NCBI GenBank assembly: GCA_003152695.1
Contig: PMAT01000093.1
Location: 1 to 64,000, forward strand
DNA from: Acidobacteriaceae bacterium
GTDB taxonomy: Bacteria; Acidobacteriota; Terriglobia; Terriglobales; Acidobacteriaceae
Length of the DNA: 64,000 nucleotides
Direction of reading: 5' to 3'
In this document: positions 1 through 64,000 of the stretch, one piece after another
Layout: the number at the start of each line of letters is the position of its first letter
Position numbering within the stretch: position 1 is the stretch's first letter
Program-made: the position numbers and the translations under genes
The notes under the pieces: generated by a model
What the model was told of the DNA's origin: nothing
What the model saw: only the letters and a program-made list of their open reading frames with translations
Database searches by the model: none

Positions 1-381
1 GTGGCCAAGGTGCGCAAGGTGCTCAAGATCGCGCAGGAACCGATCTCGCTGGAGACGCCCATCGGCGAAGAGGAAGATTCGCATCTCGGCGACTTCATCG
101 AAGACCGCGCCGTGGTTTCGCCGGCGGAAGCGGTGATCAACGTCAACCTCAAGGAGCAGACGGCGCAGGTGCTGCGCACGCTCACGCCGCGCGAGGAGAA
201 GGTGATCAAGATGCGCTTCGGCCTGGAGGACGGCTCCGAACATACGCTGGAAGAAGTGGGCCAGTCGTTCGCGGTCACCCGCGAACGCATCCGCCAAATC
301 GAGGCCAAGGCACTGCGCAAGCTGCGTCACCCCTCGCGCTCGCGCAAGCTGCGGGCATTCATGGACGGAGTGCACGACTGA
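1..381 (+). CDS. rpoD: RNA polymerase primary sigma factor, C-terminal part
   Basis: The window opens inside this gene; 126 codons remain and the true start is upstream of base 1. The visible part covers the end of region 3 and all of region 4. [16 protein letters not shown] and the helix-turn-helix [27 protein letters not shown] are typical of the part of group 1 sigma-70 factors that binds the -35 hexamer, followed by the short C-terminal tail LRAFM. Sigma-70 directs core RNA polymerase to housekeeping promoters. The group 1 call rests on the near-consensus region 4; a group 2 paralogue cannot be excluded without the N-terminus. A strong terminator follows directly. Confidence 0.93.
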
Positions 382-413
382 AAAGCAGTAGCCAGTAGTC
401 AGTAGTCAGTTAG

Positions 414-438
414 CGGGGCGCGATGAGCGCCCCGTTTT
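414..438 (+). terminator. Intrinsic terminator of the sigma factor gene
   Basis: An 8-bp perfect GC stem (CGGGGCGC at 414-421, GCGCCCCG at 427-434) with a 5-nt loop is followed by TTTTATT. It lies 33 bases after the stop codon. Confidence 0.9.
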
Positions 439-557
439 ATTGCGCTGCTGGGGGGAAGGTGTTACTCCCGCACCACGGTAGGGATTACTTGCGAGATGGC
501 GATTTGCAAACAGTTATCTGAGAAACGTGAAGAAATCTCACAGGACAGCATGATTCG

Positions 558-902
558 TCAGGTCGCCGATTTCCTTCCCTTTATCGCTGGGTAGCAACAC
601 AGCAAGAAAAGAAATCCCGGAAATGAGAACAACAGAAACGCCCAGCCATGCGGAAACGCGCGGGCAACTGCGAAGTGAATGATATAAAACAGGAGCAGAC
701 TACCTACTGTGATGCCTCCTCCAAGCCCTTCCTTCCACCAAGCTAGAATCATTCCAATCGAGATACCCGCTGGAAAAAACAGAAACAACAGCCACTCCGA
801 TGGCCTCACATGCTTCATTCCTTCTCCGAAGATGAAGAGCAAGATAAGCCCGATGCTGGCGATGCTCCAGAGCCTAGAAGTCCAACGGACGACCTTTGTC
901 AT
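558..902 (-). CDS. Small four-helix membrane protein, function unknown
   Basis: The 114-residue protein is mostly hydrophobic, with about four predicted membrane segments (for example IASIGLILLFIFGEG near the N-terminus and FLLFSFPGFLFLLCCYP at the end). The frame stays open 10 codons further upstream, but the ATG at 902 has GGAGGG nine bases before it and is preferred. The N-terminal pattern (short basic start, then a helix ending in FGEG) resembles small uncharacterised DUF proteins of similar size; I could not confirm a family. It is monocistronic between the sigma factor terminator and a palindromic element. Confidence 0.75.
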   Translation of the reverse strand: MTKVVRWTSRLWSIASIGLILLFIFGEGMKHVRPSEWLLFLFFPAGISIGMILAWWKEGLGGGITVGSLLLFYIIHFAVARAFPHGWAFLLFSFPGFLFLLCCYPAIKGRKSAT

Positions 903-947
903 GATGTACTGCCCTCCGGCATCGGCTTCCATCGCCCACCTCCACTG

Positions 948-1022
948 GGGTGCCTCTTGTCACCCAAAATCACCGCGGTCTCCCACCCTTTCGCCAAAAG
1001 CAGGCGAAAAGATGGGGCACCC
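948..1022. repeat. Palindromic intergenic element (REP-like)
   Basis: An outer inverted pair GGGTGCC (948-954) and GGCACCC (1016-1022) encloses an inner hairpin CTTTCGCC (988-995) with GGCGAAA (1003-1009) and loop AAAAGCA. There is no coding potential. The build, an outer GGTGCCC-type arm and an inner hairpin with an A-rich loop, recalls the palindromes at 10.7 and 11.6 kb, although the sequences differ. Confidence 0.6.
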
Positions 1023-1066
1023 GCACGAATAAAACTAATGACGAAATTGGACCGAAGCACCCTGCG

Positions 1067-1495
1067 CTATTTCAACGACTGCAAGTAAGCCACCACGGCC
1101 TCGGCGTCGGCGCGATTCATCTTGTACATCGGCATGGGTGGGCGCGCCGGCTGTCCATTGGGCGCCAGCCCGGTCATGAAGAATTGGACTGCCTTCTCGC
1201 GGTCCCAGCCGGGCAGCCCGGCGATGTTGGGTGAGGTGTCGGCCCAGACTGGCATGGGCACGGTCGCCGCGAAATCCAGCTTCTTGCCTTGCAGCCACTT
1301 GCCGGGGACGAATTCGCCCTTTTCGTTCATTGGAGTATGGCAATCGCCGCACTGGCCGATGGCCTTCACCAAATACTCGCCGTGCGCGATCTGCTGTTGC
1401 TTGGGGCCGCTCTTGCCCGAAGCAGCAGCGCTGTGGTCCACGACCGTTATGGCCAGAAGTGCCGCCGCCATCGCTAGAATCATTGGCGTTTTCAT
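1067..1495 (-). CDS. Secreted c-type cytochrome, single haem
   Basis: This 142-residue protein starts with a signal peptide (MKTPMILAMAAALLAITVV, cleavage probably after SAAA). It then has one CGDCH haem-binding motif at about residue 49 and a later Met-rich stretch (MPMYKM) that can supply the axial Met. The C-terminus DAEAVVAYLQSLK is the usual last helix of class I cytochromes c. It should act as a periplasmic electron carrier or as the haem subunit of a dehydrogenase; no partner oxidoreductase is adjacent. SD GGGAGAG precedes the ATG. The stop is clear and no operon partner is seen. Confidence 0.92.
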   Translation of the reverse strand: MKTPMILAMAAALLAITVVDHSAAASGKSGPKQQQIAHGEYLVKAIGQCGDCHTPMNEKGEFVPGKWLQGKKLDFAATVPMPVWADTSPNIAGLPGWDREKAVQFFMTGLAPNGQPARPPMPMYKMNRADAEAVVAYLQSLK

Positions 1496-1719
1496 TCACT
1501 CTCCCTGGTTGTTTTGCGCAAAATTCTGGTCTGGCTGCCATCGCGACGACATTCTTGTATGGGGTCGTACGTCAGGATGGTGTCGTCAATTGAGATTTCT
1601 ACTGGCGAGGCGGCACAACTTAAGCAGTTTCACAGCTTGCTGTATCTGGATGGGGCATCGGCGCGATACTTCGGGGACGTCCACCGTCCGTCCCCTCTGG
1701 TTGCAGCGCCGATGGGATG

Positions 1720-3087
1720 CTACTGCGTCAGCCGCAAAAGAACCTTGGCCGCAATGGTTTGGAAGGCGGTGTTTAGTTCAGTCTTGCAGTTCGCGAGATT
1801 GACACTACCCGTACAGGTTGATATATAAAAAAACTGCCCTGCTGGCTGGGTTTTAATGTAATTTGGAGAAGTAGGGTCATTTGCAAGTCGCTTCAAGAGA
1901 TCATCAGCGGTAGTGTTGGTGCCCAACCCGATAGTAAAGATATACGTGGGGACAGGGCTTTCAGTCCGCATCGCACTGGCAGTTTGAATGGCACGGTACT
2001 GGGCTTCCGCGGTGACATTGGCCATCGTAAGATACTGCGATGATCCATCCTGCTGAGAGACAAATTTCCTTACGGTGTTCCCGCTTATATCCTTGCAAAT
2101 GGCGCCGCTGGAGTTGTACACCAAGCCGCTTGCGCAGTTGTCGCCCCCGCTATTGCAATTGCCCCAGTCAGCCGTTGCGCTGTTAGGATCCAAGAAGTGG
2201 ACCGCCGGCGCACACGACCCTGTGGCGTCACACCCTCCGTAATTGACAAGAACGCTCGGGGCCGAGGGCCCGCAATAAAAATTGTCCTGCACGGCGTTCA
2301 TCAAGCCGTCCGTGAAATACACTACCACTTTGATTACGTTCTGCCCCGGGTTGATGGTAAAACTGTCGTTTTGTAATTGGGCGAGCGAGAGTGGTGCCCC
2401 GACAGTAGTACTTAGGATTGGGTGGGTCCCCGCTCCCGTGCCGAATGTGCCGCCCACGGGGTTCATGGCTGCGACCGCATTATCAATCGCTGGGTTGAAG
2501 GGGTTATTCAGTGCGGCGTCCACCGTCGCATTGGAAGAGAAGGTAATCATCGCAATTTCATCGCCGCCGGTCGTATTATCGAAGTGATCAACGAAGAGTG
2601 GAACGGCGGCTTTTAGTGCCGCTTCTCCATTGTCATTGGTCGAGCTCATTGAGCCTGATCGGTCTAACACGATGGACATGACCAGCTTGCCCCGGGTTGC
2701 CACCGCGGTGTCGCTCACCGGTACGGTGGCCCATTGCGCGAGATAGCGCATGAAAAGAGTGTTCACGTTAGCCGTGGCCGTGACCTTGACCTGCTGATCG
2801 CCGTAGGCATCGCTTGGAAACGTGATGGTTGGTACAGGCGCACCAGGCCCGAAATTGGCCTGAAACATATCGACGGCCAGTTGCCCAGCAACCGTCTGCC
2901 CTGACGTCAAGTTTTTCATACCCGTGAGGCATGCGGCATCCACAGACGTCGATAGCTGGGCCTTGGTGACATAAAGACGTCCCACGTCAAGGGCCAACCC
3001 AGCGAACAGTATAAGGATGGGCAGAACCAGAGCGAAAACTACAATGGTTTGCCCTCGGTCGCCCTTTCCAATGCTGGTATTGCACAT
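1720..3087 (-). CDS. TadG-like pilus-assembly protein with von Willebrand A domain
   Basis: About 455 residues. The N-terminal RGQTIVVFALVLPILILFAGLALDVGRLY is the TadE/TadG-type hydrophobic segment with following acidic/aromatic residues (Flp-pilus TadG_N, anchors the protein in the inner membrane). From about residue 140 a von Willebrand A domain begins with an intact MIDAS start, VLDRSGSM, and continues through ITFSSNA and VVYFTDG. The region around 260-330 is Cys-rich. An ATG at 3093 also exists, but AAGGAAGGGG is correctly spaced for the ATG at 3087. It is the third gene of a three-gene minus-strand cluster, 15 bases after the preceding stop. No Tad ATPase, prepilin peptidase or secretin is present nearby. 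Confidence 0.88.
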   Translation of the reverse strand: MCNTSIGKGDRGQTIVVFALVLPILILFAGLALDVGRLYVTKAQLSTSVDAACLTGMKNLTSGQTVAGQLAVDMFQANFGPGAPVPTITFPSDAYGDQQVKVTATANVNTLFMRYLAQWATVPVSDTAVATRGKLVMSIVLDRSGSMSSTNDNGEAALKAAVPLFVDHFDNTTGGDEIAMITFSSNATVDAALNNPFNPAIDNAVAAMNPVGGTFGTGAGTHPILSTTVGAPLSLAQLQNDSFTINPGQNVIKVVVYFTDGLMNAVQDNFYCGPSAPSVLVNYGGCDATGSCAPAVHFLDPNSATADWGNCNSGGDNCASGLVYNSSGAICKDISGNTVRKFVSQQDGSSQYLTMANVTAEAQYRAIQTASAMRTESPVPTYIFTIGLGTNTTADDLLKRLANDPTSPNYIKTQPAGQFFYISTCTGSVNLANCKTELNTAFQTIAAKVLLRLTQ

Positions 3088-3102
3088 ACGCATACCCCTT
3101 CC

Positions 3103-3651
3103 TTAGTAATAAGCCACGCTGTAGAACTGAGACGGCATGCTCTTTCCTAACAGAGCGGCTATGGGTGTGACGGTATTGTAAGCGTAGTAGATTTCGGTCA
3201 CATAAATGGAAGACCCTGTGCCTTCCGTTAGCAGTGCCAAAACTGCCGCTGGGGGCAGAACGGCACCCGAGCTTTGGCAGCCTCCCTGTCCGAGTTTGCA
3301 GCCCACTTTACTGCTATCTGAGATCGCACACTGGGAAGCCTGGTCTGTAACCTGGTAAACACCGCCTCCCTGGTTGGTAACCTGGGTGACAATGACGCAT
3401 CCCTTGGCGCTTAGGTTGATGTCCGATCCTGCGTAGTTAGTCACGCTTTGCACTGTCGCCGTAACACTGGAGCGCATAGCCATCATGGAACCCTCTCCAA
3501 CGAGGTTTTTCATTACCTGAACGTCATAGATGGCCCGGCCGAAATCAACGATTCCAGAGACGAAGACACACAGAACGACGAACGCGAGCGATAACTCGAC
3601 CAACGCCTGACCCAACTCTTCCCTATTTATCCTTTTTATCCTTGTCTTCAT
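3103..3651 (-). CDS. TadE-like pseudopilin protein
   Basis: The 182-residue protein has a basic start and then GQALVELSLAFVVLCVFVSGIVDFGRAIYD, the classic TadE motif: Gly, Glu at position +5 of the hydrophobic segment, and an aromatic/basic stretch after it. The rest is a Cys-containing, beta-rich, Gly/Ser/Thr-rich periplasmic domain ending in YYAYNTVTPIAALLGKSMPSQFYSVAYY. The ATG at 3651 follows a G-rich SD (AGGGGGGG) and leaves a 10-base gap to the upstream gene; an upstream in-frame ATG would overlap that gene. Likely a minor pseudopilin of a Tad-like surface structure. Which structure it serves is unknown. Confidence 0.87.
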   Translation of the reverse strand: MKTRIKRINREELGQALVELSLAFVVLCVFVSGIVDFGRAIYDVQVMKNLVGEGSMMAMRSSVTATVQSVTNYAGSDINLSAKGCVIVTQVTNQGGGVYQVTDQASQCAISDSSKVGCKLGQGGCQSSGAVLPPAAVLALLTEGTGSSIYVTEIYYAYNTVTPIAALLGKSMPSQFYSVAYY

Positions 3652-3661
3652 ATGCCCCCCC

Positions 3662-4126
3662 CTAACTTTCGCTGGGTGGAAAGATTTCATTGGTAAAAGT
3701 CGAAGTTACCGTTAACGTTAACGCGCTGCCCGGAAAGAACGCCCCGATTGACCCCGTCATAAAATGATAGGGGTGTGTCACCGTGATGGTCACGTTGTCA
3801 CCGGGCCCACCAGCTTGGGTGGGGCATCCTCCGCCTTGATCCGTACAGTGTAGGACGATCTCGGAGCTCTTCGCCACGCCGAGTGAGGTATTTTCGACGA
3901 TTTGCACGATTGAGTTGTATCTGGTTTGGGAGCACGAACCGCTACTGCCGGTTATGCATTGCCCGGTGATGGCATACCGCCCCCCTTGTCGCACTGCATT
4001 CTGGAGGGTCACCTTGGTACCGAGCAGATATCCAAAGTCCACGGTTCCCACTACGAGTAGCAAGAAAATCGCCAATGAGATTGCGATCTCTACCAGGGTT
4101 TGACCGGAATCATTTGCTTTTGTCAT
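3662..4126 (-). CDS. TadE-like pseudopilin protein, first gene of cluster
   Basis: The 154-residue protein begins MTKANDSGQTLVEIAISLAIFLLLVVGTVDFGYLLG, a TadE-type N-terminus (GQTLVEIA, long helix, then DFG). It continues with a small Cys-rich beta domain (four Cys between residues 60 and 105). The start at 4126 is supported by AAGGAGGG ten bases upstream; an earlier ATG at 4165 has no SD. It leads the cluster 4126-1720, so its promoter should lie in the 879-base spacer upstream. It is paralogous in layout to the next gene but clearly diverged in sequence. Confidence 0.86.
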   Translation of the reverse strand: MTKANDSGQTLVEIAISLAIFLLLVVGTVDFGYLLGTKVTLQNAVRQGGRYAITGQCITGSSGSCSQTRYNSIVQIVENTSLGVAKSSEIVLHCTDQGGGCPTQAGGPGDNVTITVTHPYHFMTGSIGAFFPGSALTLTVTSTFTNEIFPPSES

Positions 4127-5005
4127 TTTGTCAGGACCCTCCTTCGTCCATCGGCTTGAATCCATCGGTTGCGGATAAAATCCGCCCCAGGGGCCCCTCC
4201 CATATTGAAAACCGTTCCGCAGCCACCTGTTCTACTCATTCGGCCAGGGCCGGAAGATGGATCGGAGACGCTCCATTGGGGAGTGAAGTCTAATTATCGC
4301 TAATCGTAAAACTCTGGAGGGCGCCTTGCGTCAGCCGCTTTCCGCGTCTGCTGCTTCTCAGAGCACCCGACATCGACACCACGATCGGCCATCGGCATCA
4401 GAACAACGAGCGCCTAGGCGGCCAGCACCAGAGCTTGTCCTTAGCTTATCCTTCGTCTGCTTTCTTCAAGTGTCTCGACTTGCTAGTCGGAACGAGCCTT
4501 CCCCTTGCGGAGATACCTCGCGGAAAAATTCTATCAACTTCTGGCGGCGTGTCAAGGGGAAAAAAGCAGCCGCAGAAGGGACGTTGGGCGCCGCAATGTT
4601 TAATGTTAAGGAAAGATCCCCAAAAATCCGCTTCCGGGCAGAGCTGTCCTTTAATGGATGCATGAAAGCTTGAAAGGATGCATGAAAGCTTGTGCCGTCC
4701 TCAACCGCCCCAATAAGCGCAAAAGCGGCGTTCGTCGGGGCCCCGGATACGCGACCAAGTTGCCGTGCTGGAGAGCGCATATTGATCCGCCTTCCGCATC
4801 ATTTCTCTAGGTTCCCCCTGCGGCGATTTGTTTTGCTTTCTGCCAGGGGGATTGGTCAGAAAAATCTCCGATATCGGCCTAAAGTGGTGTGCTTCCAGTG
4901 TCACTATAGGACTAGCGACGGCAATTCTGAAATGGGAAAATAGGAGTTTTCTAAACGAAAGTAACCTCTATGTGATTGCTAACAGTACACGAAGATGGTA
5001 AATCC
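4127..5005. other. Long spacer without a convincing gene
   Basis: This 879-base stretch separates two minus-strand transcription units. Open frames here are short and overlap one another, and their translations have no domain-like composition. It must contain the promoter of the Tad-like cluster, but I could not identify one with confidence. A 17-bp direct repeat lies at 4656-4692. Confidence 0.6.
4656..4692. repeat. 17-bp tandem direct repeat
   Basis: GGATGCATGAAAGCTTG occurs at 4656-4672 and again at 4676-4692, separated by AAA (period 20). Each unit contains ATGCAT and AAGCTT palindromes. The two copies are identical. Confidence 0.9.
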
Positions 5006-7207
5006 CTACTTTCGCGGAAGAAGGTCCTGGACCGCCTCGTCGTCAAAGGACGCGGCCCGTTTCATGTCGCCGAGTGACCTGCAAGCGGCCGCACGTCCCT
5101 GGTCCACCTGGAACTTGAAGCTGCGCCCTCCGGTTGCGGCGAGGAGGTCAGGAGGAGCGCTGCGCACCGCCTCATCGAATGTCTCCAAGGCAGCCCTGGG
5201 TTGCTGCATCTCCAGATAAAGTTGCGCCAGCTTGACCAGTTGCAATGGCTGCGGCATTGTCGACAGCTGGATTGCTTGTCGCTGGGCATGGATGGTCTCG
5301 GAGAATCGCCCCTCGTGCTTGTACAGGTTGGCGAGCGAGAACCAGAAAAGAGGCACGTTAGGTTCAACCGAGACGGCTGCGACATACTCCCGCTCGGCCT
5401 CGGAGCGCAGGCCCATAGCATAAAAAACGTTGCCCCGAAGCCAGGGCACGAAGCTGCTGTTGGGAAAAATCAGGCGCGCTTGGTCGGCCGCCGCCAGCGC
5501 CTCAGAATTGCGGCCCAGCGCGGCCAGAACACTGGCTGCGTCGGCCCATTGATTGAAGCGCCCGGCCGAAGAAGAGAGCAGTGGTCCGGCGGGCAGAGAT
5601 ACGGTTGCACATTCCACTTGTGAGCGTCTGATCAGATCTTCGGTTTCCGGCTTACGGCGCACAAAGACCCCGGCGGCCTCGTCCAGATAAACCGGCCGCC
5701 AGCCGGTGCTGTTGCAGAAGTTCCTCAGCACCTCCAACTCGCTTTGAAAGCGATCAAGGGGAAGAATGATGGTGTTGATGTTGTAGCGGCCGGCTTCCTG
5801 TTGCCACAAGGCGGAATCCGGTGACGCTTGCAGCAGATCCGATAGATGCAGGAAGGCTTCGGGCCCAAACGGGATGGCCCGGCTATCGATATAGACGCGA
5901 CGTTTAGGGCCGAGTCTCCATGCGAGGTAACCGCCTTGGACATAGCTGTTAAACATTTCCCCCGGCAGGTCCTGGCGTTCGATGAATTCGGCTGCGCGTT
6001 GCGGGAACCACCAGCTCAATCCTGTGCCGAATGTCGAACGGGATTCTTGATTGATCTTTACCAGCGCGGCGGAGCCGGTGAAGGCTAGCAGCGCAAACAA
6101 TGCAACCGCGGACGTGGCCAGGATCGAACGTATTCGTGCATTGTGAATACGCGAGCCAATCTGAGGCATGGCAGAAAATAGGATCGACCCTCCCACCACC
6201 ACGACTACGCACCCAGTTAGCGCCTCTAGCCGAAGGTGCCGCACCCCCTGGTAGGCGGCTCCCAACAGCAGGATGGCTGCCCCCGGTTGACGTTGCAGCA
6301 ATGCAACCAATGCAGCGATGGCAACAATCACCAGCAGCAGATAGAACGGATGTGCGCCCCTCAGCGAAAAAGCTCTTGCCGCTGCAACCCGGTTCAAGGG
6401 GACGCTGCCCCACTCAAAAATCCACCCCGAGTGCAGCGCCATGGCGCGATTTTGGCGAATCAGCGCCCGATAGATTCCCCAGCCCCATGGATTTACCAAG
6501 GTAGCCGCCGCGCTGGCAACAAACCACGGAGCGGCGCGCCTAAGTCTCTCGACAGCCTCACGGCGGCGCGTGCCGGGAAACAACATTTCCAACAGTTCCA
6601 AGCCGGCAAATGCCACGATGAGCGCCAGGCCGGCTACGAAGCCGAGGTGAAAATTGACCCACGCGATCATCAGCAGCGGCAACAACCAGAGGCGAGCTCG
6701 GCCAGTCTGATAGTTCTGCCAAAGGATAGAGAGGTACGCGGCGAAGAGGACGATGGTGAACACTTCGGCGCGCGGAGCGGTGCGCACAGCTATGAGAGGT
6801 AAGGCGACGATCGCCATGGCTGCGCTGACCGCCGAGCCTCGGCGAAGTAGCAAAGCAACCGTGCCCAAGCACGCTGCGGCCCCGATCCAGGAAAGCAGGG
6901 CGTAACCCCCGAGCAGGTAGGCGGCATAAAACACCAGCCCCGAACCGACGGGATAGATCCACGGTCCGCCGTAAGCGGTGTAGGAGAAGACGTCCGTCGA
7001 AAGAATACGATGATGCTGCGCCACCCAGCGCCCAGTCGCCAATTGCCAGCCCAAGTCCGGTTCCGAGAGGGTGTGCAGGCCGGCCAAAAACGCATACGCA
7101 AGGGCGATGGCGGCCAGTACCAGGAAGCAGCGTCGCCCGAGCCGGGAAGTAACTATCGCCGCGTCGCTTGTGCTGAGATTGGCTGGCAAGACCGGTGAGC
7201 TAGGCAT
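5006..7207 (-). CDS. Large multi-TM protein (GT-C-like) with C-terminal TPR repeats
   Basis: The 733-residue protein has a short N-terminal tail and then about 10-12 hydrophobic helices to roughly residue 385. Straight after the first helix come EPDLGWQLATGRW and TDVFSYTAYGGPW, acidic loop motifs like those of membrane glycosyltransferases with a GT-C fold. Residues about 400-520 form a soluble domain (FNSYVQGGYLAWRLGPKRRVYIDSR), and residues about 550-710 hold three to four TPR units (for example PLFWFSLANLYKHEGRFSETI). A second gene at 39470-40990 has the same order without the TPRs. Family-level function is not established; a lipid-linked sugar transferase is an inference. Confidence 0.8.
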   Translation of the reverse strand: MPSSPVLPANLSTSDAAIVTSRLGRRCFLVLAAIALAYAFLAGLHTLSEPDLGWQLATGRWVAQHHRILSTDVFSYTAYGGPWIYPVGSGLVFYAAYLLGGYALLSWIGAAACLGTVALLLRRGSAVSAAMAIVALPLIAVRTAPRAEVFTIVLFAAYLSILWQNYQTGRARLWLLPLLMIAWVNFHLGFVAGLALIVAFAGLELLEMLFPGTRRREAVERLRRAAPWFVASAAATLVNPWGWGIYRALIRQNRAMALHSGWIFEWGSVPLNRVAAARAFSLRGAHPFYLLLVIVAIAALVALLQRQPGAAILLLGAAYQGVRHLRLEALTGCVVVVVGGSILFSAMPQIGSRIHNARIRSILATSAVALFALLAFTGSAALVKINQESRSTFGTGLSWWFPQRAAEFIERQDLPGEMFNSYVQGGYLAWRLGPKRRVYIDSRAIPFGPEAFLHLSDLLQASPDSALWQQEAGRYNINTIILPLDRFQSELEVLRNFCNSTGWRPVYLDEAAGVFVRRKPETEDLIRRSQVECATVSLPAGPLLSSSAGRFNQWADAASVLAALGRNSEALAAADQARLIFPNSSFVPWLRGNVFYAMGLRSEAEREYVAAVSVEPNVPLFWFSLANLYKHEGRFSETIHAQRQAIQLSTMPQPLQLVKLAQLYLEMQQPRAALETFDEAVRSAPPDLLAATGGRSFKFQVDQGRAAACRSLGDMKRAASFDDEAVQDLLPRK

Positions 7208-7248
7208 CCATGGATCCCGTGGGGCTTTCTTCGGGGCCGACGACGAGA

Positions 7249-7271
7249 GGGTGCGATCGCCGCACCCTTTT
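7249..7271. terminator. Hairpin downstream of superoxide dismutase gene
   Basis: GGGTGCG (7249-7255) pairs with CGCACCC (7261-7267) around a 5-base loop. A T-run exists only on the plus side (TTTT 7268-7271), so as a terminator of the minus-strand gene it would be non-canonical. Confidence 0.35.
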
Positions 7272-7310
7272 CGCCGCCGGAAATTCGCGGACCGTTATTA
7301 CTTCGGGCTA

Positions 7311-7925
7311 CTACTTCTGGCCCTTCTGGAAGCGCTTGTTCACTTCGGCCCAGTTCACCACGTTCCACCATTCCTTCAGGTAGTCGGCGCGGCGGTTCTG
7401 GTACTTCAGGTAATAGGCGTGCTCCCAGACGTCGTTGCCCATGATGGGCCAGAAGTCCTGGCTGATAGGGCTATCCTGATTGGGCGTCGCCATCACCAGC
7501 AGCTTGCCGCCGCGGTCGCGCACCAGCCAGGTCCAGCCGCTGCCGAACTGCTTGAGGCCGGCATCGTTGAACTTCTCCTTGAAGCTGTTGAAATCGCCGA
7601 AGGTGTTCTTGATGGCATCGGCGATAGCGCCGCTGGGCTCGCCTCCGGCGTTGGGGGCCATGATGGTCCAAAACATGGTGTGGTTCACATGCCCACCGGC
7701 ATTGTTGCGCACCGCCGCGCGAATGGCTTCGGGCACGTTCTCCAAGCCCTTGACCAGTTCTTCGGCGCTCAACTTTTGCAGCTCCGGGGCCTTCTCCAGC
7801 GCGGCATTCAGGTTGCTGACGTAGGCAACATGATGCTTGTCGTGATGCAGGTGCATGGTTTGCGTGTCGATGTGGGGTTCCAGGGCAGAGTAGTCGTAGG
7901 GCAACGCAGGAACTTCGTGTGCCAT
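7311..7925 (-). CDS. sodA: Superoxide dismutase, Mn-type of the Fe/Mn family
   Basis: The 204-residue enzyme converts superoxide to oxygen and hydrogen peroxide. The metal ligands are all visible: His27 (MHLHHDKHH), His82 ([10 protein letters not shown]), Asp165 and His169 ([10 protein letters not shown]). The active-site Gln is in the C-terminal half (Gln150, TPNQDSP) and residue 78 is Gly, which is the Mn-SOD pattern; metal use cannot be proved from sequence. The start at 7925 follows GGAGG; the frame stays open upstream but without an SD. No signal peptide, so it is cytoplasmic. It is transcribed alone. Confidence 0.96.
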
Positions 7926-8084
7926 GCTGATTCTTTCCTCCAGTTGGCGGTTGATGCAGGGGAACAACTAGTGGTTTCAAAACTGCGAGCGAAGCGCGAT
8001 GCCTCACCCCAAGATCATTATAGTGGTTCGCGGGGTTACGGGTTAGGGGCTAGGGACCAGGATTAGCGAAGAGCGAAGAGCGGT

Positions 8085-9887
8085 CTACCTGTACTTTTCC
8101 GCCAGGGCGCGCTCTTCCGGAGTCATCTGCTGCCAGAGCTGGTCACGGCGCTGCTGTGCCCATTCGCTGTTGGGATTGGCCGCCAATGCCGAACTGGCCC
8201 AGCGATAAGCTTCCACGCGGTTGCGGGGCACGCAAACTCCCGAGCCATACATGGAAGCCAGTTGGTTGCGGGCCACGGCGTTTTCTTTTTCGGCCGCGGT
8301 CTTCAACAGCACGATGGCCTGTTCGCAACTGCGCGGCACGCCTTCGCCCTTGACGTACATGGCGGCCAGCCGCACCGGCGCAGTGGGATTGCCTTTGGCG
8401 GTCGCCTTCCACAGCCAGGCCGCTTCCGCGGCCGAGTCGCTGGCATTGTCGGCCTTGGCCAGCTCCTCGGCGCCAGGAACCATTTTTCTAACGATTACTT
8501 CCTGGTCATCGTCTGCGGCTGGCGGTGACGGCTTCGGCTTGCCCGCCGTAGGTTTGGCCGCCGGGCCCGGCGGCGGGGACCCAGCCGCTTTCGATTTGTC
8601 CACAATGGCGGTTGCGGTGGTGGTTTTCGCTGGCGCCGCGTTCTGCTCAGCAGAAGTTGCGGAGGCATTCGGCGCCGGATTTTTCCCTAGCGCGGCAGCG
8701 GGCTGTCCGACGACCGGCTGACTTCCAGCAGACGCGGTCGTGTCCGGCGCGGAGTTGGCGGGTGGCGTGGTTGCAGGATTTGTGTTGTGCGCAGTAGCGG
8801 CGTCTTCCGCTGAGGGAGAAGTCGCCGTGTCGGCAGCGGAATTCTGGTTCTGCGGCTTGGGCGGCGACTCGACCTTCATCTCCGGCTTGGAAGCGGAATT
8901 CGCAGAAGTGGCAGGCAGCGCCGGTGCCGGGCTGGCAATCTCCGCCGCGACGCCGTGAACCAAGCTCCGCATCTTGGCCTTGATAATCTCCAGGCGACCG
9001 TTGGGAGCCATGCCCCGCATCTTCATCTTGACGACTTCGACGGGGCCGTTGCTCGCCTGGCCAACTTGCGCTTTCCACTCCAGCACTCCGAGCCAGCCGA
9101 ACACCACGACCACGGCGAGAGCCAACCCTATCCGCGCTATCCGCCATATCCGGCCCGCCAGCCCTTCGACCTCCAACTCGTCAAGCTCGTCGCCGCTCTC
9201 GGCCTCTACTGGCGGCGGATCGTTCAGTCCCAGGAACGATGGACCGGCGATCGAGGGCGTAGGGCGTGCTGGTTTAATTGGCGTGGACGGCTCGTTGAAA
9301 TCCAGAAAGCGCGGGCGGTCGCTGCGCTCTTCCAGCGGGCCATCGACTTCCAATCCCAGCCGCTCGCGCACATCGGCGGCGGAGGCAGCAGGCGGTGCCT
9401 CGCTTATAACCGTCGCTGTCTCTGTCTCAATGGGAGGAGCGGAAGCGCCATTCGATGGGGCGTTAGGTTCAGACCGGACTAGTTGGGGCCGCAATACCGA
9501 AGTTTCGCCGCGCATGGTGCTCTCTTCCGGATCGCTGGGCGGCACGTAGCGGAAACTCTGAACATACTCGTCCAACGGAATTTCCGGCACCAATTCGGAA
9601 TGTGGGGACGCTACCTCCGCAGCGGGAGTGTCGCGCTCCACATCTGGATCTTGGGAAAGCCGCGCCAGGTCGCCGGATGATGGCGGCTCGCTGGCAACGC
9701 CAGTGCGGGCCTGCGACACTGGGGCGCGGGGTTCGAGAGGCCCAGCGTTTTCCGCCAGTGGGCGTGTGAGGCTGGCCGTGCTCTGCGCACCGGGAGTGGT
9801 CAGCGGCCGGTGAGGCAGCGGAATGCCGCACATCCCGCAATAGCGGTTGCCAGCCTGGTTCTCATATCCACACGCGCTACACACCAC
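8085..9887 (-). CDS. Zinc-ribbon, single-TM protein with C-terminal Sel1 repeats
   Basis: The protein (about 600 residues) starts with a zinc ribbon (CSACGYENQAGNRYCGMCG, CxxC-12-CxxC). A long Pro/Ser/Glu-rich segment follows, then one membrane helix at about residue 255 (IGLALAVVVVFGWLGVLEW) and a low-complexity Ala/Pro/Thr linker. The C-terminus has Sel1/TPR-like repeats (VRLAAMYVKGEGVPRSCEQAIVLLKTAA and NQLASMYGSGVCVPRNRVEAYRWASSA). Three GTG codons in a row (9890, 9887, 9884) follow AGGAGG and any may start translation; I chose the middle one. Possibly a cell-envelope scaffold; function unknown. Confidence 0.82.
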   Translation of the reverse strand: MVCSACGYENQAGNRYCGMCGIPLPHRPLTTPGAQSTASLTRPLAENAGPLEPRAPVSQARTGVASEPPSSGDLARLSQDPDVERDTPAAEVASPHSELVPEIPLDEYVQSFRYVPPSDPEESTMRGETSVLRPQLVRSEPNAPSNGASAPPIETETATVISEAPPAASAADVRERLGLEVDGPLEERSDRPRFLDFNEPSTPIKPARPTPSIAGPSFLGLNDPPPVEAESGDELDELEVEGLAGRIWRIARIGLALAVVVVFGWLGVLEWKAQVGQASNGPVEVVKMKMRGMAPNGRLEIIKAKMRSLVHGVAAEIASPAPALPATSANSASKPEMKVESPPKPQNQNSAADTATSPSAEDAATAHNTNPATTPPANSAPDTTASAGSQPVVGQPAAALGKNPAPNASATSAEQNAAPAKTTTATAIVDKSKAAGSPPPGPAAKPTAGKPKPSPPAADDDQEVIVRKMVPGAEELAKADNASDSAAEAAWLWKATAKGNPTAPVRLAAMYVKGEGVPRSCEQAIVLLKTAAEKENAVARNQLASMYGSGVCVPRNRVEAYRWASSALAANPNSEWAQQRRDQLWQQMTPEERALAEKYR

Positions 9888-10337
9888 CACGCCTCCTGCC
9901 AGTCGAGAACATCCTAAATGATAAGGCCTTTCAAGGTCAGATGAGAACACGGGGCCGAAGGTGGCATGGCACATTGGGCCGACACGAACTCTACGAGCTT
10001 ATGCTGGCCAAGAGCACGTCGCCGGGACAGAATGCAATCGGCAATTTGTCCGGTTCCCTCTCTGCTATTGGCTTTTGCACTACTCGGGTATCGCGCGGGT
10101 CAACACAGAGTCTATGGTGAAACCGCTTCGCGGGCCCTACAATAGCTTGCATTACGGAGCTGTTGCCACTATGCTGCAAGGCGAACAATTGGCGAATGCG
10201 CGAGCGGTGCATTGCCAACCGTAGACCACCCGGGAGAACCTGCCATCAGCAGCCACACCAAAGCGGACCGGACGAAGCCAATGGCATCGCCGAGGCCGCA
10301 CTCGCAGCCCACCCCAGCCACCGCCCAGAGAGGACCT
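9888..10337. other. Divergent spacer, no gene seen
   Basis: This 450-base region lies between the minus-strand zinc-ribbon gene and the plus-strand HTH gene. Short frames here have no domain-like content. A possible -10 hexamer TACAAT lies at 10138-10143 with only a weak -35 (TGGTGA, 17 bp upstream), so promoter assignment is tentative. In-frame ATG and TTG codons upstream of 10338 lack an SD. Confidence 0.5.
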
Positions 10338-10580
10338 ATGTTAGCCGACGCGCGCGAAGTGATGAACATTCGGCAGGCATCGCACTACTTGGGAGTTTCC
10401 CCAGACACACTCTACAAGTACGTCTCCGAGGAAATGATTCCGGCGTTCAAGCTGGGCAACCGCTGGAAGTTCAAAAAGAGCGTCCTCGACAACTGGATGG
10501 AGAACCAAAGCTTCCACAGCGAGGCATTCCGCCCGCGCAAACTGGGCAAGCCCGCTCGCGCCTTGGCGGCCGCCGATTAG
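10338..10580 (+). CDS. Excisionase-type helix-turn-helix DNA-binding protein
   Basis: The 80-residue protein contains the excisionase/MerR-like winged HTH: NIRQASHYLGVSPDTLYKYVSEEMIPAFKLGNRWKFKKSVLDNWM. This has the usual order of recognition helix, Tyr/Lys-rich turn and the wing RWKF. AGAGAGG before the ATG at 10338 supports this start; the frame is open 42 codons further upstream. Such small proteins bind DNA as recombination directionality factors or as regulators; no integrase is in view. The last 18 codons (FRPRKLGKPARALAAAD) and the downstream flank are repeated at 11768-11837 and, for the flank only, at 12630-12681. Confidence 0.85.
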   Translation: MLADAREVMNIRQASHYLGVSPDTLYKYVSEEMIPAFKLGNRWKFKKSVLDNWMENQSFHSEAFRPRKLGKPARALAAAD

Positions 10581-10632
10581 ACTTCTCGATAGTCAATTGG
10601 CGTTTCCTTGGACTACTCTTCTGGCATGGGCG
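10524..10632 (+). repeat. Copy A: HTH gene 3' end plus downstream flank
   Basis: This is the fullest copy of a segment found three times. 10524-10595 matches 11768-11837 (gene 3' end), and 10581-10632 matches 12630-12681 (flank, about 45 of 52 bases identical). It ends in GGCATGGGCG, which aligns with the start codon region of the membrane-protein gene at 12675. This suggests that the HTH gene and the 12675 gene were once adjacent. Confidence 0.8.
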
Positions 10633-10633
10633 T

Positions 10634-10811
10634 GTGGCCCAGCCAAGCAGGCGGGTGACACTACTCCGACGAGGGTGCCCCGCCCAAGCCGGTTTTGCTT
10701 GGGCGGGGATTTTATCTTGAGTGGAGAGAGACTTGGAATTCTGTATCACGCCATGTGTTCGCGTGCCGACGAAAGTCAACACACCTACCCAAGCAAAAGA
10801 AGCTTGGGTGG
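10634..10811. repeat. Direct repeat R1, 178 bp, with two hairpins
   Basis: R1 aligns with R2 (11584-11761) at a constant offset of 950 bases with no gap and roughly 85-90 percent identity by eye. It holds a perfect 11-bp hairpin, CCCCGCCCAAG (10678-10688) with CTTGGGCGGGG (10698-10708), followed by ATTTTATCTT. A second hairpin is ACCCAAGC (10787-10794) with GCTTGGGT (10802-10809). It is non-coding. Confidence 0.85.
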
Positions 10812-10915
10812 GGTACCCGGCATGCCCTCGAATTCGTCATTAACGGGCTCGGCCTCGACCGTATTGGCACAGTTCCTCACATGCCCTTGTAGCTTTGTTG
10901 AAGGTATAGCTAACT

Positions 10916-11578
10916 ATGCGGAACAAAGGCACCATTATCGGCATCTGTGGGCTGTTCTCTGCTGTCGCAGGAGGATGCTGCTGGTGGGTCTCAGCTCTTT
11001 CCCCAGCGATCTTGTGGGTCACCTACCTTGTGCTCCAGTTGCTAGCCTTGTTGCTCATGATAGGTGCTGGGATCATTAGCTCGCGATGGTGGCTGGCCGT
11101 GGTAGTTCTTCCTTTGTATTTCCTATGGCTTTCCATTCCGCTGTATGAAAGAAAGACAGAAATCACCTTGAAAGGCGACACACGCCAAGGAATCGTATTC
11201 AAGTTGTCGGGTACCTTTACGGTGCCGTCTCTCTATATCGACAGATACTCTGCAGATCTTCAAGGGCCAGATGATCGGCGGTATCAGATCTGGCAAATTC
11301 AAGCGGCGGATCGAAGGAGCGGTGGTGAATTGGCATCAGTGCTCGGCTCCGTCAAGTATGGCATTGTGCCGAGCGGCTATATCCAGGTCTTTCCTCCAGA
11401 TGGGTTATCCCCGGCACCGTTGGAATCTGGCAAGATTTACCATGTAAGCGATGGCGGCTCGTTCCGGAGGTACTTCGAGATTGTGGATAACGAGGCGCGT
11501 TGGGTGAAGAATCCTCCTGAAGAGCCGTGTTTCACACGTCGACAGGATCGGTGGGTGCGGATTGGTTGTTCCCCATGA
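10916..11578 (+). CDS. Membrane protein of unknown function inside the repeat pair
   Basis: The 220-residue protein has three N-terminal membrane helices (about residues 5-28, 33-54, 58-75; WWLAVVVLPLYFLWLSIPLY is the third). A soluble, beta-rich domain of about 140 residues follows, with single Cys residues near the C-terminus. No family was recognised. GAAGG lies 11 bases before the ATG. The gene sits exactly between the 178-bp repeats R1 and R2, so the unit could have been duplicated or inserted as a block. Base composition is somewhat lower in GC than the neighbours, by inspection. Confidence 0.7.
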   Translation: MRNKGTIIGICGLFSAVAGGCCWWVSALSPAILWVTYLVLQLLALLLMIGAGIISSRWWLAVVVLPLYFLWLSIPLYERKTEITLKGDTRQGIVFKLSGTFTVPSLYIDRYSADLQGPDDRRYQIWQIQAADRRSGGELASVLGSVKYGIVPSGYIQVFPPDGLSPAPLESGKIYHVSDGGSFRRYFEIVDNEARWVKNPPEEPCFTRRQDRWVRIGCSP

Positions 11579-11583
11579 GACCG

Positions 11584-11761
11584 GTGGCCCAGCCAAGCAG
11601 GCGGGTGACACTCCTCAGATGACGGTGCCCCGTCCAAGCCGGTTTTGCTTGGGCGGGGATTTTATCTTGGGCGGAGAGAGACTTGGAATTCTGTATCATG
11701 CGGCATGTTCGCGTGCCGACGAAAGTCGGCACACCCACTCAAGCAAAAGAAGCTTGGGTGG
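11584..11761. repeat. Direct repeat R2, 178 bp
   Basis: Second copy of R1 in the same orientation. The main hairpin has one changed base in its left arm (CCCCGTCCAAG), which still allows G-U pairing. The second hairpin left arm reads ACTCAAGC, one mismatch. It runs directly into the truncated copy B of the HTH gene 3' end. Confidence 0.85.
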
Positions 11762-11767
11762 CGCACC

Positions 11768-11837
11768 CGCGTTCCGCCCACGCAAACTGGGCAAGCCCGC
11801 TCGGGCCCTGGCGGCCGCCGATTAGACTCGGGATAGT
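11768..11837 (+). pseudogene. Copy B: orphan 3' end of the HTH gene
   Basis: Bases 11768-11825 encode FRPRKLGKPARALAAAD in frame with a TAG stop, as at the end of the HTH gene at 10338-10580, with about five silent or near-silent changes in 58 bases. The flank GACTCGGGATAGT follows and then the similarity stops. No upstream part of the gene is present, so this is a fragment, not an expressed gene. Confidence 0.8.
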
Positions 11838-11859
11838 GGTCAAGGACAGGTGATTGTTC

Positions 11860-12585
11860 ATGGGCTTCGCCAATTGCTACCAAAACGCCACCCGCGCAGA
11901 AGCCTACGCGAAGCTCGAATTTTCCAACACCTACCATCTCGCGTTTCGCGACTTGCCGGAGATCCTTCGTGCTCACGTGAAGGGGACCGCGGCACTCGAT
12001 TTCGGTTGTGGGGCGGGCCGCTCGACCCGCTTCCTGCGTCGGCTCGGGTTTGAGACGGTTGGTGTGGACATATCGCCCGAGATGGTTTCGAAGGCGTACG
12101 AGATCGATCCGCAGGGCGACTACCGCGTTATCCCCGGCGACGACATGAGCGGTTTGCCGCGCCAAAGTTTTTCTCTTATTCAATCGGCATTCACGTTCGA
12201 CAACATTCCCGGCACGGACGCGAAGGTGCGTCTGTTTCGCGACCTGCGCGCTCTGCTTAAACCCAACGGTATCGTCGTGAACATAGTTTCCGCGCCGGAG
12301 ATTTACTGCAACGAGTGGGCCTCGTTCTCGACGAAAAACTTCCCCGAAAACCGCAACGCCAAACCAGGCGATCCCGTGAAAATCATTACGACGGATTTCG
12401 AGGATCGGTCGCCTGCGGTGGACATTCTTTGGCCCCACGAGTCTTACCTCGAAGTCTATTGCCGCGCTGGGCTTGAAATAGCGGAAATGCGCAAGCCCTT
12501 GGCGAACGGTGACGAGCCCTACCGCTGGGTGAGCGAGACGCGCATCGCGCCCTGGGTCATTTACGCTTTGCGGCGTTCAAATTGA
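11860..12585 (+). CDS. Class I SAM-dependent methyltransferase
   Basis: About 241 residues with a Rossmann-type methyltransferase core. Motif I is ALDFGCGAGRSTRFL, the acidic motif II is VGVDISPEM, then come GDDMSGLP and a post-motif LRALLKPNGIVVNIVS. The substrate is not evident; the family covers small-molecule and protein methyl transfer. A TTG six bases earlier (11854) is closer to AAGGA and could be the start instead of ATG 11860. It lies between copies B and C of the repeated flank, in the same orientation as the other cassette gene, with no repeats of its own. Confidence 0.88.
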   Translation: MGFANCYQNATRAEAYAKLEFSNTYHLAFRDLPEILRAHVKGTAALDFGCGAGRSTRFLRRLGFETVGVDISPEMVSKAYEIDPQGDYRVIPGDDMSGLPRQSFSLIQSAFTFDNIPGTDAKVRLFRDLRALLKPNGIVVNIVSAPEIYCNEWASFSTKNFPENRNAKPGDPVKIITTDFEDRSPAVDILWPHESYLEVYCRAGLEIAEMRKPLANGDEPYRWVSETRIAPWVIYALRRSN

Positions 12586-12629
12586 AGGGACCGCCCGAAT
12601 CCGGCGTATCACCGGGCTATTATCGCGCA

Positions 12630-12681
12630 ACTTCGGGATAGTCAATTGCCGCTTCCGTGGACTACTCTTCTGCCATGGCCG
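12630..12681 (+). repeat. Copy C: flank repeated upstream of the 12675 gene
   Basis: About 45 of 52 bases match 10581-10632, including GGGATAGTCAATTG and TGGACTACTCTTCTG. In this copy the sequence continues smoothly into a membrane-protein gene, which suggests it is the original right-hand border. Confidence 0.75.
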
Positions 12682-13190
12682 AGAGCGTGATCGACAGCCA
12701 ACGTGAGAGTCCCGAGACTCCCAAACGGCGCGCCCTGCACACGCTGCTGAAAGGTCTGGCGTTTGTTCCGAACCTGGTATTCGCGGCCCTCGCGGGCTCG
12801 CTGTTGGCCGCTCCCATCAGCCTGCTGCTGTTCCGTATCTTTCCATCTGTCGTTGCCGCCTGTATCCAGGATGTGACGACGCTACTGCCGGCAGTCGGCT
12901 TGGGATACCTGGTGGCGCGCAAGTTCCATCATTCCGTCGCCCGCTGGATTTGGCTTCCGGCAATTGCGCTGTGGCTGCTGGTCGTGCTGCCCGACGTGGC
13001 CAGCTATACCGGCCAGACCTGCGGCCTGTCGCGATCGCAGTACTTCCTGCACGAATTCGCTTTCGACATCCGCACCAATTGCGATGAAGGATTGGCTTGG
13101 CCCTTGTACACCCTGCCAACGCTGTGTTGCATCGGGTATTCGCTGGGCGCGAAGTTAGCGGCGCGCCGCCACCCGCCCAACCCCGAATAG
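12675..13190 (+). CDS. Membrane protein of unknown function
   Basis: The 171-residue protein has about three to four membrane helices: residues about 30-62, 66-82, 91-110 and a C-terminal one around PLYTLPTLCCIGYSLGAKL. A Cys pair sits in a loop (TCGLSRSQ and NCDEGLAW) and could form a disulfide. No family was recognised. The ATG at 12675 has no clear SD; a GTG at 12657 in frame is an alternative. Its upstream sequence is the third copy of the flank found after the HTH gene. Confidence 0.65.
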   Translation: MAESVIDSQRESPETPKRRALHTLLKGLAFVPNLVFAALAGSLLAAPISLLLFRIFPSVVAACIQDVTTLLPAVGLGYLVARKFHHSVARWIWLPAIALWLLVVLPDVASYTGQTCGLSRSQYFLHEFAFDIRTNCDEGLAWPLYTLPTLCCIGYSLGAKLAARRHPPNPE

Positions 13191-13310
13191 CACTAAAGCG
13201 CCAGCGCCCCGTGGGCTCTCTCCAGAAGAAGGAGGGAACCTCCCTGGGTGTGCTATGCCTAGCTACAGCGACAATGCCCCACATTACGGTTCAGTGACTG
13301 TAGGGTGTTT

Positions 13311-13399
13311 CCCAAAACAGCGCAAGAATCTGCACTTTAGGTCAACTTCCTCTGCTAAGTTTATGAATCTATTATGAGAATAATGGAATTAAAATTGCC
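13311..13399 (+). promoter_or_regulatory. Sigma-54 type promoter with upstream dyad box, PEP-CTERM gene 1
   Basis: The -24/-12 element TGGAATTAAAATTGC lies at 13384-13398, with GG and GC exactly 10 bases apart. The upstream box CGCAAGAATCTGCAC is at 13321-13335, preceded by CCCA at 13311. The distance from box start to the TGG is 63 bases. The expected transcript start is near 13410, about 50 bases before the ATG, which has SD GGAGG. The same pair of elements precedes the other two PEP-CTERM genes of the window. Confidence 0.72.
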
Positions 13400-13460
13400 T
13401 ATAGAACCATGAGTTCGTTGCGCAGTTAGGGAATTCCCAGATTGCATCCCCGGAGGAAAC

Positions 13461-14054
13461 ATGCGACAAAAAGCTTTGCTGGCCGTGACCGCTCTTGTAG
13501 CAGTTCTGCTCGTAGCAGCGCCGACGGCATTTGCAGCCAATCTTGTCAACAACGGCAGCTTTGAAACCGGCGATTTCACTAGCTGGACCACAGGCGGCAA
13601 TTTCGAAGACACCGAAGTGGTGAGTGGCCCGTTCTACGTCTATACCGCCGCCCAAGACGGCACTTTTTACGCCGTTCTGGGTCCGGTAGGCAGCGATGGA
13701 ACCCTCAGCCAGTCCTTCAGCGATGTCGCTGGTCACCCCTACACCTTTAGCTTCTGGATGGCCTCCATTGGGGACAACCCCAGTGACTTCAGCGCTTCCT
13801 GGGATGGCACTCAAGTATTCGGCGAGACCAACCCTACTACAAACGGCGCTTGGACGCTGTTCTCGTTCCAAGAGACGGGAACCGGCAGCGACACCATCTC
13901 CTTTGCGTTCCGAGATGATCCGGCGTACATCGCGCTCGACAACGTTTCGGTTACGCCGAGCCAGGTAGTCCCGGAGCCGAGCAGTCTGTTGCTGCTGGGT
14001 AGCGGTTTACTGACCGTCGGTGGAGTGATTCGCCGGAAGTTGACGAATCGTTAG
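13461..14054 (+). CDS. PEP-CTERM sorted surface protein, paralogue 1
   Basis: The 197-residue protein has a Sec signal peptide (MRQKALLAVTALVAVLLVAAPTAFA). A beta-sandwich domain of about 140 residues follows, beginning NLVNNGSFETGDFTSWT (carbohydrate-binding-like fold seen in many exported proteins). It ends with a complete PEP-CTERM signal: VPEPSSLLLLGSGLL, hydrophobic stretch, then RRKL. PEP-CTERM tails are cut by an exosortase and go with exopolysaccharide or biofilm matrix; no exosortase is in the window. SD GGAGG lies six bases upstream. It is a close tandem paralogue of 14402-14989. Confidence 0.95.
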   Translation: MRQKALLAVTALVAVLLVAAPTAFAANLVNNGSFETGDFTSWTTGGNFEDTEVVSGPFYVYTAAQDGTFYAVLGPVGSDGTLSQSFSDVAGHPYTFSFWMASIGDNPSDFSASWDGTQVFGETNPTTNGAWTLFSFQETGTGSDTISFAFRDDPAYIALDNVSVTPSQVVPEPSSLLLLGSGLLTVGGVIRRKLTNR

Positions 14055-14401
14055 ACACGGAGGAACGGATCGCGCGAGACTTCGGCCCGAAGCCGTCTTG
14101 CGCTCCTTGGGCTTCTGAGTTGCCTCTGGGGATGGTGCAAGTGCTTGCCCGGTTGCGGGAAGCGCGGGTGCCATCCCACTTACCTTTGCAGAAGCCGCCG
14201 CTCAAGACCGTGAACCTAGCCCCGGTTTGAGTGGCGTTGGCCAGCCTGTTTCCCACAATAGCGCAAGAGTGTGCAACTCTGCGTTCTTTGCCCACGCCAA
14301 GTTGATGAATCTATTGTGCGGAGAATGGAAGTCAAATTGCCAATAGAAGGGTGAAGTTGGTTACGCAGTAGGGGATTCCAAGATCCCGCCCCGGAGGAAA
14401 C
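14055..14401. other. Spacer between the two PEP-CTERM paralogues
   Basis: 347 bases with no gene. Its first 35 bases resemble the sequence after the second paralogue, and its last 160 bases (from about 14245) resemble the upstream region of the first. The duplication unit therefore includes the promoter region and a little of the 3' flank. No clear terminator follows paralogue 1. Confidence 0.7.
14252..14341 (+). promoter_or_regulatory. Sigma-54 type promoter with upstream dyad box, PEP-CTERM gene 2
   Basis: The -24/-12 element TGGAAGTCAAATTGC is at 14326-14340 (GG-N10-GC). The upstream box CGCAAGAGTGTGCAA is at 14262-14276, with CCCA at 14252. Box to TGG is 64 bases. Both blocks are kept from the duplicated copy at 13.3 kb while the bases between them have diverged strongly. 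Confidence 0.72.
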
Positions 14402-14989
14402 ATGCGACAAAAAGCCTTGCTGGTCGTGATTGCTCTTGTAGCGGTTCTACTCATAGGAGCACCGACGGCCTTTGCTACCAACCTTGTCACCAACGGCAGC
14501 TTTGAAACCGGCGATTTTACTGGCTGGACTGTAAACGCCGGTCTCTTGGACGTGGAGACTGGTCCCTTTTATGTCTATTCTGGCGCGCAAGACGGCGCTT
14601 TCTACAGCATCATGGGTGACGTCGGCAGCGATGGAACCCTCAGCCAGACCTTCAGCGACACCGCTGGCCAGCACTACACGTTTAGCTTCTGGTTTGCCTC
14701 AGTTGGGGACAACCCCAGTGATTTCAGTGCTCATTGGGATGGCACCACATTGCTCAGCCTGACCGACCCCAATACCGGATCCAATTGGAGCGAGTTCTCG
14801 TTTGACGTGGTCGGCACCGGATCCGACACGATTTCGTTTGCCGAGCGAGATGACCCGGCGTACATGGCCCTCGACAACATTTCAGTTTCGCCGGGCCCGG
14901 TAGTCCCGGAGCCGAGCAGTCTGTTGCTGCTGGGCAGCGGCTTGCTGACCATCGGTGGAGTGATTCGCAGGAAGTTGACGAATCGTTAG
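14402..14989 (+). CDS. PEP-CTERM sorted surface protein, paralogue 2
   Basis: The 195-residue protein has the same layout as its neighbour: signal peptide (MRQKALLVVIALVAVLLIGAPTAFA), NLVTNGSFETGDFTGWT at the start of the mature domain, VPEPSSLLLLGSGLL and a basic end. The first 30 and last 45 residues are almost identical to paralogue 1, and the middle has diverged (for example LLDVETGPFYVYSGAQDG against FEDTEVVSGPFYVYTAAQDG). It is thus a recent tandem duplication under selection or drift for different binding surfaces. SD GGAGG. A strong terminator follows. Confidence 0.95.
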   Translation: MRQKALLVVIALVAVLLIGAPTAFATNLVTNGSFETGDFTGWTVNAGLLDVETGPFYVYSGAQDGAFYSIMGDVGSDGTLSQTFSDTAGQHYTFSFWFASVGDNPSDFSAHWDGTTLLSLTDPNTGSNWSEFSFDVVGTGSDTISFAERDDPAYMALDNISVSPGPVVPEPSSLLLLGSGLLTIGGVIRRKLTNR

Positions 14990-15049
14990 ACACAGAGGAC
15001 GGATCGCGCCCGACGTCGACGCGAAAGCATCCTCCTGTGATTTGTTTCT

Positions 15050-15081
15050 GAGGCACCCGGTCAAGGGTGCCTCAACTTTTT
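15050..15081 (+). terminator. Intrinsic terminator after the PEP-CTERM pair
   Basis: A perfect 9-bp stem GAGGCACCC (15050-15058) with GGGTGCCTC (15065-15073) and a six-base loop is followed by AAC and TTTTT. Confidence 0.92.
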
Positions 15082-15225
15082 CTGCCGCACCCCCCTGCTG
15101 AATTGCCGGTATGGCTCCGGAGCGGAAGCGGGTTTTTCGATCGGCCACGTAACCTCTCCGGCGTCCCAGCGCACAGAGCCGAAATGTCCGGCGACTCGCG
15201 CTGCCAATTGCCACTACAATGAGTC

Positions 15226-15426
15226 ATGCACAACTATCGTCTGGTGAGAGATCGCTCGGCTGTACAGGTCTTTGTCGATGGAATACCCAAAGTGACGGTG
15301 GACGCCAATCAAAGAAATGAATTGCGCAACTACATGGTTTCAGCCGGCCTCACCCCCGACGAGGTCAACCACAAGGTCCACGAACTCTACCTAACCAACA
15401 CCACGGAATTCACCACCGGGCGTTGA
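15226..15426 (+). CDS. Small cytoplasmic protein, unknown
   Basis: The 66-residue protein (MHNYRLVRDRSAVQVFVDG, then LTPDEVNHKVHELYLTN) has no signal or membrane segment, a sensible amino-acid mix and a helix-like C-terminal half. I do not recognise it. A -10-like TACAAT lies at 15215-15220, six bases before the ATG with no SD, so the mRNA may be leaderless. It is isolated between a terminator and a convergent gene. A real gene is likely but not certain. Confidence 0.6.
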   Translation: MHNYRLVRDRSAVQVFVDGIPKVTVDANQRNELRNYMVSAGLTPDEVNHKVHELYLTNTTEFTTGR

Positions 15427-15518
15427 TGGGCCCCGCGCCGCGCTCCAGCCACTCGGGCGCCGCTTCAGCCCCGACGAATCGGGTGCGATGTGTTTTCTGC
15501 CGCGGGTCCGGATAACGG

Positions 15519-15740
15519 TTACGCAGCAGCCTTCCGCGATCCTGCGATTAGCAACACCACTCCGGCCGCGCACAGCACGCCTCCCACTACCGGCGGCAGC
15601 TTCTCGTCATGGCGGGTTGTGATGCCCACGGAAGCATCTCCGATCTTGACGTCATGGGAATGGCTGGTGGGAATCGGCACGACAAACGACAGAATTCCCA
15701 GTACCAGCACGACAATTCCGATCCAGGCTAAAGGTCGCAT
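15519..15740 (-). CDS. Small two-TM protein of an acidobacterial type
   Basis: The 73-residue protein has a first helix (IGIVVLVLGILSFVVPIP), a polar loop (HDVKIGDASVGITTRHDEKLPP) and a second helix (VVGGVLCAAGVVLLIAG). This helix-loop-helix build, with the KIGD and THE-type loop, is common in small uncharacterised membrane proteins of Acidobacteriota. Function unknown. It is convergent with the small gene upstream and divergent from the M20 peptidase gene. Confidence 0.8.
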   Translation of the reverse strand: MRPLAWIGIVVLVLGILSFVVPIPTSHSHDVKIGDASVGITTRHDEKLPPVVGGVLCAAGVVLLIAGSRKAAA

Positions 15741-15853
15741 TGATCCTCCGTCGATCCTGATGGGATGAGTTTACTCCTGCTCCGTATGCCCAGCCCTGGC
15801 GGTGAACTCCTTCGGTCTCTACGTCGTCGCCAACAATACGCTATCCTTCGGAG

Positions 15854-16855
15854 ATGGATGTTTTCGCCCTCACCCGCAAGCTGATCGACATTGAGTCCAC
15901 CACCGGCCAGGAAGCCGCGGTGGCCGAGGCACTGGCGCATGAGCTGACGCAGCTTGGCTACCATGTTGAGCGCATGGCGGTGGAAGGCGATCGCTGCAAC
16001 CTGTGGGCGACCCATCCCGGCCATCCCCGGCCGGAGCTGGTGCTTTCCACCCACATGGACACGGTGCCGCCATTCGTACCTTCGTCCGAGACCGCCGACC
16101 GCATTTACGGACGGGGTTCCTGCGACGCCAAGGGCATCATGGTGGCGCAGATCGCAGCCGCCGAAAGGCTGAAGGGCGAATCCCTCCACGTGGGCCTGCT
16201 TTTCTTGGTGGGCGAGGAGCGCGACAGCCAGGGCGCGCAGATCGCCAACCAACAGCCCCGTGGAACCAAGTTCCTCATCAACGGCGAGCCTACCGAGAAC
16301 AAGCTGGCGGTGGCCTCGAAAGGCACGCTGCGGGTGGAGCTGGTGGCCCGCGGCAAGATGGCGCATTCTGCCTATCCCGAGCTGGGCGAGTCGGCGATCG
16401 AGAAGCTGCTGGATGCCTTGGACAACATTCGCAAGCTTGATCTGCCCAACAATCCCAAGGCTGGCCCCTGCACCATGAACATCGGCCTGATCGAAGGCGG
16501 CCGCGCGCCCAACGTCATTCCTGACCACGCGCGCGCACATCTGCTGTTTCGCCTGGTCGGGCCGGCGCAGCAATTGCGCCAACAAATTACCAACGCGGTT
16601 GCCGGCAAAGCCGAAGCCGAATTCAAGCTCGAGATTCCCTATATGGAGTTCACCACGGTGCCCGGAATCGAGACCATGATTGCCGCCTTCACCACCGATA
16701 TTCCCGCACTGACGAACTGGGGCCAGCCGCTGCTCATTGGCCCCGGCTCCATTCACGTGGCCCATACCGAAGGCGAGCACATCGAAAAGCGGCAGTTGCT
16801 CGAGGCCATTGATCTGTACGCGCGCATCGCCCGCGAGCTGCTTTCGCAGAAGTGA
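15854..16855 (+). CDS. M20 family metallopeptidase (ArgE/DapE/CPG2 type)
   Basis: The 333-residue protein has the two-zinc M20 active site: STHMDTVPPF (His ligand and the supporting Asp), GRGSCDAKG (bridging Asp), GEERDSQG (general base and ligand Glu), GEPTENKL and the last ligand in HTEGEHI. The middle part is the dimerisation domain (LRVELVARGKMAHSAYPELGESA). The reaction is hydrolysis of an N-acyl or peptide bond; the substrate could be N-acetylornithine/N-acetyllysine-like or a dipeptide, and no arg, dap or lys genes are near to decide. No signal peptide. The ATG at 15854 is the only good start. Confidence 0.9.
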   Translation: MDVFALTRKLIDIESTTGQEAAVAEALAHELTQLGYHVERMAVEGDRCNLWATHPGHPRPELVLSTHMDTVPPFVPSSETADRIYGRGSCDAKGIMVAQIAAAERLKGESLHVGLLFLVGEERDSQGAQIANQQPRGTKFLINGEPTENKLAVASKGTLRVELVARGKMAHSAYPELGESAIEKLLDALDNIRKLDLPNNPKAGPCTMNIGLIEGGRAPNVIPDHARAHLLFRLVGPAQQLRQQITNAVAGKAEAEFKLEIPYMEFTTVPGIETMIAAFTTDIPALTNWGQPLLIGPGSIHVAHTEGEHIEKRQLLEAIDLYARIARELLSQK

Positions 16856-17008
16856 AACCCGTCGATTGGCCAATGAATCTCCGGCCGCTTACGCCGCCCT
16901 GCTGGGTAGTGGCTCAATCAAATTGAGCCACTACCCCCTGCCGCTTTCGCTTGCTGTTCCTGCCGCTTTCTGCTATCCATCCTCTTGGCCCGTCGGGGTC
17001 ACGACGCC

Positions 17009-19126
17009 ATGCCGCCTAAATCGCTTACCCGAAGCCAGCCGCAGAAATCGTCCACCACTTCGGTCGCCGGCTACCGCGTTAAGCGTGGGGTTGCGCTTCC
17101 CCTGGGCACGACCTTGCGGCGCAGGGGCGTCAATTTCGCCATCTTCTCCAAGCACGCGACGGCGTGCACGCTGGTTCTTTTCCAGCCGGGCGCGGAGCAG
17201 CCGTTTGTCGAGTTTCCTCTCGATCCGCGTTCCAATCGCACCGGCCAAGTGTGGCACGCCTTCGTGGAGGGTCTCGACGCTGGCATGCAATATGGTTTCC
17301 GCTTCGACATGCAGCCCAATCCCAATCCCAACGTGCATCGCTTTGACCCCTCGAACGTGCTGCTCGGTCCCTACGCGCGTGTGCTCTCCCACGGCGGAGC
17401 CTGGGGACAGTATCCGCCCGGGAAACGGCCTTATCGCAACGCTGTGGTGGTGGACAACGATTTCGATTGGGGAGACGATCAGCCGCTCAACCTTCCCCTG
17501 GTGGACAGCATCATTTACGAAGCCCACGTCCGCAGTTTTACGGTGCACTCCTCTTCCGGAGTCGCGCATCCCGGGACCTATGCCGGGCTTATCGAGAAGA
17601 TTCCCTATCTCAAGAAACTGGGAGTGACCGCCGTCGAGTTGCTCCCGGTCAACGAGTTCGAGGGCGGCGACACCGACCGCGTCAATCCGTTTACCGGCGA
17701 GCGTCTGCTGAACCTCTGGGGTTATCAGCCAACCGCGTTTTACGCGCCCAACACCGCCTACTCGTCAAACCGCGCCGATGGCGAACAGGTGCGCGAGTTC
17801 AAGCAATTGGTGCGCGCCCTGCATCAGGCCGGCATCGAGGTCATTCTCGACATGGTCTTCAACCACACGGCCGAAGGCGACGAGAACGGCCCGACGTGGT
17901 GCTTCCGCGGCATCGATAATTCGACCTACTACATCCTCGATCCCGACACCGGCAAATATGTGAACTTCAGCGGTTGCGGCAACACCGTGAATTGCAACAA
18001 CCCGGTGGTCCGCGATTTCATCGTCGATTGCCTGCGCTACTGGGTCCTGGAAATGCACGTGGACGGATTCCGCTTCGATCTGGCTTCCATTTTCGGCCGC
18101 GGCATGGATGGCCGGGTGCTCAAAAACCCACCGCTGTTGGAGAGCCTGGCCTACGATCCCGTTCTGGCCAACTCCAAACTGATCGCCGAGGCCTGGGACG
18201 CCGTCGGGCTGTATCAGGTCGGCACCCTGCCTTCCTGGGGACGGTGGGCGGAGTGGAATGGCATCTATCGCGACGATGTGCGCAAGTTCGCGAAAGGCGA
18301 TGCCGGCATGACCTCGGCACTCGCCACCCGTTTGCTGGGCAGTCCCGACCTTTACGAGACCAGCGCCCGCGAACCTTACCACAGCATCAACTTCGTGACC
18401 TGCCACGATGGCTTCACGCTCAACGACCTGGTTTCCTACGACGAGAAGCACAATCTCGCCAACGGCGAGAACAACAGCGACGGCTCCGACGCCAACTACA
18501 GTTGGAATTGCGGCGTCGAAGGCCCGACCGGCGATCCCGCCGTCCACCAGCTGCGCGCGCGGCAGCGCAAAAACTTTGCCGCCATTCTGCTGTTCTCGCA
18601 CGGCGTGCCCATGCTTCTTGCCGGCGACGAAGTCGGGCGTACCCAGCAGGGCAATAACAACGCGTACTGCCAGGACAACGAAGTGAGTTGGCTGGACTGG
18701 CGCATGATGGCGAGTCATGCTGACCTGCTGCGCTTCTTCCAACTGATGATCGCCTTCCGCAAGCGCTGTCCTCTATTGCGCCGCGACAGCTTTCAGTTTC
18801 ATGGCGAAAGCGGCTTCTACATCACCTGGCATGGCGTAAAACGTGCGCAAGCCGACTGGGGACACGAATCGCGCACGGTGGCGATGCAACTGACGCAACT
18901 GCACGCCGACGGTTCGCGTGACGACCTGCATTTCATCGCCAACGCGTACTCCGGCGACCTCCAGTTCGAGCTGCCGCACATCGGCGAGCGCGAATGGTTC
19001 CGTTTTGCCGACACTGCACTGGCTTCTCCGCAAGATATTGCCGAAGAGGGCCTGGAGTTCCCGCTCTTGTCGCAGGAGAGCTATCTGGTGCGCGCCCACA
19101 GCGTGGCCATCTTCGTGGCCAAGTGA
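17009..19126 (+). CDS. glgX: Glycogen debranching enzyme (isoamylase-type, GH13)
   Basis: The 705-residue enzyme hydrolyses alpha-1,6 branches of glycogen or limit dextrins. It has a CBM48 domain at about residues 25-150 (GTTLRRRGVNFAIFSKHA). The GH13 barrel follows with DMVFNHTAEGD (region I), VDGFRFDLASIFGR (nucleophile Asp), LIAEAWDA (acid/base Glu) and VTCHDGFTLNDLV (third acid). YDEKHNLANGENNSDG is typical of GlgX and TreX. The ATG at 17009 is preferred; a TTG at 16985 would add eight residues. No other glg genes adjoin it. Cytoplasmic. Confidence 0.96.
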   Translation: MPPKSLTRSQPQKSSTTSVAGYRVKRGVALPLGTTLRRRGVNFAIFSKHATACTLVLFQPGAEQPFVEFPLDPRSNRTGQVWHAFVEGLDAGMQYGFRFDMQPNPNPNVHRFDPSNVLLGPYARVLSHGGAWGQYPPGKRPYRNAVVVDNDFDWGDDQPLNLPLVDSIIYEAHVRSFTVHSSSGVAHPGTYAGLIEKIPYLKKLGVTAVELLPVNEFEGGDTDRVNPFTGERLLNLWGYQPTAFYAPNTAYSSNRADGEQVREFKQLVRALHQAGIEVILDMVFNHTAEGDENGPTWCFRGIDNSTYYILDPDTGKYVNFSGCGNTVNCNNPVVRDFIVDCLRYWVLEMHVDGFRFDLASIFGRGMDGRVLKNPPLLESLAYDPVLANSKLIAEAWDAVGLYQVGTLPSWGRWAEWNGIYRDDVRKFAKGDAGMTSALATRLLGSPDLYETSAREPYHSINFVTCHDGFTLNDLVSYDEKHNLANGENNSDGSDANYSWNCGVEGPTGDPAVHQLRARQRKNFAAILLFSHGVPMLLAGDEVGRTQQGNNNAYCQDNEVSWLDWRMMASHADLLRFFQLMIAFRKRCPLLRRDSFQFHGESGFYITWHGVKRAQADWGHESRTVAMQLTQLHADGSRDDLHFIANAYSGDLQFELPHIGEREWFRFADTALASPQDIAEEGLEFPLLSQESYLVRAHSVAIFVAK

Positions 19127-19293
19127 AAGTTGGGCAGGAGTTGTTGGACGGCGCCCTCTGAAGTCTGATGAGGCTGGTCAAAAAGTCGGGAAAGCGGATC
19201 CCCCGCGGGCTGAACTTTACCTCAACAATCGCACGAAGGTGGAGAGAACGCCGACACCCGATGTCGAGAGTGCCGGCGCTCTATGCCGAAGAG

Positions 19294-20598
19294 TCAAGGT
19301 GTTATCTGGAAGACGACGCCGCAGCCGCCTTGACAATTCGAGGAAGTGCCGCCGCGGGTGGTGGTGCCGTACAGGCTGCCGCCGGCGTCGAATGTCACGT
19401 TGCTGTTTGGATAAGCACCGTCGCTGCCGCCGGTAAAGTCGTGCAGCGAGGTGTAGATCCAGCCGGTGGCGCGTGTCAGTTTGAAGACCGAGCCGTGCCC
19501 ATGAGTCCCGTCAGCGAAGGTGGTGCCGTAAAGATTACCGGCTGCGTCCATGGTCAGGTTGGCATCGGGTCCGGTCAGAGGACCCGAGCCAGTAAGCCCG
19601 TAAAGCGTGGTGAACGACCAGCTACCACCTGACGGCGAGAGGTCGAAAACCGTGCCGCCGCCGGCGGCGCCACCGGTTGTCGTGGCGCCGTAGAGAATAG
19701 CCGAGTTGTCGATGATCAGACCTGCATTGGGCGAACCGCCGTCGCTTCCGTCCTGAAAGGTGTAGAGCGTCTTCTGCATCCAGCCCGATCCCGAGGGCGT
19801 CAATTCAAAAATCGTGCCATAAGGGGCGTAGAGGCCGTCGGTGTAGCCGTAGGTCGTGCCATAAAGATTGCCGGCGCTGTCGAAGACCAAGCTGCCTACG
19901 GGATAAGCTCCGTTAACCCCTAAGCCGAAGATGTACAAAACACTCTCTGTCCATCCGCTACCTGAGTGGGTCAGTTTGTAAACCACGCCGCAGCCGCGAA
20001 AGAAGCAATCTTGTCCGCCGAGGACAGTGGTGCCATAGATATTGCCCGTTCGGTCGAAGATAACTTCGCTATTGGAGTCACCTCCATCGCTTCCGCCGCT
20101 AAAGCGATAGAGAACAGTTTGCGTCCAGGCGCACAGCGCGGTTTTGCAAGCAGTCGGCGGTTTCAGGTTGAAAACTACGCCGCAGCCACTTCCGTTGCAG
20201 CCCGAACCTGCTCCCGCCGTTGTAGTGCCGTAGAGAGCGCCGTCGGGACCGAAGATGACTCGGGCCCGTGGCTGACTTCCGTCATTGCCTCCCGTAAAGC
20301 TGTAAAGGGGACGCACAGCCCAGGTGGAGCTATTGTGGGTTAGCTTGAAGACCGTGCCCTGACCGCTGCCGCCAGCGGAAGCCGTTCCGTAGAAGGCCCC
20401 GACTGCGTCCATGGTCAAGCCGGCAAGGGGACTTGCCCCGTCGGCTCCGCCGGTGAAGTTGTAAATCACATTGTAGGTTTGGGCCTGTGCCGATTGCGGC
20501 GCGACTACCGTCAGCGCAAGCAAAATTGCCAACGCCAGGGCGGGAGTTGCCGCGCTGGGTATGGCCCCGAAAACCCAATTGCGATGTTGATGGGTCAT
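19294..20598 (-). CDS. Secreted GloVer-repeat protein
   Basis: The 434-residue protein has an N-terminal signal segment (ALALAILLALTVVAPQSAQA). Seven repeats of about 50-55 residues then follow, with the pattern FTGGxDGxxPxxxLxxDxxGNLYGTTxxGGxxxxGTVFKLTP; this is the tandem repeat known from Gloeobacter and Verrucomicrobia and very common in Acidobacteriota (GloVer, choice-of-anchor). This copy ends CGVVFQITP with no anchor domain, so it may be free in the periplasm or secreted. It probably forms a beta-propeller; the role is unknown. SD GGGGG lies close to the ATG. Confidence 0.9.
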   Translation of the reverse strand: MTHQHRNWVFGAIPSAATPALALAILLALTVVAPQSAQAQTYNVIYNFTGGADGASPLAGLTMDAVGAFYGTASAGGSGQGTVFKLTHNSSTWAVRPLYSFTGGNDGSQPRARVIFGPDGALYGTTTAGAGSGCNGSGCGVVFNLKPPTACKTALCAWTQTVLYRFSGGSDGGDSNSEVIFDRTGNIYGTTVLGGQDCFFRGCGVVYKLTHSGSGWTESVLYIFGLGVNGAYPVGSLVFDSAGNLYGTTYGYTDGLYAPYGTIFELTPSGSGWMQKTLYTFQDGSDGGSPNAGLIIDNSAILYGATTTGGAAGGGTVFDLSPSGGSWSFTTLYGLTGSGPLTGPDANLTMDAAGNLYGTTFADGTHGHGSVFKLTRATGWIYTSLHDFTGGSDGAYPNSNVTFDAGGSLYGTTTRGGTSSNCQGGCGVVFQITP

Positions 20599-20751
20599 GA
20601 GAATTCCCCCTTATGCTGCTTGCACGTTGCCAGGGTCCGTTCCAACCAGGAGAGGCATGCAGCTTAACAGAGTTTTTTCTTGGGCCTAGGTGATGGCTGT
20701 CACCCGTGAATGTTCGCGCTCATCTCCCAAACTAAAGCCAGAACGCCTAAC

Positions 20752-21393
20752 TCAGCCAGGTGCCCCGACCTTGCTGAATCTCCCGGTCTCGGGATCGGCT
20801 GACCAGACTGAACCATCGCCAATGTCATAGACCCAGCCGCGAATCTCCACCTCTTCGCGGAGCACACGCGCATCCACGCTGGGATGGCTCCTCAAGTTCT
20901 CGATCTGCGCCAGCACGTTATACTCCGTAATCAGGCGCAGCTTCTCCTCATCCGGAGCGTTGCTGTGATCGCGCATGATGCGGTGCCGAACATCGGACGC
21001 ATGCCGCATCCATTCTTGCATCGCCGGCAGGCCATTCACTTGGTCCGCGTGCAGCAGGCCCTTCATTACCCCGCAGTCGGTGTGCCCGCAGATGATGACC
21101 AGCGGCACCTTCAGCACGAGCATGCCATATTCGACGCCACTCGAAACGCCACCGACAAAATCGCTATAAGGAGGCACCAGATTGCCGGGGTTTCGCTCGA
21201 CGAAAAAATCACCTGGGCCAGTCTGGGTAAACAGGTTGGGCACCACCCGGGAATCAGCGCAGGTGATGAACATCGCCATGGGCTGCTGCCGGCCCCTCAG
21301 CCTCTCAAACATCTCGCGTTCAGCGGGATAAACCTCGGCCTGAAACTTCTTCACCCCCTCTACGATTCTTGCTAAGGCTTCCTGACTCTTCAT
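20752..21393 (-). CDS. Beta-class carbonic anhydrase
   Basis: The 213-residue enzyme interconverts CO2 and bicarbonate. The zinc ligands are Cys45 (TCADSR), His104 and Cys107 (GHTDCG), and the Asp47/Arg49 dyad is intact. IRGWVYDIGDGSVW at the end is the normal C-terminal strand. The start at 21393 (MKSQEALARI) matches the family; the frame is open 23 codons upstream into a region with no similarity. No signal peptide. It is divergent from the DUF255 gene, so the 115-base spacer holds both promoters. Confidence 0.95.
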   Translation of the reverse strand: MKSQEALARIVEGVKKFQAEVYPAEREMFERLRGRQQPMAMFITCADSRVVPNLFTQTGPGDFFVERNPGNLVPPYSDFVGGVSSGVEYGMLVLKVPLVIICGHTDCGVMKGLLHADQVNGLPAMQEWMRHASDVRHRIMRDHSNAPDEEKLRLITEYNVLAQIENLRSHPSVDARVLREEVEIRGWVYDIGDGSVWSADPETGRFSKVGAPG

Positions 21394-21508
21394 GGCAGCT
21401 CCATCATCGAAAATTGATCCGAGCCACTTCCCGGACGCCAACCGATTCTCGCACAATTGCAAACTGCCCTAGCCCCGCGCTCCGCGCATCCCTGCTAGAC
21501 TCAAGTTC

Positions 21509-23641
21509 ATGTCTGAGGCGACCAACTCACTGTCGCAAGCGTCGTCCGCTTACCTGCGCTCGGCGATGCATCAGCCCATCCAATGGCACGAGTGGGGCGA
21601 AGAGGCGTTCGCCACGGCGCAGCGCGAGAACAAGCCCATCCTGCTCGACATTGGCGCGGTGTGGTGTCATTGGTGCCACGTCATGGACCGCGAATCCTAC
21701 GAAAACACCGACACCGCCGAGATCATCAACCAGCACTTTATCGCGGTCAAGGTCGATCGCGACGAGCGGCCCGATGTGGACAGCCGTTATCAGCTCGCGG
21801 TGTCGGCCATCTCCGGCACGGGCGGCTGGCCGCTGACGGTTTTTCTCACGCCCGACGGCCATCCCTTTTACGGCGGCACGTATTTCCCGCCCGATGACCG
21901 TTGGGGCCGTCCCAGTTTCAAGAAGACCCTGTTGGCGATTGCCGACGCTTATCGCGAACGGCGCGATGAGGTGCTGAAGTCGGCCGGCGAAACCATGACC
22001 ATGCTGGCCGCTGCAGAGGGTTATGCCGAGCGGCAGATCGAGCTTTCGCCACGCATTGTGGGCATCATGGTGCAGTCGGCGCTGCCCATCTTCGACGAGA
22101 AGAACGGCGGCTTCGGCAGCGCCCCGAAATTTCCTCATCCCGCCTCCCTCGATCTGCTGATGGATTGGTACGTGCGCACGCGCGAGGAACGCGTCGCCAC
22201 CGTCGTCACCACCACGCTGACGAAGATGGCGCAGGGCGGAGTTTACGATCAGCTCGCGGGAGGCTTTCATCGCTACTCGGTGGACGAGCGCTGGATCGTG
22301 CCGCACTTCGAGAAGATGTCGTACGACAATTCCGAGCTGCTGAAGAATTACGTCCACGCGTACCAGGTCTTCGGTTATGAGTTCTACGCGCACGTGGCCC
22401 GCGACATTGTCCGCTGGATGGATGAGTGGCTCAGCGATCGCGAGCACGGCGGCTTCTACGCCTCGCAGGACGCCGACATCAATCTCGATGACGATGGCGA
22501 CTACTTTACCTGGACCTTGGGGGAAGCCAAGGCGGTCCTGAGCGAGGAGGAGTTCCAGGTGGCCGCGCTGCATTTCGATATCCAGGAAACGGGCGAGATG
22601 CATCACAATGTGGCCAAGAACGTGTTGTGGATACGTGCGCTGCCGGAGGAAGTTGCCGCCCGGATGGGCATCGGCGTTGCCCAAGCGCTCGACCTGCTCG
22701 CCTCGGCGAAGACCAAGCTCTATGCCGCGCGCTTGCAGCGGCCAACGCCTTTCGTGGACAAGACCGTGTATGTCAACTGGAACGCGATGTGCGTTTCCGC
22801 GTACTTGCAGGCCGCCCAGGTCCTCGGGCTCGAGGACGCCCGCAAGTTTGCGCTACGCTCGCTCGACCGCATTTTGTCGGAAGCTTGGGACGCACAACGC
22901 GGCCTGGCGCACGTCATCGCCTACTCCGGCGCCAAGGCTGCACCGCGCTTCGTGCGCGGACTGCTCGACGATTACGCCTTCACCGCGCTGGCCTGTCTCG
23001 ATGCATACGAGATCACCGGCGACATGAGCTACTTCAAATTCGCGCAGCACATCGCCGATGAAATGGTCCGCCGCTTTGGCGACGCCACCTCGGGCGGCTT
23101 CTTCGACACCGAAGCCACGCTGGAAGACCGTCTGCAGCTGGGCGCGCTGTCGGCGCGGCGCAAGCCCTTTCAGGATGCGCCCACGCCAGCCGGCAATCCC
23201 AGCGCGGCGATTGCGTTGTTGCGCTTGCACGCTTACACCAACGATGCGAAGTATCGCGACAAAGCCGAAGACACGCTCCAGGTTTTTGCCGCAATGGCGG
23301 AGCAGTTCGGCATTTACGCGGGGACGTATGGAATTGCGGCCACCTGGATGTCGCGGCCGCACACCCAGGCGGTCGTGGTCGGCGAAGACCAGAAGGCGGC
23401 AGAGCTTCTGAAGGCCGCCGCTGCGCCGTTCGCGGTCAACAAGTCGGTGGTCCACCTGACCGACAGTGAAGCGGTTGCGCAAAATTTGCCGCCTGTGCTG
23501 GCGGAAACTATCCCGAATCTTCCCGCGCTGAAGGCCAAACAGGCGGTGGCGATTGTGTGCACCAATTTTGCCTGCCGCCCGCCGGTGGACAGCGCGGAGG
23601 AATTGGCGGCGATGTTACGGGAGGCAATTTCGGGAGTCTAA
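21509..23641 (+). CDS. Thioredoxin-like DUF255 protein (YyaL/SPATA20 family)
   Basis: The 710-residue protein begins with a thioredoxin-fold domain, residues about 20-150, with VWCHWCHVM (CxxC) and [23 protein letters not shown] large alpha/alpha toroid (six-hairpin glycosidase-like) domain follows to the end, with the family signature [25 protein letters not shown]. No signal peptide. The family is nearly universal in this phylum; its biochemical role is not settled. A -10-like TAGACT sits close to the ATG, with no strong SD. Confidence 0.93.
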
Positions 23642-23688
23642 AGATTGTGGAAGCGTTGCCGATAAAGAAGCAGCGGTGAGAGTCAGCC

Positions 23689-23823
23689 GGGGGCGCATAG
23701 CATAGCGCACGGCTGGGTCAGTTGGGGGCGCGACGGCGCACGGCTGAGCCAGCTGGGGGCGCGTAGCACAGCGCACGGCTGACTTAAGTCGGGGGCGCGA
23801 CGGCGCACGGCTAAGCCAAGCGA
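23689..23823. repeat. Tandem repeat, four units alternating A-B-A-B
   Basis: Units begin with GGGGGCGC at 23689, 23724, 23755 and 23791 (spacings 35, 31, 36). All contain GCGCACGGCT. Units 1 and 3 carry a TAGCAYAGCGCAC insert, while units 2 and 4 read GCGCGACGGCGCACGG. The repeat is non-coding and lies directly after the DUF255 gene. Confidence 0.9.
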
Positions 23824-23851
23824 GCGGGCGACAACCAAACCTGTCGCCCGC
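23824..23851. terminator. Strong hairpin after the tandem repeat
   Basis: GCGGGCGACA (23824-23833) pairs perfectly with TGTCGCCCGC (23842-23851) around loop ACCAAACC. Only CAATTTCT follows, so it is a weak intrinsic terminator at best. Confidence 0.55.
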
Positions 23852-23899
23852 CAATTTCTATTATCATCTACCTATCATGCCAACCTCAGGACAACCATC

Positions 23900-24475
23900 T
23901 TGCCTCGCAAACTAAAAAATAAGACATCCGCCAAGACCATTAGCGCCGTTAAGAAATCGCGCAACTCGTTAATCGCTCACAGCGCGACCACAAAAAGCTC
24001 CGCCAAGTCGCCGAAGAAGAATGCTGCTTCCTCGAAGACCCGAAAGAAAGCCGGCGGCTTTCACGGCGGCAGCTATGTCACGCCGAAAGGCAACGTGACC
24101 ATCGGGATTCCCGCCTTCTGGACGCTGCGCCAGACCAACGACGATCTGGAGGTGGAAAGTCCATCGCGCAAGACTTCGGTGATTGTGACCGCGTTTCAGC
24201 GGGAGAACGGCGTGGCCAGACTTGATGCGCGCGAATACCTGGAGCACTTTCTGCAGAGCGCGTCCATGAAAGGGCGGCCCAATGCCGGGAAAAGCGCTTC
24301 CTCGCGCGCCCAATCGCGCTTCCGCGATCCCGAAGGCGATCACTGGCAGATCGAAGTCCTCACCAACGGAGACACCTTGCTGCTGGCGACCTTGAATAGC
24401 AGCCTGCCTCCGCGCTCGCAAGAGCCGCGGGTGGGCGCTGAAATTTTGCGGACCATCAGGATCAATGGGAAGTAG
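23900..24475 (+). CDS. Protein with Lys-rich tail and small beta domain, unknown
   Basis: The 191-residue protein has about 52 N-terminal residues rich in Lys, Ser and Ala (histone-H1-like tail). A compact domain follows: GGSYVTPKGNVTIGIPAFWTLRQTNDDLEVESPSRKTSVIVTAFQ and, later, HWQIEVLTNGDTLLLATLN. No catalytic motif is visible. The only in-frame start is TTG at 23900, with CAGGA 13 bases upstream; a nearby ATG (23877) is out of frame. The tail may bind nucleic acid or polyanions; this is inference. It is convergent with glcF. Confidence 0.7.
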   Translation: MPRKLKNKTSAKTISAVKKSRNSLIAHSATTKSSAKSPKKNAASSKTRKKAGGFHGGSYVTPKGNVTIGIPAFWTLRQTNDDLEVESPSRKTSVIVTAFQRENGVARLDAREYLEHFLQSASMKGRPNAGKSASSRAQSRFRDPEGDHWQIEVLTNGDTLLLATLNSSLPPRSQEPRVGAEILRTIRINGK

Positions 24476-24510
24476 CTGGGGTTAGGAGTGGTGGGAGCAC
24501 GGCCTGCTTT

Positions 24511-25797
24511 TCAGTACGCTTCGTCGAGCAGCTCCACCACGTGGACCACGCGGGCGTTCATTCCCTTGCGCTTGATTCCCGCGGCATACTGCAACATGCA
24601 GCCGACATTCGCAGTGGCCACGATCTCCGGCTCGACGCTGGCGATGTAGCCCATCTTCTCGTCGAGAATTTTCATCGAGATTTCGTTCTGCGTGACGTTG
24701 TACACGCCCGCGCTGCCGCAACAGGAATCGGCACGCGGCGACTCCACCACCTCGGCGCCGATGAACTTCAGCAACTGCCGGGGAGCGCTGCGTATGCCCT
24801 GCGCGTGCGCCAGGTGGCACGGGTCCTGATAGGTGACGCGCGCTTTCAGCTTGTGCGCCGGCTCAACCAGGCCAACTTGTGCCAGATACTCGCTAATGTC
24901 GCGGACCTTGACCACGAACTCCTGGGCCCGCTTCGCATACTGGGGATCGTGTTCCAGGAGCGCCGCATATTCCTTCATGGTCGAACCGCAGCCGGCAGCG
25001 TTGGTCACGATGGCATCGAACTCGGGCTTGAGCATGGCGTCAATGTTGTGGCGCGCCAAGGTGCGCGATTGCTCGATGTATCCGGCGTGCAGGTGCAGTG
25101 CTCCGCAACAACTCTGACTCTGTGGGACATGGACTTCGATGCCATTCCTGGTGAGAACGCGAATGGTGGCGCGATTGAGTTCCGCAAACGCCACGCTGCT
25201 GATGCAGCCGATGAGCAGCGCCACACGTCCCCGCTGCGCGCCTTCGGCGGGATACACGCGGCCAAGATCGGCGAACGAGAAATCGCTCTCGATACGCGGC
25301 GAGAGCGCATCCAGTTCGGCGACTCCCAGCAGCTTCAGCAATCCGCTGCCGCGCGCCAGGCCCTGTAACCCCGAGCGCTGATAGAAGCGCACCAGCTTTG
25401 CATGTCTCGCAAGCTTGCCGAACGACGGCAGCACCGTCCCGTAGAAATGTGACCGCACTTTGCGTTGCAGCCAGCTACGCGGGTAGTTCTCCTCGATCTG
25501 CGACCGGGCGCGCTCCAGCAGGCTTCCGTAGGGCACGCCCGAGGGACAAGCGGTCTGGCAATTCAGGCAGCCCAGGCAGCGGTCAATATGGGTGACGAAG
25601 GAATCGGCCAGCGCCAGGCGGCCTTGGTCAACCAGCACCATCTGATAAATGCGGCCGCGCGGCGAATCCATCTCCGTACCCAGCGCGCGGTACGTGGGGC
25701 ACTGGTCCAGGCACAGTCCGCAATGGACGCACTTCGAGTACAGGTCCCAGGTGGGTTTCTCGCCCGAGGAGAAATTGGAGACTGGCTTTTCCGCCAC
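24511..25797 (-). CDS. glcF: Glycolate oxidase iron-sulfur subunit
   Basis: The 428-residue subunit carries two 4Fe-4S clusters in the N-terminal third: CVHCGLCLDQCP and CLGCLNCQTACPSG. Two CCG (heterodisulfide reductase-like) domains follow with QSCCGALHLHAGY and DSCCGSAGVYNVTQ. It passes electrons from the FAD subunits GlcD/GlcE to the membrane quinone pool during oxidation of glycolate to glyoxylate. It starts at GTG 25797, 14 bases after glcE, as the last gene of glcDEF. Sequence and length agree with GlcF; the related lactate-oxidising LutA is smaller and has only the CCG part. Confidence 0.93.
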   Translation of the reverse strand: MAEKPVSNFSSGEKPTWDLYSKCVHCGLCLDQCPTYRALGTEMDSPRGRIYQMVLVDQGRLALADSFVTHIDRCLGCLNCQTACPSGVPYGSLLERARSQIEENYPRSWLQRKVRSHFYGTVLPSFGKLARHAKLVRFYQRSGLQGLARGSGLLKLLGVAELDALSPRIESDFSFADLGRVYPAEGAQRGRVALLIGCISSVAFAELNRATIRVLTRNGIEVHVPQSQSCCGALHLHAGYIEQSRTLARHNIDAMLKPEFDAIVTNAAGCGSTMKEYAALLEHDPQYAKRAQEFVVKVRDISEYLAQVGLVEPAHKLKARVTYQDPCHLAHAQGIRSAPRQLLKFIGAEVVESPRADSCCGSAGVYNVTQNEISMKILDEKMGYIASVEPEIVATANVGCMLQYAAGIKRKGMNARVVHVVELLDEAY

Positions 25798-25811
25798 TGG
25801 AGTGGTGACCG

Positions 25812-27149
25812 TCAGAAGAGAAACCTCCCACGGTTCAGAATGTCTTTGGGATCGAGCGCCATTTTCACCGCGCGCATGCTTTCCAGGTCAGTTGGCATCG
25901 GCCCCCAGGCGCTGATGTGGTGCCGCGTCTCGGAGGGGCAATGGAGCACCGCCAGACTGGCATCACGCGGCACACGGTTGCGCAATCCCGAAACCGTATC
26001 GACGAAACTCACCAGCGAGTCCTCAGCGTCGGGCGCCGGCCACAGGCTTACCAGCAAGTGAGCAATTCCCACTCTGCCGATGGCCGCGAACAAGAAGTGG
26101 TTCGATTCGGCAACCGTCGACACTTCGTTGAGAACCGATTGAACGTCGCGCACCGGCAGCGTCATCGAGATCAGCAGAGACCGCGGATGCCGCTCGGCGG
26201 CGAGGGGAGAAAAATCTGAAAGCGTCCGCCAGAAACCCTGCTCGTTAGCGCCTTCCATTTCGCGGACCACCGCGGTGCCCAGCTCGGTGCGATACCGGGC
26301 CAGCACTGTCTCGCTGCCGGCGGCGCGAAGGCAAATGGACCACCCCGCTGCGGCCGGCGAGCCTGGCGCCAGCAGTTCGTGCGCCTGGGGAGAAACCAGC
26401 TCCAGGCAAATAGGATCCAGCGGCGAGCGCAGTACCTGGGACCGGAACTGAAGCGCCTCGGCAGCACTGGGAAAAACAGCGACGAAGGTCCGCGTCTGCC
26501 GCGGTGCGGGAAACAGTTTGAAGCTGGCGCTGGTAATGATTCCCAGCGTGCCCTGGCTGCCGATCAGCAGCTTCATCATGTCGTATCCGGCGACGTTTTT
26601 TACCACCCGGCCGCCGCCCTTGGCCTTACGCCCGTCGCCCGTTACAAAGCGCACGCCGATACAGTAATCGCGAAGGCCGCCGTAGCCATGGCGCAGCGGC
26701 CCATACAGTCCGGTAGCCAGCAGTCCGCCAATGGTCGAGCGCTCCGGCTGCGCGGGGTCCCCAGCGAAGAACAGGCCGTCTTTGGCGACCATCGCCGACA
26801 GTTGCGCAACCGTGCAACCTGCTCCAATGCCGACGGTGAGATCGCCGACATCGTAATGCTCCACGGCGGTGAGGCGCGCGGTGAAAAGCACAACATCGAT
26901 CTGCGGCGGCGGATTTCCAACTTGCTGCTGGGTGAATCCTCCGGCGGGAACCACGCTCAGACCATGCTCATTGGCGAACCGCAAAATGCCGGCAATCTCA
27001 TCGGCGGAAGCCGGGGTGACCGCCAGTGCGGGAGCCACGCCCAGAATGTTCCACGCCTGCAACTGCGCCGGATCTTCGCTGACATGTTCCGCTCCGCAAA
27101 TGGCGCGGAAGTCGGCGGCAAAGCGAGTAGGGATGGTCGCGGTGCTCAC
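25812..27149 (-). CDS. glcE: Glycolate oxidase FAD-binding subunit
   Basis: This 445-residue flavoprotein has a PCMH-type FAD-binding domain: VPAGGFTQQQVG, GDLTVGIGAGCTVAQL, STIGGLLATGLYGPLRHGYGG, GGGRVVKNVAGYDMMKLLIGSQGTLGII. It is shorter than GlcD and lacks the C-terminal HxH metal/substrate region, which is normal for GlcE. The GTG at 27149 has GGAGG four bases upstream and overlaps the glcD stop by four bases (GTGA), a translational coupling arrangement. An upstream in-frame start would lie inside glcD. Confidence 0.93.
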   Translation of the reverse strand: MSTATIPTRFAADFRAICGAEHVSEDPAQLQAWNILGVAPALAVTPASADEIAGILRFANEHGLSVVPAGGFTQQQVGNPPPQIDVVLFTARLTAVEHYDVGDLTVGIGAGCTVAQLSAMVAKDGLFFAGDPAQPERSTIGGLLATGLYGPLRHGYGGLRDYCIGVRFVTGDGRKAKGGGRVVKNVAGYDMMKLLIGSQGTLGIITSASFKLFPAPRQTRTFVAVFPSAAEALQFRSQVLRSPLDPICLELVSPQAHELLAPGSPAAAGWSICLRAAGSETVLARYRTELGTAVVREMEGANEQGFWRTLSDFSPLAAERHPRSLLISMTLPVRDVQSVLNEVSTVAESNHFLFAAIGRVGIAHLLVSLWPAPDAEDSLVSFVDTVSGLRNRVPRDASLAVLHCPSETRHHISAWGPMPTDLESMRAVKMALDPKDILNRGRFLF

Positions 27150-28591
27150 AGTCCCTCCTGCATCAGCACCGGGTTCTGGCTGGGGCCGGTGATCTCGCGG
27201 CACATGCGCGGCGTGGGAAAGATTTTCTGCGGGTTCAGTATGTCCCTACCGTTGAAGGCGTTGCGCAAGCTGATCATCACGTCAAGATCTTCTTCGGTGA
27301 ACAGACGCGACATCAAGTCGCGCTTCTCCAACCCGACGCCGTGCTCCCCGGTGATGGAGCCGCCGCATTGAATGCAAAACTCGAGGATCTCGCTGCTCGC
27401 CGACAAGACGCGCTCAAACTGCTCGGCGTTACGCATATCAAAGAGGATCAAGGGATGAAGATTGCCGTCTCCCGCGTGGAAAATGTTGCCGATCGTCAGG
27501 TCGTATTTCTTGGCGACGTTGCCGATGTGTCGCATCACCGCGGGTATCTGACTGCGCGGCACCACGCCGTCCTGGGTGTAGTACGACGGGGTCACCCGGC
27601 CCAGCGCGGCGAAAGCCATCTTGCGCCCCTTCCACAGCAGGGCGCGTTCGTCGTCGTCCTTGGCGCGCCGCACCTCGCGCGCCTTCTGACTTAGGCAGAC
27701 CTCTCGCACCGCGATTGCCTGCTCTTCCACCGCCTCGCGCAGTCCTTCCAATTCGATCAGCAGGACCGCGCCCGCATCCAGAGGGTAGCCGGCATGACAG
27801 AACGCTTCCACGGTGCGCAAGGTCCAACCGTCCAGCATCTCCAGCGCCGCGGGAGTGATGCCCGCAGCGGTAATGGCAGAAACCGTAAGCGCTGCGTCGT
27901 CCACCGACTCGAAGACGCCAAGCAGGGTCGCAATCTTCTCCGGCTTGCGCAGCAACTTCACCGTAATCGCGGTGACGATGCCGACTGTCCCTTCCGACCC
28001 CACCATAAAGCCGGTCAGATCGTAGCCGTAAGACTCGGCCGCCTTGCCGCCGAAATGCACGATCTCGCCGCTCGGCATGACCACCTCCACTCCGGTGACG
28101 TGGTTCACGGTCACGCCGTGCATCAGGGTGTGCGGGCCGCCCGAGTTCTCGGCGACGTTGCCGCCGATGGTGCAAGCTTTCTGGCTGGAGGGATCGGGCG
28201 CGAAGTACAGCCCCAGGTGCGACACGTGCTCAGAGAGTTGCAGGTTGACCACGCCCGGGCGCACCGTCGCGCGCTGGTTCTCGACGTCAACTTCGAGAAT
28301 GCGATTCATGCGCGAGAAGGCGATCACCAGGCCGCCCGCTTGCGGAATCGAGCCGCCACTGAGTCCGGTGCCCGCGCCGCGCGCCACCACGGCAACGTTA
28401 AGGGCCGTGGCCAGTCGCATGATTTGTGAAACCTGCTCCGTATTCTGCGGGAAGACAACCGCGCCGGGCGTGCTCTTGCGGATGCCAGCGTCGTACTCGT
28501 ACAGCATGAGGTCTTCGGGACGGTCCAGGACGGCATCGCGTCCGGCGATTTCGCGAAGATGTTCGACCAGGCCGGGCAAGTTCACAGGCAA
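27146..28591 (-). CDS. glcD: Glycolate oxidase catalytic FAD subunit
   Basis: About 481 residues (family near 490). The PCMH FAD domain includes VVARGAGTGLSGGSIP, CTIGGNVAENSGGPHTL and TGFMVGSEGTVGIVTA. The C-terminal FAD-oxidase domain has GNIFHAGDGNLHPLI (His pair) and GSITGEHGVGLEKR. It oxidises glycolate (or D-lactate) to the keto acid. The start is uncertain: TTG 28591 or GTG 28585 lie just after AAGG, while the open frame extends into the CBS gene. A TATAAAG at the 3' end of the CBS gene may be a -10. Order glcD-glcE-glcF is complete. Confidence 0.93.
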   Translation of the reverse strand: MPVNLPGLVEHLREIAGRDAVLDRPEDLMLYEYDAGIRKSTPGAVVFPQNTEQVSQIMRLATALNVAVVARGAGTGLSGGSIPQAGGLVIAFSRMNRILEVDVENQRATVRPGVVNLQLSEHVSHLGLYFAPDPSSQKACTIGGNVAENSGGPHTLMHGVTVNHVTGVEVVMPSGEIVHFGGKAAESYGYDLTGFMVGSEGTVGIVTAITVKLLRKPEKIATLLGVFESVDDAALTVSAITAAGITPAALEMLDGWTLRTVEAFCHAGYPLDAGAVLLIELEGLREAVEEQAIAVREVCLSQKAREVRRAKDDDERALLWKGRKMAFAALGRVTPSYYTQDGVVPRSQIPAVMRHIGNVAKKYDLTIGNIFHAGDGNLHPLILFDMRNAEQFERVLSASSEILEFCIQCGGSITGEHGVGLEKRDLMSRLFTEEDLDVMISLRNAFNGRDILNPQKIFPTPRMCREITGPSQNPVLMQEGL

Positions 28592-28628
28592 GTGTAGCGC
28601 CGCCTTCGAGCGCTTTATAATCTTACTC

Positions 28629-29060
28629 TCAGCTGGAGTACGACTGAATATAGGCGCGCATGGAGTCGGCTTCAACGGATTTCTCGTCGAGATGGCAGCG
28701 CAGCAGGTCGCGCAGCGAGAGAAAGCCGACCAGCATGGGGCCGTCGCATACCGGCAAATGTCGAATGCCGTGCGTCTGCATCAGGTACATGGCTGCTTCC
28801 GAACTGGTGCTGGGCGCAACCGCGTGCAGGTCGGTGCTCATCACCTCGGCAATGTAGGTGGACAGCGGGTCGCGCCCCTCGGCTACCACCCGCACCATAA
28901 GGTCGCGTTCGGAGAAGATGCCGACCAGTTGCGTGCCGTCGAGGACCGGAACGGCGCCCACGTTGCACTCCGACATATACTGGGCGGCCTCAAAGACGGT
29001 CTGGTCAGGCTGGACGTAGTGGATGGTGGGATTGCTCAGCAGATCCCGGATGGTCGCCAT
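28629..29060 (-). CDS. Two-CBS-domain protein
   Basis: The 143-residue protein consists of a tandem CBS pair: first around VQPDQTVFEAAQYMSECNVGAVPVLD to GIFSERDLM, second around VAPSTSSEAAMYLMQTHGIRHLPV to GFLSLRDLL. Such Bateman modules bind adenine nucleotides (AMP, ATP or SAM) and usually sense energy state. SD AGGGAGG is well placed. It lies directly upstream of glcDEF on the same strand (37-base gap), so it may be co-transcribed and might tune glycolate use; that link is inference. Confidence 0.93.
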   Translation of the reverse strand: MATIRDLLSNPTIHYVQPDQTVFEAAQYMSECNVGAVPVLDGTQLVGIFSERDLMVRVVAEGRDPLSTYIAEVMSTDLHAVAPSTSSEAAMYLMQTHGIRHLPVCDGPMLVGFLSLRDLLRCHLDEKSVEADSMRAYIQSYSS

Positions 29061-29395
29061 AGTGCCCTCCCTTGAAGGTCATGCCCCGGCGAGCCTTACT
29101 CTCCGCGCGCTCGACGGAGCAATACTCTGGCTCTCCGACGCCGGGGAATCCGCAAGCCGCGAACTTCTATCCGGTTCCCAGGACGAGCCCAGTCCTGGGG
29201 AGCGTGGGGCGCAAGCGAGTATATTCCGAAGGTCAAGCCGCTGTGAAGCGGAATTTGGGCGGCAAGCGCAGAAAATCCGGCTCTGGAGAGGCTTTTTAAC
29301 GCCGCAGGCCTACTTGCCTCAAACGCGAGACATCTCGCGCCGTGGCTGATATCCTCAACCATTTGGCGTTATTGTGCGCGGAGGAATGGCATCGA
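29061..29395. other. Divergent spacer between CBS gene and fabI
   Basis: 335 bases with no gene. It contains one clear 16-bp palindrome at 29324-29339 (listed separately). The part nearer the CBS gene has short overlapping frames without domain-like content. Confidence 0.6.
29324..29339. promoter_or_regulatory. Operator-like palindrome upstream of fabI
   Basis: CGCGAGA-CA-TCTCGCG is a perfect inverted repeat with 7-bp arms and a 2-bp centre, ending 56 bases before the fabI ATG. It has no U-run, and the short spacer makes a protein-binding site more likely than a hairpin. The regulator is unknown. Confidence 0.5.
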
Positions 29396-30166
29396 ATGTC
29401 GAATTGTTTAGAGGGCCGGACGGTGGTGGTGTTTGGCGTGGCCAACAAACGCAGCATTGCCTGGGCCATTGCCCAGCAGATGCAGCAGGCCGGGGCGCAA
29501 CTGGCCATCACCTACCAGAACGAGCGCCTGAAGGAGGAAGCCGACGACCTGATCGCGGCCCTGCCCAATTCGCAGGCCTTTCAATGCGACGTCAGCCGCG
29601 ACGAAGAGATCGCGCAACTGTTCGAGCAACTGAAGGCGCGTTACGGCAAGCTCGACGCGCTGGTACACAGCATCGCGTTTGCGCCCGCCGAAGAGCTGAA
29701 GGGCGAGTTCGCCGGCACCAGCCGCGAGGGCTTTCGCGTCGCGCTCGACATCAGCGTCTATTCGCTGGTGGCGCTGGCCCGCGCCGCCCGCCCGCTGATG
29801 ACCGAGGGCGGCAGCGTCATGACCCTCACCTATTACGGGGCGGAAAAAGTCGTGCCACGATACAACGTGATGGGCGTGGCCAAGGCGGCGCTGGAGGCTT
29901 GCGTCCGCTACCTGGCCTACGATCTGGGCAAGAACAAGATTCGCGTGAACGCCATTTCCGCCGGCCCCATCAAGACCCTGGCCGCGCGCGGCATCTCCGG
30001 CTTCGGCGACATGCTGGGCGCCCAGGCCGAGCGCGCTCCTCTGCAGCGCAACGTGGACGTGAAAGAGGTCGCCGCGACTGCCGTCTTCCTCGCCAGCGAC
30101 GCCGCCACCGGCATCACCGGCGAAACCATCTACGTGGATTGTGGATATAACATCATGGGATTTTGA
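29396..30166 (+). CDS. fabI: Enoyl-[acyl-carrier-protein] reductase (NADH)
   Basis: The 256-residue short-chain dehydrogenase catalyses the last step of each fatty-acid elongation round. GVANKRSIAWAIA is the FabI-type NAD site. The catalytic residues are Tyr156 and Lys163 (Y-x6-K: YNVMGVAK), with the second Tyr in TYYGAEKVVP. GPIKTLAARGISGF is the substrate-loop signature, and GETIYVDCGYNIMGF closes the protein. The start at 29396 follows GGAGGA by 11 bases; an upstream ATG at 29342 would add 18 poorly conserved residues. Cytoplasmic. It is monocistronic. Confidence 0.96.
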   Translation: MSNCLEGRTVVVFGVANKRSIAWAIAQQMQQAGAQLAITYQNERLKEEADDLIAALPNSQAFQCDVSRDEEIAQLFEQLKARYGKLDALVHSIAFAPAEELKGEFAGTSREGFRVALDISVYSLVALARAARPLMTEGGSVMTLTYYGAEKVVPRYNVMGVAKAALEACVRYLAYDLGKNKIRVNAISAGPIKTLAARGISGFGDMLGAQAERAPLQRNVDVKEVAATAVFLASDAATGITGETIYVDCGYNIMGF

Positions 30167-30180
30167 AAAGCAGTTGCCAG

Positions 30181-30206
30181 TTTCGAGTTTCGAGTTTCGA
30201 GTTTCA
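30181..30206. repeat. Heptamer microsatellite, four units
   Basis: TTTCGAG is repeated (TTTCGAG x3 then TTTCAAG) 15 bases after the fabI stop. It follows AAAAGCAGTTGCCAG, a string also found, with one change, right after the sigma factor stop (382 onward). Confidence 0.8.
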
Positions 30207-30307
30207 AGCAACGAGGTATAGCACCGATCTGCGAGGTGGGCGGCAGCGAAATCAGCAACCACATCATTCTTGGCATTCGCAACTGACAACTGGCTACTAA
30301 CAACTGC

Positions 30308-30742
30308 CTACTTCTTCTTCACCACAATCTTCCGCTCCTGGTCGCCTTGGCGTTCGAGGCAGATTTCCACGTCGCGCTCCTTCTCGAAGCGGGGAAACTT
30401 TTCTCCCCACTCCAGCAGCACCAGGTTGCCGGGCTCGGCGAAGAGTTCGTCGAGGCCCAGCGTGTCCAGCTCGCGCGGCGTGTCGATGCGGTAAAGATCG
30501 ACGTGGAAAAGGTTCACCTCGGGGCCGCGGTACTCGTGGATGAGGGTGAACGTGGGGCTGGTAACATCGTCCTGCGAAGCGGCGTGCAAGCCTTCGGCGA
30601 TGCCCTTCACCAGCGTGGTCTTGCCGGTGCCGAGATCGCCGCGCAGGATGACCATGCGCGCCGCCGTCAGTGTGGGCGCCAGCTTGCGGCCCAGCGCCAT
30701 GGTCTCTTCGGTCGAGTGCGTGATGTGCTCGTGGGGGTTCAT
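30308..30742 (-). CDS. tsaE: tRNA t6A37 biosynthesis ATPase
   Basis: The 144-residue P-loop protein has Walker A GDLGTGKTT (residues 35-43), TSPTFTLIHEY (switch/beta region), HVDLYRID and LLEWGEKF near the Walker B side, all typical of TsaE. It supports the TsaBD complex that adds threonylcarbamoyl to A37 of ANN-decoding tRNAs. The ATG at 30742 is 66 bases after the end of the NAD(P)HX repair gene on the same strand, a common neighbour pairing in bacteria. Open sequence upstream of the ATG is a shadow of the neighbouring gene. Confidence 0.95.
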   Translation of the reverse strand: MNPHEHITHSTEETMALGRKLAPTLTAARMVILRGDLGTGKTTLVKGIAEGLHAASQDDVTSPTFTLIHEYRGPEVNLFHVDLYRIDTPRELDTLGLDELFAEPGNLVLLEWGEKFPRFEKERDVEICLERQGDQERKIVVKKK

Positions 30743-30807
30743 CGCGGAACGAAGGGCAATTTTAGCAGGATGGGGTTTCTGTTCCGCCGCGAGTTGCGCT
30801 GCCCCGC

Positions 30808-32385
30808 TCACCCCCCGATCCGCGTCGTGCTTTCCTTCGCCCAGTGCGCGGCGCGGCGGAACGCTTCCGGCAGAGCTGCGAGCAGATCGGTGGCGACCAG
30901 CGAATGTTCGCCCATGGTTTCCACGGCCACGTCCCCGGCCAGTCCGTGCAGATACACCGCGGCGACGACGGCCAGCGGAATGTTGTCGGGCATCTGTCCC
31001 ATCACGCCCGCGGTCATGCCGGTCAGGATGTCGCCGGTGCCGCCGGTTGCCATGCCGGGATTGCCGGTGGGATTGACCCACGCGGTCCCATCCGGCAGCG
31101 CAACGATGGTGCGGTTGCCTTTCAGCACCAGCACCAGCCGATGCTCGCGCGCAAAACTGCGCGCGACGTTGAGCCGATCGGCCTGCACCGCCTTGATCGT
31201 GATACCCGCCAGCCGCGACATTTCTCCCGGATGGGGGGTCAGCACCAGCGGACGCTCGTGGCCATCAAGCAGATCTGTATGGCCGGCGAAGGCGTTGAGC
31301 CCATCAGCATCGATGACCATCGGGACTTTGGTCTGGCGCACGGCTTGGTGGACGAACTCCACGGTTTCAGGATCGCGGCCAATGCCCGGACCGAGAGCCA
31401 CCACGGTCATCGTCTTCGCCAGCTTCTGGAAGCGGCCGCTCTCGATGGCCGCGATTGCGATGCCGCCACTTTCGGTTTCGGCCAGCGGCTCGGTCATCAG
31501 CTCCGCCGCAAACGACGCGACGCTGGCGAGCACACGCGTTGGTGTTGCGACGGTACTGAGCCCAGTCCCCGCCCGCAGAGCCGACATGCCTGCCATGGCG
31601 GCGGCTCCCGACTTGCCTAGCGATCCGCCGACGATCAGAACGTGTCCGTACATGCCCTTGTTGCTGTCGGCAGCACGCGGCGCCAGCAGCGCGGCGAAGT
31701 CGCGCGGGGTGGTGAGCTCGAGCGCGAGCTGGCTGACGATGGCTTCCGGCGGTGATCCGATGGGCGCAACCACGATGGGGCCGCGCGTCAGATTGCCAAA
31801 GACATGCGCCGGGCGAGGCGCGGTGAACGTGACGATCGCATCGGCGCGCGCGATGTGCTCGTCAGTCTGCGCCGACATCGAATCGGAATCGGCTCCCGAG
31901 GGAATGTCCACCGCAATCACCGGCTTGCCGCTATCGTTCATCGCAACAATGGCATCGGCATAGAAGCCCTTCACCGGCGGGTGAAAGCCGGTGCCGAGTA
32001 CGGCGTCCACCAGCAGGTCGCAATTCGCCAGGCTGCGTGACCACTCCGCCTGCAATTCCTGCGCGTTGCGCAGCACGGTGGGACGCAGCGGCAGGCGCTC
32101 AAACATGGTCAGAGCGTCGCCGCGCAACTCGGTGGGAGCGGCGAGCAGCAGCACTTCCACCACTCGTCCCGCGCGGTGCAGTTTGCGCGCCACCACAAAT
32201 CCATCGCCGCCATTGTTGCCCTTGCCGCAAATTACGGCGATGCGGTTGGCATGGCGATACTGCTCCAGGACGAATTGCGCCACCGCGGACCCGGCGTTCT
32301 CCATCAAGATGATGGATTGCACTCCGAAGCGCGCGGTGGTAACGCGATCGATCTCGCGCATCTCGTCGGCAGTGGTGATTTTCAT
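30808..32385 (-). CDS. nnr: Bifunctional NAD(P)HX epimerase/dehydratase
   Basis: The 525-residue protein is a fusion. Residues about 1-215 are the YjeF_N epimerase domain (AVICGKGNNGGDGFVVARKLHRAG; DLLVDAVLGTGF; VIAVDIPSGADSD). Residues about 235-510 are the ADP-dependent dehydratase, a ribokinase-like fold (MYGHVLIVGGSLGKSGAAAMAG; LVLTPHPGEMSRL; GNPGMATGGTGDILTGM). It repairs hydrated NADH and NADPH. The gene starts with ATG inside the stop of the upstream channel gene (ATGA overlap), so the two are translationally coupled; tsaE follows. Confidence 0.95.
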   Translation of the reverse strand: MKITTADEMREIDRVTTARFGVQSIILMENAGSAVAQFVLEQYRHANRIAVICGKGNNGGDGFVVARKLHRAGRVVEVLLLAAPTELRGDALTMFERLPLRPTVLRNAQELQAEWSRSLANCDLLVDAVLGTGFHPPVKGFYADAIVAMNDSGKPVIAVDIPSGADSDSMSAQTDEHIARADAIVTFTAPRPAHVFGNLTRGPIVVAPIGSPPEAIVSQLALELTTPRDFAALLAPRAADSNKGMYGHVLIVGGSLGKSGAAAMAGMSALRAGTGLSTVATPTRVLASVASFAAELMTEPLAETESGGIAIAAIESGRFQKLAKTMTVVALGPGIGRDPETVEFVHQAVRQTKVPMVIDADGLNAFAGHTDLLDGHERPLVLTPHPGEMSRLAGITIKAVQADRLNVARSFAREHRLVLVLKGNRTIVALPDGTAWVNPTGNPGMATGGTGDILTGMTAGVMGQMPDNIPLAVVAAVYLHGLAGDVAVETMGEHSLVATDLLAALPEAFRRAAHWAKESTTRIGG

Positions 32386-33389
32386 GCGCGCTCCGTGGCC
32401 GAATCTTCCAGCCGGTGCAGACCGTCGGGCTCGCCCATGGCGATGAGATGGTCGCCGGAGTGGATGACCTCTTCGGGCGGGGGATTGAAGCGCATCGAGC
32501 CTTCACCCTTGATGGCGAGCACGATGACTCCCATCTCCTGGCGGATGCGCGAAGCTTCCAGGGTTGCGCCGACGAAGCGCGAGCCCGCCAGCACCTGCAC
32601 TTCTTCGATCTCCAGCGGCTTGTGCCGGCTCATGGCGGTGTCGAAGAAATCGACCACGTGCGGGCGCATGAAGGTCTGCGCGATGCGGTAACCGGCGAAG
32701 TTGTAGGGCGAGACCACGTGATTGGCACCGGCGGTGAGCAAGTGCTTCTCGGCATCTTCTTCGCTGGCGCGGGCAATGATGTTGAGCTTGGGATTCAAGC
32801 CGCGCGCGGTCAGGATGATGTAGATGTTGGTGGCGTCGGTGGTGGTGGCGGCAACCAGTCCGCGGGCGCTCTCGATGTGCAGCTCGCGCAGCACCTGCTC
32901 CTGGGTGGCGTCGCCCACCAGAGTGAGCCAGCCTTTGGCGGAGTAGCGCGCCAGCTTGGCCTGGTCGCTGTCGACAATCACAAAGGGCAAGGGCTTGCGC
33001 GCCAGTTCGCGCGCCACGCTGCGGCCCACGCGCCCGGCGCCGCAGATGATGTAGTGGTCCGACAATCGGCTGATGTCGCGGTCCATGCGTCTCCTGCCGA
33101 ATACCGATTGCAGCTCGAATTCTAGCAAAGCCTGGGTCGCGGCCCCGAAGAACAGCAGCACCAGGCCAACCCCGGCGACAATGATGAAGGTGTTGAAGAT
33201 GCGGCCCACGTGCGACAGTGGATGGATCTCGCCGTAGCCGATGGTGGTGACGGTGGTCAGCACCATGTAGAAGCCGTCGAACCAGCGCCAGCCTTCGAGG
33301 AAATGGAAACCGGCGACGCCGATGGCGATCAACGCCAGCAGCGCCAGGAACAGGACCTTCAGATTGAACAAGGCTCGCACAGCAGCCAT
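32382..33389 (-). CDS. Potassium channel with RCK (TrkA-N/TrkA-C) domains
   Basis: The 335-residue protein has two membrane helices around a pore loop with filter TTVTTIGYGE. An RCK domain follows with the Rossmann motif YIICGAGRVGRSVARELA and DATQEQVLRELHI, then a TrkA-C domain (GVIVLAIKGEGSMRFNPPPEEVIHSGDHLIAMG). Likely a ligand-gated K+ channel of the inner membrane. The start is set at 33389 (MAAVRALFN); 15 more codons are open upstream. It overlaps the NAD(P)HX repair gene by four bases. Confidence 0.92.
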   Translation of the reverse strand: MAAVRALFNLKVLFLALLALIAIGVAGFHFLEGWRWFDGFYMVLTTVTTIGYGEIHPLSHVGRIFNTFIIVAGVGLVLLFFGAATQALLEFELQSVFGRRRMDRDISRLSDHYIICGAGRVGRSVARELARKPLPFVIVDSDQAKLARYSAKGWLTLVGDATQEQVLRELHIESARGLVAATTTDATNIYIILTARGLNPKLNIIARASEEDAEKHLLTAGANHVVSPYNFAGYRIAQTFMRPHVVDFFDTAMSRHKPLEIEEVQVLAGSRFVGATLEASRIRQEMGVIVLAIKGEGSMRFNPPPEEVIHSGDHLIAMGEPDGLHRLEDSATERA

Positions 33390-33415
33390 TGTGTCGCGTA
33401 GCGGCGCGCAGCGCA

Positions 33416-33446
33416 AGAAAAACGCCCTTCCCATTCAGGAAGGGCG
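33416..33446 (-). terminator. Intrinsic terminator of the permease pair
   Basis: Read on the minus strand, a 9-bp perfect stem (arms at 33423-33431 and 33438-33446, core GCCCTTCC) with a 6-base loop is followed by a T-rich run (33416-33422). It sits 24 bases after the permease stop. Confidence 0.9.
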
Positions 33447-33469
33447 GATAACTGAAGGGAACGAGGAGT

Positions 33470-35014
33470 CTAATCGCCCCCGGCCTTCCCCTCATCCGGC
33501 ACCATCTTCTGCACCAAGCTGTGGTGGCGGCCGTAGGTGAAGTAGATGACCAGGCCGATAATCAGCCACACGATCAGGCGGATCCAGGTCTTGCCGTTCA
33601 GGCCGAGCATCAAGCCGAGCGAGATGATGATGCCCATTAACGGTACGAAGGGCATCCACGGCGTCTTGAACGGCCGATGCACGTCAGGTCGCTTGCGGCG
33701 CATAACCCAGACGCCGGCGCAGACGATAATGAAGGCCATCAGCGTGCCAATGGAGACCATCTGGCCGAGGTCGCCAATGGGAACCAGCGAGCCGGTGAAG
33801 GCGACGAGAATACCGGTCACGGCGGTCGACTTCCACGGCGTCCGGAACTTGGGATGGATGTCGCCCGCCCACTTCCATAGCAGGCCGTCGTGCGCCATGG
33901 AGTAGAAGACGCGCGATTGGCCAAGCAACATGACCAGCATCACGGTAGAGAGACCGGCGAGTGCGCCTGCATTCACCACGTAGCTGCCCCACTTCACGCC
34001 GGTCTCGCGAATGGCCAGAGAAACCGGAGCGCCGATGTTCAGGCGCGAGTAGTGCACCGTCGCGGTCAGCAGGCCGGAGACGACGAGGTAAAGCACGGTG
34101 CAGATCACGAGCGACCCGAGGATGCCGAGGGGCATGTCCTTCTGCGGATTCTTGGCTTCCTGCGCGGCGGTTGAGACAGCGTCGAAACCGATGTAAGCGA
34201 AGAAGACGACGCCCGCACCGCGCAAGACGCCGGACCATCCGTACGAGCCGAAAGAACCGGTATTCTTGGGCAGGAATACCGCCCAATTCGCGTGCGCGAC
34301 GTCGGGTTGCTTGATTACATACATGCCGGCGACGATGATGAATACAATCACCGCGATCAGCTTCACGAAGACGACGGTCGTGTTGAAGTTCGCCGACTCC
34401 TTGATGCCGACGATCAGGAGCGTCGTGACGGCGATAATAGCGAAGAACGCCATGAAGTTGAATATTGTGGTGGTGTGCTGGGTCGCGCGCGTCATCTGCT
34501 CCATACTGAGGGTCAAATCTGGCGCCCAGCGGCCGTCGACCATCGACCACTTCGCGCCCGGGACATCGCAGATCTGTGGCGGAAGGTTGATGCCGTAGTC
34601 CTGGAGGAAGGCGACCAGCGTCGAGCTCCAGCCCGAGGCGACGGTAGCGGCACCGAAGGCGTATTCCAGGATGAGGTCCCAGCCGATGATCCAGGCGAAG
34701 ATCTCGCCCAGCGTCGCGTAGCCATAGGTGTAGGCCGAGCCGGCGATGGGGATCATGGAGGCGAACTCGGCGTAGCAGAGTCCGGCAAAGGCGCAGCCCG
34801 TGCCCGCCAGAACGTAGGAGAGCATGATGCCCGGGCCCGCGTACTGCGCCGCCGCCTGGCCGGTGAGCACGAAGATGCCCGCGCCGATAATGGCGCCGAT
34901 TCCCAGGGTAATAAGGTTCACGGGGCCCAGAGCCCGCTTCAGACTATGTTCGCCGGTATCAGACGCCTGTCGCATCAGCACGTCAAGAGGCTTGGTCTTC
35001 AGCAGATTTGTCAT
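33470..35014 (-). CDS. APC-superfamily amino-acid permease, CAT-like
   Basis: The 514-residue inner-membrane protein has 12-14 helices. The first carries the substrate-site motif GIGAIIGAGIFVLTG, and helix 6 has FFAYIGFDAVSTAAQEAKNP. The extra C-terminal helices and the motif order fit the cationic amino-acid transporter-like branch (YfnA/YhdG). Substrate specificity cannot be read from sequence. A 17-base gap separates it from a second APC gene upstream, and a terminator follows, so the two probably form one operon. Confidence 0.93.
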   Translation of the reverse strand: MTNLLKTKPLDVLMRQASDTGEHSLKRALGPVNLITLGIGAIIGAGIFVLTGQAAAQYAGPGIMLSYVLAGTGCAFAGLCYAEFASMIPIAGSAYTYGYATLGEIFAWIIGWDLILEYAFGAATVASGWSSTLVAFLQDYGINLPPQICDVPGAKWSMVDGRWAPDLTLSMEQMTRATQHTTTIFNFMAFFAIIAVTTLLIVGIKESANFNTTVVFVKLIAVIVFIIVAGMYVIKQPDVAHANWAVFLPKNTGSFGSYGWSGVLRGAGVVFFAYIGFDAVSTAAQEAKNPQKDMPLGILGSLVICTVLYLVVSGLLTATVHYSRLNIGAPVSLAIRETGVKWGSYVVNAGALAGLSTVMLVMLLGQSRVFYSMAHDGLLWKWAGDIHPKFRTPWKSTAVTGILVAFTGSLVPIGDLGQMVSIGTLMAFIIVCAGVWVMRRKRPDVHRPFKTPWMPFVPLMGIIISLGLMLGLNGKTWIRLIVWLIIGLVIYFTYGRHHSLVQKMVPDEGKAGGD

Positions 35015-35031
35015 TCAGCTTTGCCTCGTTT

Positions 35032-36543
35032 TTATTCTTCGGTACTCACTTGCGGGTTGCGCTTCGACCACAGGAAATATACGGGAATCCCCACTAGAAC
35101 AATGATCAGGCCCGGCCACGTGTATTGCGGTTTGTAGCGCAACAAGACTACATCAATAAACACCGCCATCAAAATATACATTGCGGGCAGCACGGGGTAT
35201 CCGATGGCGCGATAGGGGCGCGGTTCGTCCGGACGCTTGGCGCGCAGCACAAACAGGCCGGCGATGGTCAGGATGTAGAACACCAGCACGGCAAAAATGA
35301 TGTAGTCGAGTAGCTGCCCATAGCTGCCCGAGATGCACAGAATGCAAGTCCAGACGCACTGCATCAGGAGTGAATGCGCCGGGGTGTGGTACTTGGGATG
35401 CAGCCGTCCCGCGCTGCGGAAGAACAGCCCATTCTTCGCCATGGCGTAGTACACGCGGGCACCCGCCAGGATCAATCCATTGTTGCAGCCAAAGGTTGAG
35501 ATCAGGATGGCGAACGCCATGATCTGTGCGCCACCGGCTCCGAAGATTTGCTGCACCACGGCGGTGGCGACACGGTCCTCGGGGGCGTGTTGAATGCCGG
35601 CCAGGGGCAGCACGCTCAGGTACACGAAGTTGGCCAGCACATAAAGCAGGATGACCGCGCCCGTTCCCAGCGCCAGTGCCAGCGGCAAGTTGCGCTGCGG
35701 ATTGCGGACTTCGCCGGCGGTGAAGGTAACATTGTTCCACGCGTCCGCCGAGAACAGCGAGCCGACTTGCGCCACCGCAATAATAGTGATCGTCCCCACC
35801 AGCGCGATCGGGCCTCCCACTCCAACCTGCACGGGATGCAGCGCCCATCCGGCATTGTGCCAGAAGTTTGCTCCAAAGTTAGCGGCGATCGCCGAGGCGT
35901 TGCGTCCCAGGAAAACTCCCAGCAATACCAAGCCCAGCAGCGCCGCGGTCTTGGCGAAGGTAAACACGTTCTGCACCGCCGCGCCGGTCTTCACGCCGAA
36001 GATATTCAGCACCGACAGGAAGATCACGATCAGGACGGCCATCAGGTTCTGCGTATTCAGTCCGACATCCATATTGCCCAGCACCATCGGGCCGATGGGA
36101 ATGGGCGGCACGTGCGCGATGTGCCAAATCCAATTGGTCGAAGAGATGGAAGGGGAAAACACGCCCAGGAATTTGCCGAAGGCCACACCGACCGCGGCAA
36201 TCGTGCCGGTCTGGATGACGAGGAACAGGGTCCAGCCGTAGAGAAAACCCCACAGCGGGCCCAGCGATTCGCGCAGGTAAACATACTGGCCGCCGGCGTG
36301 CGGCATCATGGCAGCCAGCTCCCCGTAGGCGAGCGCGCCGGTGATGGTCATGAACCCGGTGACGACCCAGGCGGCGATGAGCAGCGCGGGCGAATCCACC
36401 AGCCGCGCGATCTCCGCCGAGACGATGAAGATGCCGGAGCCGATCATGGAACCCATGACCAAGGTGGTGGCGCTGGTCAGGCCGAGGCCTTTGACCCATT
36501 CGCTTTCGCCGGCGATTGATACGGTCTTCGTTTCTGTAGCCAA
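35032..36543 (-). CDS. APC-superfamily amino-acid permease, LAT-like
   Basis: The 503-residue protein has about 12 helices. It begins TSATTLVMGSMIGSGIFIVSAEIARLV (unwound first helix, GSGIF), and later has LFSADAWNNVTFTAGEVRNPQRNLP. The pattern is that of the L-type/SteT branch of amino-acid exchangers. It is only distantly related to the neighbour at 33470-35014, so the pair is not a recent duplication. It is first gene of the two-gene unit. Confidence 0.92.
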   Translation of the reverse strand: MATETKTVSIAGESEWVKGLGLTSATTLVMGSMIGSGIFIVSAEIARLVDSPALLIAAWVVTGFMTITGALAYGELAAMMPHAGGQYVYLRESLGPLWGFLYGWTLFLVIQTGTIAAVGVAFGKFLGVFSPSISSTNWIWHIAHVPPIPIGPMVLGNMDVGLNTQNLMAVLIVIFLSVLNIFGVKTGAAVQNVFTFAKTAALLGLVLLGVFLGRNASAIAANFGANFWHNAGWALHPVQVGVGGPIALVGTITIIAVAQVGSLFSADAWNNVTFTAGEVRNPQRNLPLALALGTGAVILLYVLANFVYLSVLPLAGIQHAPEDRVATAVVQQIFGAGGAQIMAFAILISTFGCNNGLILAGARVYYAMAKNGLFFRSAGRLHPKYHTPAHSLLMQCVWTCILCISGSYGQLLDYIIFAVLVFYILTIAGLFVLRAKRPDEPRPYRAIGYPVLPAMYILMAVFIDVVLLRYKPQYTWPGLIIVLVGIPVYFLWSKRNPQVSTEE

Positions 36544-36580
36544 GGGACCTCGTTATGGTGGAGAGGGCGCTCGCAAGAAT

Positions 36581-37204
36581 TTACACCATGAGGCGCAAGA
36601 ATTCCTCAGCAACTTTGGTGGGGGAACTCAGAAGATCAGAGATGACGGCCACCGAGTCAGCTCCGGCGTCGAGCACCGTGCGCGCGTTGGCGCGGGTGAT
36701 GCCGCCAATGGCCACCAGGGGCTTCCTGGTTGCAGTCCGCGCGGCGCGAATCCCATCCAGGCCGACAATGGCGTCGGGGCGCCGTTTCGAGAGGGTGGCA
36801 AAGACCGGGCCATAGGCGATGTAGTCCGCCGGACCGGCATTGGCCTCCTGCAATTGCACGAGATTGTGGGTAGAGACGCCGAGAATGCGGCTGGGACCGA
36901 TTACGGTGCGCGCGCCTTCCGCCGACAAGTCGTCCTGGCCGACGTGCACGCCCTCGTAACCGGCAGCGATGCAGATGTCGGCGCGATCGTTCATGATCAG
37001 GGTCACGCCATTGCCCAGCACCCGGCGAAGTTCGCGGGCATGGTTTAGCATCTCGCGCGTATTACCCACCTTGTTGCGATACTGGAGCCAGGTCACGCCG
37101 CCAATCGCCAGTTCGCGGGCATAGTCGGCGATGGCAGCGATGGTGCGTAGCGGAGGCGCAAAACAGGCGACGTCGAGAATGGCGTACAACTTCGGTAATT
37201 TCAT
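36581..37204 (-). CDS. thiE: Thiamine-phosphate synthase
   Basis: About 207 residues, TIM-barrel fold. The enzyme joins the pyrimidine (HMP-PP) and thiazole (THZ-P) units to thiamine phosphate. Motifs are VTWLQYRNKVGNTREM (phosphate and substrate site; Gln-Arg-Lys set), LIMNDRADICIAAGYEGVHVGQDDLS, GPSRILGVSTHN, DYIAYGPVFAT and VAIGGITRANA. Two ATGs (37216, 37204) are possible; neither has a strong SD. No TPP riboswitch was recognised upstream. It follows accC by 38 bases, so it is probably in its operon. Confidence 0.95.
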   Translation of the reverse strand: MKLPKLYAILDVACFAPPLRTIAAIADYARELAIGGVTWLQYRNKVGNTREMLNHARELRRVLGNGVTLIMNDRADICIAAGYEGVHVGQDDLSAEGARTVIGPSRILGVSTHNLVQLQEANAGPADYIAYGPVFATLSKRRPDAIVGLDGIRAARTATRKPLVAIGGITRANARTVLDAGADSVAVISDLLSSPTKVAEEFLRLMV

Positions 37205-37242
37205 CTGTGAGTGCATTGTGAGAATCGTTTCACCATGGAGAC

Positions 37243-38607
37243 TTACTTCGCGGCCTCCTTGTGATTTTGGCCGAGCAAGCGCTCCATGAAACTGGTATCG
37301 AAATTGCCGGCGCGAAAGTCCGGGTCGGCCATGATCCGGCGGTGCAAGGGAATACTGGTATAAATGCCTTCGACTACGAACATATCCAGCGCCCGCGACA
37401 TGCGCGAGATGGCTTCAGCGCGGTCCCGTCCCCGCACTACCAGCTTGGCAATCAAGGAATCATAGTACGGCGGAATGACGCCTTCCGCATAGGCCGCGGT
37501 GTCAACCCGCACCCCAGTGCCGCCGGGGATGTTGAAGGCGGTGATCTTTCCCGCCGAAGGAGTGAAGCGCTCAGGATGCTCGGCATTGATGCGGCACTCG
37601 ATCGCGTGTCCGCGGAACGCCACCGGGTAGTTGATCACGCTGCTGAGCTTCTCGCCCGCGGCAATCATGATCTGCGCCTTCACCAGATCAACGTCGGTGG
37701 TCATCTCGGTGACCGGATGCTCCACCTGAATCCTGGTATTCATCTCGATGAAGGAGAGGCTGCCGTCCTCGTCCATGAGAAATTCGACGGTGCCGGCATT
37801 CACATAGCCGATGCTGCTCAGGGTCTTTACCAGGATGCCGCCGATGCGTTCGCGCAACTCGGGAGTGACTTTCACCGAGGGCGCCTCTTCCACCAGCTTT
37901 TGATGACGGCGCTGGATGCTGCACTCGCGCTCGCCCAGGCTCATTACGTTGCCGTGCTCGTCGGCCAGCACCTGGAACTCGATATGGCGTGGCCGCTCGA
38001 TGAACCTTTCCATGTAGAGATTGCCGTTGCCGAAGGCGGCCGCCGCCTCCGATTGCGCAGCGTGAAACAGGTTGGGCAATTCGTCTTCGCTACGGATGAT
38101 GCGCATGCCGCGTCCGCCGCCGCCCGCCGAGGCTTTCACGATCAGGGGGAATCCCACGCTGCGCGCCCACTCCAGGGCTTCGTCGGCGGTGGCGATGATG
38201 CCGTCGGAGCCCGGCAGAATGGGCACGCCTTCCCTCTTCATGGTGGCGCGCGCCTTTTCCTTTTCGCCCATCAGGCGGGTGACCTCAGGGGGCGGCCCGA
38301 TGAATTTGATTCCGCAGTCGCGGCAGACCTCGGCGAAGTTGGCATTCTCGCTGAGCAGGCCGTAGCCGGGATGGATGGCCTCAACGTTGGCGATTTCCGC
38401 GGCGCTGATGACCGCCGGGATGTTGAGGTAGCTTTCGTGCAGGCGGGGCGGGCCGATGCAGATGGCTTCGTCGGCGAACTTTACATGCAACGAGTTACGA
38501 TCGGCCTCGCTGTAGATGGCGACCGCCTTGATGCCCAACTCCTTGCAGGCGCAAATCACCCGCAGGGCGATTTCCCCTCGGTTCGCAATTAGGATCTTGT
38601 TAAACAT
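37243..38607 (-). CDS. accC: Acetyl-CoA carboxylase, biotin carboxylase subunit
   Basis: The 454-residue ATP-grasp enzyme carboxylates biotin on AccB with ATP and bicarbonate, the first half of malonyl-CoA synthesis. It has the N-terminal [18 protein letters not shown], glycine-rich [47 protein letters not shown] (metal and catalytic Arg region) and [14 protein letters not shown]. Length and motifs are fully normal. It is 268 bases downstream of accB, and the gap holds a large inverted repeat. Confidence 0.97.
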
Positions 38608-38698
38608 GAAATAAAGTGTGCGGGCCTTTGCCTGGGAATCTGCTGTGGATCACGCCTTGAAGGGCGCGCCTTCAGCTGGATTGTTTATGGACGGACGT

Positions 38699-38843
38699 GT
38701 CATCCTGAGCGACGAGCGCAGCGAGGAGTCGAAGGAACCCTTTGGCTGCCAGCAATCGCAATTTTGCATCTGCACCAGGTGGTCACTCCGTGATTTCTGC
38801 GGGAATAGGGGTCCTTCGACTCGCTGCGCTCGCTCAGGATGAC
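38699..38843. repeat. Inverted-repeat element between accB and accC
   Basis: The left arm (38699-38740) begins GTCATCCTGAGCGACGAGCG and contains GTCGAAGGA. The right arm (38808-38843) is its imperfect reverse complement, ending CGCTCAGGATGAC. About 67 bases separate them. The left arm has 3-base insertions relative to the right. This type of GTCATCCTGAGC/TCGAAGGA palindrome is, to my knowledge, scattered in many acidobacterial genomes. It could form a long hairpin in the accB-accC transcript. Confidence 0.85.
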
Positions 38844-38875
38844 ACCTTAGAATCATATTCGCTCAACCGCCTCTC

Positions 38876-39394
38876 CTAACCTCTCTTTATCCCGAACAGC
38901 GGCATCCCGTACTCGACCGGGCTTGCATTGGAGACAAACATCTTGACGATCACGCCCGACACGTCCGCCTCAATCTCGTTCATCAGCTTCATGGCTTCAA
39001 TGATGCAAAGTACCTGGCCCTCCTTTACCGCATCGCCAAGCTTGACGAAGGGAGGCGCACCGGGTGACGGAGCTTCATAATAGGTCCCGACAATCGGCGA
39101 CTTCAGGATAAATAAATCCGCTTCACTCGCCGCGACCGACAGCGCCGGGGCTGCCCCGCTTGCGGGTGCGCCGGCATCGGCAGTCGGCGAGGTTGGGGAT
39201 GAAGGCGGAGCCGGGGGCACGCTCGCAACCGTATGCCCCGGAACCATCGCCGGCGCGACCTGCACCACCTGCGCCGGCTGGGCGCTTGCGCCCCGCTTGA
39301 TGAGCAGTTTCATATCGCCGCGCTGCAGCTCGAACTCGGCGATGTCCTTCTCCACCAAAAACTCGATTAGTTCCTTGATTTCTTTCTGGTTCAT
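38876..39394 (-). CDS. accB: Acetyl-CoA carboxylase, biotin carboxyl carrier protein
   Basis: The 172-residue protein has an N-terminal helical region with the acidic/basic pattern of AccB (KELIEFLVEKDIAEFELQRGD). A Pro/Ala-rich swinging linker (residues about 40-90) and the biotinyl domain follow. The biotin acceptor is Lys136 in CIIEAMKLMNEI; the consensus AMKM reads AMKL here, a tolerated change. It carries carboxybiotin between AccC and the transferase. It stands upstream of accC on the same strand, separated by an inverted-repeat element. Confidence 0.96.
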   Translation of the reverse strand: MNQKEIKELIEFLVEKDIAEFELQRGDMKLLIKRGASAQPAQVVQVAPAMVPGHTVASVPPAPPSSPTSPTADAGAPASGAAPALSVAASEADLFILKSPIVGTYYEAPSPGAPPFVKLGDAVKEGQVLCIIEAMKLMNEIEADVSGVIVKMFVSNASPVEYGMPLFGIKRG

Positions 39395-39469
39395 CGTCTT
39401 CCATTCGGCCGGCAGAAACTTCGGCTTTTATCTTAACTTAGTCGGTAAGCTCTAGTCCGATTGTGCCGC

Positions 39470-40990
39470 TTACGGTTTTGCCATTGCATCACTTCCCGGT
39501 ACCCGCTCGAACAGCGCCGCAACCTTGTCGGTGTAAATCGGACGCCACGCCGGAGATTGCTCCAGAAGGTAGATCAGCTGCCGTTTCGGCGGTAACAAGA
39601 CATAGTCGATTTTGTATCGGTCCAGGATCTGGAACGAATGATCGTTGCCTGCAACTCTGAGATAGTCGTCAAAAACTCCGTTGTATATGAAGATATCCGT
39701 GCGCGTATCAATAAGAGGCTTCAGGTCGGGCGCGTACCATTCCATGTACCCGCCCCAGGCGTATTCGTTGAAGATCCTTCCGTTGAGGTGCTGCTCCTGC
39801 ATGAATTTCAGAGCGGCCGTGGGGAAGTCCGCATCCACCTTCCGCTGTAGATATGCTGCTGACGGAAACAAGAAGATCATCGCGCCAACGATGGCTGCCA
39901 TAACACAGGCATTAAGCCAGGGTTGGTCCCGTTCCCGCCGGTAAGGCGGAAACAGCTTTAGACGTTGGGCAAGGATGGGCGCCACGATCAGGCCGGCGAA
40001 AAAAAGGAAGCGCACATGCACCAACGCAGCTCCCAGAGCAAACGCCATCAGCAGCACCTCGTTCAGCTTCCACTTCTGCCGGGAAAACAAGGCGGCTGCC
40101 AGCAAGGCAAAGATCATGATCAGGGCCATCTTGCCACTCAGTCGGCCAAAGTCCACGGACTGCCACTCTTGCACGTGTTGCATATTGGTCTGCTGGCGAA
40201 AAAGAAAATCAAAGGGGTAGCGCACCAGGGTGTAGCCGAAAGGGTTGACGAAGAGCGCGGCCAGGGACGCGGCCAACGCCAGCAGAAGTTTTTTCAGCTC
40301 CTGCGCAGACCAGCGCCGCGCCACCACCAGGCCCCACTCCCCTTCCAATAGGCCAGCGGCAATGGTCAGCCCCAGCACGGCCAGGCCAAAGATCCAGGAG
40401 CCGTGGAGGTTGACCCACAGGGCAAACAACAGCGGCAAGAGCCACAGGCCCTTCCCGGTCCTTTGAAAATGATCGAGCACCAGCAGCAGCCCCACCATGC
40501 ACAGCCAGCCAAACAGCAGCACGCGGGGGCCGATGGACACCACTCCCAGCAAAATAGCCAGCAAAGTGGTAAGGGACGCGCTCTTGTAATCGGCCCCAGC
40601 GCGGCAGGAGCGGTAATAGACGCCGCTATAGATCAGCATAAACACGGTGAAATATAACGCTAGAAGTCCTTGCAATCCCCAGGCATCGAAGCCCAACAGA
40701 AAGGGGATTTCTGACAGCCATTCATAGTTCAGCCGTGGCGACCCCGCCGCCCCCAACGAATAGGTGTCCACTCGGGGGAACAAGTGATATTGAAATAGAT
40801 AGGCGGCGTTGCGCATGTGCCACCAGATGTCCGGTTCTGCAATCCCTTGTGGAGAATCTCGAAAGATCACCGCTGCCAGTAAGAACATGCACATGACCGG
40901 GCGAGAGAAGACGCTGGCCACCCAACCGGCCCCGGAAGCGCTGCTGGCAGCCGCGGCTGTGTCTGACGGCGAAGAGGACGAATTCGGCAC
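39470..40990 (-). CDS. Multi-TM protein (GT-C-like), no TPRs
   Basis: About 506 residues with 10-12 membrane helices. After the first helix come EPDIWWHMRNAAYLF and DTYSLGAAGSPRLNYEW, the same acidic loop pattern as in the 5006-7207 protein. A soluble tail of about 110 residues (LNGRIFNEYAWGGYMEWYAPDLKPLIDTRTDI) also matches that protein (FNSYVQGGYLAWRLGPKRRVYIDSR), but the TPR part is missing. GTG 40990 is taken as start because the frame upstream overlaps the peptidase gene. Function unknown; sugar transfer from a lipid carrier is plausible. Confidence 0.78.
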   Translation of the reverse strand: MPNSSSSPSDTAAAASSASGAGWVASVFSRPVMCMFLLAAVIFRDSPQGIAEPDIWWHMRNAAYLFQYHLFPRVDTYSLGAAGSPRLNYEWLSEIPFLLGFDAWGLQGLLALYFTVFMLIYSGVYYRSCRAGADYKSASLTTLLAILLGVVSIGPRVLLFGWLCMVGLLLVLDHFQRTGKGLWLLPLLFALWVNLHGSWIFGLAVLGLTIAAGLLEGEWGLVVARRWSAQELKKLLLALAASLAALFVNPFGYTLVRYPFDFLFRQQTNMQHVQEWQSVDFGRLSGKMALIMIFALLAAALFSRQKWKLNEVLLMAFALGAALVHVRFLFFAGLIVAPILAQRLKLFPPYRRERDQPWLNACVMAAIVGAMIFLFPSAAYLQRKVDADFPTAALKFMQEQHLNGRIFNEYAWGGYMEWYAPDLKPLIDTRTDIFIYNGVFDDYLRVAGNDHSFQILDRYKIDYVLLPPKRQLIYLLEQSPAWRPIYTDKVAALFERVPGSDAMAKP

Positions 40991-41055
40991 AGATGCTCTT
41001 TCTTTTAGAGCAGTTCCAGAGTTGGTGCATCCGGCATATAAGCGTAGAACGGGCG

Positions 41056-42180
41056 CTAAATCTCCACCAGTTCCTTGCTGACCGGGGTCAGCACCCGGCA
41101 TCCTCGGTCCGTGACCACCACCATGTCTTCGATTCGAATGCCGCCCTTACCCGGCATATAAATTCCTGGCTCGATGGTGATTACCATGCCTGGTTCCAGC
41201 CGCTCCGCCTGCCCTTTGCCGAGGCGCGGCGGCTCGTGAATCTCCAAACCTACTCCGTGTCCCGTCGAATGGGTAAAGTAACGGTCAAGCTTGGCCCTGC
41301 GGAGCACCCGGCGAGCGGCTTGGTCCACTTGGCCCGCTGTTTTGCCCGGAAATACTTCTGCGATCCCCGCTAATTGGGCTTCCAGCACCGCTTCGTACCA
41401 CCGGCGCTCTTCCCGGTTGACCCGGCCCACATGCACAGTGCGGGTCATATCGGAACAATAGCCCCGAAGTATAACACCGGAATCCACCACCACGAATCCA
41501 CGCCGGGGTATGGCTTGACGGGAGGCACGCCCGTGAGGCAGGGCCGCCCGCCTTCCCGCCGCGACGATAGTCTCGAACGACATGCCATCGGCTCCCGCTT
41601 GCCGCGCGGCATATTCCAGTTTTCCCGCAACTTCCGACTCCCGGATCCCGGGGCGCAGGCTTCGCAGCGCTTCCTCGTACACGGCGGCGCCAAGCTTGAC
41701 CGCTCCCGCGATGAGTTGCAGCTCGTCGGGGTCCTTGATCATGCGCTGCTGCATGATGAGACCAGCCACCGGCTTCCAGCGAATTCGCCGATGCACCAGC
41801 TTGCGCATGAGCTCTGCGAAGGCGACGGTGGTGTAGTCGGCCTCAAAGCCGATCGTGGCTGAAGTCAACTCGCCTATGAGCTTAGCGGCGGCGTGCAGCA
41901 GCGGACCCTTGCAAATGACCACCCGCGTGCCCGCCACTTCCTCGCGCGCCTGTTCGCTATAACGGCCGTCGGTGAAGAAGGTGAGGCGTCCAGCCGACTT
42001 GGGATATCCAGTACCCGCCGCCTTTGCGCGTGATGGGCCGGGCAGGAAGAGCAGTAGCCCGTTGCTACCGGTGTAACCGCAAAGGTAGCGTAGGTTCGCC
42101 GGATGCGTGACTACGAAGCCGTCGAGGTGCTGGCCGTCCAGGGTCAGCTGGAATTTCTTCTGCCGCGATCCATAGTCCAT
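41056..42180 (-). CDS. M24 family aminopeptidase (Xaa-Pro type)
   Basis: About 374 residues: an N-terminal creatinase-like domain (DGFVVTHPANLRYLCGYTGSNG) and a C-terminal pita-bread domain. Metal ligands are visible: Asp in VVDSGVILRGYCSDMTRTVH (two Asp), His in HSTGHGVGLEIHEPP, Glu in ITIEPGIYMPG and Glu in RIEDMVVVT. It removes N-terminal residues before proline or cleaves Xaa-Pro dipeptides (PepP/PepQ). The start at 42180 (MDYGSRQKKFQ) matches usual family starts; 26 more codons are open upstream. It heads the run that leads to accB and accC. Confidence 0.92.
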   Translation of the reverse strand: MDYGSRQKKFQLTLDGQHLDGFVVTHPANLRYLCGYTGSNGLLLFLPGPSRAKAAGTGYPKSAGRLTFFTDGRYSEQAREEVAGTRVVICKGPLLHAAAKLIGELTSATIGFEADYTTVAFAELMRKLVHRRIRWKPVAGLIMQQRMIKDPDELQLIAGAVKLGAAVYEEALRSLRPGIRESEVAGKLEYAARQAGADGMSFETIVAAGRRAALPHGRASRQAIPRRGFVVVDSGVILRGYCSDMTRTVHVGRVNREERRWYEAVLEAQLAGIAEVFPGKTAGQVDQAARRVLRRAKLDRYFTHSTGHGVGLEIHEPPRLGKGQAERLEPGMVITIEPGIYMPGKGGIRIEDMVVVTDRGCRVLTPVSKELVEI

Positions 42181-42306
42181 TCGTGGCCTGATTGCAATCT
42201 CATTTTGCAGCGTCGTGGCAATCGTGGGTCTCAGCCTGTACAGCTCCGAAGCCGCCATCCTGGCGGCAGCCTTGTGTCTCGGGGCCCCAGCTTCAGCACA
42301 CGTAAC

Positions 42307-42333
42307 AAAGCCGGAGCTTTTGGCTCCGGCTTT
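42307..42333 (-). terminator. Bidirectional-looking terminator after PEP-CTERM gene 3
   Basis: An 11-bp perfect stem, AAAGCCGGAGC (42307-42317) with GCTCCGGCTTT (42323-42333), around TTTTG lies 25 bases downstream of the minus-strand stop. T-runs flank it on both strands. Confidence 0.88.
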
Positions 42334-42358
42334 TCACAACCCAGGGGACGAGAAGGAA

Positions 42359-43075
42359 TTAGCGATTTAGCTTGCGACGCAATACGCCTGCGAGACCCAG
42401 AACTCCGGACCCGAAGAGCAGGATGCTGGCCGGTTCAGGAGTGGTGCTGCCTTCCGAGAACTGGTTCGTCAACAGGGAAAGGGTTGCACTTCCATTTGTG
42501 CCAGCGTTGATCAGTACGTCCTTTTGTACATCGACCTCGGATACACCCGCGAAACTGATTTCGTCATACGTCTGTATTCCGGAACTACTGTCGAAAACCT
42601 CCAGCGTCCGCGTGGTTCCTCCCGTGCAGGCGGGGAACGTGGCTCCCAGACAAACGGTCTCGTCAACGGTCACCGAGCCGGTTCCGCTAAAGCCTACACC
42701 CCCGATGGAAAGGCTGACGTCGGTGATTAGGTTGCCACCCGGGTTGACGGTGGCGGTGAACTGGAAGAGAGAATCCTCTGACAGTACGCCGCTGCTGGTT
42801 GACGCGTGCCAGCCCGTGCTCCACTGAAATCCAGGATTCAACAGCGTGGTAATGGGGGAAGTGTCTATGCTGCCCGCTGGGATGCTAAACCCCGGTGGAT
42901 TTGACGTGCTGTGATAGGCGAAATTGGAAAACGTCTTGTCTCCGATGGTGCAGTTAAATCCCGCGCCAAGATAGTTGTCGAAAGTTGTATCCTGACATGC
43001 ACTAGCGAATCCAACGCCTGACAACAAGGCGACGCACGCAATTACCAGCAACGCTGAGAACCATTTGCTTTGCAT
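42359..43075 (-). CDS. PEP-CTERM sorted surface protein 3
   Basis: The 238-residue protein has a signal peptide (MQSKWFSALLVIACVALLSGVGFASA), then a beta-rich domain starting CQDTTFDNYLGAGFNCTIGDKTFSNF, with Cys pairs and VSLSIGGVGFSGTGSVTVDETVCLG. It ends with a PEP-CTERM tail TPEPASILLFGSGVLGLAGVLRRKL. Its mature domain is unrelated to that of the two paralogues at 13-15 kb and belongs to a type common in acidobacterial exported proteins. The start at 43075 has GAAGGGAG nine bases upstream. It is regulated by the same promoter type as those paralogues. Confidence 0.94.
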   Translation of the reverse strand: MQSKWFSALLVIACVALLSGVGFASACQDTTFDNYLGAGFNCTIGDKTFSNFAYHSTSNPPGFSIPAGSIDTSPITTLLNPGFQWSTGWHASTSSGVLSEDSLFQFTATVNPGGNLITDVSLSIGGVGFSGTGSVTVDETVCLGATFPACTGGTTRTLEVFDSSSGIQTYDEISFAGVSEVDVQKDVLINAGTNGSATLSLLTNQFSEGSTTPEPASILLFGSGVLGLAGVLRRKLNR

Positions 43076-43172
43076 AATCTTACTCCCTTCAAACCCGTCC
43101 TGAGCTGTGTGGCCTGCCAACCGTAACCTTCCCACATACAAAGTGGCGTAGGCCAGACCTGCCAGTACTAGA

Positions 43173-43269
43173 GCAATCTCCCTGCCAAAGCAGCCCGCCG
43201 TAAGTCACGCAAAGTAACCCGGTTGGTTCAGCTACTATGTTCCCAAGTGCAACTTTTTGCGGTATTGGG
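43173..43269 (-). promoter_or_regulatory. Sigma-54 type promoter with upstream dyad box, PEP-CTERM gene 3
   Basis: On the minus strand TGGCAGGGAGATTGC spans 43187-43173, an excellent -24/-12 match (TGGCA, GG-N10-GC, TTGC). The box CGCAAAAAGTTGCAC spans 43261-43247, preceded by CCCA (43269-43266). Box to TGG is 74 bases, 10-11 more than at the other two PEP-CTERM genes. The expected start of transcription is near 43161, giving a leader of about 85 bases. Confidence 0.78.
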
Positions 43270-43318
43270 ATAAGCCATTTCCTCGCCACGTTCGTGTAAA
43301 ACCCACCTTTTTACCACT

Positions 43319-44005
43319 TTAATGCTGGTTTATGAGCAATGGCTGCGAGGTTTGCTTAGCCGCGCGGTAGATATGTTGGTTGCCGGGATGATGGGCGATA
43401 GCGTCGGCACGCACCACGTAGGTGCCTAATCCGGGAGATGAACCGAACGGAACCACCAAGCCGGACCCCTCCGCAGCAAGGGTAAGGTATTGATATCCCA
43501 AGGTAGTCGCTCTGCCGATGGTATTCACCGCAACTACGACCACGGTGAGATCGAGGTCCTGCCCGGCTTGATTTGTAACCACCACGGACCCGGAGAGAGT
43601 GGTGCCCTGCACACTTGGATATTGCTTCCAGTCGATGGTCAGCCCGGCAATCACGTTGATGGTCATGACGCGCTGCACCTGTAACCGAGGCGCGCTGGAG
43701 TCGGCCACTGCGACCGTAAAGCGATACTCGCCCGCAGTCGCGGGCACGCCAGAGATCACTCCATGGTGCGCGTGCAGCTTAAGACCTGGAGGAAGCTGTC
43801 CGTCGACAAGTTGCCACGAATAGGGTGCGGCCCCGCCGGTTGCGACCAAAGGAAAGTTGAAGCTGCGCCCCACCAGGGCGCTCGCCGGAGGCTGCGCGGT
43901 GATGACCAGCGCGGCCAGCTGGTCGGCGGAACTCTGCCCAGACGCGGCGAAAGAGGCAACCAACGCGAAAACCGCAACGCCGCAACACGCCACCAAGTTA
44001 CGCAT
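43319..44005 (-). CDS. Secreted Ig-like (putative Ig/He-PIG) domain protein
   Basis: About 228 residues. A signal peptide (MRNLVACCGVAVFALVASFAASG) precedes a putative Ig domain, residues about 35-120 (SFNFPLVATGGAAPYSWQLVDGQLPPGLKL, GVISGVPATAGEYRFTVAVADS). A second beta-rich domain of about 100 residues starts at GLTIDWKQYP and is not assigned. A TATAAT (44021-44016) overlaps the more upstream ATG at 44017, so the ATG at 44005 with a very short leader is favoured. It may form an operon with the gene behind it only if read through; gene 44057 lies upstream on the same strand. Confidence 0.8.
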   Translation of the reverse strand: MRNLVACCGVAVFALVASFAASGQSSADQLAALVITAQPPASALVGRSFNFPLVATGGAAPYSWQLVDGQLPPGLKLHAHHGVISGVPATAGEYRFTVAVADSSAPRLQVQRVMTINVIAGLTIDWKQYPSVQGTTLSGSVVVTNQAGQDLDLTVVVVAVNTIGRATTLGYQYLTLAAEGSGLVVPFGSSPGLGTYVVRADAIAHHPGNQHIYRAAKQTSQPLLINQH

Positions 44006-44056
44006 GATGCGAACCATTATAGTGGGTATCGGGGAGTATGACTGGCGGCCTGTGCG

Positions 44057-44842
44057 TTATTCCACGGCCAGCATGAATTGAAAGTTCTCCTCGCCAACGG
44101 GCACGGTCACGCGCACGATGCGGGATTTCGCCGCCTTCTTCGCGGTCGCGGGATTGCGTGCCAGCTTGCCCATTGGGTAATAGAAGACGCCATCGACATC
44201 GGCCCGCGGCGGAATGGTGTTGGCCAGAAACGACGTTCGCTCCACGTAATCGGGAGAAACCTGGCGCTGGAGTTGCATCAGCACGTCAGGCCGGGAGGCT
44301 TCCTTCATGCGCAGGTGGGAGACTTCGTCGGAAAGCATCGCCTGGGGTGCGATAGCTGAGTCCGGCTCTCCGTCCGTCTCGGTGAACGACCGGGTAGAAA
44401 GGACGGGCGGCGCGTTGTCCATCTGGCTGGCCATCTGCCGCATGGCGCGCATGAGATCGCTGTGCTGCTGGTCCGCCGTTTCAAGGCCGTCGCCTGCCGC
44501 AGGCGCCGGTCCGGCCGCGGCGCTCACCGCATAGCGCGACCAGTTATAGGGGCGGCGCATTTTGTTGGCGAGTTCCGCTCCCGAGATTGCTGCCACCTCG
44601 CGGCCGGCAACCGCGTCCTCGACCCTCACATCCTCCGGGCGCACCGTCACCGATTGCTGGCCGTTGTTCAGGATCCGCACCTTAACTCCGAGGAACTTGC
44701 GATTAGCTACGGAGTGCGCTGCCACTACCACGGTGTAGTTCGTTCCGGAGAGGAAGTGATAGTCAACCCCGTTGACGTAGAAGATCCCGTCCTCGCGAGG
44801 AGAGAGGGGCGGAACAGATGCCTTGTCATGAGCGCCGAGCAA
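44057..44842 (-). CDS. Exported protein of unknown function, start uncertain
   Basis: At least 261 codons. The readable part has an N-terminal beta domain (VNGVDYHFLSGTNYTVVVAAHSVANRKFLGVKVRILNNG), a linker and a C-terminal domain with TSFLANTIPPRADVDGVFYYP and IVRVTVPVGEENFQF. The first usual start is TTG 44842, but the frame stays open upstream and encodes LRYLLCTALFCSLLG, a signal-peptide-like stretch with no ATG, GTG or TTG in front. A CTG at 44878 follows GGGAGG and could be the real start. No family was recognised. It is followed on the same strand by the Ig-like protein gene. Confidence 0.72.
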   Translation of the reverse strand: MLGAHDKASVPPLSPREDGIFYVNGVDYHFLSGTNYTVVVAAHSVANRKFLGVKVRILNNGQQSVTVRPEDVRVEDAVAGREVAAISGAELANKMRRPYNWSRYAVSAAAGPAPAAGDGLETADQQHSDLMRAMRQMASQMDNAPPVLSTRSFTETDGEPDSAIAPQAMLSDEVSHLRMKEASRPDVLMQLQRQVSPDYVERTSFLANTIPPRADVDGVFYYPMGKLARNPATAKKAAKSRIVRVTVPVGEENFQFMLAVE

Positions 44843-45064
44843 ACTACAGAACAGGGCCGTACAGAGGAGGTAGCGCAGGGGGCCTCCCGTCCACCCGAAG
44901 GTGGAGTCTGAGAGGTAAATCGGCAGAAGCGGAAAGGGCTTAAGAGGCCGCTGAGATGTCCCGCAAAAGGGCTAGCCCCCACGGAGCCCAGCCGAGGGGG
45001 ATCGCGCACCCACGTTCGTAGGGGTGATAGGAAAAAGGGAGGGGCAGCCGCCGGCCAAACCCCC

Positions 45065-45457
45065 TTATTTGCTGCAAGTCTGGCTTACCACCTTCAGGCT
45101 GGAGACCTCAAAGTCGCCGTGCTTCCTGGTCCCGGTTTCCTTCTTTTCGAACGGTTGGCTTTTTTCCTCTTGCGTTACCGATCGCTTGGGAAGGATGCCA
45201 CTCACGGCAACCGTCTGGCCGACGTGATCGGCAAGGGATACCTTGTCGTTCTGATAAAGCTCCCAATGCTGATTGTTGGCGCCGATGAGAAAAAATCCTC
45301 CGGGTTCAAGACCTTTCTGAAGACAACCGATTACAGTCTGCTGGGCGGACGTTTTGTCGTCCGACATTTGCGCTGCGCCATACTGCGACGCCGCAGTTAA
45401 ACCCACAAATAGGATGGGAACCATCCATAAAGAAATTCTCGCGAACTTTCGAAGCAT
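45065..45457 (-). CDS. Small secreted protein (DUF5818-like)
   Basis: The 130-residue protein has a signal peptide (MLRKFARISLWMVPILFVGLTAASQYGAA). The small mature domain is typical: TVIGCLQKGLEPGGFFLIGANNQHWELYQNDKVSLADHVGQTVAVSGIL, then a charged stretch and SSLKVVSQTCSK. The GCLQ...WEL...LADHVGxTVxVxG pattern is an OB-fold-like small domain frequent in Acidobacteriota; I associate it with DUF5818, unconfirmed. Two Cys could pair. Function unknown. SD GGAG lies ten bases upstream. Confidence 0.85.
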   Translation of the reverse strand: MLRKFARISLWMVPILFVGLTAASQYGAAQMSDDKTSAQQTVIGCLQKGLEPGGFFLIGANNQHWELYQNDKVSLADHVGQTVAVSGILPKRSVTQEEKSQPFEKKETGTRKHGDFEVSSLKVVSQTCSK

Positions 45458-45592
45458 GATTTCTCCACTCCTTAACTTGGACTAGCATAACGTCTTTCCC
45501 CGGTGGTGTCTATGATTCGCAACACCGCTGCGCCTCACTCTTATCCCGGAGTACGTTACCCCATTCTTAGTCAAAGACTCAATATTCCTCCG

Positions 45593-47275
45593 TTAGGGCA
45601 GCAGTCCGAACACGGCTACTCCGTTCTGCGTACCCACGAAAACTTTGCCATTCACGATCACGGGCGTGATGAACTTGTTGCCCGCCCCAAACTGGTCGCG
45701 CGATCCGGCCTGGTTGCTGTTGTACAGCTCGTGCGCGAGATTGGTGGCGTCGTAGGCATGCAGCACCGCCGGGCTGGTGTTTTCGATTGCCCAAACGATT
45801 CCATTCGAGGTCCCATTCGCGGATACGCTGGGTGTAGTCCCGGGATAGGTGAACGAGGTTGCCGTCTGACTGGTCGGAGAGGTGGACAGTCTGGCATTGG
45901 TAATGCTAAACGCCTTCAGCGGGCTGCCCACGGAACCGTAATAAACGGTGTTGTTGAAGTAGGCGGGCATGGCCCACACGCCTCCAGGGAGCGCCCCGTC
46001 GATCTCCTGATAGATCGCGCTGTCGTTATTGGGATTGAATTTTCCCATGTTGTCGCGATCAACCACGTAGATGTTAGTGTCTTTCCCTGCTCCCACGGCC
46101 AAGTGGTGCACGTGGCCTTGGCCATCGACGAGATCGGGCAATATCATGGCTCCGCCCGAGCCGAGGTCTTCATCACTGTTTGATTCCTGCACCGTGTTGA
46201 ACATGGCGAAGTAGTCGGCAACCGCGAGCTGACCCGTGATGGAGATCTTCATAAACGAGTTGCCGTAGTCGCCATTGATGGGAAATCCCTGGCTGTTGAG
46301 CGTGGTATCGAAGGTGCCATTACCGTCAAGAAAATAGAGCGCCTGGGTATCGCCCGCCAGGCCGGCGCCAGCCATCCAGATTGCACCTTCGTTGCCGTTC
46401 GGGGTGACGTCAATTACCGACGTTTGCACCAAAGTCTGCGCATTGTAGGCCATCACCCATCCGGTGTAGGGACGCTGGTCGCAATGCGAGGTGAAAGCGA
46501 GATAAATGGTCCCGCCCATCTCCAGCAGGCCGGCGCGTTCGGCAAATTGTCCGGGGGCGAAGATGACCATCCCGCCCTGGCTGCCATCGCCGGTACCGGG
46601 ATAGCTCGCCGTAATCTCCTTGGGGCCGCCAAACAATTCGGCTCCGGTCTTAAGGTCCAGAGCGTGGAGGCGCTGGTGATACTGTCCCGAAGAGTCTTTG
46701 GACATGGCTACGAAATAGATGGCGCCAGACGGTCCTTGCTGGCGGTCGATCACCGGGGTGGCGGTGATTCCGATTTGCGGGGAAATCTGGCCGCATCCGT
46801 GATTATCGCTGGTCGTCTCGCCCTGGCCGAGCGCTGAAACTCTCCAAAACTGCGTGCCGCTGTTGGCGCCGAAGGCGTAGACGCTGTCATTCTCCGTGGC
46901 CACGAATACGGTGCTGTCACGAACACCGCTGATGGTGTCGGTTTGCGGGTTCAGGTACAGAGGCTGGGCGTCCACTTTGCCATCCACGGAGAAGAAGCTG
47001 ACCTTTCCGAAGGAGGCGGAATTAACATTGGCGGGCGTTAGGGTCGTTTCCTGGGAGGTCATGCCTTGACGGGAAATATCATAGTGGTAGGTAAGTACAT
47101 CCGTGGGGCGTGTCAGAGTTGATGGTTCTGGACCTTTCGGCGGGGATGGTACTGACGCCGCGGCAGTGGCATGAGGGGACGACGAACGGAAAGAGGAAGC
47201 GGTTATGGCTCCCCCAAGAATTAGCAAGCCGGAGAGGAGCATGAGGGACAAGGTCAATTTCGAAGAATTGCGCAT
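45593..47275 (-). CDS. Secreted PQQ-type beta-propeller protein
   Basis: The 560-residue protein has a signal segment (LTLSLMLLSGLLILGGAITASS). Repeated beta-propeller blades of the PQQ/quinoprotein-like fold follow, for example STVFVATENDSVYAFGANSGTQFWRV, LHALDLKTGAELFGG and KVFVGTQNGVAVFGL. It opens with DVLTYHYDISRQGMTSQETTLTPANVN, common in exported acidobacterial propellers. The PQQ-dehydrogenase catalytic Asp/Cys-Cys signature is not evident, so it may be a structural or binding propeller rather than an alcohol dehydrogenase. No cytochrome gene is adjacent. Confidence 0.87.
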   Translation of the reverse strand: MRNSSKLTLSLMLLSGLLILGGAITASSFRSSSPHATAAASVPSPPKGPEPSTLTRPTDVLTYHYDISRQGMTSQETTLTPANVNSASFGKVSFFSVDGKVDAQPLYLNPQTDTISGVRDSTVFVATENDSVYAFGANSGTQFWRVSALGQGETTSDNHGCGQISPQIGITATPVIDRQQGPSGAIYFVAMSKDSSGQYHQRLHALDLKTGAELFGGPKEITASYPGTGDGSQGGMVIFAPGQFAERAGLLEMGGTIYLAFTSHCDQRPYTGWVMAYNAQTLVQTSVIDVTPNGNEGAIWMAGAGLAGDTQALYFLDGNGTFDTTLNSQGFPINGDYGNSFMKISITGQLAVADYFAMFNTVQESNSDEDLGSGGAMILPDLVDGQGHVHHLAVGAGKDTNIYVVDRDNMGKFNPNNDSAIYQEIDGALPGGVWAMPAYFNNTVYYGSVGSPLKAFSITNARLSTSPTSQTATSFTYPGTTPSVSANGTSNGIVWAIENTSPAVLHAYDATNLAHELYNSNQAGSRDQFGAGNKFITPVIVNGKVFVGTQNGVAVFGLLP

Positions 47276-47636
47276 CGGTTCACCCCGCAGCGTGGATTCC
47301 TAACTTGGATTGGTAGATGAAACCGGCTGCCCGAAGTTGCTTGAATTTTAGAAATGAGCTTAGCCATAGAAATGAACATGGCCACCCTTCGGCTTCGCTC
47401 AGGACAGGCTCCGACACGGAGATCACGGAGAAAACTCGATAGAAATCCAGAACTCGGCGTCTCGGTGGTAAATGATTTTCGACGGAGCGTGTCCCCGTGG
47501 TGAATAGTCTTCGATCTATAGCACTTAAGTTTTATACACGCCTGCTTTGCTACCAGCTCGCACTTGGAAAGCCCAGAACCGTGTTGCGTTAATCCCGGTC
47601 CGACTATGGCCGATATTTCTGGTGAGGCGCCTGAAT
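47276..47636. other. Divergent spacer, no gene seen
   Basis: 361 bases between the propeller gene (minus) and the hybrid kinase gene (plus). It contains CTTCGGCTTCGCTCAGGACA (47391-47410), reminiscent of one arm of the 38.7-kb inverted repeat, and the string CACGGAGATCACGGAG near 47416. A TATAG near 47517 is a possible weak -10. Frames here show no domain-like content. Confidence 0.5.
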
Positions 47637-49736
47637 ATGACCATGGACTGTCCCGTCCCGGTTTGCAGCGGCGAAAGCGAGGCAGCCGTGGCCAGAAGAA
47701 TCCAAATCCTTCATGTCGAAAACGACCCCCGCGACCGCGAGCTGGTGCGGACCTTGCTGACCACGGCAGGCCTGGGTTGCCGCTTCGGCTATGCCCAGAC
47801 GTGGGCAGAGTTTATGAACGCGCTCTCGGCAGAAACTTGGGACGTCATCCTGGCCAATTATGCCTTGCCCGCCTTTGATGGCTGTGCCGCGCTGGACATT
47901 GCCCGGAAAGTGGCGCCGCAGGTGCCCTTTCTATTCCTGAGCGCAGTCCAGGGCGAGGAAGTCGCGGTGGAAACCGTGAAGCGCGGCGCCACCGATTACG
48001 TGGTCAAGCAGAGGATGGAGCGGTTGGTTCCGGCGGTGAGACGGGCGCTGGTGGAGGCGGAGGCCAAGCGTCGCTTTCAGCAGGTAGAGGAAAAACTGAA
48101 CAGCACCGAACAACGCTTTCGCCTGTTGATCGAGAGCATCCGGGAATATGCCATCTTCATGGTGGATGCCGGCGGCACCGTCATTAGCTGGAACCTGGGG
48201 GCAAAACGGATTTTCGGTTATTCCGAACAGGAAGTGCTGGGGACCTCGATCCTGCCTGTCTTCTCCCACGACGGCGGCGGCAAGGAAACCTATGCCCGGC
48301 TCGTACATACGGCGCAACGCTGCGGCCACGCGGAAGAAGACTTGGGGCTAATCCGCAAGGACGGCAGCTCGTTTTGCGGCACCGTCCTGTTCACCACGGT
48401 TTACGAGGGCCACCCCGGACTGCAGGGTTTTGCCGTCATCACCCGCGACATAACCGAGCGCAAGCGGGCGCCCCAGGAACTGGAAGACAGCCGGCAGGAA
48501 CGGGCGCGAATGCAGGACCGCTTTCTGTCGCACGTCTCGCACGAACTGCGCACCCCGCTTACCTCCATCGTAGATTTTGCCTCGCTGATGTTGGAAGGAA
48601 TGGCGGGAACGGTGTCGGCGGACCAACGCACCTATCTGGGTATTGTGCTGCAGGCAGCCAATCGGCTCGCCGAAATGGTGAACAGCCTGCTGGACCTTTC
48701 CCGCTCGGAATGGCACCAGCTTCCCGTCACCCCGGAGTGTGTCATTCTGAAAGATCTCGTCGGGCAGGTGTGTACTTCCTTCCGGCCGGCGGCCGCCACC
48801 AAGTGGATCAGTTTGCAGTGTCACGTACCCGCCAAACTACCGCCCGCACTCGCCGATCCGGCCCGCATCACCCAGGTGCTGACCAATCTCATCGATAACG
48901 CGATCAAGTACGGTCGAAGCGGAGGCGCGGTGGAAGTGACCGCCCACTATAGCGCCGACGAGCCCGACTTCCTGCGGGTGGCCGTCCAGGATGACGGACC
49001 GGGCATTCCTGCGCCGCACGTGCAGCGCATCTTTGAGCGCTTCTACCGGGTTTCCGATGGCCCGGATACCAACCCTGGGGGGCTTGGCCTGGGATTGCAT
49101 ATCACCCGTGAGCTGGTGCGGGCGCATGGCGGCGAACTGCGAGTGGACAGCAGCATGGGCGAGCGGACCACCTTCCACTTCACCCTGCCCATCTTCAGCC
49201 TGCAACACATCCTCACGCCGGTACTTTCCGCGAAGAACCTGGCTCTTGGCAAGCTTACGCTGATCACCATTGCCCTACCGGTCATTCCCAATTGCTCCGC
49301 CGTGGACATGGGACGCTACTTGCGGTCGGTCCGCGAAGTCCTGCAAGGCTGCATCCACGCCAGCGAAGACATCATCCTGCCGCACCTCAATATTTCCGGG
49401 CTGGAAGGCAAATTTCACGTGGTGGCTTTTGTCGAAGCCGAAGGCGCCAGCGCCATGATGGCCCGGTTTCAAGAACATCTGGGCGGCTCCATCGAGCTGC
49501 TGCCCTTGGAAGGACAGTTCGAGGTTTCCAGCCAGCTGGTGGACTTTTCCTCGTGGGACCTGGAAGACGCAGAACAGACCGGCGCACGGCTGGCCGATGA
49601 ACTAGGCCGTTGGATTGGACTTACAGGCAAGACGGGAGAGGCTAATGAGCGAGAAGGGAAACAAAATCATCGTGATCGAGGACAACCCGGAACACTTGAT
49701 GGCGCTGGCGATCAGGTTGCGAGCGCACGGCTTTGA
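47637..49736 (+). CDS. Hybrid sensor histidine kinase with degenerate receiver
   Basis: About 699 residues. Residues 20-140 are an N-terminal receiver-like domain. PAS follows at about 165-285 (FRLLIESIREYAIFMVDAGGTVISWN), then the HisKA H-box (FLSHVSHELRTPL) and HATPase (NLIDNAIKYG, DDGPGIP, GLGLGLHI). A C-terminal domain of about 140 residues has no confident assignment. In the receiver the phosphoacceptor position reads Asn74 (ILANYALPAFDG) instead of Asp, so it probably cannot be phosphorylated. No membrane segment, so it is a cytosolic kinase. Its last 30 codons overlap the next gene in another frame. Confidence 0.9.
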   Translation: MTMDCPVPVCSGESEAAVARRIQILHVENDPRDRELVRTLLTTAGLGCRFGYAQTWAEFMNALSAETWDVILANYALPAFDGCAALDIARKVAPQVPFLFLSAVQGEEVAVETVKRGATDYVVKQRMERLVPAVRRALVEAEAKRRFQQVEEKLNSTEQRFRLLIESIREYAIFMVDAGGTVISWNLGAKRIFGYSEQEVLGTSILPVFSHDGGGKETYARLVHTAQRCGHAEEDLGLIRKDGSSFCGTVLFTTVYEGHPGLQGFAVITRDITERKRAPQELEDSRQERARMQDRFLSHVSHELRTPLTSIVDFASLMLEGMAGTVSADQRTYLGIVLQAANRLAEMVNSLLDLSRSEWHQLPVTPECVILKDLVGQVCTSFRPAAATKWISLQCHVPAKLPPALADPARITQVLTNLIDNAIKYGRSGGAVEVTAHYSADEPDFLRVAVQDDGPGIPAPHVQRIFERFYRVSDGPDTNPGGLGLGLHITRELVRAHGGELRVDSSMGERTTFHFTLPIFSLQHILTPVLSAKNLALGKLTLITIALPVIPNCSAVDMGRYLRSVREVLQGCIHASEDIILPHLNISGLEGKFHVVAFVEAEGASAMMARFQEHLGGSIELLPLEGQFEVSSQLVDFSSWDLEDAEQTGARLADELGRWIGLTGKTGEANEREGKQNHRDRGQPGTLDGAGDQVASARL

Positions 49737-50049
49737 TATTGTCTCCGCCGGCGACGGGGCGACGGCCATGAGCGTAATTCAACGGGAAAAACCCGATGCC
49801 ACCATTCTGGATCTGGGTCTGCCCGGAGGCGACGGATTTGTGGTGCTGCAACGGCTCCGCTCGTTGGCCAGCACGGTGGCCTTGCCCGTGGTGGTGGTGA
49901 CCGCGCGTCCGGCAGAGACCAACCGGGCCTTGGCCCTGGAGCAAGGGGTGGTCGCGTTCTTGCAAAAACCGGTGAGAACCCCGGAATTGCTGGCTGCCTT
50001 ACGCAAAGCCCTGCGCCAGACGGAGCCAGTCGAGTGTTTTGCCGATTAG
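49645..50049 (+). CDS. Single-domain response regulator
   Basis: The 134-residue protein is a receiver with all key residues: IEDNPEH (acidic pair), Asp56 in TILDLGLPGGDGF, VVVTARPAE (Thr) and FLQKPV (Lys). It has no output domain. SD GGGAGAGG lies upstream of ATG 49645. The 92-base overlap with the kinase reading frame strongly suggests that kinase and regulator are a cognate pair, this protein accepting the phosphate that the kinase own receiver cannot. Confidence 0.93.
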   Translation: MSEKGNKIIVIEDNPEHLMALAIRLRAHGFDIVSAGDGATAMSVIQREKPDATILDLGLPGGDGFVVLQRLRSLASTVALPVVVVTARPAETNRALALEQGVVAFLQKPVRTPELLAALRKALRQTEPVECFAD

Positions 50050-50157
50050 ATATAAATTAGGTCAACCTTGCTCGCTGCAGAGGAGACCTGATAGCATTGG
50101 CCCACCGGGCACCTGAAACCATTGGGCCAGCGCCCAGGCTGCTGGTGGAAGGTCGCG

Positions 50158-52890
50158 ATGCGAATTCGCCGGCTACTACATGGCCGGAGAGGAAGCTTAT
50201 TCGTAACCGGGCTGAGCACTGCCTGCGTGATGCTCGCCTATGAAGCGACCAAGCAGGCGCTGCATCCCACGCTAAACATCTGGAGCTCACACTTCCTCAC
50301 CATCGGGTTCACAACGGGGCTTGCCGTAGCGCTCCGTTTCGTTCTCCAGCAACAAGAGGAACGGTCGCGGCGCGAGTTGAGCGCCGCGTCCCAAGCACGG
50401 CAGCGAGCCGAGGCCGAGCTTCGGCAAAGCGAAAACCGCATGGGGATGGCGATCGAGGCTGCCAGGATCGGTTTTTTCGACTGGGACACCATCCGTGATG
50501 AGCAGGTCTGGTCCAGCACCGCAAAACAGTTATTAGGGTTAAGCCCGGAGTCGCCGGCCAACCTCACGGTCCTGATGAATGCGGTGCATGCGGAAGATCG
50601 CGAGCCTTTGAGAAACAGCATAGCCAGCGTGACCCCGCAGAAACCGGATTTTGTTCATGAACATCGCGCCTGCTGGCGCGATGGCACGGTGCACTGGATT
50701 TGGGTAAAAGGACGGGGGTTCTTTGACCAGCAGGAGCGACTGGTCAAGATCTCGGGAATCGCGATGGACATCGACGAGCGCAAGCGGGCGGAGGAGGGGC
50801 TTCGCCTGCTGGCGACCGCCCTGGAAGAAGCGCCGAACGCGATCGTGCTTACCGACCACCAAGGCACCATCTTGTGGGTGAACCCCGCCTTCACCGAAAT
50901 GACCGGGTATACGGCAGACGAGGCGATTGGAAAGAATCCCGGCCTTTGGCGTTCTGATGAGCAGGATGCCGGGTTTTATGCGGCTTTGTGGAACACCATC
51001 GCCGCCGGAACGGTATGGCGTGGAGAAGTCGTCAACCGCAAGAAAGATGGCAGTCTCTACACCGAGGAAATGACGGTTGCGCCAGTCCGCTCCGCGGCCG
51101 GCGCCGTCAGCCACTACGTCGCCATCAAGCAGGATATTACGCAGCGGAAACTGGCCGAACAGGCGTTGCAGGACGCAGAGCAGAAGTATCGCAGCATTTT
51201 CGAGAACGCGGTGCTGGGCATTTTTCAAACCAATTTGGAGGGAGACTTTGTCAGCGTGAATCCGGCCCTGGCCCGATTGGGCGGTTATGATTCCCCCGAA
51301 GATTTTCTGAACCACGTCCCTGGCGCCGCCGAGATCTATGTCGACTTAAAACGCCGTGACGAACTGCGCGAGCTGCTGCTGGCGCAAAAGGTGGTGCGCG
51401 ATTTCGAAGTGGAGGTCAAGACCAAGGATGGGGCAAAACGAACCACTTCCATCAATGTGGGCGCCGTGGCGGACAGCGAGGGGAAGATTTTCTATCTCGA
51501 AGGCACCGTGCAGGACATCACCGAACGCAAGGCGGCCGAAGCGCGCGTCCAGTTCCTGGCCTATCACGATGCCCTGACCGGTCTACCAAATCGGGTGCTT
51601 TTCGAGGACCGGCTGGCCAAGGCCCTGGCTAATGCCCGCCGGCGCCAAGAACGGGTCGCCGTACTGTGGCTCGATCTGGATAACTTCAAAACCATTAATG
51701 ACTCTCTGGGACACTCGGTGGGCGACCTGCTGCTGAAGCTAGTCGGAGAACGTCTGCATCGGCATACCCGCGCCCAGGACACGGTGGCGAAGGTGGGAGG
51801 GGACGAGTTTGTATTCGCGTTGATTAACCCCGGTCACATCTCCCACGCAGCGGCGGCCGTAGAGCGGATCAGGCGAGTGGTGGCCCATGCCTTCGAGGTC
51901 CAGGGCCGTGTGCTCAATGTGACCTGCAGCATCGGTATCAGCCTCTTCCCCGACCATGGCGGCGACAGCGAAACCCTGCTCAAGAATGCCGATCAGGCCA
52001 TGTACTGCGCCAAGGAAAACGGGCGCAATAACTTTCGCTTCTTCACCTCGGAACTGAACGACCGGGCGATGGAACGCCTGACTTTGGAAAACAGCTTGCG
52101 AGTGGCCCTCGCGAATAAAGAACTCTTTCTCGTGTACCAGCCGCAACTGGAGATCGCCACCGGAAGGATTACGGGAGGGGAAGCGCTACTGCGTTGGCGC
52201 CACCCGGAGTTGGGACTGGTGGCGCCCGACCGGTTCATCCCGATTGCGGAAAACAGCGGCCTGATCATTCCCATCGGGGAATGGGTGCTCAAGACGGCCT
52301 GCACCCAGGCCCGTTGCTGGCAAGATCTGGGCCTTCCGGCTCTGCCCATCGCCGTCAACGTGTCCGCGGTCCAGCTTCAACAGGAGCACTTTCTCCGGCT
52401 TGTCCGGCGGGTGCTGGAGGAAACTGGTCTCGCCCCGCAGTACCTAGAACTGGAACTCACCGAAGGGGTGCTGTTCTCCAATTCCGGAAAAGCGCTGGCC
52501 GTGCTGCAAGAGCTGGCCGGCATGGGGTTGCCGCTGTCCATCGACGACTTCGGTGCAGGATATTCCAGCCTTAGTTATTTGCAAGATCTTCCCGTCTGCA
52601 AGTTGAAAATCGACCGTTCGTTTATGCGGGCCATGACGGTCAACCCCCGCGACGCCGCCATTACCGCCGCGGTGATCAGCATGGGACACAGCCTCAACCT
52701 GAAGGTGCTGGCCGAGGGTGTGGAGACCGAGGAACAGATGTCGTTCCTGCGGGCCCACGGTTGCGATGAAATTCAGGGGTTCTACTTTAGCCAGCCCTTG
52801 GAGGCCGACGCTTTTGCCGAGAAGGTACGGACCTCATGGCGGCAGCCAGATTTACCCCGCTTTGCGTCGAAACTTTTGCCGGCCACGTAA
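50158..52890 (+). CDS. PAS-GGDEF-EAL cyclic-di-GMP protein
   Basis: About 910 residues: two N-terminal membrane helices, a coiled segment, three PAS domains (about 85-460), a GGDEF domain with intact VGGDEFVFAL, and an EAL domain with GGEALLRWRHPELG, LELTEGVLF and DDFGAGYSSLSYLQ. Both catalytic motifs are complete, so cyclase and phosphodiesterase activity are both possible; which one dominates cannot be told. ATG 50158 has GGAAGG five bases before it, 108 bases after the response regulator. The C-terminus ends in unusual residues (FASKLLPAT) that overlap the gene remnant described at 52878-52985. Confidence 0.93.
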   Translation: MRIRRLLHGRRGSLFVTGLSTACVMLAYEATKQALHPTLNIWSSHFLTIGFTTGLAVALRFVLQQQEERSRRELSAASQARQRAEAELRQSENRMGMAIEAARIGFFDWDTIRDEQVWSSTAKQLLGLSPESPANLTVLMNAVHAEDREPLRNSIASVTPQKPDFVHEHRACWRDGTVHWIWVKGRGFFDQQERLVKISGIAMDIDERKRAEEGLRLLATALEEAPNAIVLTDHQGTILWVNPAFTEMTGYTADEAIGKNPGLWRSDEQDAGFYAALWNTIAAGTVWRGEVVNRKKDGSLYTEEMTVAPVRSAAGAVSHYVAIKQDITQRKLAEQALQDAEQKYRSIFENAVLGIFQTNLEGDFVSVNPALARLGGYDSPEDFLNHVPGAAEIYVDLKRRDELRELLLAQKVVRDFEVEVKTKDGAKRTTSINVGAVADSEGKIFYLEGTVQDITERKAAEARVQFLAYHDALTGLPNRVLFEDRLAKALANARRRQERVAVLWLDLDNFKTINDSLGHSVGDLLLKLVGERLHRHTRAQDTVAKVGGDEFVFALINPGHISHAAAAVERIRRVVAHAFEVQGRVLNVTCSIGISLFPDHGGDSETLLKNADQAMYCAKENGRNNFRFFTSELNDRAMERLTLENSLRVALANKELFLVYQPQLEIATGRITGGEALLRWRHPELGLVAPDRFIPIAENSGLIIPIGEWVLKTACTQARCWQDLGLPALPIAVNVSAVQLQQEHFLRLVRRVLEETGLAPQYLELELTEGVLFSNSGKALAVLQELAGMGLPLSIDDFGAGYSSLSYLQDLPVCKLKIDRSFMRAMTVNPRDAAITAAVISMGHSLNLKVLAEGVETEEQMSFLRAHGCDEIQGFYFSQPLEADAFAEKVRTSWRQPDLPRFASKLLPAT

Positions 52891-52985
52891 GGCAGGTTGG
52901 CGCGGTTCAGGTGGCCCAGCACTTCACGGCAGAGCGAGCGCATCTCCGCAGGGAAGTTGGGATGCAAGGAACTGCTGACCGGCGA
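52878..52985 (-). pseudogene. Remnant of a nucleotidyltransferase-like gene start
   Basis: On the minus strand the frame reads FPAEMRSLCREVLGHLNRANLPYVAG. This resembles the N-terminal helix and strand of small nucleotidyltransferase/aminoglycoside-adenylyltransferase-like proteins (usually followed by GGAYAL). After VAGK the similarity stops exactly where the GGDEF-EAL gene 3' end begins. Only about 36 codons are left, with no catalytic GS/DxD motif. Assignment is by eye and tentative. Confidence 0.4.
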
Positions 52986-53116
52986 TTCTTTTTCAGGCGC
53001 CACGGCTGAGGGTTGGATGAGGAAAATGCCGCCGGACGTTGTTGCGTGATGGAGAAAAAGCGTGGGCCCAGGCAATTCTCACCCGTGATGGACTACTGAC
53101 GACGGACTGGCTCGGC

Positions 53117-54790
53117 CTACTTCGCCGCCGCTTTCGCTTCAATGGTCAGTGGAACATCCAGTGTTCCAATCCGGCCGGAGAGGCGATCCATCACCCCCAG
53201 CCTGAGCTGATAGGAACCCGGCTTGAGCAACAATTCCCGATGCAACCCCACACCACTGCGCAAAAGCGCCTCCATCTGTGCGGGCGCAAGCGCAGGATGG
53301 AATCCCATCGAGAAGCTGTTCGACTGCTTGCCGCTGCCATCGTAGGCAACCGCAACAAACTGCACCAGCGGCGTCTTCTGCTTTTCTGTGCCTTCGGTGA
53401 ACGTTAGATCGTGGGCGTCGATGAACATTTCGATGGCCGTGGCTTGGCCCGGTCCCTGCGGCGGCGTCACCCGCGCTTTCATGATGAGCTGGGTCGAAAC
53501 CGGCACATTGGGTTGCATGGCGAGCGAGATCATGCGATCGGGATACTCCTTCGAACTGAGAGGATCAAGCAAGGCGTAGTAGCCGGTACGGTGAAGCAGC
53601 TTCAGATCGGGCCGGGCGGCTTTCACGGTAATCTTGCGGAACTTGCCGTCCCAGTTCTGGTTCGCCGGCCGATAGGCCAGGCTGTAATAGCTGGCTCCCG
53701 TCTGCATCGCGTTTGCAATCTCCGAATCCAGATCATTGCGGTTGACATAAGCGCGGCCGCCGGTCAGCTCGGCCATGTTTTTCAGGGTTTCTACGATGCT
53801 GATGTTTTCCCCATTCTGCCCGGAGAGCGTTTCATAGGATTGCGTCTGGTTGGGTGCGTAGATCTCGGAATCACGGGTAGAGCCGTCCGCAGTCATCATC
53901 ACCACGCCGCGCACATCGACCGGATAGACGGCGATGCGGGTAGCCGCCAACAGCGCAGCAACCTTCTGTAACTGGGGCGCGTTTCTTGCGGTGTCGAAGG
54001 GAAAACCTCCCGAAACCCAGATCAGGTTCTTGCGTCCCGGCAACACCGCCAGGGCGCGCGCCAGTTGGGTCAAGGCATCGAGCGTGTCCTGCGAGCGTGA
54101 TTCCAGCTTGCCTTGGTAGTCGTCGTCCAGAAATTGCACCAAACTGCGATAGGCTCTCGGGGCCTTCAACAGACCTGACTCCTTCAACTCACCGATCGTT
54201 CCCGACAGCTCCTTGTTATTGCTGTACGCCGGATTGGGTTTGGTCGAGATCTGCTGCGCCGCCGCAATCAGTTGATCGGAATCTTCGGTGAAGCCCTGCG
54301 CCATCCTCAGTTGCGACCCCAGCGTGAACAAGGCGACCCTTTTGCCGGGAGGAAGCTCTTTGAGGAAGTGCAGCATTTCATTCTTCGCGTAAACCAGGTG
54401 CTCACGGTCGCTATTCAGTAGATCGAAGAGCAGGACCGTCAGCGCGCCCGGCTCGGTGCGCACCGCGTAATTGGTGTAAACGTCCTTCGGCAGATTCAGC
54501 GGCGCAGGCACTGCCGTTGTCTTTGCGTCCGGACGCTCTTCATCGAAGCTAACGAGAGTCTGCGGCTTGCCGTCCTCCAGCACGGTAAAGTCCTGCTGCT
54601 TCAGATCGTGGACGGGTTCACGGTTGCCGTTGCTGACCACAACGTCAACCAGCACCAGGCGGCTGTTGGCCTTGAAGGTTGGAGCCGGCTGCGGCGAACT
54701 GCCGGTCGGCGCTGGCGGTACTTGCGCATACAGCACCGCTGTCCCCAGCAGCACCATCAGGAAGACGCGAGTTGGTTTGCGGCACGGCAT
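53117..54790 (-). CDS. VWFA-related acidobacterial protein
   Basis: The 557-residue protein has a signal peptide (VFLMVLLGTAVLYAQ). Then comes the Acidobacteriota-specific VWFA-related module: FKANSRLVLVDVVVSNGNREPVHDLKQQDFTVLEDGKPQTLVSFDEERPD, with ALTVLLFDLLNSDREHLVYAKNEML at the MIDAS position. The canonical DxSxS is replaced by DLLNS, so metal binding may differ. A further domain carries VWVSGGFPFDT-like strands and a C-terminal beta domain (residues 420-550). It is secreted or periplasmic; the function of the family is unknown. It is a good phylum marker. Confidence 0.93.
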   Translation of the reverse strand: MPCRKPTRVFLMVLLGTAVLYAQVPPAPTGSSPQPAPTFKANSRLVLVDVVVSNGNREPVHDLKQQDFTVLEDGKPQTLVSFDEERPDAKTTAVPAPLNLPKDVYTNYAVRTEPGALTVLLFDLLNSDREHLVYAKNEMLHFLKELPPGKRVALFTLGSQLRMAQGFTEDSDQLIAAAQQISTKPNPAYSNNKELSGTIGELKESGLLKAPRAYRSLVQFLDDDYQGKLESRSQDTLDALTQLARALAVLPGRKNLIWVSGGFPFDTARNAPQLQKVAALLAATRIAVYPVDVRGVVMMTADGSTRDSEIYAPNQTQSYETLSGQNGENISIVETLKNMAELTGGRAYVNRNDLDSEIANAMQTGASYYSLAYRPANQNWDGKFRKITVKAARPDLKLLHRTGYYALLDPLSSKEYPDRMISLAMQPNVPVSTQLIMKARVTPPQGPGQATAIEMFIDAHDLTFTEGTEKQKTPLVQFVAVAYDGSGKQSNSFSMGFHPALAPAQMEALLRSGVGLHRELLLKPGSYQLRLGVMDRLSGRIGTLDVPLTIEAKAAAK

Positions 54791-54899
54791 CGTCGCGGCC
54801 CACCCCTCGGGAATCTTAACCCAGCAGATCCGGCGGGAGGAGGAACATGAAAATCGGCTAGTGGACTAATTGTGTGCCGCTGTTAAGGGGACATCCGAC

Positions 54900-55298
54900 T
54901 CAACCAAAGTTGACAAATCGAGCGATTCCCATCAAGGCACAGAAAACTCCGGCTGCTGTGCCTAGAAAGCCTAGAACCTCCGCCATATCTCCTAAATAAT
55001 CGTCTAGGACGAACCTTGCGAGGACGGCAATAGTCCAGCATCCGGCGGCGCAAAGCAGCCATCCCCACCACGGAAGATCGGCAGGACTTATTGGGAAAGA
55101 GTCCATAGCGGAGTTAATTCCATGTTGCGAGCGCCACTCTTTCTCTTTCTCTGGTCGAATACCCTGAGCAAAGAGTAACTCCTGACTCCGGCTCTTACCA
55201 TCCGAAATCGCATCGTCCCAAATCGGGATTTTCCTTTCGGAATCTGCGGATTTCTCTTGACTTTTCGTTAGAACGATCACGTCGTCGATCGGCGCCAA
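54900..55298 (-). CDS. Membrane protein of unknown function, uncertain start
   Basis: Up to 132 residues. A hydrophilic N-terminal half (KSADSERKIPIWDDAISDGKSRSQELL) is followed by two membrane helices (WWGWLLCAAGCWTIAVLARFVL and VLGFLGTAAGVFCALMGIARFV). Only TTG 55298, or GTG and later starts, are available; SD signals are weak, and a shorter form from ATG 55106 would be just the two helices. GC content is lower than in the surroundings by inspection. No family was recognised. Confidence 0.55.
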   Translation of the reverse strand: MAPIDDVIVLTKSQEKSADSERKIPIWDDAISDGKSRSQELLFAQGIRPEKEKEWRSQHGINSAMDSFPISPADLPWWGWLLCAAGCWTIAVLARFVLDDYLGDMAEVLGFLGTAAGVFCALMGIARFVNFG

Positions 55299-55306
55299 GG
55301 ACCCGA

Positions 55307-55519
55307 TTAACTACTCTTCTTCTTCGGGACCTTGGCGCCCTTCTTGCGGGCTTCGGATAGGCCTATGGCGATTGCCTGTTTGCGGCTTTTGACGGTTCCG
55401 CCTTTCCCGCCCTTGCCGGACTTGAGCGTACCCTTTTTCCTGCGGCGCATCGCGCTGGCGACCGTCTTAGCTGCGGCTTTACCATACTTGCGGCTGGAAG
55501 CTTTTTTCTTAATTGGCAT
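55307..55519 (-). CDS. Small Lys-rich protein (DUF6496-like)
   Basis: The 70-residue protein is very basic (MPIKKKASSRKYGKAAAKTV, then MRRRKKGTLKSG) and ends GTVKSRKQAIAIGLSEARKKGAKVPKK. The closing SRKQAIAIGLSEARKKGAK block is the recognised signature of small DUF6496-type proteins, common on soil-bacterial chromosomes and plasmids. Function unknown; nucleic-acid binding is plausible. GGAG lies six bases before ATG 55519. Confidence 0.85.
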   Translation of the reverse strand: MPIKKKASSRKYGKAAAKTVASAMRRRKKGTLKSGKGGKGGTVKSRKQAIAIGLSEARKKGAKVPKKKSS

Positions 55520-55745
55520 ATGAGTCTCCAGCAACTTAGAAGGCTTCCCTTCGCAGCGAGTTGCGTGCGTCTTCCGTCGGGCGCATTGCCACGGTGCATC
55601 CTTCCTCGATTTTTCGCGCAGCTACCGACGAGGACTGCGAGCGGGCGATGGCGCTCTTTATCCGAGACTTGAAGAACACCGCCAAATCTCTCCGCACGCG
55701 GTGAGCGGGATGTGATGTCTGAATAACGCAGGCCTTACGTTTGCG

Positions 55746-56549
55746 TCACTGACTCTTGGCCTGTATCGAAAGCAGTTCGACCTCAAAAATGAGAGTGGCG
55801 TTGGGGCCAATGTCGGCGCCCGCGCCGCGGTCGCCATAGGCAAGTTGGGCGGGAATGAAGAGCTGCCACTTCGATCCCACGGGCATCAACTGCAGGACCT
55901 CGGTCCAACCTTTGATGACTCCATTCACGGGAAACGTCGCCGGTTGGCCGCGTTTGTAGGAGCTGTCAAATTCGGTGCCGTTGATGAGCGTGCCGCGGTA
56001 GTTGCAAACCACCGAATCGGTGGCCGCGGGCTTGGGCCCTGTGCCGGCTTGCAAGATTTTGTATTGCAGACCGCTGGGCAGCGTAACCACGCCTTCCTTA
56101 TTCTTGTTGGCGGCCAGAAATGTTTCACCTTCCGTCTTGTTGGAGGCGCCCATTTGCTGCGCCTTCTCCGCCTGCTTCTTGCGCGTCTCTTCCTGTAGTT
56201 GCATCAGCACGGCCCGAGCTTCCTCTTCGCTCAGCAGCGGCTTGCTGCCGGCAATCCCGTCCTTTAAACCTTGCAGCAGGACCGCTGGGTCAACGTCCAC
56301 CGCCTGCTTCTGCAGGTTGGTGCCTACATTCATCCCGATCGCATAGCTGATCTTGTCTTTCTGCGTCGTGAGGACAAGAGCCTTGGGTTTCGCCGCAGAT
56401 GTTTGCGGGGTCGTCGCCGCAGAAGTGTGTTGAGTTTTTGTTGCCGGAGTTTGTTGCGGGCTTGTGGGCGCAGTCTGCTGTCCCCATGCATTCGCAAGCA
56501 GCATTCCGGCCGCCAAGATACCGATCGCCGTGGTACGTGATTTCTTCAT
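55746..56549 (-). CDS. Periplasmic FKBP-type peptidyl-prolyl isomerase
   Basis: The 267-residue protein has a signal peptide (TAIGILAAGMLLANAWG) and a Gln/Thr/Ala-rich linker. The FKBP_N dimerisation domain follows (DKISYAIGMNVGTNLQKQAVDVDPAVLLQGLKDGI) and then a complete FKBP domain (TLPSGLQYKILQAGTGPKPAATDSVVCNYRGTLINGTEFDSSY, GWTEVLQLMPVGSKWQLFIPAQLAYG). It catalyses cis/trans isomerisation of Xaa-Pro bonds of exported proteins, like FkpA/Mip. It is monocistronic. Confidence 0.95.
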   Translation of the reverse strand: MKKSRTTAIGILAAGMLLANAWGQQTAPTSPQQTPATKTQHTSAATTPQTSAAKPKALVLTTQKDKISYAIGMNVGTNLQKQAVDVDPAVLLQGLKDGIAGSKPLLSEEEARAVLMQLQEETRKKQAEKAQQMGASNKTEGETFLAANKNKEGVVTLPSGLQYKILQAGTGPKPAATDSVVCNYRGTLINGTEFDSSYKRGQPATFPVNGVIKGWTEVLQLMPVGSKWQLFIPAQLAYGDRGAGADIGPNATLIFEVELLSIQAKSQ

Positions 56550-56594
56550 CCAGCTATTGTCACATTCGACCGCCGCCTCCGCAAACCCGCGGGT

Positions 56595-58388
56595 TTACTC
56601 TTCGGGCGGAGTTTGGTCTGCCTTCTCCTTTGCGTCCTTCTCCGCCGCTTCGGCGCCGGGCATGATGTTGGTCAGCGGCGCCCTACACTGCTCCTCCAGT
56701 TCCGGATGCGGCAAGGGCTTGCGCGGCAGCATCTGGTCGCGCATGGCGGTGTTGTACACAAAAATGGCTTCCACCACCGCGGCCTGCGCCAGGTCCTCGG
56801 GTTGCAGGCGTTCGTAGGTGTCCATGTTCGAGTGGTGCGTGCGCGAGCCGTAATCGAGCGGGTCCTGGATAAACTGGAATCCCGGAATGCCGACTGCGTC
56901 GAACGCTTCGTGATCGGTGCCTCCGGTATTGCGCATGGTCAGCGTGTTGACGCCAAGGTCGTTGAGCGGCTCAATCCATTGCGCGAAGATCGGCGCGATG
57001 GCCGCATTCTCCTGCAAGTAAACGCCGCGGATTTTTCCTGTGCCGTTGTCCACGTTGAAGTAGCCGGAGATCTTCTGCTGATCGGGTTTGGGCTGCACCG
57101 GGCCGGCAGGTTTGCGTATCCACTCCGGCAGCTTGAGCTGGTCGGGAGCGGTGGACAGAGGCACATTGCCGAAATGCTGCTTGACGTAACCGTAGGAACC
57201 GAACTCGCCTTCTTCCTCGCCCGTCCACAATGCCACGCGGATGGTGCGACGCGGCTTCACCTGCAGCGTGTTGAGGATGCGCATCACCTCCATGGCGACA
57301 ACCGTGCCTGCGCCATTGTCGGTTGCGCCCGTACCAGAAGCCCACGAATCCAGATGCCCGCCCACCATGACAACTTCGTCTTTCAGCTTCGGATCGGTGC
57401 CGGGGATTTCCGCGACGGTGTCGTAGCCGTGTTCGTGGTCGCCGGTAAATTTGGTGTCCACGTTCATCTCGAGGGTGACCGGGACGCGCGCCTTCAGAAG
57501 GCGATATACGCGGCCATAATTCTCAATGGCCATCACCACCAAAGGGAGCGGATTGGCGTGCTCCCGTTTGTATGCCTCCCAGCCAAAGCCGGCGCCGCTG
57601 TCGTCGAAGATGGTCCCGCCAGAACCTCCACCATCGCGGCCGTCGCGGCTTGGGGTGATGACCGCCAGGGCATGCTCGTCCGCCAGAAACTGTCCGACCT
57701 TCCGGCGCAGCTCCAGGCGCTTCATGTACTGCTCGATGAAGTCCCGGCCGCGCGGCTTGATTGGATACTCGGTAAGCTTCTTCAGTTCGGCGTCGTCCAG
57801 GCGCACCCAGAGGGGTTTTTCGACGGGAGGCACGTCGCGCATGGAGCCATACAGCACGATCTTTCCAGCCAGTTTGCCCTTGTATTTATCGAGGTCCTTA
57901 GCTTCGTTCACGTCGATCCAGATCGCGGGCGCATTGATCGCGCCATTCGTCGCAGGAGACCACGGCGCTGACTGGGCGATGAATACCGCGGTGTCGGGCG
58001 CCGTCATGCGCACCCAGGTATTGAGTTGCTGCCAGCCCATGCCGAACTCGCCCCAGTCCTCGAGGTGCGCGTTGCTGCAGCCCATCGCGGTGAACTGATC
58101 GCGCGTCCACTCATTGGCGTGTTTCAGGTTGGCCGAGCCGGTCAAGCGCGGCCCGATATCGTCGTCCAGCGCGGAGGCATACTCCATCACATGGGAGTGG
58201 CCGAGGCCTTCGTCGCGAATGCGCTGATACATACCGTAATCGAGGGTCTCACGCTGCGGTTGAGGCTGATCGTAGGACGGCTGGTTCGCATCGGCCGCGG
58301 TTTTCGATTTGTTGGCTGCAGCGACGGAGAGAGTAAGAGCGAAACCAATCAGGAGAGAGAAGCAGGCACGGAAGTATCGACATGGCAT
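56595..58388 (-). CDS. Exported M28 family metallopeptidase
   Basis: The 597-residue protein has a signal peptide (FRACFSLLIGFALTLSVAAA), an N-terminal region, an inserted PA domain (about residues 130-290) and an M28 catalytic domain. The latter has MVGGHLDSWASGTGATDNGAG (His, bridging Asp), LWTGEEEGEFGS (two Glu) and DHEAFDAVGIPGFQF plus THHSNMDTYERL (last His). It is a two-zinc aminopeptidase/carboxypeptidase, periplasmic or secreted. The start at 58388 (MPCRYFRAC) gives a normal signal peptide; the frame is open 24 codons further. Confidence 0.93.
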   Translation of the reverse strand: MPCRYFRACFSLLIGFALTLSVAAANKSKTAADANQPSYDQPQPQRETLDYGMYQRIRDEGLGHSHVMEYASALDDDIGPRLTGSANLKHANEWTRDQFTAMGCSNAHLEDWGEFGMGWQQLNTWVRMTAPDTAVFIAQSAPWSPATNGAINAPAIWIDVNEAKDLDKYKGKLAGKIVLYGSMRDVPPVEKPLWVRLDDAELKKLTEYPIKPRGRDFIEQYMKRLELRRKVGQFLADEHALAVITPSRDGRDGGGSGGTIFDDSGAGFGWEAYKREHANPLPLVVMAIENYGRVYRLLKARVPVTLEMNVDTKFTGDHEHGYDTVAEIPGTDPKLKDEVVMVGGHLDSWASGTGATDNGAGTVVAMEVMRILNTLQVKPRRTIRVALWTGEEEGEFGSYGYVKQHFGNVPLSTAPDQLKLPEWIRKPAGPVQPKPDQQKISGYFNVDNGTGKIRGVYLQENAAIAPIFAQWIEPLNDLGVNTLTMRNTGGTDHEAFDAVGIPGFQFIQDPLDYGSRTHHSNMDTYERLQPEDLAQAAVVEAIFVYNTAMRDQMLPRKPLPHPELEEQCRAPLTNIMPGAEAAEKDAKEKADQTPPEE

Positions 58389-58573
58389 CGGGCGAAGTAC
58401 TCCATTCGAGATAAAAATTTCCAATGTTGCAGAGTAGCAGATGAAGAAACGGCGCACCATGCGCGTTCACGGTTCGATGCTGGGTCCGGATTGTAGTACC
58501 GAACGCCTTGATCCCAGGTTAGCCCGACAGACGGGCGAACCTGGGACACCAAGCGGTTAGGTTGAGATGCTGC

Positions 58574-59107
58574 TTACTTGCCAAAGTTGAACATTATGCC
58601 GGTCGAGAGCCGGATGTTGTTCTGACTAGTGCTGAAGTGTTGCGTCCGCAGCCAGTCCACCTGGGCAAGGCGGACTCCAAAATGCTCGCCGACCGGAAGG
58701 TCGAGTCCACCGCCAAATGCCATGGCAAATGCAGTGTTGCCGCCCGAGGCTCCCGTGGTAGACGCATTAATGTGGTTACCACCAAATAGCGCGTGGAAAA
58801 ACGGCGCAACGTGCTCTGTCCGATAGGTCAGGGTGGGCCCGAACAGGAAACTGTAGTCATGGAGTGTAACGTGGTTCGGCGAGCCGTAATAGCCGCCAAA
58901 ATCCCCCGTGATTCCCAGCCACTTGTTGAAGTTCACACTGCCCTGTCCATTCCAGCCGTTCAAGCTTTTCCGGCCGGACAGGCCCGATGTATCCACGCTC
59001 AGGTAAGAATACCCGCCGAAGACTTGACCACGTGGAAAGTCGTCCTGTGCCAGAAGTGGCAGGGCACCCATAAGCAGGATTCCAAGCATCACGATGTATT
59101 TGTTCAT
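58574..59107 (-). CDS. Outer-membrane beta-barrel protein (OmpA-like N-terminal type)
   Basis: The 177-residue protein has a signal peptide (YIVMLGILLMGALPLLAQ). Eight or so amphipathic strands follow: VFGGYSYLSVDTSG, LGITGDFGGYYG, SFLFGPTLTYR, APFFHALFGGNHINA, AFAMAFGGGLDLPVGEHFGVRLAQVDWLRT and RLSTGIMFNFGK, the last a typical C-terminal strand ending aromatic-Gly-Lys. No peptidoglycan-binding domain. ATG 59107 follows GGAGGAA. Role unknown. Confidence 0.88.
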   Translation of the reverse strand: MNKYIVMLGILLMGALPLLAQDDFPRGQVFGGYSYLSVDTSGLSGRKSLNGWNGQGSVNFNKWLGITGDFGGYYGSPNHVTLHDYSFLFGPTLTYRTEHVAPFFHALFGGNHINASTTGASGGNTAFAMAFGGGLDLPVGEHFGVRLAQVDWLRTQHFSTSQNNIRLSTGIMFNFGK

Positions 59108-59276
59108 TGTTCCTCCATAGTCACCCGGTGCGGCACCTCTCGCTCCGGACAAGGCACATCCGAATCGAGGGCAGCCAGAATCGACGCACTGGGCAACCCA
59201 GTTAGGGTTAAAAGTTCAACCTGACCATAGCATTTGCGAGCAGCCTTTGACTGTGATGTGTGATGGGAGTTTCCGT

Positions 59277-62200
59277 TCAGTAATCACTTTCTCCCATTTT
59301 GGTATAGTCCGGTGCAGCCTTTACGCCGCGCCGCTGCCCTTGGGGGGCGACCCGCAGGATTTGCCCGAGGGTTTCCAGCCAGCTCTCAAACAGTTGTTGT
59401 CCAACGCGGCTGCCGGTTTTGCGAGTGTGCTGCTGTATCAGATTGCGGACCAACACCTGCTCCTGGTAGGTGCAATCGTCCAGCAGATCGGTCTCGACAA
59501 ACTCGGGATGAAACTTGCGTCCAGTTTCGAAGGAGCGATCGGGGTCCCAAACGTAAGCTACGCCTCCCGTCATGCCCGCGCCGAAGTTTCTGCCGGTGGC
59601 TCCCAGAATGACGACGACCCCGCCGGTCATGTACTCGCAGGCGTGTTCACCCACTCCTTCCACCACCGCCGTAGCACCTGAATTGCGAATCGCAAAGCGT
59701 TCCCCCGCGCTTCCCGCCGCGAACAAGCAGCCAGCCGTGGCGCCGTACAGGGCGACGTTGCCCAGGATGACCTGCGCCTCGCGCGCTTGCGCCAGTTTGC
59801 CCACCGGACGAAGAATCAGTTCGCCGCCCGACAGTCCTTTGCCGACGTAGTCGTTGGCCGCGCCCTCCAGGGTCAAAGCCATGCCCTCGACGGCAAATGC
59901 GCCGAAAGATTGTCCCGCCGTACCGCGCAGGTGCAACCGGATGTCCGGCTTCAGTTCGGGTTGGCGGCGGCGGAGCAGCACCAACTCGCCCGCCATGCGC
60001 GCGCCCAGGCTGCGATCTTCGTTCTTCACTGCCGCGTTGTGCTCGAACGCCTTGCCCGCGACGCATGAGGCGATTGCGGGTTTTACCCAGGCATCGTCGA
60101 GTGGGGGATGATCTTCCGGACGCGCATTTCGTTGCCCCTGCCAATGCAGCGGAGCATCGCCGGCACGCGCAAGCATGGGCCATAAGTCGAGGTTCCCGTC
60201 GGAGCGCACCTGATGCAACAGGTCGGTGCGCCCAATGGCCGACTCCAGCGAAGGCAGTCCCAAGGCGGCGAGCAGCCGCTGCAGGTCTTCGGCAATATTG
60301 AGGAAGAAGCGGACCACGTTTTCCGGCTTGCCACGGAACTTGGACCGCAGGTCGGGACGCTGCGTCGCAATTCCCGTAGGACAGGTGTTGAGGTGACATT
60401 GGCGCGCCATGTCGCAGCCTAGTGCCACCAGCACCGCCGTGCCGAAGGCGAATTCGTCGGCACCGAGCAACGCAGCTATCAAAATGTCGCGCGCGGTGGA
60501 CAGGCCGCCGTCCACCCGCAGCCGCACGCGGCCGCGCAGACCGTTGTGCCGCAGCACTTGCTGCGCCTCGGCCAAACCCAGATCCCAGGGACTGCCGGCG
60601 TGCTTGATGCTGCTCAAGGGTGACGCGCCGGTGCCACCGCTGTGCCCGGCGATCATGATGTAGTCGGCGTAAGCTTTGGCGACGCCCGCGGCGACCGTCC
60701 CCACGCCCAGTTGCGAGACCAGCTTCACGCCCACGGCGGCGCGCGGATTGATGCGCTTCAGGTCGTAAATCAGTTGCGCCAGATCTTCAATGCTGTAGAT
60801 GTCGTGATGGGGCGGCGGGCTGATCAGCGAGATTCCGGGTTGTGCATGCCGCAAACGCGCGATCAGCTCAGTCACTTTGTGGCCGGGAAGCTGGCCGCCT
60901 TCTCCGGGCTTGGAGCCCTGCGCAATCTTGATCTCCAGTTCCTCGGCGTGCGCCAGGTACTCGGCGGTAACGCCGAAGCGGCCCGAAGCCACCTGCTTGA
61001 TCTTGTTGTTGCGCGGCAGAAAATTGGGCGGAGCGTCAGGCTCGGCGCGGTACGCATTGGGATCTTCGCCGCCTTCGCCGGTATTGGAGCGGCCGCCCAA
61101 CTGGTTCATGGCAAGGGTGATGGTTTCGTGCGCCTCGGGACTGAGCGAGCCAAGAGACATGCCACTGGCGACGAAACGTCGCGCCAGGCTGTTCTTCTGC
61201 TCCACTTGATACACCGACAACTGCGGACCGGCGGAGCGGAAGTCCAGCAAGTCGCGCAGCACCGCGGGCTCGCGTTCACTCCCCGCTCCCGCGAAAGCGG
61301 ACCATGCTTCAGCGTGGGAAGGCGCGGTGGCCGCGGCTTGTGCGGTTGCCTTCGCGGCGCCCACAGCCATCTGAAGCTGGCGCGTCCGTTGCGGTTCCCA
61401 GGTGTGCCGTTCGGCTCCTTTATCGCGACGGAAACGCACCCAGCCGTAATCCGGCAGTTCGGAGTCACCCAGCTGGCCTGCCCACGAGGCGCGAATGGCA
61501 GCTTCGATCTCTGGGAATCCGCGTCCTCCCAGCGGCGATGGAGTTCCGGGGAAGCAGCGTTCGACCACTGCCGCGTCGAGTCCGAGAATGTCAAACAGTT
61601 GCGCCGCTCGATAACTGTCGAGCACGGAGATTCCCATCTTCGACATCACCTTGGCCAGGCCCGACTGCAAGGCCTTGAGCATCCCGGCTTCACCATCTTC
61701 CCCGGCCAGTGCGCGCGCGGTTTGCAAAGCCAGCCAGGGACAAACCGCGCCGGCGCCATATCCAATGAGCACGGCGGCGTGATGCAGGTCGCGACAGTCG
61801 CCAGCCTCCAGAGCCAGACCGACTTTAGTGCGCAAGCCAGCTTTGACCAGCGCGTGATGTACCGCGCCGGTGGCCATCGCCATCGGAATTGGCAGGGCCT
61901 GCGGCGAAGCCGCCCGGTCGGTCATCAGCAGGATGCGAACTCCTTCCCGCACCAACTCAATAGCAAGGTTGCATAGGTCATCGAGTGCGCTTTCCAGAGA
62001 GCCGTTTGGCGCGAAGGTGCAATCCAAGGGGGCCAGCGGCAATTCCTCACGCAAAGGGTACGTGCCCCGATGCAGCGCTTCCATCTGGCCGAGCGACAGA
62101 AACGGCGATGGCAGCACCAGGCCGGGCAGAGGAGCATGCTTGTCGAGCAGATGCGGCCACGGTCCGAGGCGGGTGCGCAGCGAAACTACACACGACTCGC

Positions 62201-63725
62201 GCAGTGAATCGATGGCGGGGTTCGTAACTTGCGCAAACCGCTGGCGGAAGAATCCACACAAAGGACGCGGCGTGCGCGCCAGCGGCGCGATGGGAGTGTC
62301 ATCGCCCATGGACCAGGTGGCGTCCTTGCTCTCCAGCGCCATGGGCGCCACCACCATCTTGATGTCTTCACGGCTGTAGCCGAAGCCGCGCTGCACTTGC
62401 GTGATTTCGTCTTTGGATAGAACAGCCACCGGATCGGCCGCAGGCTCAAGTGGAATGTTGTCGATCAGCGGACCATAGGTCGCCAGTCCGTCGATGTAGC
62501 CATCGAGAATTTCGCCGTCCAACAACTGCCCGTGTTCGATGTCGAGCAGAAGCATCTGACCCGGCCCGAGGCGTCCGCTGCGAACGATGGATTCGGCACT
62601 GACATCGGCAAGTCCGACCTCCGAGCCGGCGACGATCAAGCCGCTGTCGGTGATGACGTAACGGCAGGGCCGCAGGCCGTTGCGATCGAGCGCCGCCCCC
62701 AGCAGACGGCCATCGCTGAACACCAGCGCCGACGGGCCGTCCCACGGCTCCATGCAATCGGCGTGATAGCGATGGAAGGCGGTCTCGTTGCCATCGGTGG
62801 CGGGCGGCAGAAGCATACGAATCGCCTCCGCCACATTGCGCCCATGGTTGGCCAGCAATTCGGCAACTTCGTCCAGGCTCATCGAATCGGAAACATCGCC
62901 GGTGAGCATGGGCTCGCATTCGGGCGGAAGAGTCGCGCGCCGGGCTTCCATGTGGGCGCGATTGGCCCAGATGGTGTTGATCTCGCCGTTGTGCGCCAGC
63001 ATTCGCAGCGGCTGAGCGCGATGCCATGAGGGCAGCACGTTGGTCGCGTATCGCTGATGAAAGATCGCGAACGGCGTGACGAATTCCGGGCTGTCCAAGT
63101 CAGGATAGAACTCGTGCAGCAGTCGCCCGGTGCACATTGACTTGTACACAAGGGTGCGCGTCGAGAGCGAGCACACGTAGCTTCCCTCGGAACCGCGCTC
63201 GAACGCTTTGCGCGCGAGATAGAGGCGATGCTCGACTTCCGCCTCAGTCCACTGTGCTGAATCGGGAGCGGTAATCAGCGCTTGACGAATGACGGGAAGC
63301 GACTCCAGCGCAAGCTCACCCAACACTTCGCGCCGGATGGGGACTTCGCGCCAGGCGAGCCATTGCAAGCCCTGCGCCGCGATGCACTCCTCGAAGCGCA
63401 AGGCGTCGCGGCTGGTTACTCCTTCCGGCGGCAGGAACAACATGCCCACGGCCAGCGGCCGTTCTGGCGGTAGCGCAATGGCAGTCTGGCTGAACAGAAA
63501 ATTGCGAGGCACTGCGGTCAGGACACCGACGCCGTCGCTGCTCTTGCGATCGGCGGCGACTGCGCCACGGTGGGCCAAGCGTGCCAGCGCAGTGAGGGTC
63601 AGCCGCAGGATGTCGTGATTGGGAGCGCCGTGCAGGGTCGCAACGAATCCGACGCCGCAGGAATCATGATCAAAGCGGGAATTAAGAAGACTTTGGCCCC
63701 GGGAGCCCATCGAGCTAGTTCCCAT
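59277..63725 (-). CDS. gltB: Glutamate synthase, large subunit
   Basis: The 1482-residue enzyme makes two glutamates from glutamine and 2-oxoglutarate. The class II amidotransferase domain begins at DSCGVGFVATLHG (Cys after a short propeptide is the N-terminal nucleophile; ILRLTLTALARLAHRGAVAAD). The central domain and the FMN barrel follow, with GERSNTGEGGED-like GGRSNTGEGGEDPNAY and 3Fe-4S cysteines in CHLNTCPTGIATQ. The C-terminal beta-helix domain (GLSGGELILRPVG) ends the protein. No gltD is adjacent, so the small subunit lies elsewhere or ferredoxin is the donor. Confidence 0.97.
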   Translation of the reverse strand: MGTSSMGSRGQSLLNSRFDHDSCGVGFVATLHGAPNHDILRLTLTALARLAHRGAVAADRKSSDGVGVLTAVPRNFLFSQTAIALPPERPLAVGMLFLPPEGVTSRDALRFEECIAAQGLQWLAWREVPIRREVLGELALESLPVIRQALITAPDSAQWTEAEVEHRLYLARKAFERGSEGSYVCSLSTRTLVYKSMCTGRLLHEFYPDLDSPEFVTPFAIFHQRYATNVLPSWHRAQPLRMLAHNGEINTIWANRAHMEARRATLPPECEPMLTGDVSDSMSLDEVAELLANHGRNVAEAIRMLLPPATDGNETAFHRYHADCMEPWDGPSALVFSDGRLLGAALDRNGLRPCRYVITDSGLIVAGSEVGLADVSAESIVRSGRLGPGQMLLLDIEHGQLLDGEILDGYIDGLATYGPLIDNIPLEPAADPVAVLSKDEITQVQRGFGYSREDIKMVVAPMALESKDATWSMGDDTPIAPLARTPRPLCGFFRQRFAQVTNPAIDSLRESCVVSLRTRLGPWPHLLDKHAPLPGLVLPSPFLSLGQMEALHRGTYPLREELPLAPLDCTFAPNGSLESALDDLCNLAIELVREGVRILLMTDRAASPQALPIPMAMATGAVHHALVKAGLRTKVGLALEAGDCRDLHHAAVLIGYGAGAVCPWLALQTARALAGEDGEAGMLKALQSGLAKVMSKMGISVLDSYRAAQLFDILGLDAAVVERCFPGTPSPLGGRGFPEIEAAIRASWAGQLGDSELPDYGWVRFRRDKGAERHTWEPQRTRQLQMAVGAAKATAQAAATAPSHAEAWSAFAGAGSEREPAVLRDLLDFRSAGPQLSVYQVEQKNSLARRFVASGMSLGSLSPEAHETITLAMNQLGGRSNTGEGGEDPNAYRAEPDAPPNFLPRNNKIKQVASGRFGVTAEYLAHAEELEIKIAQGSKPGEGGQLPGHKVTELIARLRHAQPGISLISPPPHHDIYSIEDLAQLIYDLKRINPRAAVGVKLVSQLGVGTVAAGVAKAYADYIMIAGHSGGTGASPLSSIKHAGSPWDLGLAEAQQVLRHNGLRGRVRLRVDGGLSTARDILIAALLGADEFAFGTAVLVALGCDMARQCHLNTCPTGIATQRPDLRSKFRGKPENVVRFFLNIAEDLQRLLAALGLPSLESAIGRTDLLHQVRSDGNLDLWPMLARAGDAPLHWQGQRNARPEDHPPLDDAWVKPAIASCVAGKAFEHNAAVKNEDRSLGARMAGELVLLRRRQPELKPDIRLHLRGTAGQSFGAFAVEGMALTLEGAANDYVGKGLSGGELILRPVGKLAQAREAQVILGNVALYGATAGCLFAAGSAGERFAIRNSGATAVVEGVGEHACEYMTGGVVVILGATGRNFGAGMTGGVAYVWDPDRSFETGRKFHPEFVETDLLDDCTYQEQVLVRNLIQQHTRKTGSRVGQQLFESWLETLGQILRVAPQGQRRGVKAAPDYTKMGESDY

Positions 63726-63921
63726 ATCCGAATATAGAGCCGCACGCGCGCGTTTGAGAAGAGCACGGTGGACTAATTTCGCAGTTCACGACCGAAAGGG
63801 GAAAAGGGAAAGCAATCCGAGCGGAATGTTGTGCCTGGAATACGGCGAAAAAACCTAGCCGATTCAACGAAATGAGCGCGCTGCCCAGGGATCGACATCG
63901 CCTCTGCGATGCCACGGGGCA

Positions 63922-64000
63922 TCAGGCAGCAAGAACTGACTGGTACTCCTCGTACGCACCCTTGAAGTCGGTCACGTTGTGATCGCCCTCGAAATGCCAG
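63922..64000 (-). CDS. C-terminal end of a probable ABC-F ATPase (partial)
   Basis: Only the last 25 codons lie in the window: WHFEGDHNVTDFKGAYEEYQ plus SVLAA and a TGA stop. The pattern Trp-x-Phe-Glu/x-Gly...DFxGxYEEY is the usual tail of the second ATPase domain of ABC-F proteins (Uup/EttA-like translation factors). The gene continues beyond base 64000. Family assignment is tentative because no Walker motif is visible. Confidence 0.5.
   Translation of the reverse strand, partial: WHFEGDHNVTDFKGAYEEYQSVLAA

Follow-up and report, generated by a model that had tools for sequence, protein, structure and literature searches.

Enhancer-binding proteins of the NtrC/PspF type that also regulate their own genes bind dyad sites, activate sigma-54 promoters and have sites at their own promoters. 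For PEP-CTERM genes, Haft et al. (2006) described a proteobacterial cis-site consisting of motif 1 and a sigma-54 motif 2, associated with the regulators PrsK and PrsR, and reported the site in Proteobacteria only (PMC1569441). Their motif 1 is 17 nt long with a TTTACA end and a mean spacer of 62.8 nt (PMC1569441). The sigma-54 dependence of a PEP-CTERM gene has since been shown experimentally in Aquincola (PMC9850573). In E. coli, the activator AtoC has two sites upstream of atoDAEB, TGCAGAAATTTGCA and CGCAATTTTCTGCA (PMC3118216).

Here we describe a dyad box upstream of PEP-CTERM genes in Acidobacteriaceae. The arrangement is like that of the regulon of Haft et al., with an enhancer-like motif, a spacer and a -24/-12 promoter in front of single PEP-CTERM genes, and with a candidate regulator linked to an XrtA exopolysaccharide system. 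The box itself differs from motif 1: it is a 14-nt YGCAA-N4-NTGCR, with a gap of about 40, 50 or 60 nt between its end and the -24 element. Our search of the open-access literature found no description of such a site in Acidobacteria.

Boxes and promoters in the source genome

In the window, by which we mean the whole 64,000-nt stretch that was analysed (contig PMAT01000093.1), the first-pass annotation had noted three copies of a shared upstream box, CGCAAGAATCTGCAC at 13321, CGCAAGAGTGTGCAA at 14262 and CGCAAAAAGTTGCAC on the minus strand from 43261, starting 63, 64 and 74 bases before the TGG of a -24 element. Sequences, positions and distances all proved exact, with the TGG at 13384, 14326 and 43187 (minus strand), respectively. 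The first predicted enhancer, CGCAAGAATCTGCA (13321..13334, plus strand), lies 63 bp before the -24 of the sigma-54 site TGGAATTAAAATTGC (13384..13398, plus strand), a motif that is also found genus-wide. This promoter precedes a gene for a 197-aa PEP-CTERM protein (13461..14054, plus strand; PEP-CTERM domain 13968-14039). The second predicted enhancer, CGCAAGAGTGTGCA (14262..14275, plus strand), is placed 64 bp before the -24 of TGGAAGTCAAATTGC (14326..14340, plus strand), and is followed by a PEP-CTERM gene (14402..14989, plus strand; domain 14903-14974) that is a tandem paralogue of the first. The third, CGCAAAAAGTTGCA (43248..43261, minus strand), is 74 bp before the -24 of TGGCAGGGAGATTGC (43173..43187, minus strand) and belongs to a PEP-CTERM gene at 42359..43075 (minus strand; ATG at 43075, domain 42371-42442). 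The enrichment of CGCAAN5TGCA as such in the window is slight (6 observed vs 1.1 expected), and because two of the three sites lie at tandem paralogues, the window trio is weak evidence when taken alone, which is not true of the genus-wide data below.

When the whole source genome (4.5 Mb) was searched with the composite pattern CGCAAN5TGCA-N40-70-TGGN8TTGC, seven matches were obtained, compared to none for the reversed pattern, and all seven were upstream of PEP-CTERM genes: the three in the window, three in tandem on contig C128 and one on C122. A trial pattern with the wrong spacing between -24 and -12 (N9) gave no match. Relaxing the arms led to the actual site, the 14-base dyad YGCAA-N4-NTGCR, which is present upstream of 16 of the 19 PEP-CTERM genes. 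The remaining three have neither the box nor a -24/-12 site (weight matrix score ≤0.3). Applied to five PEP-CTERM genes, the weight matrix recovered two weaker boxes that scored 12.3 and 14.0 (95% level of the null, 4.1), and it cleanly separated box-bearing from box-less genes. A -24/-12 site stands in clear register at 14 of the 16 boxes; the box at C85:31527 is paired with a TGG-ATGC site at 77, and that on C16 with only a weak site, at 101. All counts given here come from pattern searches of draft genomes.

The first-pass annotation had also pointed to a CCCA 8-10 bases upstream of each box and to a central R-A-R-K-N. The CCCA is indeed present at the window sites, but was rejected as part of the site, since among the aligned sites it is not general: it is confined to the two ortholog groups represented in the window, at -10/-9, and outside these groups the position reads GAAC or CCAC. 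Conservation in the upstream flank is limited to A at -7 and C at -6, and is moderate at both positions (76%). The central R-A-R-K-N did not generalize either, the centre being variable (0.08-0.41 bit). Directly before YGCAA, a conserved GAAC-N2-TGT stretch is seen upstream of many boxes, and an RTTTAC-like element is found a few bases before -24; both occur at the 13321 promoter and its relatives and at promoters of the 54-bp class, and may represent extra contacts.

Spacing and distribution across the genus

In nine genomes from one genus of peat-soil Acidobacteriaceae, the composite pattern with a spacing of 49-79 gave 101 matches, compared to three for the reversed pattern, and eight of the nine genomes had 7 to 19 box-plus-promoter sites each. 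A PEP-CTERM domain, detected with TIGR02595, was found downstream on the same strand for 58 of the 101. Several of the other matches, at spacings of 53-55, precede PEP-CTERM genes that were missed by the listing or run off the contig, some of them encoding ice-binding-like proteins, while the rest are scattered across all spacings; the scattered matches that were inspected read as chance, one of them lying within a coding region beside a NusG-like gene. We tested for random placement of the motif without a link to PEP-CTERM genes or to -24/-12 elements, and found the sites concentrated before PEP-CTERM genes and tied to -24/-12.

The 58 PEP-CTERM-linked sites occupy only 8 of the 31 permitted spacings: 53 (4 sites), 54 (20), 55 (17), 63 (1), 64 (8), 74 (5), 75 (1) and 76 (2). 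The spacings thereby fall into the classes 53-55, 63-64 and 74-76 with none between, which bears out the annotation's guess that the box keeps helical phase with the promoter, the classes being centred on about 54, 64 and 74. Orthologous promoters are non-independent, and the set was therefore reduced by eye to 15 distinct promoters, a grouping in which many within-genome promoters are paralogous. The eight distinct promoters that are off 54/55 fit whole 10.5-bp turns from 54, with p ≈0.0003-0.003 depending on the reference, and when ten periods were compared on the full set, 10.5 fitted best. The promoter on C87 illustrates the phasing most clearly: relative to its 53/54-bp relatives it has 10-11 bases inserted between box and -24, while the flanks, the box and the -24/-12 site all match. 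Two 77-bp promoters are 1.7 bp away from the best phase.

The box has the features of a sigma-54 enhancer: it is positioned upstream of a -24(GG)/-12(GC) promoter, it keeps to a preferred helix face near that promoter (53-55, 63-64 and 74-76), and it is a dyad, as for a dimeric Fis-type HTH, with constant GCAA/TGC arms around a variable centre. (The arm letters are fixed by the search pattern, whereas the box at the kinase gene described below was seen by alignment.) The site, its spacing rule, the promoter, the gene linkage, the conservation and the co-occurrence are established by computation, and the earlier prediction that the box is an enhancer for a sigma-54 activator is supported by the PEP-CTERM linkage, the -24/-12 pairing and the phased spacing.

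Some targets stand out by their products. One target family, read by eye, looks ice-binding-like with a divergent PEP-CTERM end (loci L048, L150, L265, L277 and L302). A well-conserved secreted protein of 408 aa with 64-bp spacing (L149:1201-2424, on C87 of the source genome, and L297) has no PEP-CTERM domain and no Pfam match; its GGTSVASP stretch resembles a serine peptidase. At C97:19616 in genome G121 (L267), a box and a sigma-54 promoter at 54 bp precede a short membrane protein rather than a PEP-CTERM gene.

Family-wide use of the box was rejected: when 120 genomes from the order were searched, matches outside the genus were mostly no more frequent than expected by chance. In ≈85,000 GTDB genomes, the strict pattern matched more than once only in five Acidobacteriaceae/Terriglobales MAGs (palsa_357, bog_169, palsa_354, bog_382 and JOPF255), which are probably genomes already included in the nine-genome set.

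Candidate regulators

A PrsR-like regulator had been proposed as the binder. With the curated model for PrsR (TIGR02915, cut-off 502.6 bits), the best score in the source genome was 432 bits, and no protein exceeded the cut-off in genomes G087 or G125; for PrsK (TIGR02916, cut-off 300 bits), the best score was 102 bits, from the kinase part only. PrsR and PrsK were rejected as the regulators on these grounds, and two other enhancer-binding proteins, here called EBP1 and EBP2, are better candidates.

The source genome encodes 13 such enhancer-binding proteins. In G125, the ninth genome of the genus set (93% complete), there are 10 PEP-CTERM genes, whereas boxes are absent. In a comparison of the source genome, G087 and G125, four enhancer-binding proteins were present in the box-bearing genomes and absent from G125: EBP1 and EBP2, which are found together on contig C13, and two others, on C129 and C104. 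EBP1 (C13:41814-43205) has a receiver domain and adjoins a gene for a soluble histidine kinase. EBP2 (C13:44985-46112) has no receiver and is the first gene of an exopolysaccharide operon. The kinase and EBP1 genes are divergent from those for a PilZ protein, EBP2 and the rest of the operon, which includes genes for polysaccharide export, an XrtA-type chain-length protein, an ATPase, a tyrosine autokinase and EpsB_2; the XrtA-model matches at this locus are near, yet below, the curated cut-offs.

Seven of the eight box-bearing genomes contain EBP1; the eighth is only 74% complete. In 7/7 genomes a box is found just upstream of the start of the kinase in the kinase-EBP1 genes (TGCAATCTATTGCG, CGCAAACTCTTGCG, CGCAATGTATTGCG and TGCAATCTCTTGCG), with constant arms and a variable centre, and in 4/4 genomes another box lies 27 bp before the -24 of a sigma-54 site at EBP2. 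The regulator-gene boxes are thus much nearer to the start or promoter than those of the PEP-CTERM genes, a position that suggests autoregulation. EBP1 and EBP2 share the predicted recognition helix ISY[KR]ALLYK, which differs from that of the other eleven enhancer-binding proteins.

Of 150 family genomes, 88 contain an EBP2 orthologue; in many other genera the recognition helix is near-identical, and nearly all of the orthologues listed have a sigma-54 site at the same place. A TGCAA-type dyad at the EBP2 promoters of other genera was considered and rejected as a rule there. Across the family (L233-L258), the sigma-54 promoter of the EBP2 genes reads TTTGGYNC-N5-RTGCA and keeps its position; a TAA-N17-19-TTA dyad ≈40-65 bp upstream may accompany it and could be an older site of the same regulator. 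G087 also contains a second divergent EBP1-EBP2-like pair (C26:512-3271, L191), ≈53% and 47% identical, with no boxes between the genes.

The box would serve as the upstream activating sequence of a sigma-54 enhancer-binding protein that is dimeric and has a Fis-type HTH, the dimer reading the two GCA/TGC arms of YGCAA-N4-NTGCR. Bound on the same helical face ≈5, 6 or 7 turns upstream, it would remodel the sigma-54 polymerase at -24/-12, so that the PEP-CTERM surface-protein genes are switched on together. EBP1 and EBP2 of the XrtA-type exopolysaccharide locus are the most likely binders because box-less G125 lacks both, and because of the XrtA locus, their shared helix and the boxes at their own genes, which would be consistent with autoregulation and a cascade. 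From the sequence evidence, we give a probability of about 0.75 to the reading that the box is an enhancer site read by EBP1/EBP2 and activating the PEP-CTERM genes; binding, activation, the acting protein (EBP1 or EBP2), the kinase signal and autoregulation are what we infer in it. Counting against this reading, EBP2 orthologues with a near-identical helix in many other genera of the family lack the dyad at their own promoter. A more elaborate scheme, in which phosphorylation-controlled EBP1 and the receiver-less, sigma-54-made EBP2 read one AtoC-like box through the same helix, a cascade couples exopolysaccharide to ≈16 PEP-CTERM proteins, and the regulon grew by promoter copies whose spacers changed only by whole turns, is offered tentatively, as less likely than not.

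We considered the possibility that the enhancer is bound by another enhancer-binding protein, such as C104:2893, C129:204 or C128:126445. The C104 and C129 proteins have the same presence/absence pattern as EBP1/EBP2, both being missing from the 93% complete G125, and in the vicinity of the C104 gene (L189) are genes for an exopolysaccharide sugar transferase, an OmpA-like protein and an ice-binding protein. However, a scan of the C104 and C129 loci found no regulon-type box at their own promoters, and their recognition helices are further from that of AtoC than are those of EBP1/EBP2. C128:126445 has the top TIGR02915 score and is located ≈6 kb from three target genes, but it is retained at 89% identity in box-less G125 and adjoins respiratory HmcBC-like genes; it was rejected as the binder on account of its presence in G125 and its respiratory neighbours. 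Against the AtoC equivalog model NF008469 (cut-off 714 bits), the C128 protein scored 472.5 bits. Overall, we regard a different enhancer-binding protein as unlikely, though the most credible of the alternatives.

Since short dyads are used by many families of factors, and the regulator-gene boxes have a start-proximal position that would suit a repressor, the box might belong to an unrelated dimeric repressor or other factor that co-occurs with the promoters by chance. This is improbable, given that over 20 bp the spacing from box to -24 keeps to a single helical face, which is what contact with the sigma-54 polymerase would lead one to expect, and that the box geometry matches a known enhancer site, that of AtoC. 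It is even harder to believe that the boxes are functionless and alike merely by common descent of duplicated promoters. The two window genes at 13-14 kb form a tandem paralogous pair, the three genes on C128 are likewise tandem paralogues, and flanks such as TAGAACNATGT are common to several promoters; however, spacer and box centre have diverged while the arms are unchanged, the differing spacer lengths stay in phase, and the box recurs at the regulator locus amid unrelated flanks.

Comparison with described regulons

As far as the open-access literature searched here shows, no regulatory code had previously been predicted for PEP-CTERM genes of bacteria other than Proteobacteria; the present one comes with two named candidate regulators that are testable. 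The spacing data present a natural experiment on the helix-face dependence of a promoter-near sigma-54 enhancer, including related promoters one inserted turn apart. Via the box, unannotated secreted proteins can be added to the regulon, and one may ask which surface proteins peat Acidobacteriaceae co-produce with exopolysaccharide.

As in the regulon of Haft et al., the sites precede most PEP-CTERM genes (16/19 in the source genome). Unlike in that regulon, PrsK and PrsR are absent here by curated cut-offs, and the acidobacterial box ends in TGCA/TGCR instead of the TTTACA of motif 1. Compared to NtrC/PspF-type proteins, the target set and the sequence differ, and autoregulation would be a shared feature.

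The geometry of the box matches that of the AtoC sites. The first-pass annotation knew of no published site of this sequence, but TGCAGAAATTTGCA and CGCAATTTTCTGCA share the dyad YGCA-N6-TGCR with the acidobacterial box, and one of them is literally CGCAA-N5-TGCA. AtoC is a sigma-54 activator of the NtrC family, and its helix, ISRRALMYK, is similar to the ISY[KR]ALLYK of EBP1/EBP2. The two AtoC sites, separated by 19 bp, lie 100 and 119 bp upstream of the -24 of a fatty-acid operon, whereas the acidobacterial genes have a single box, much nearer to -24, at PEP-CTERM genes. The acidobacterial regulon thus works like one of the PrsR type; the curated models place it outside that type, and its box resembles that of AtoC.
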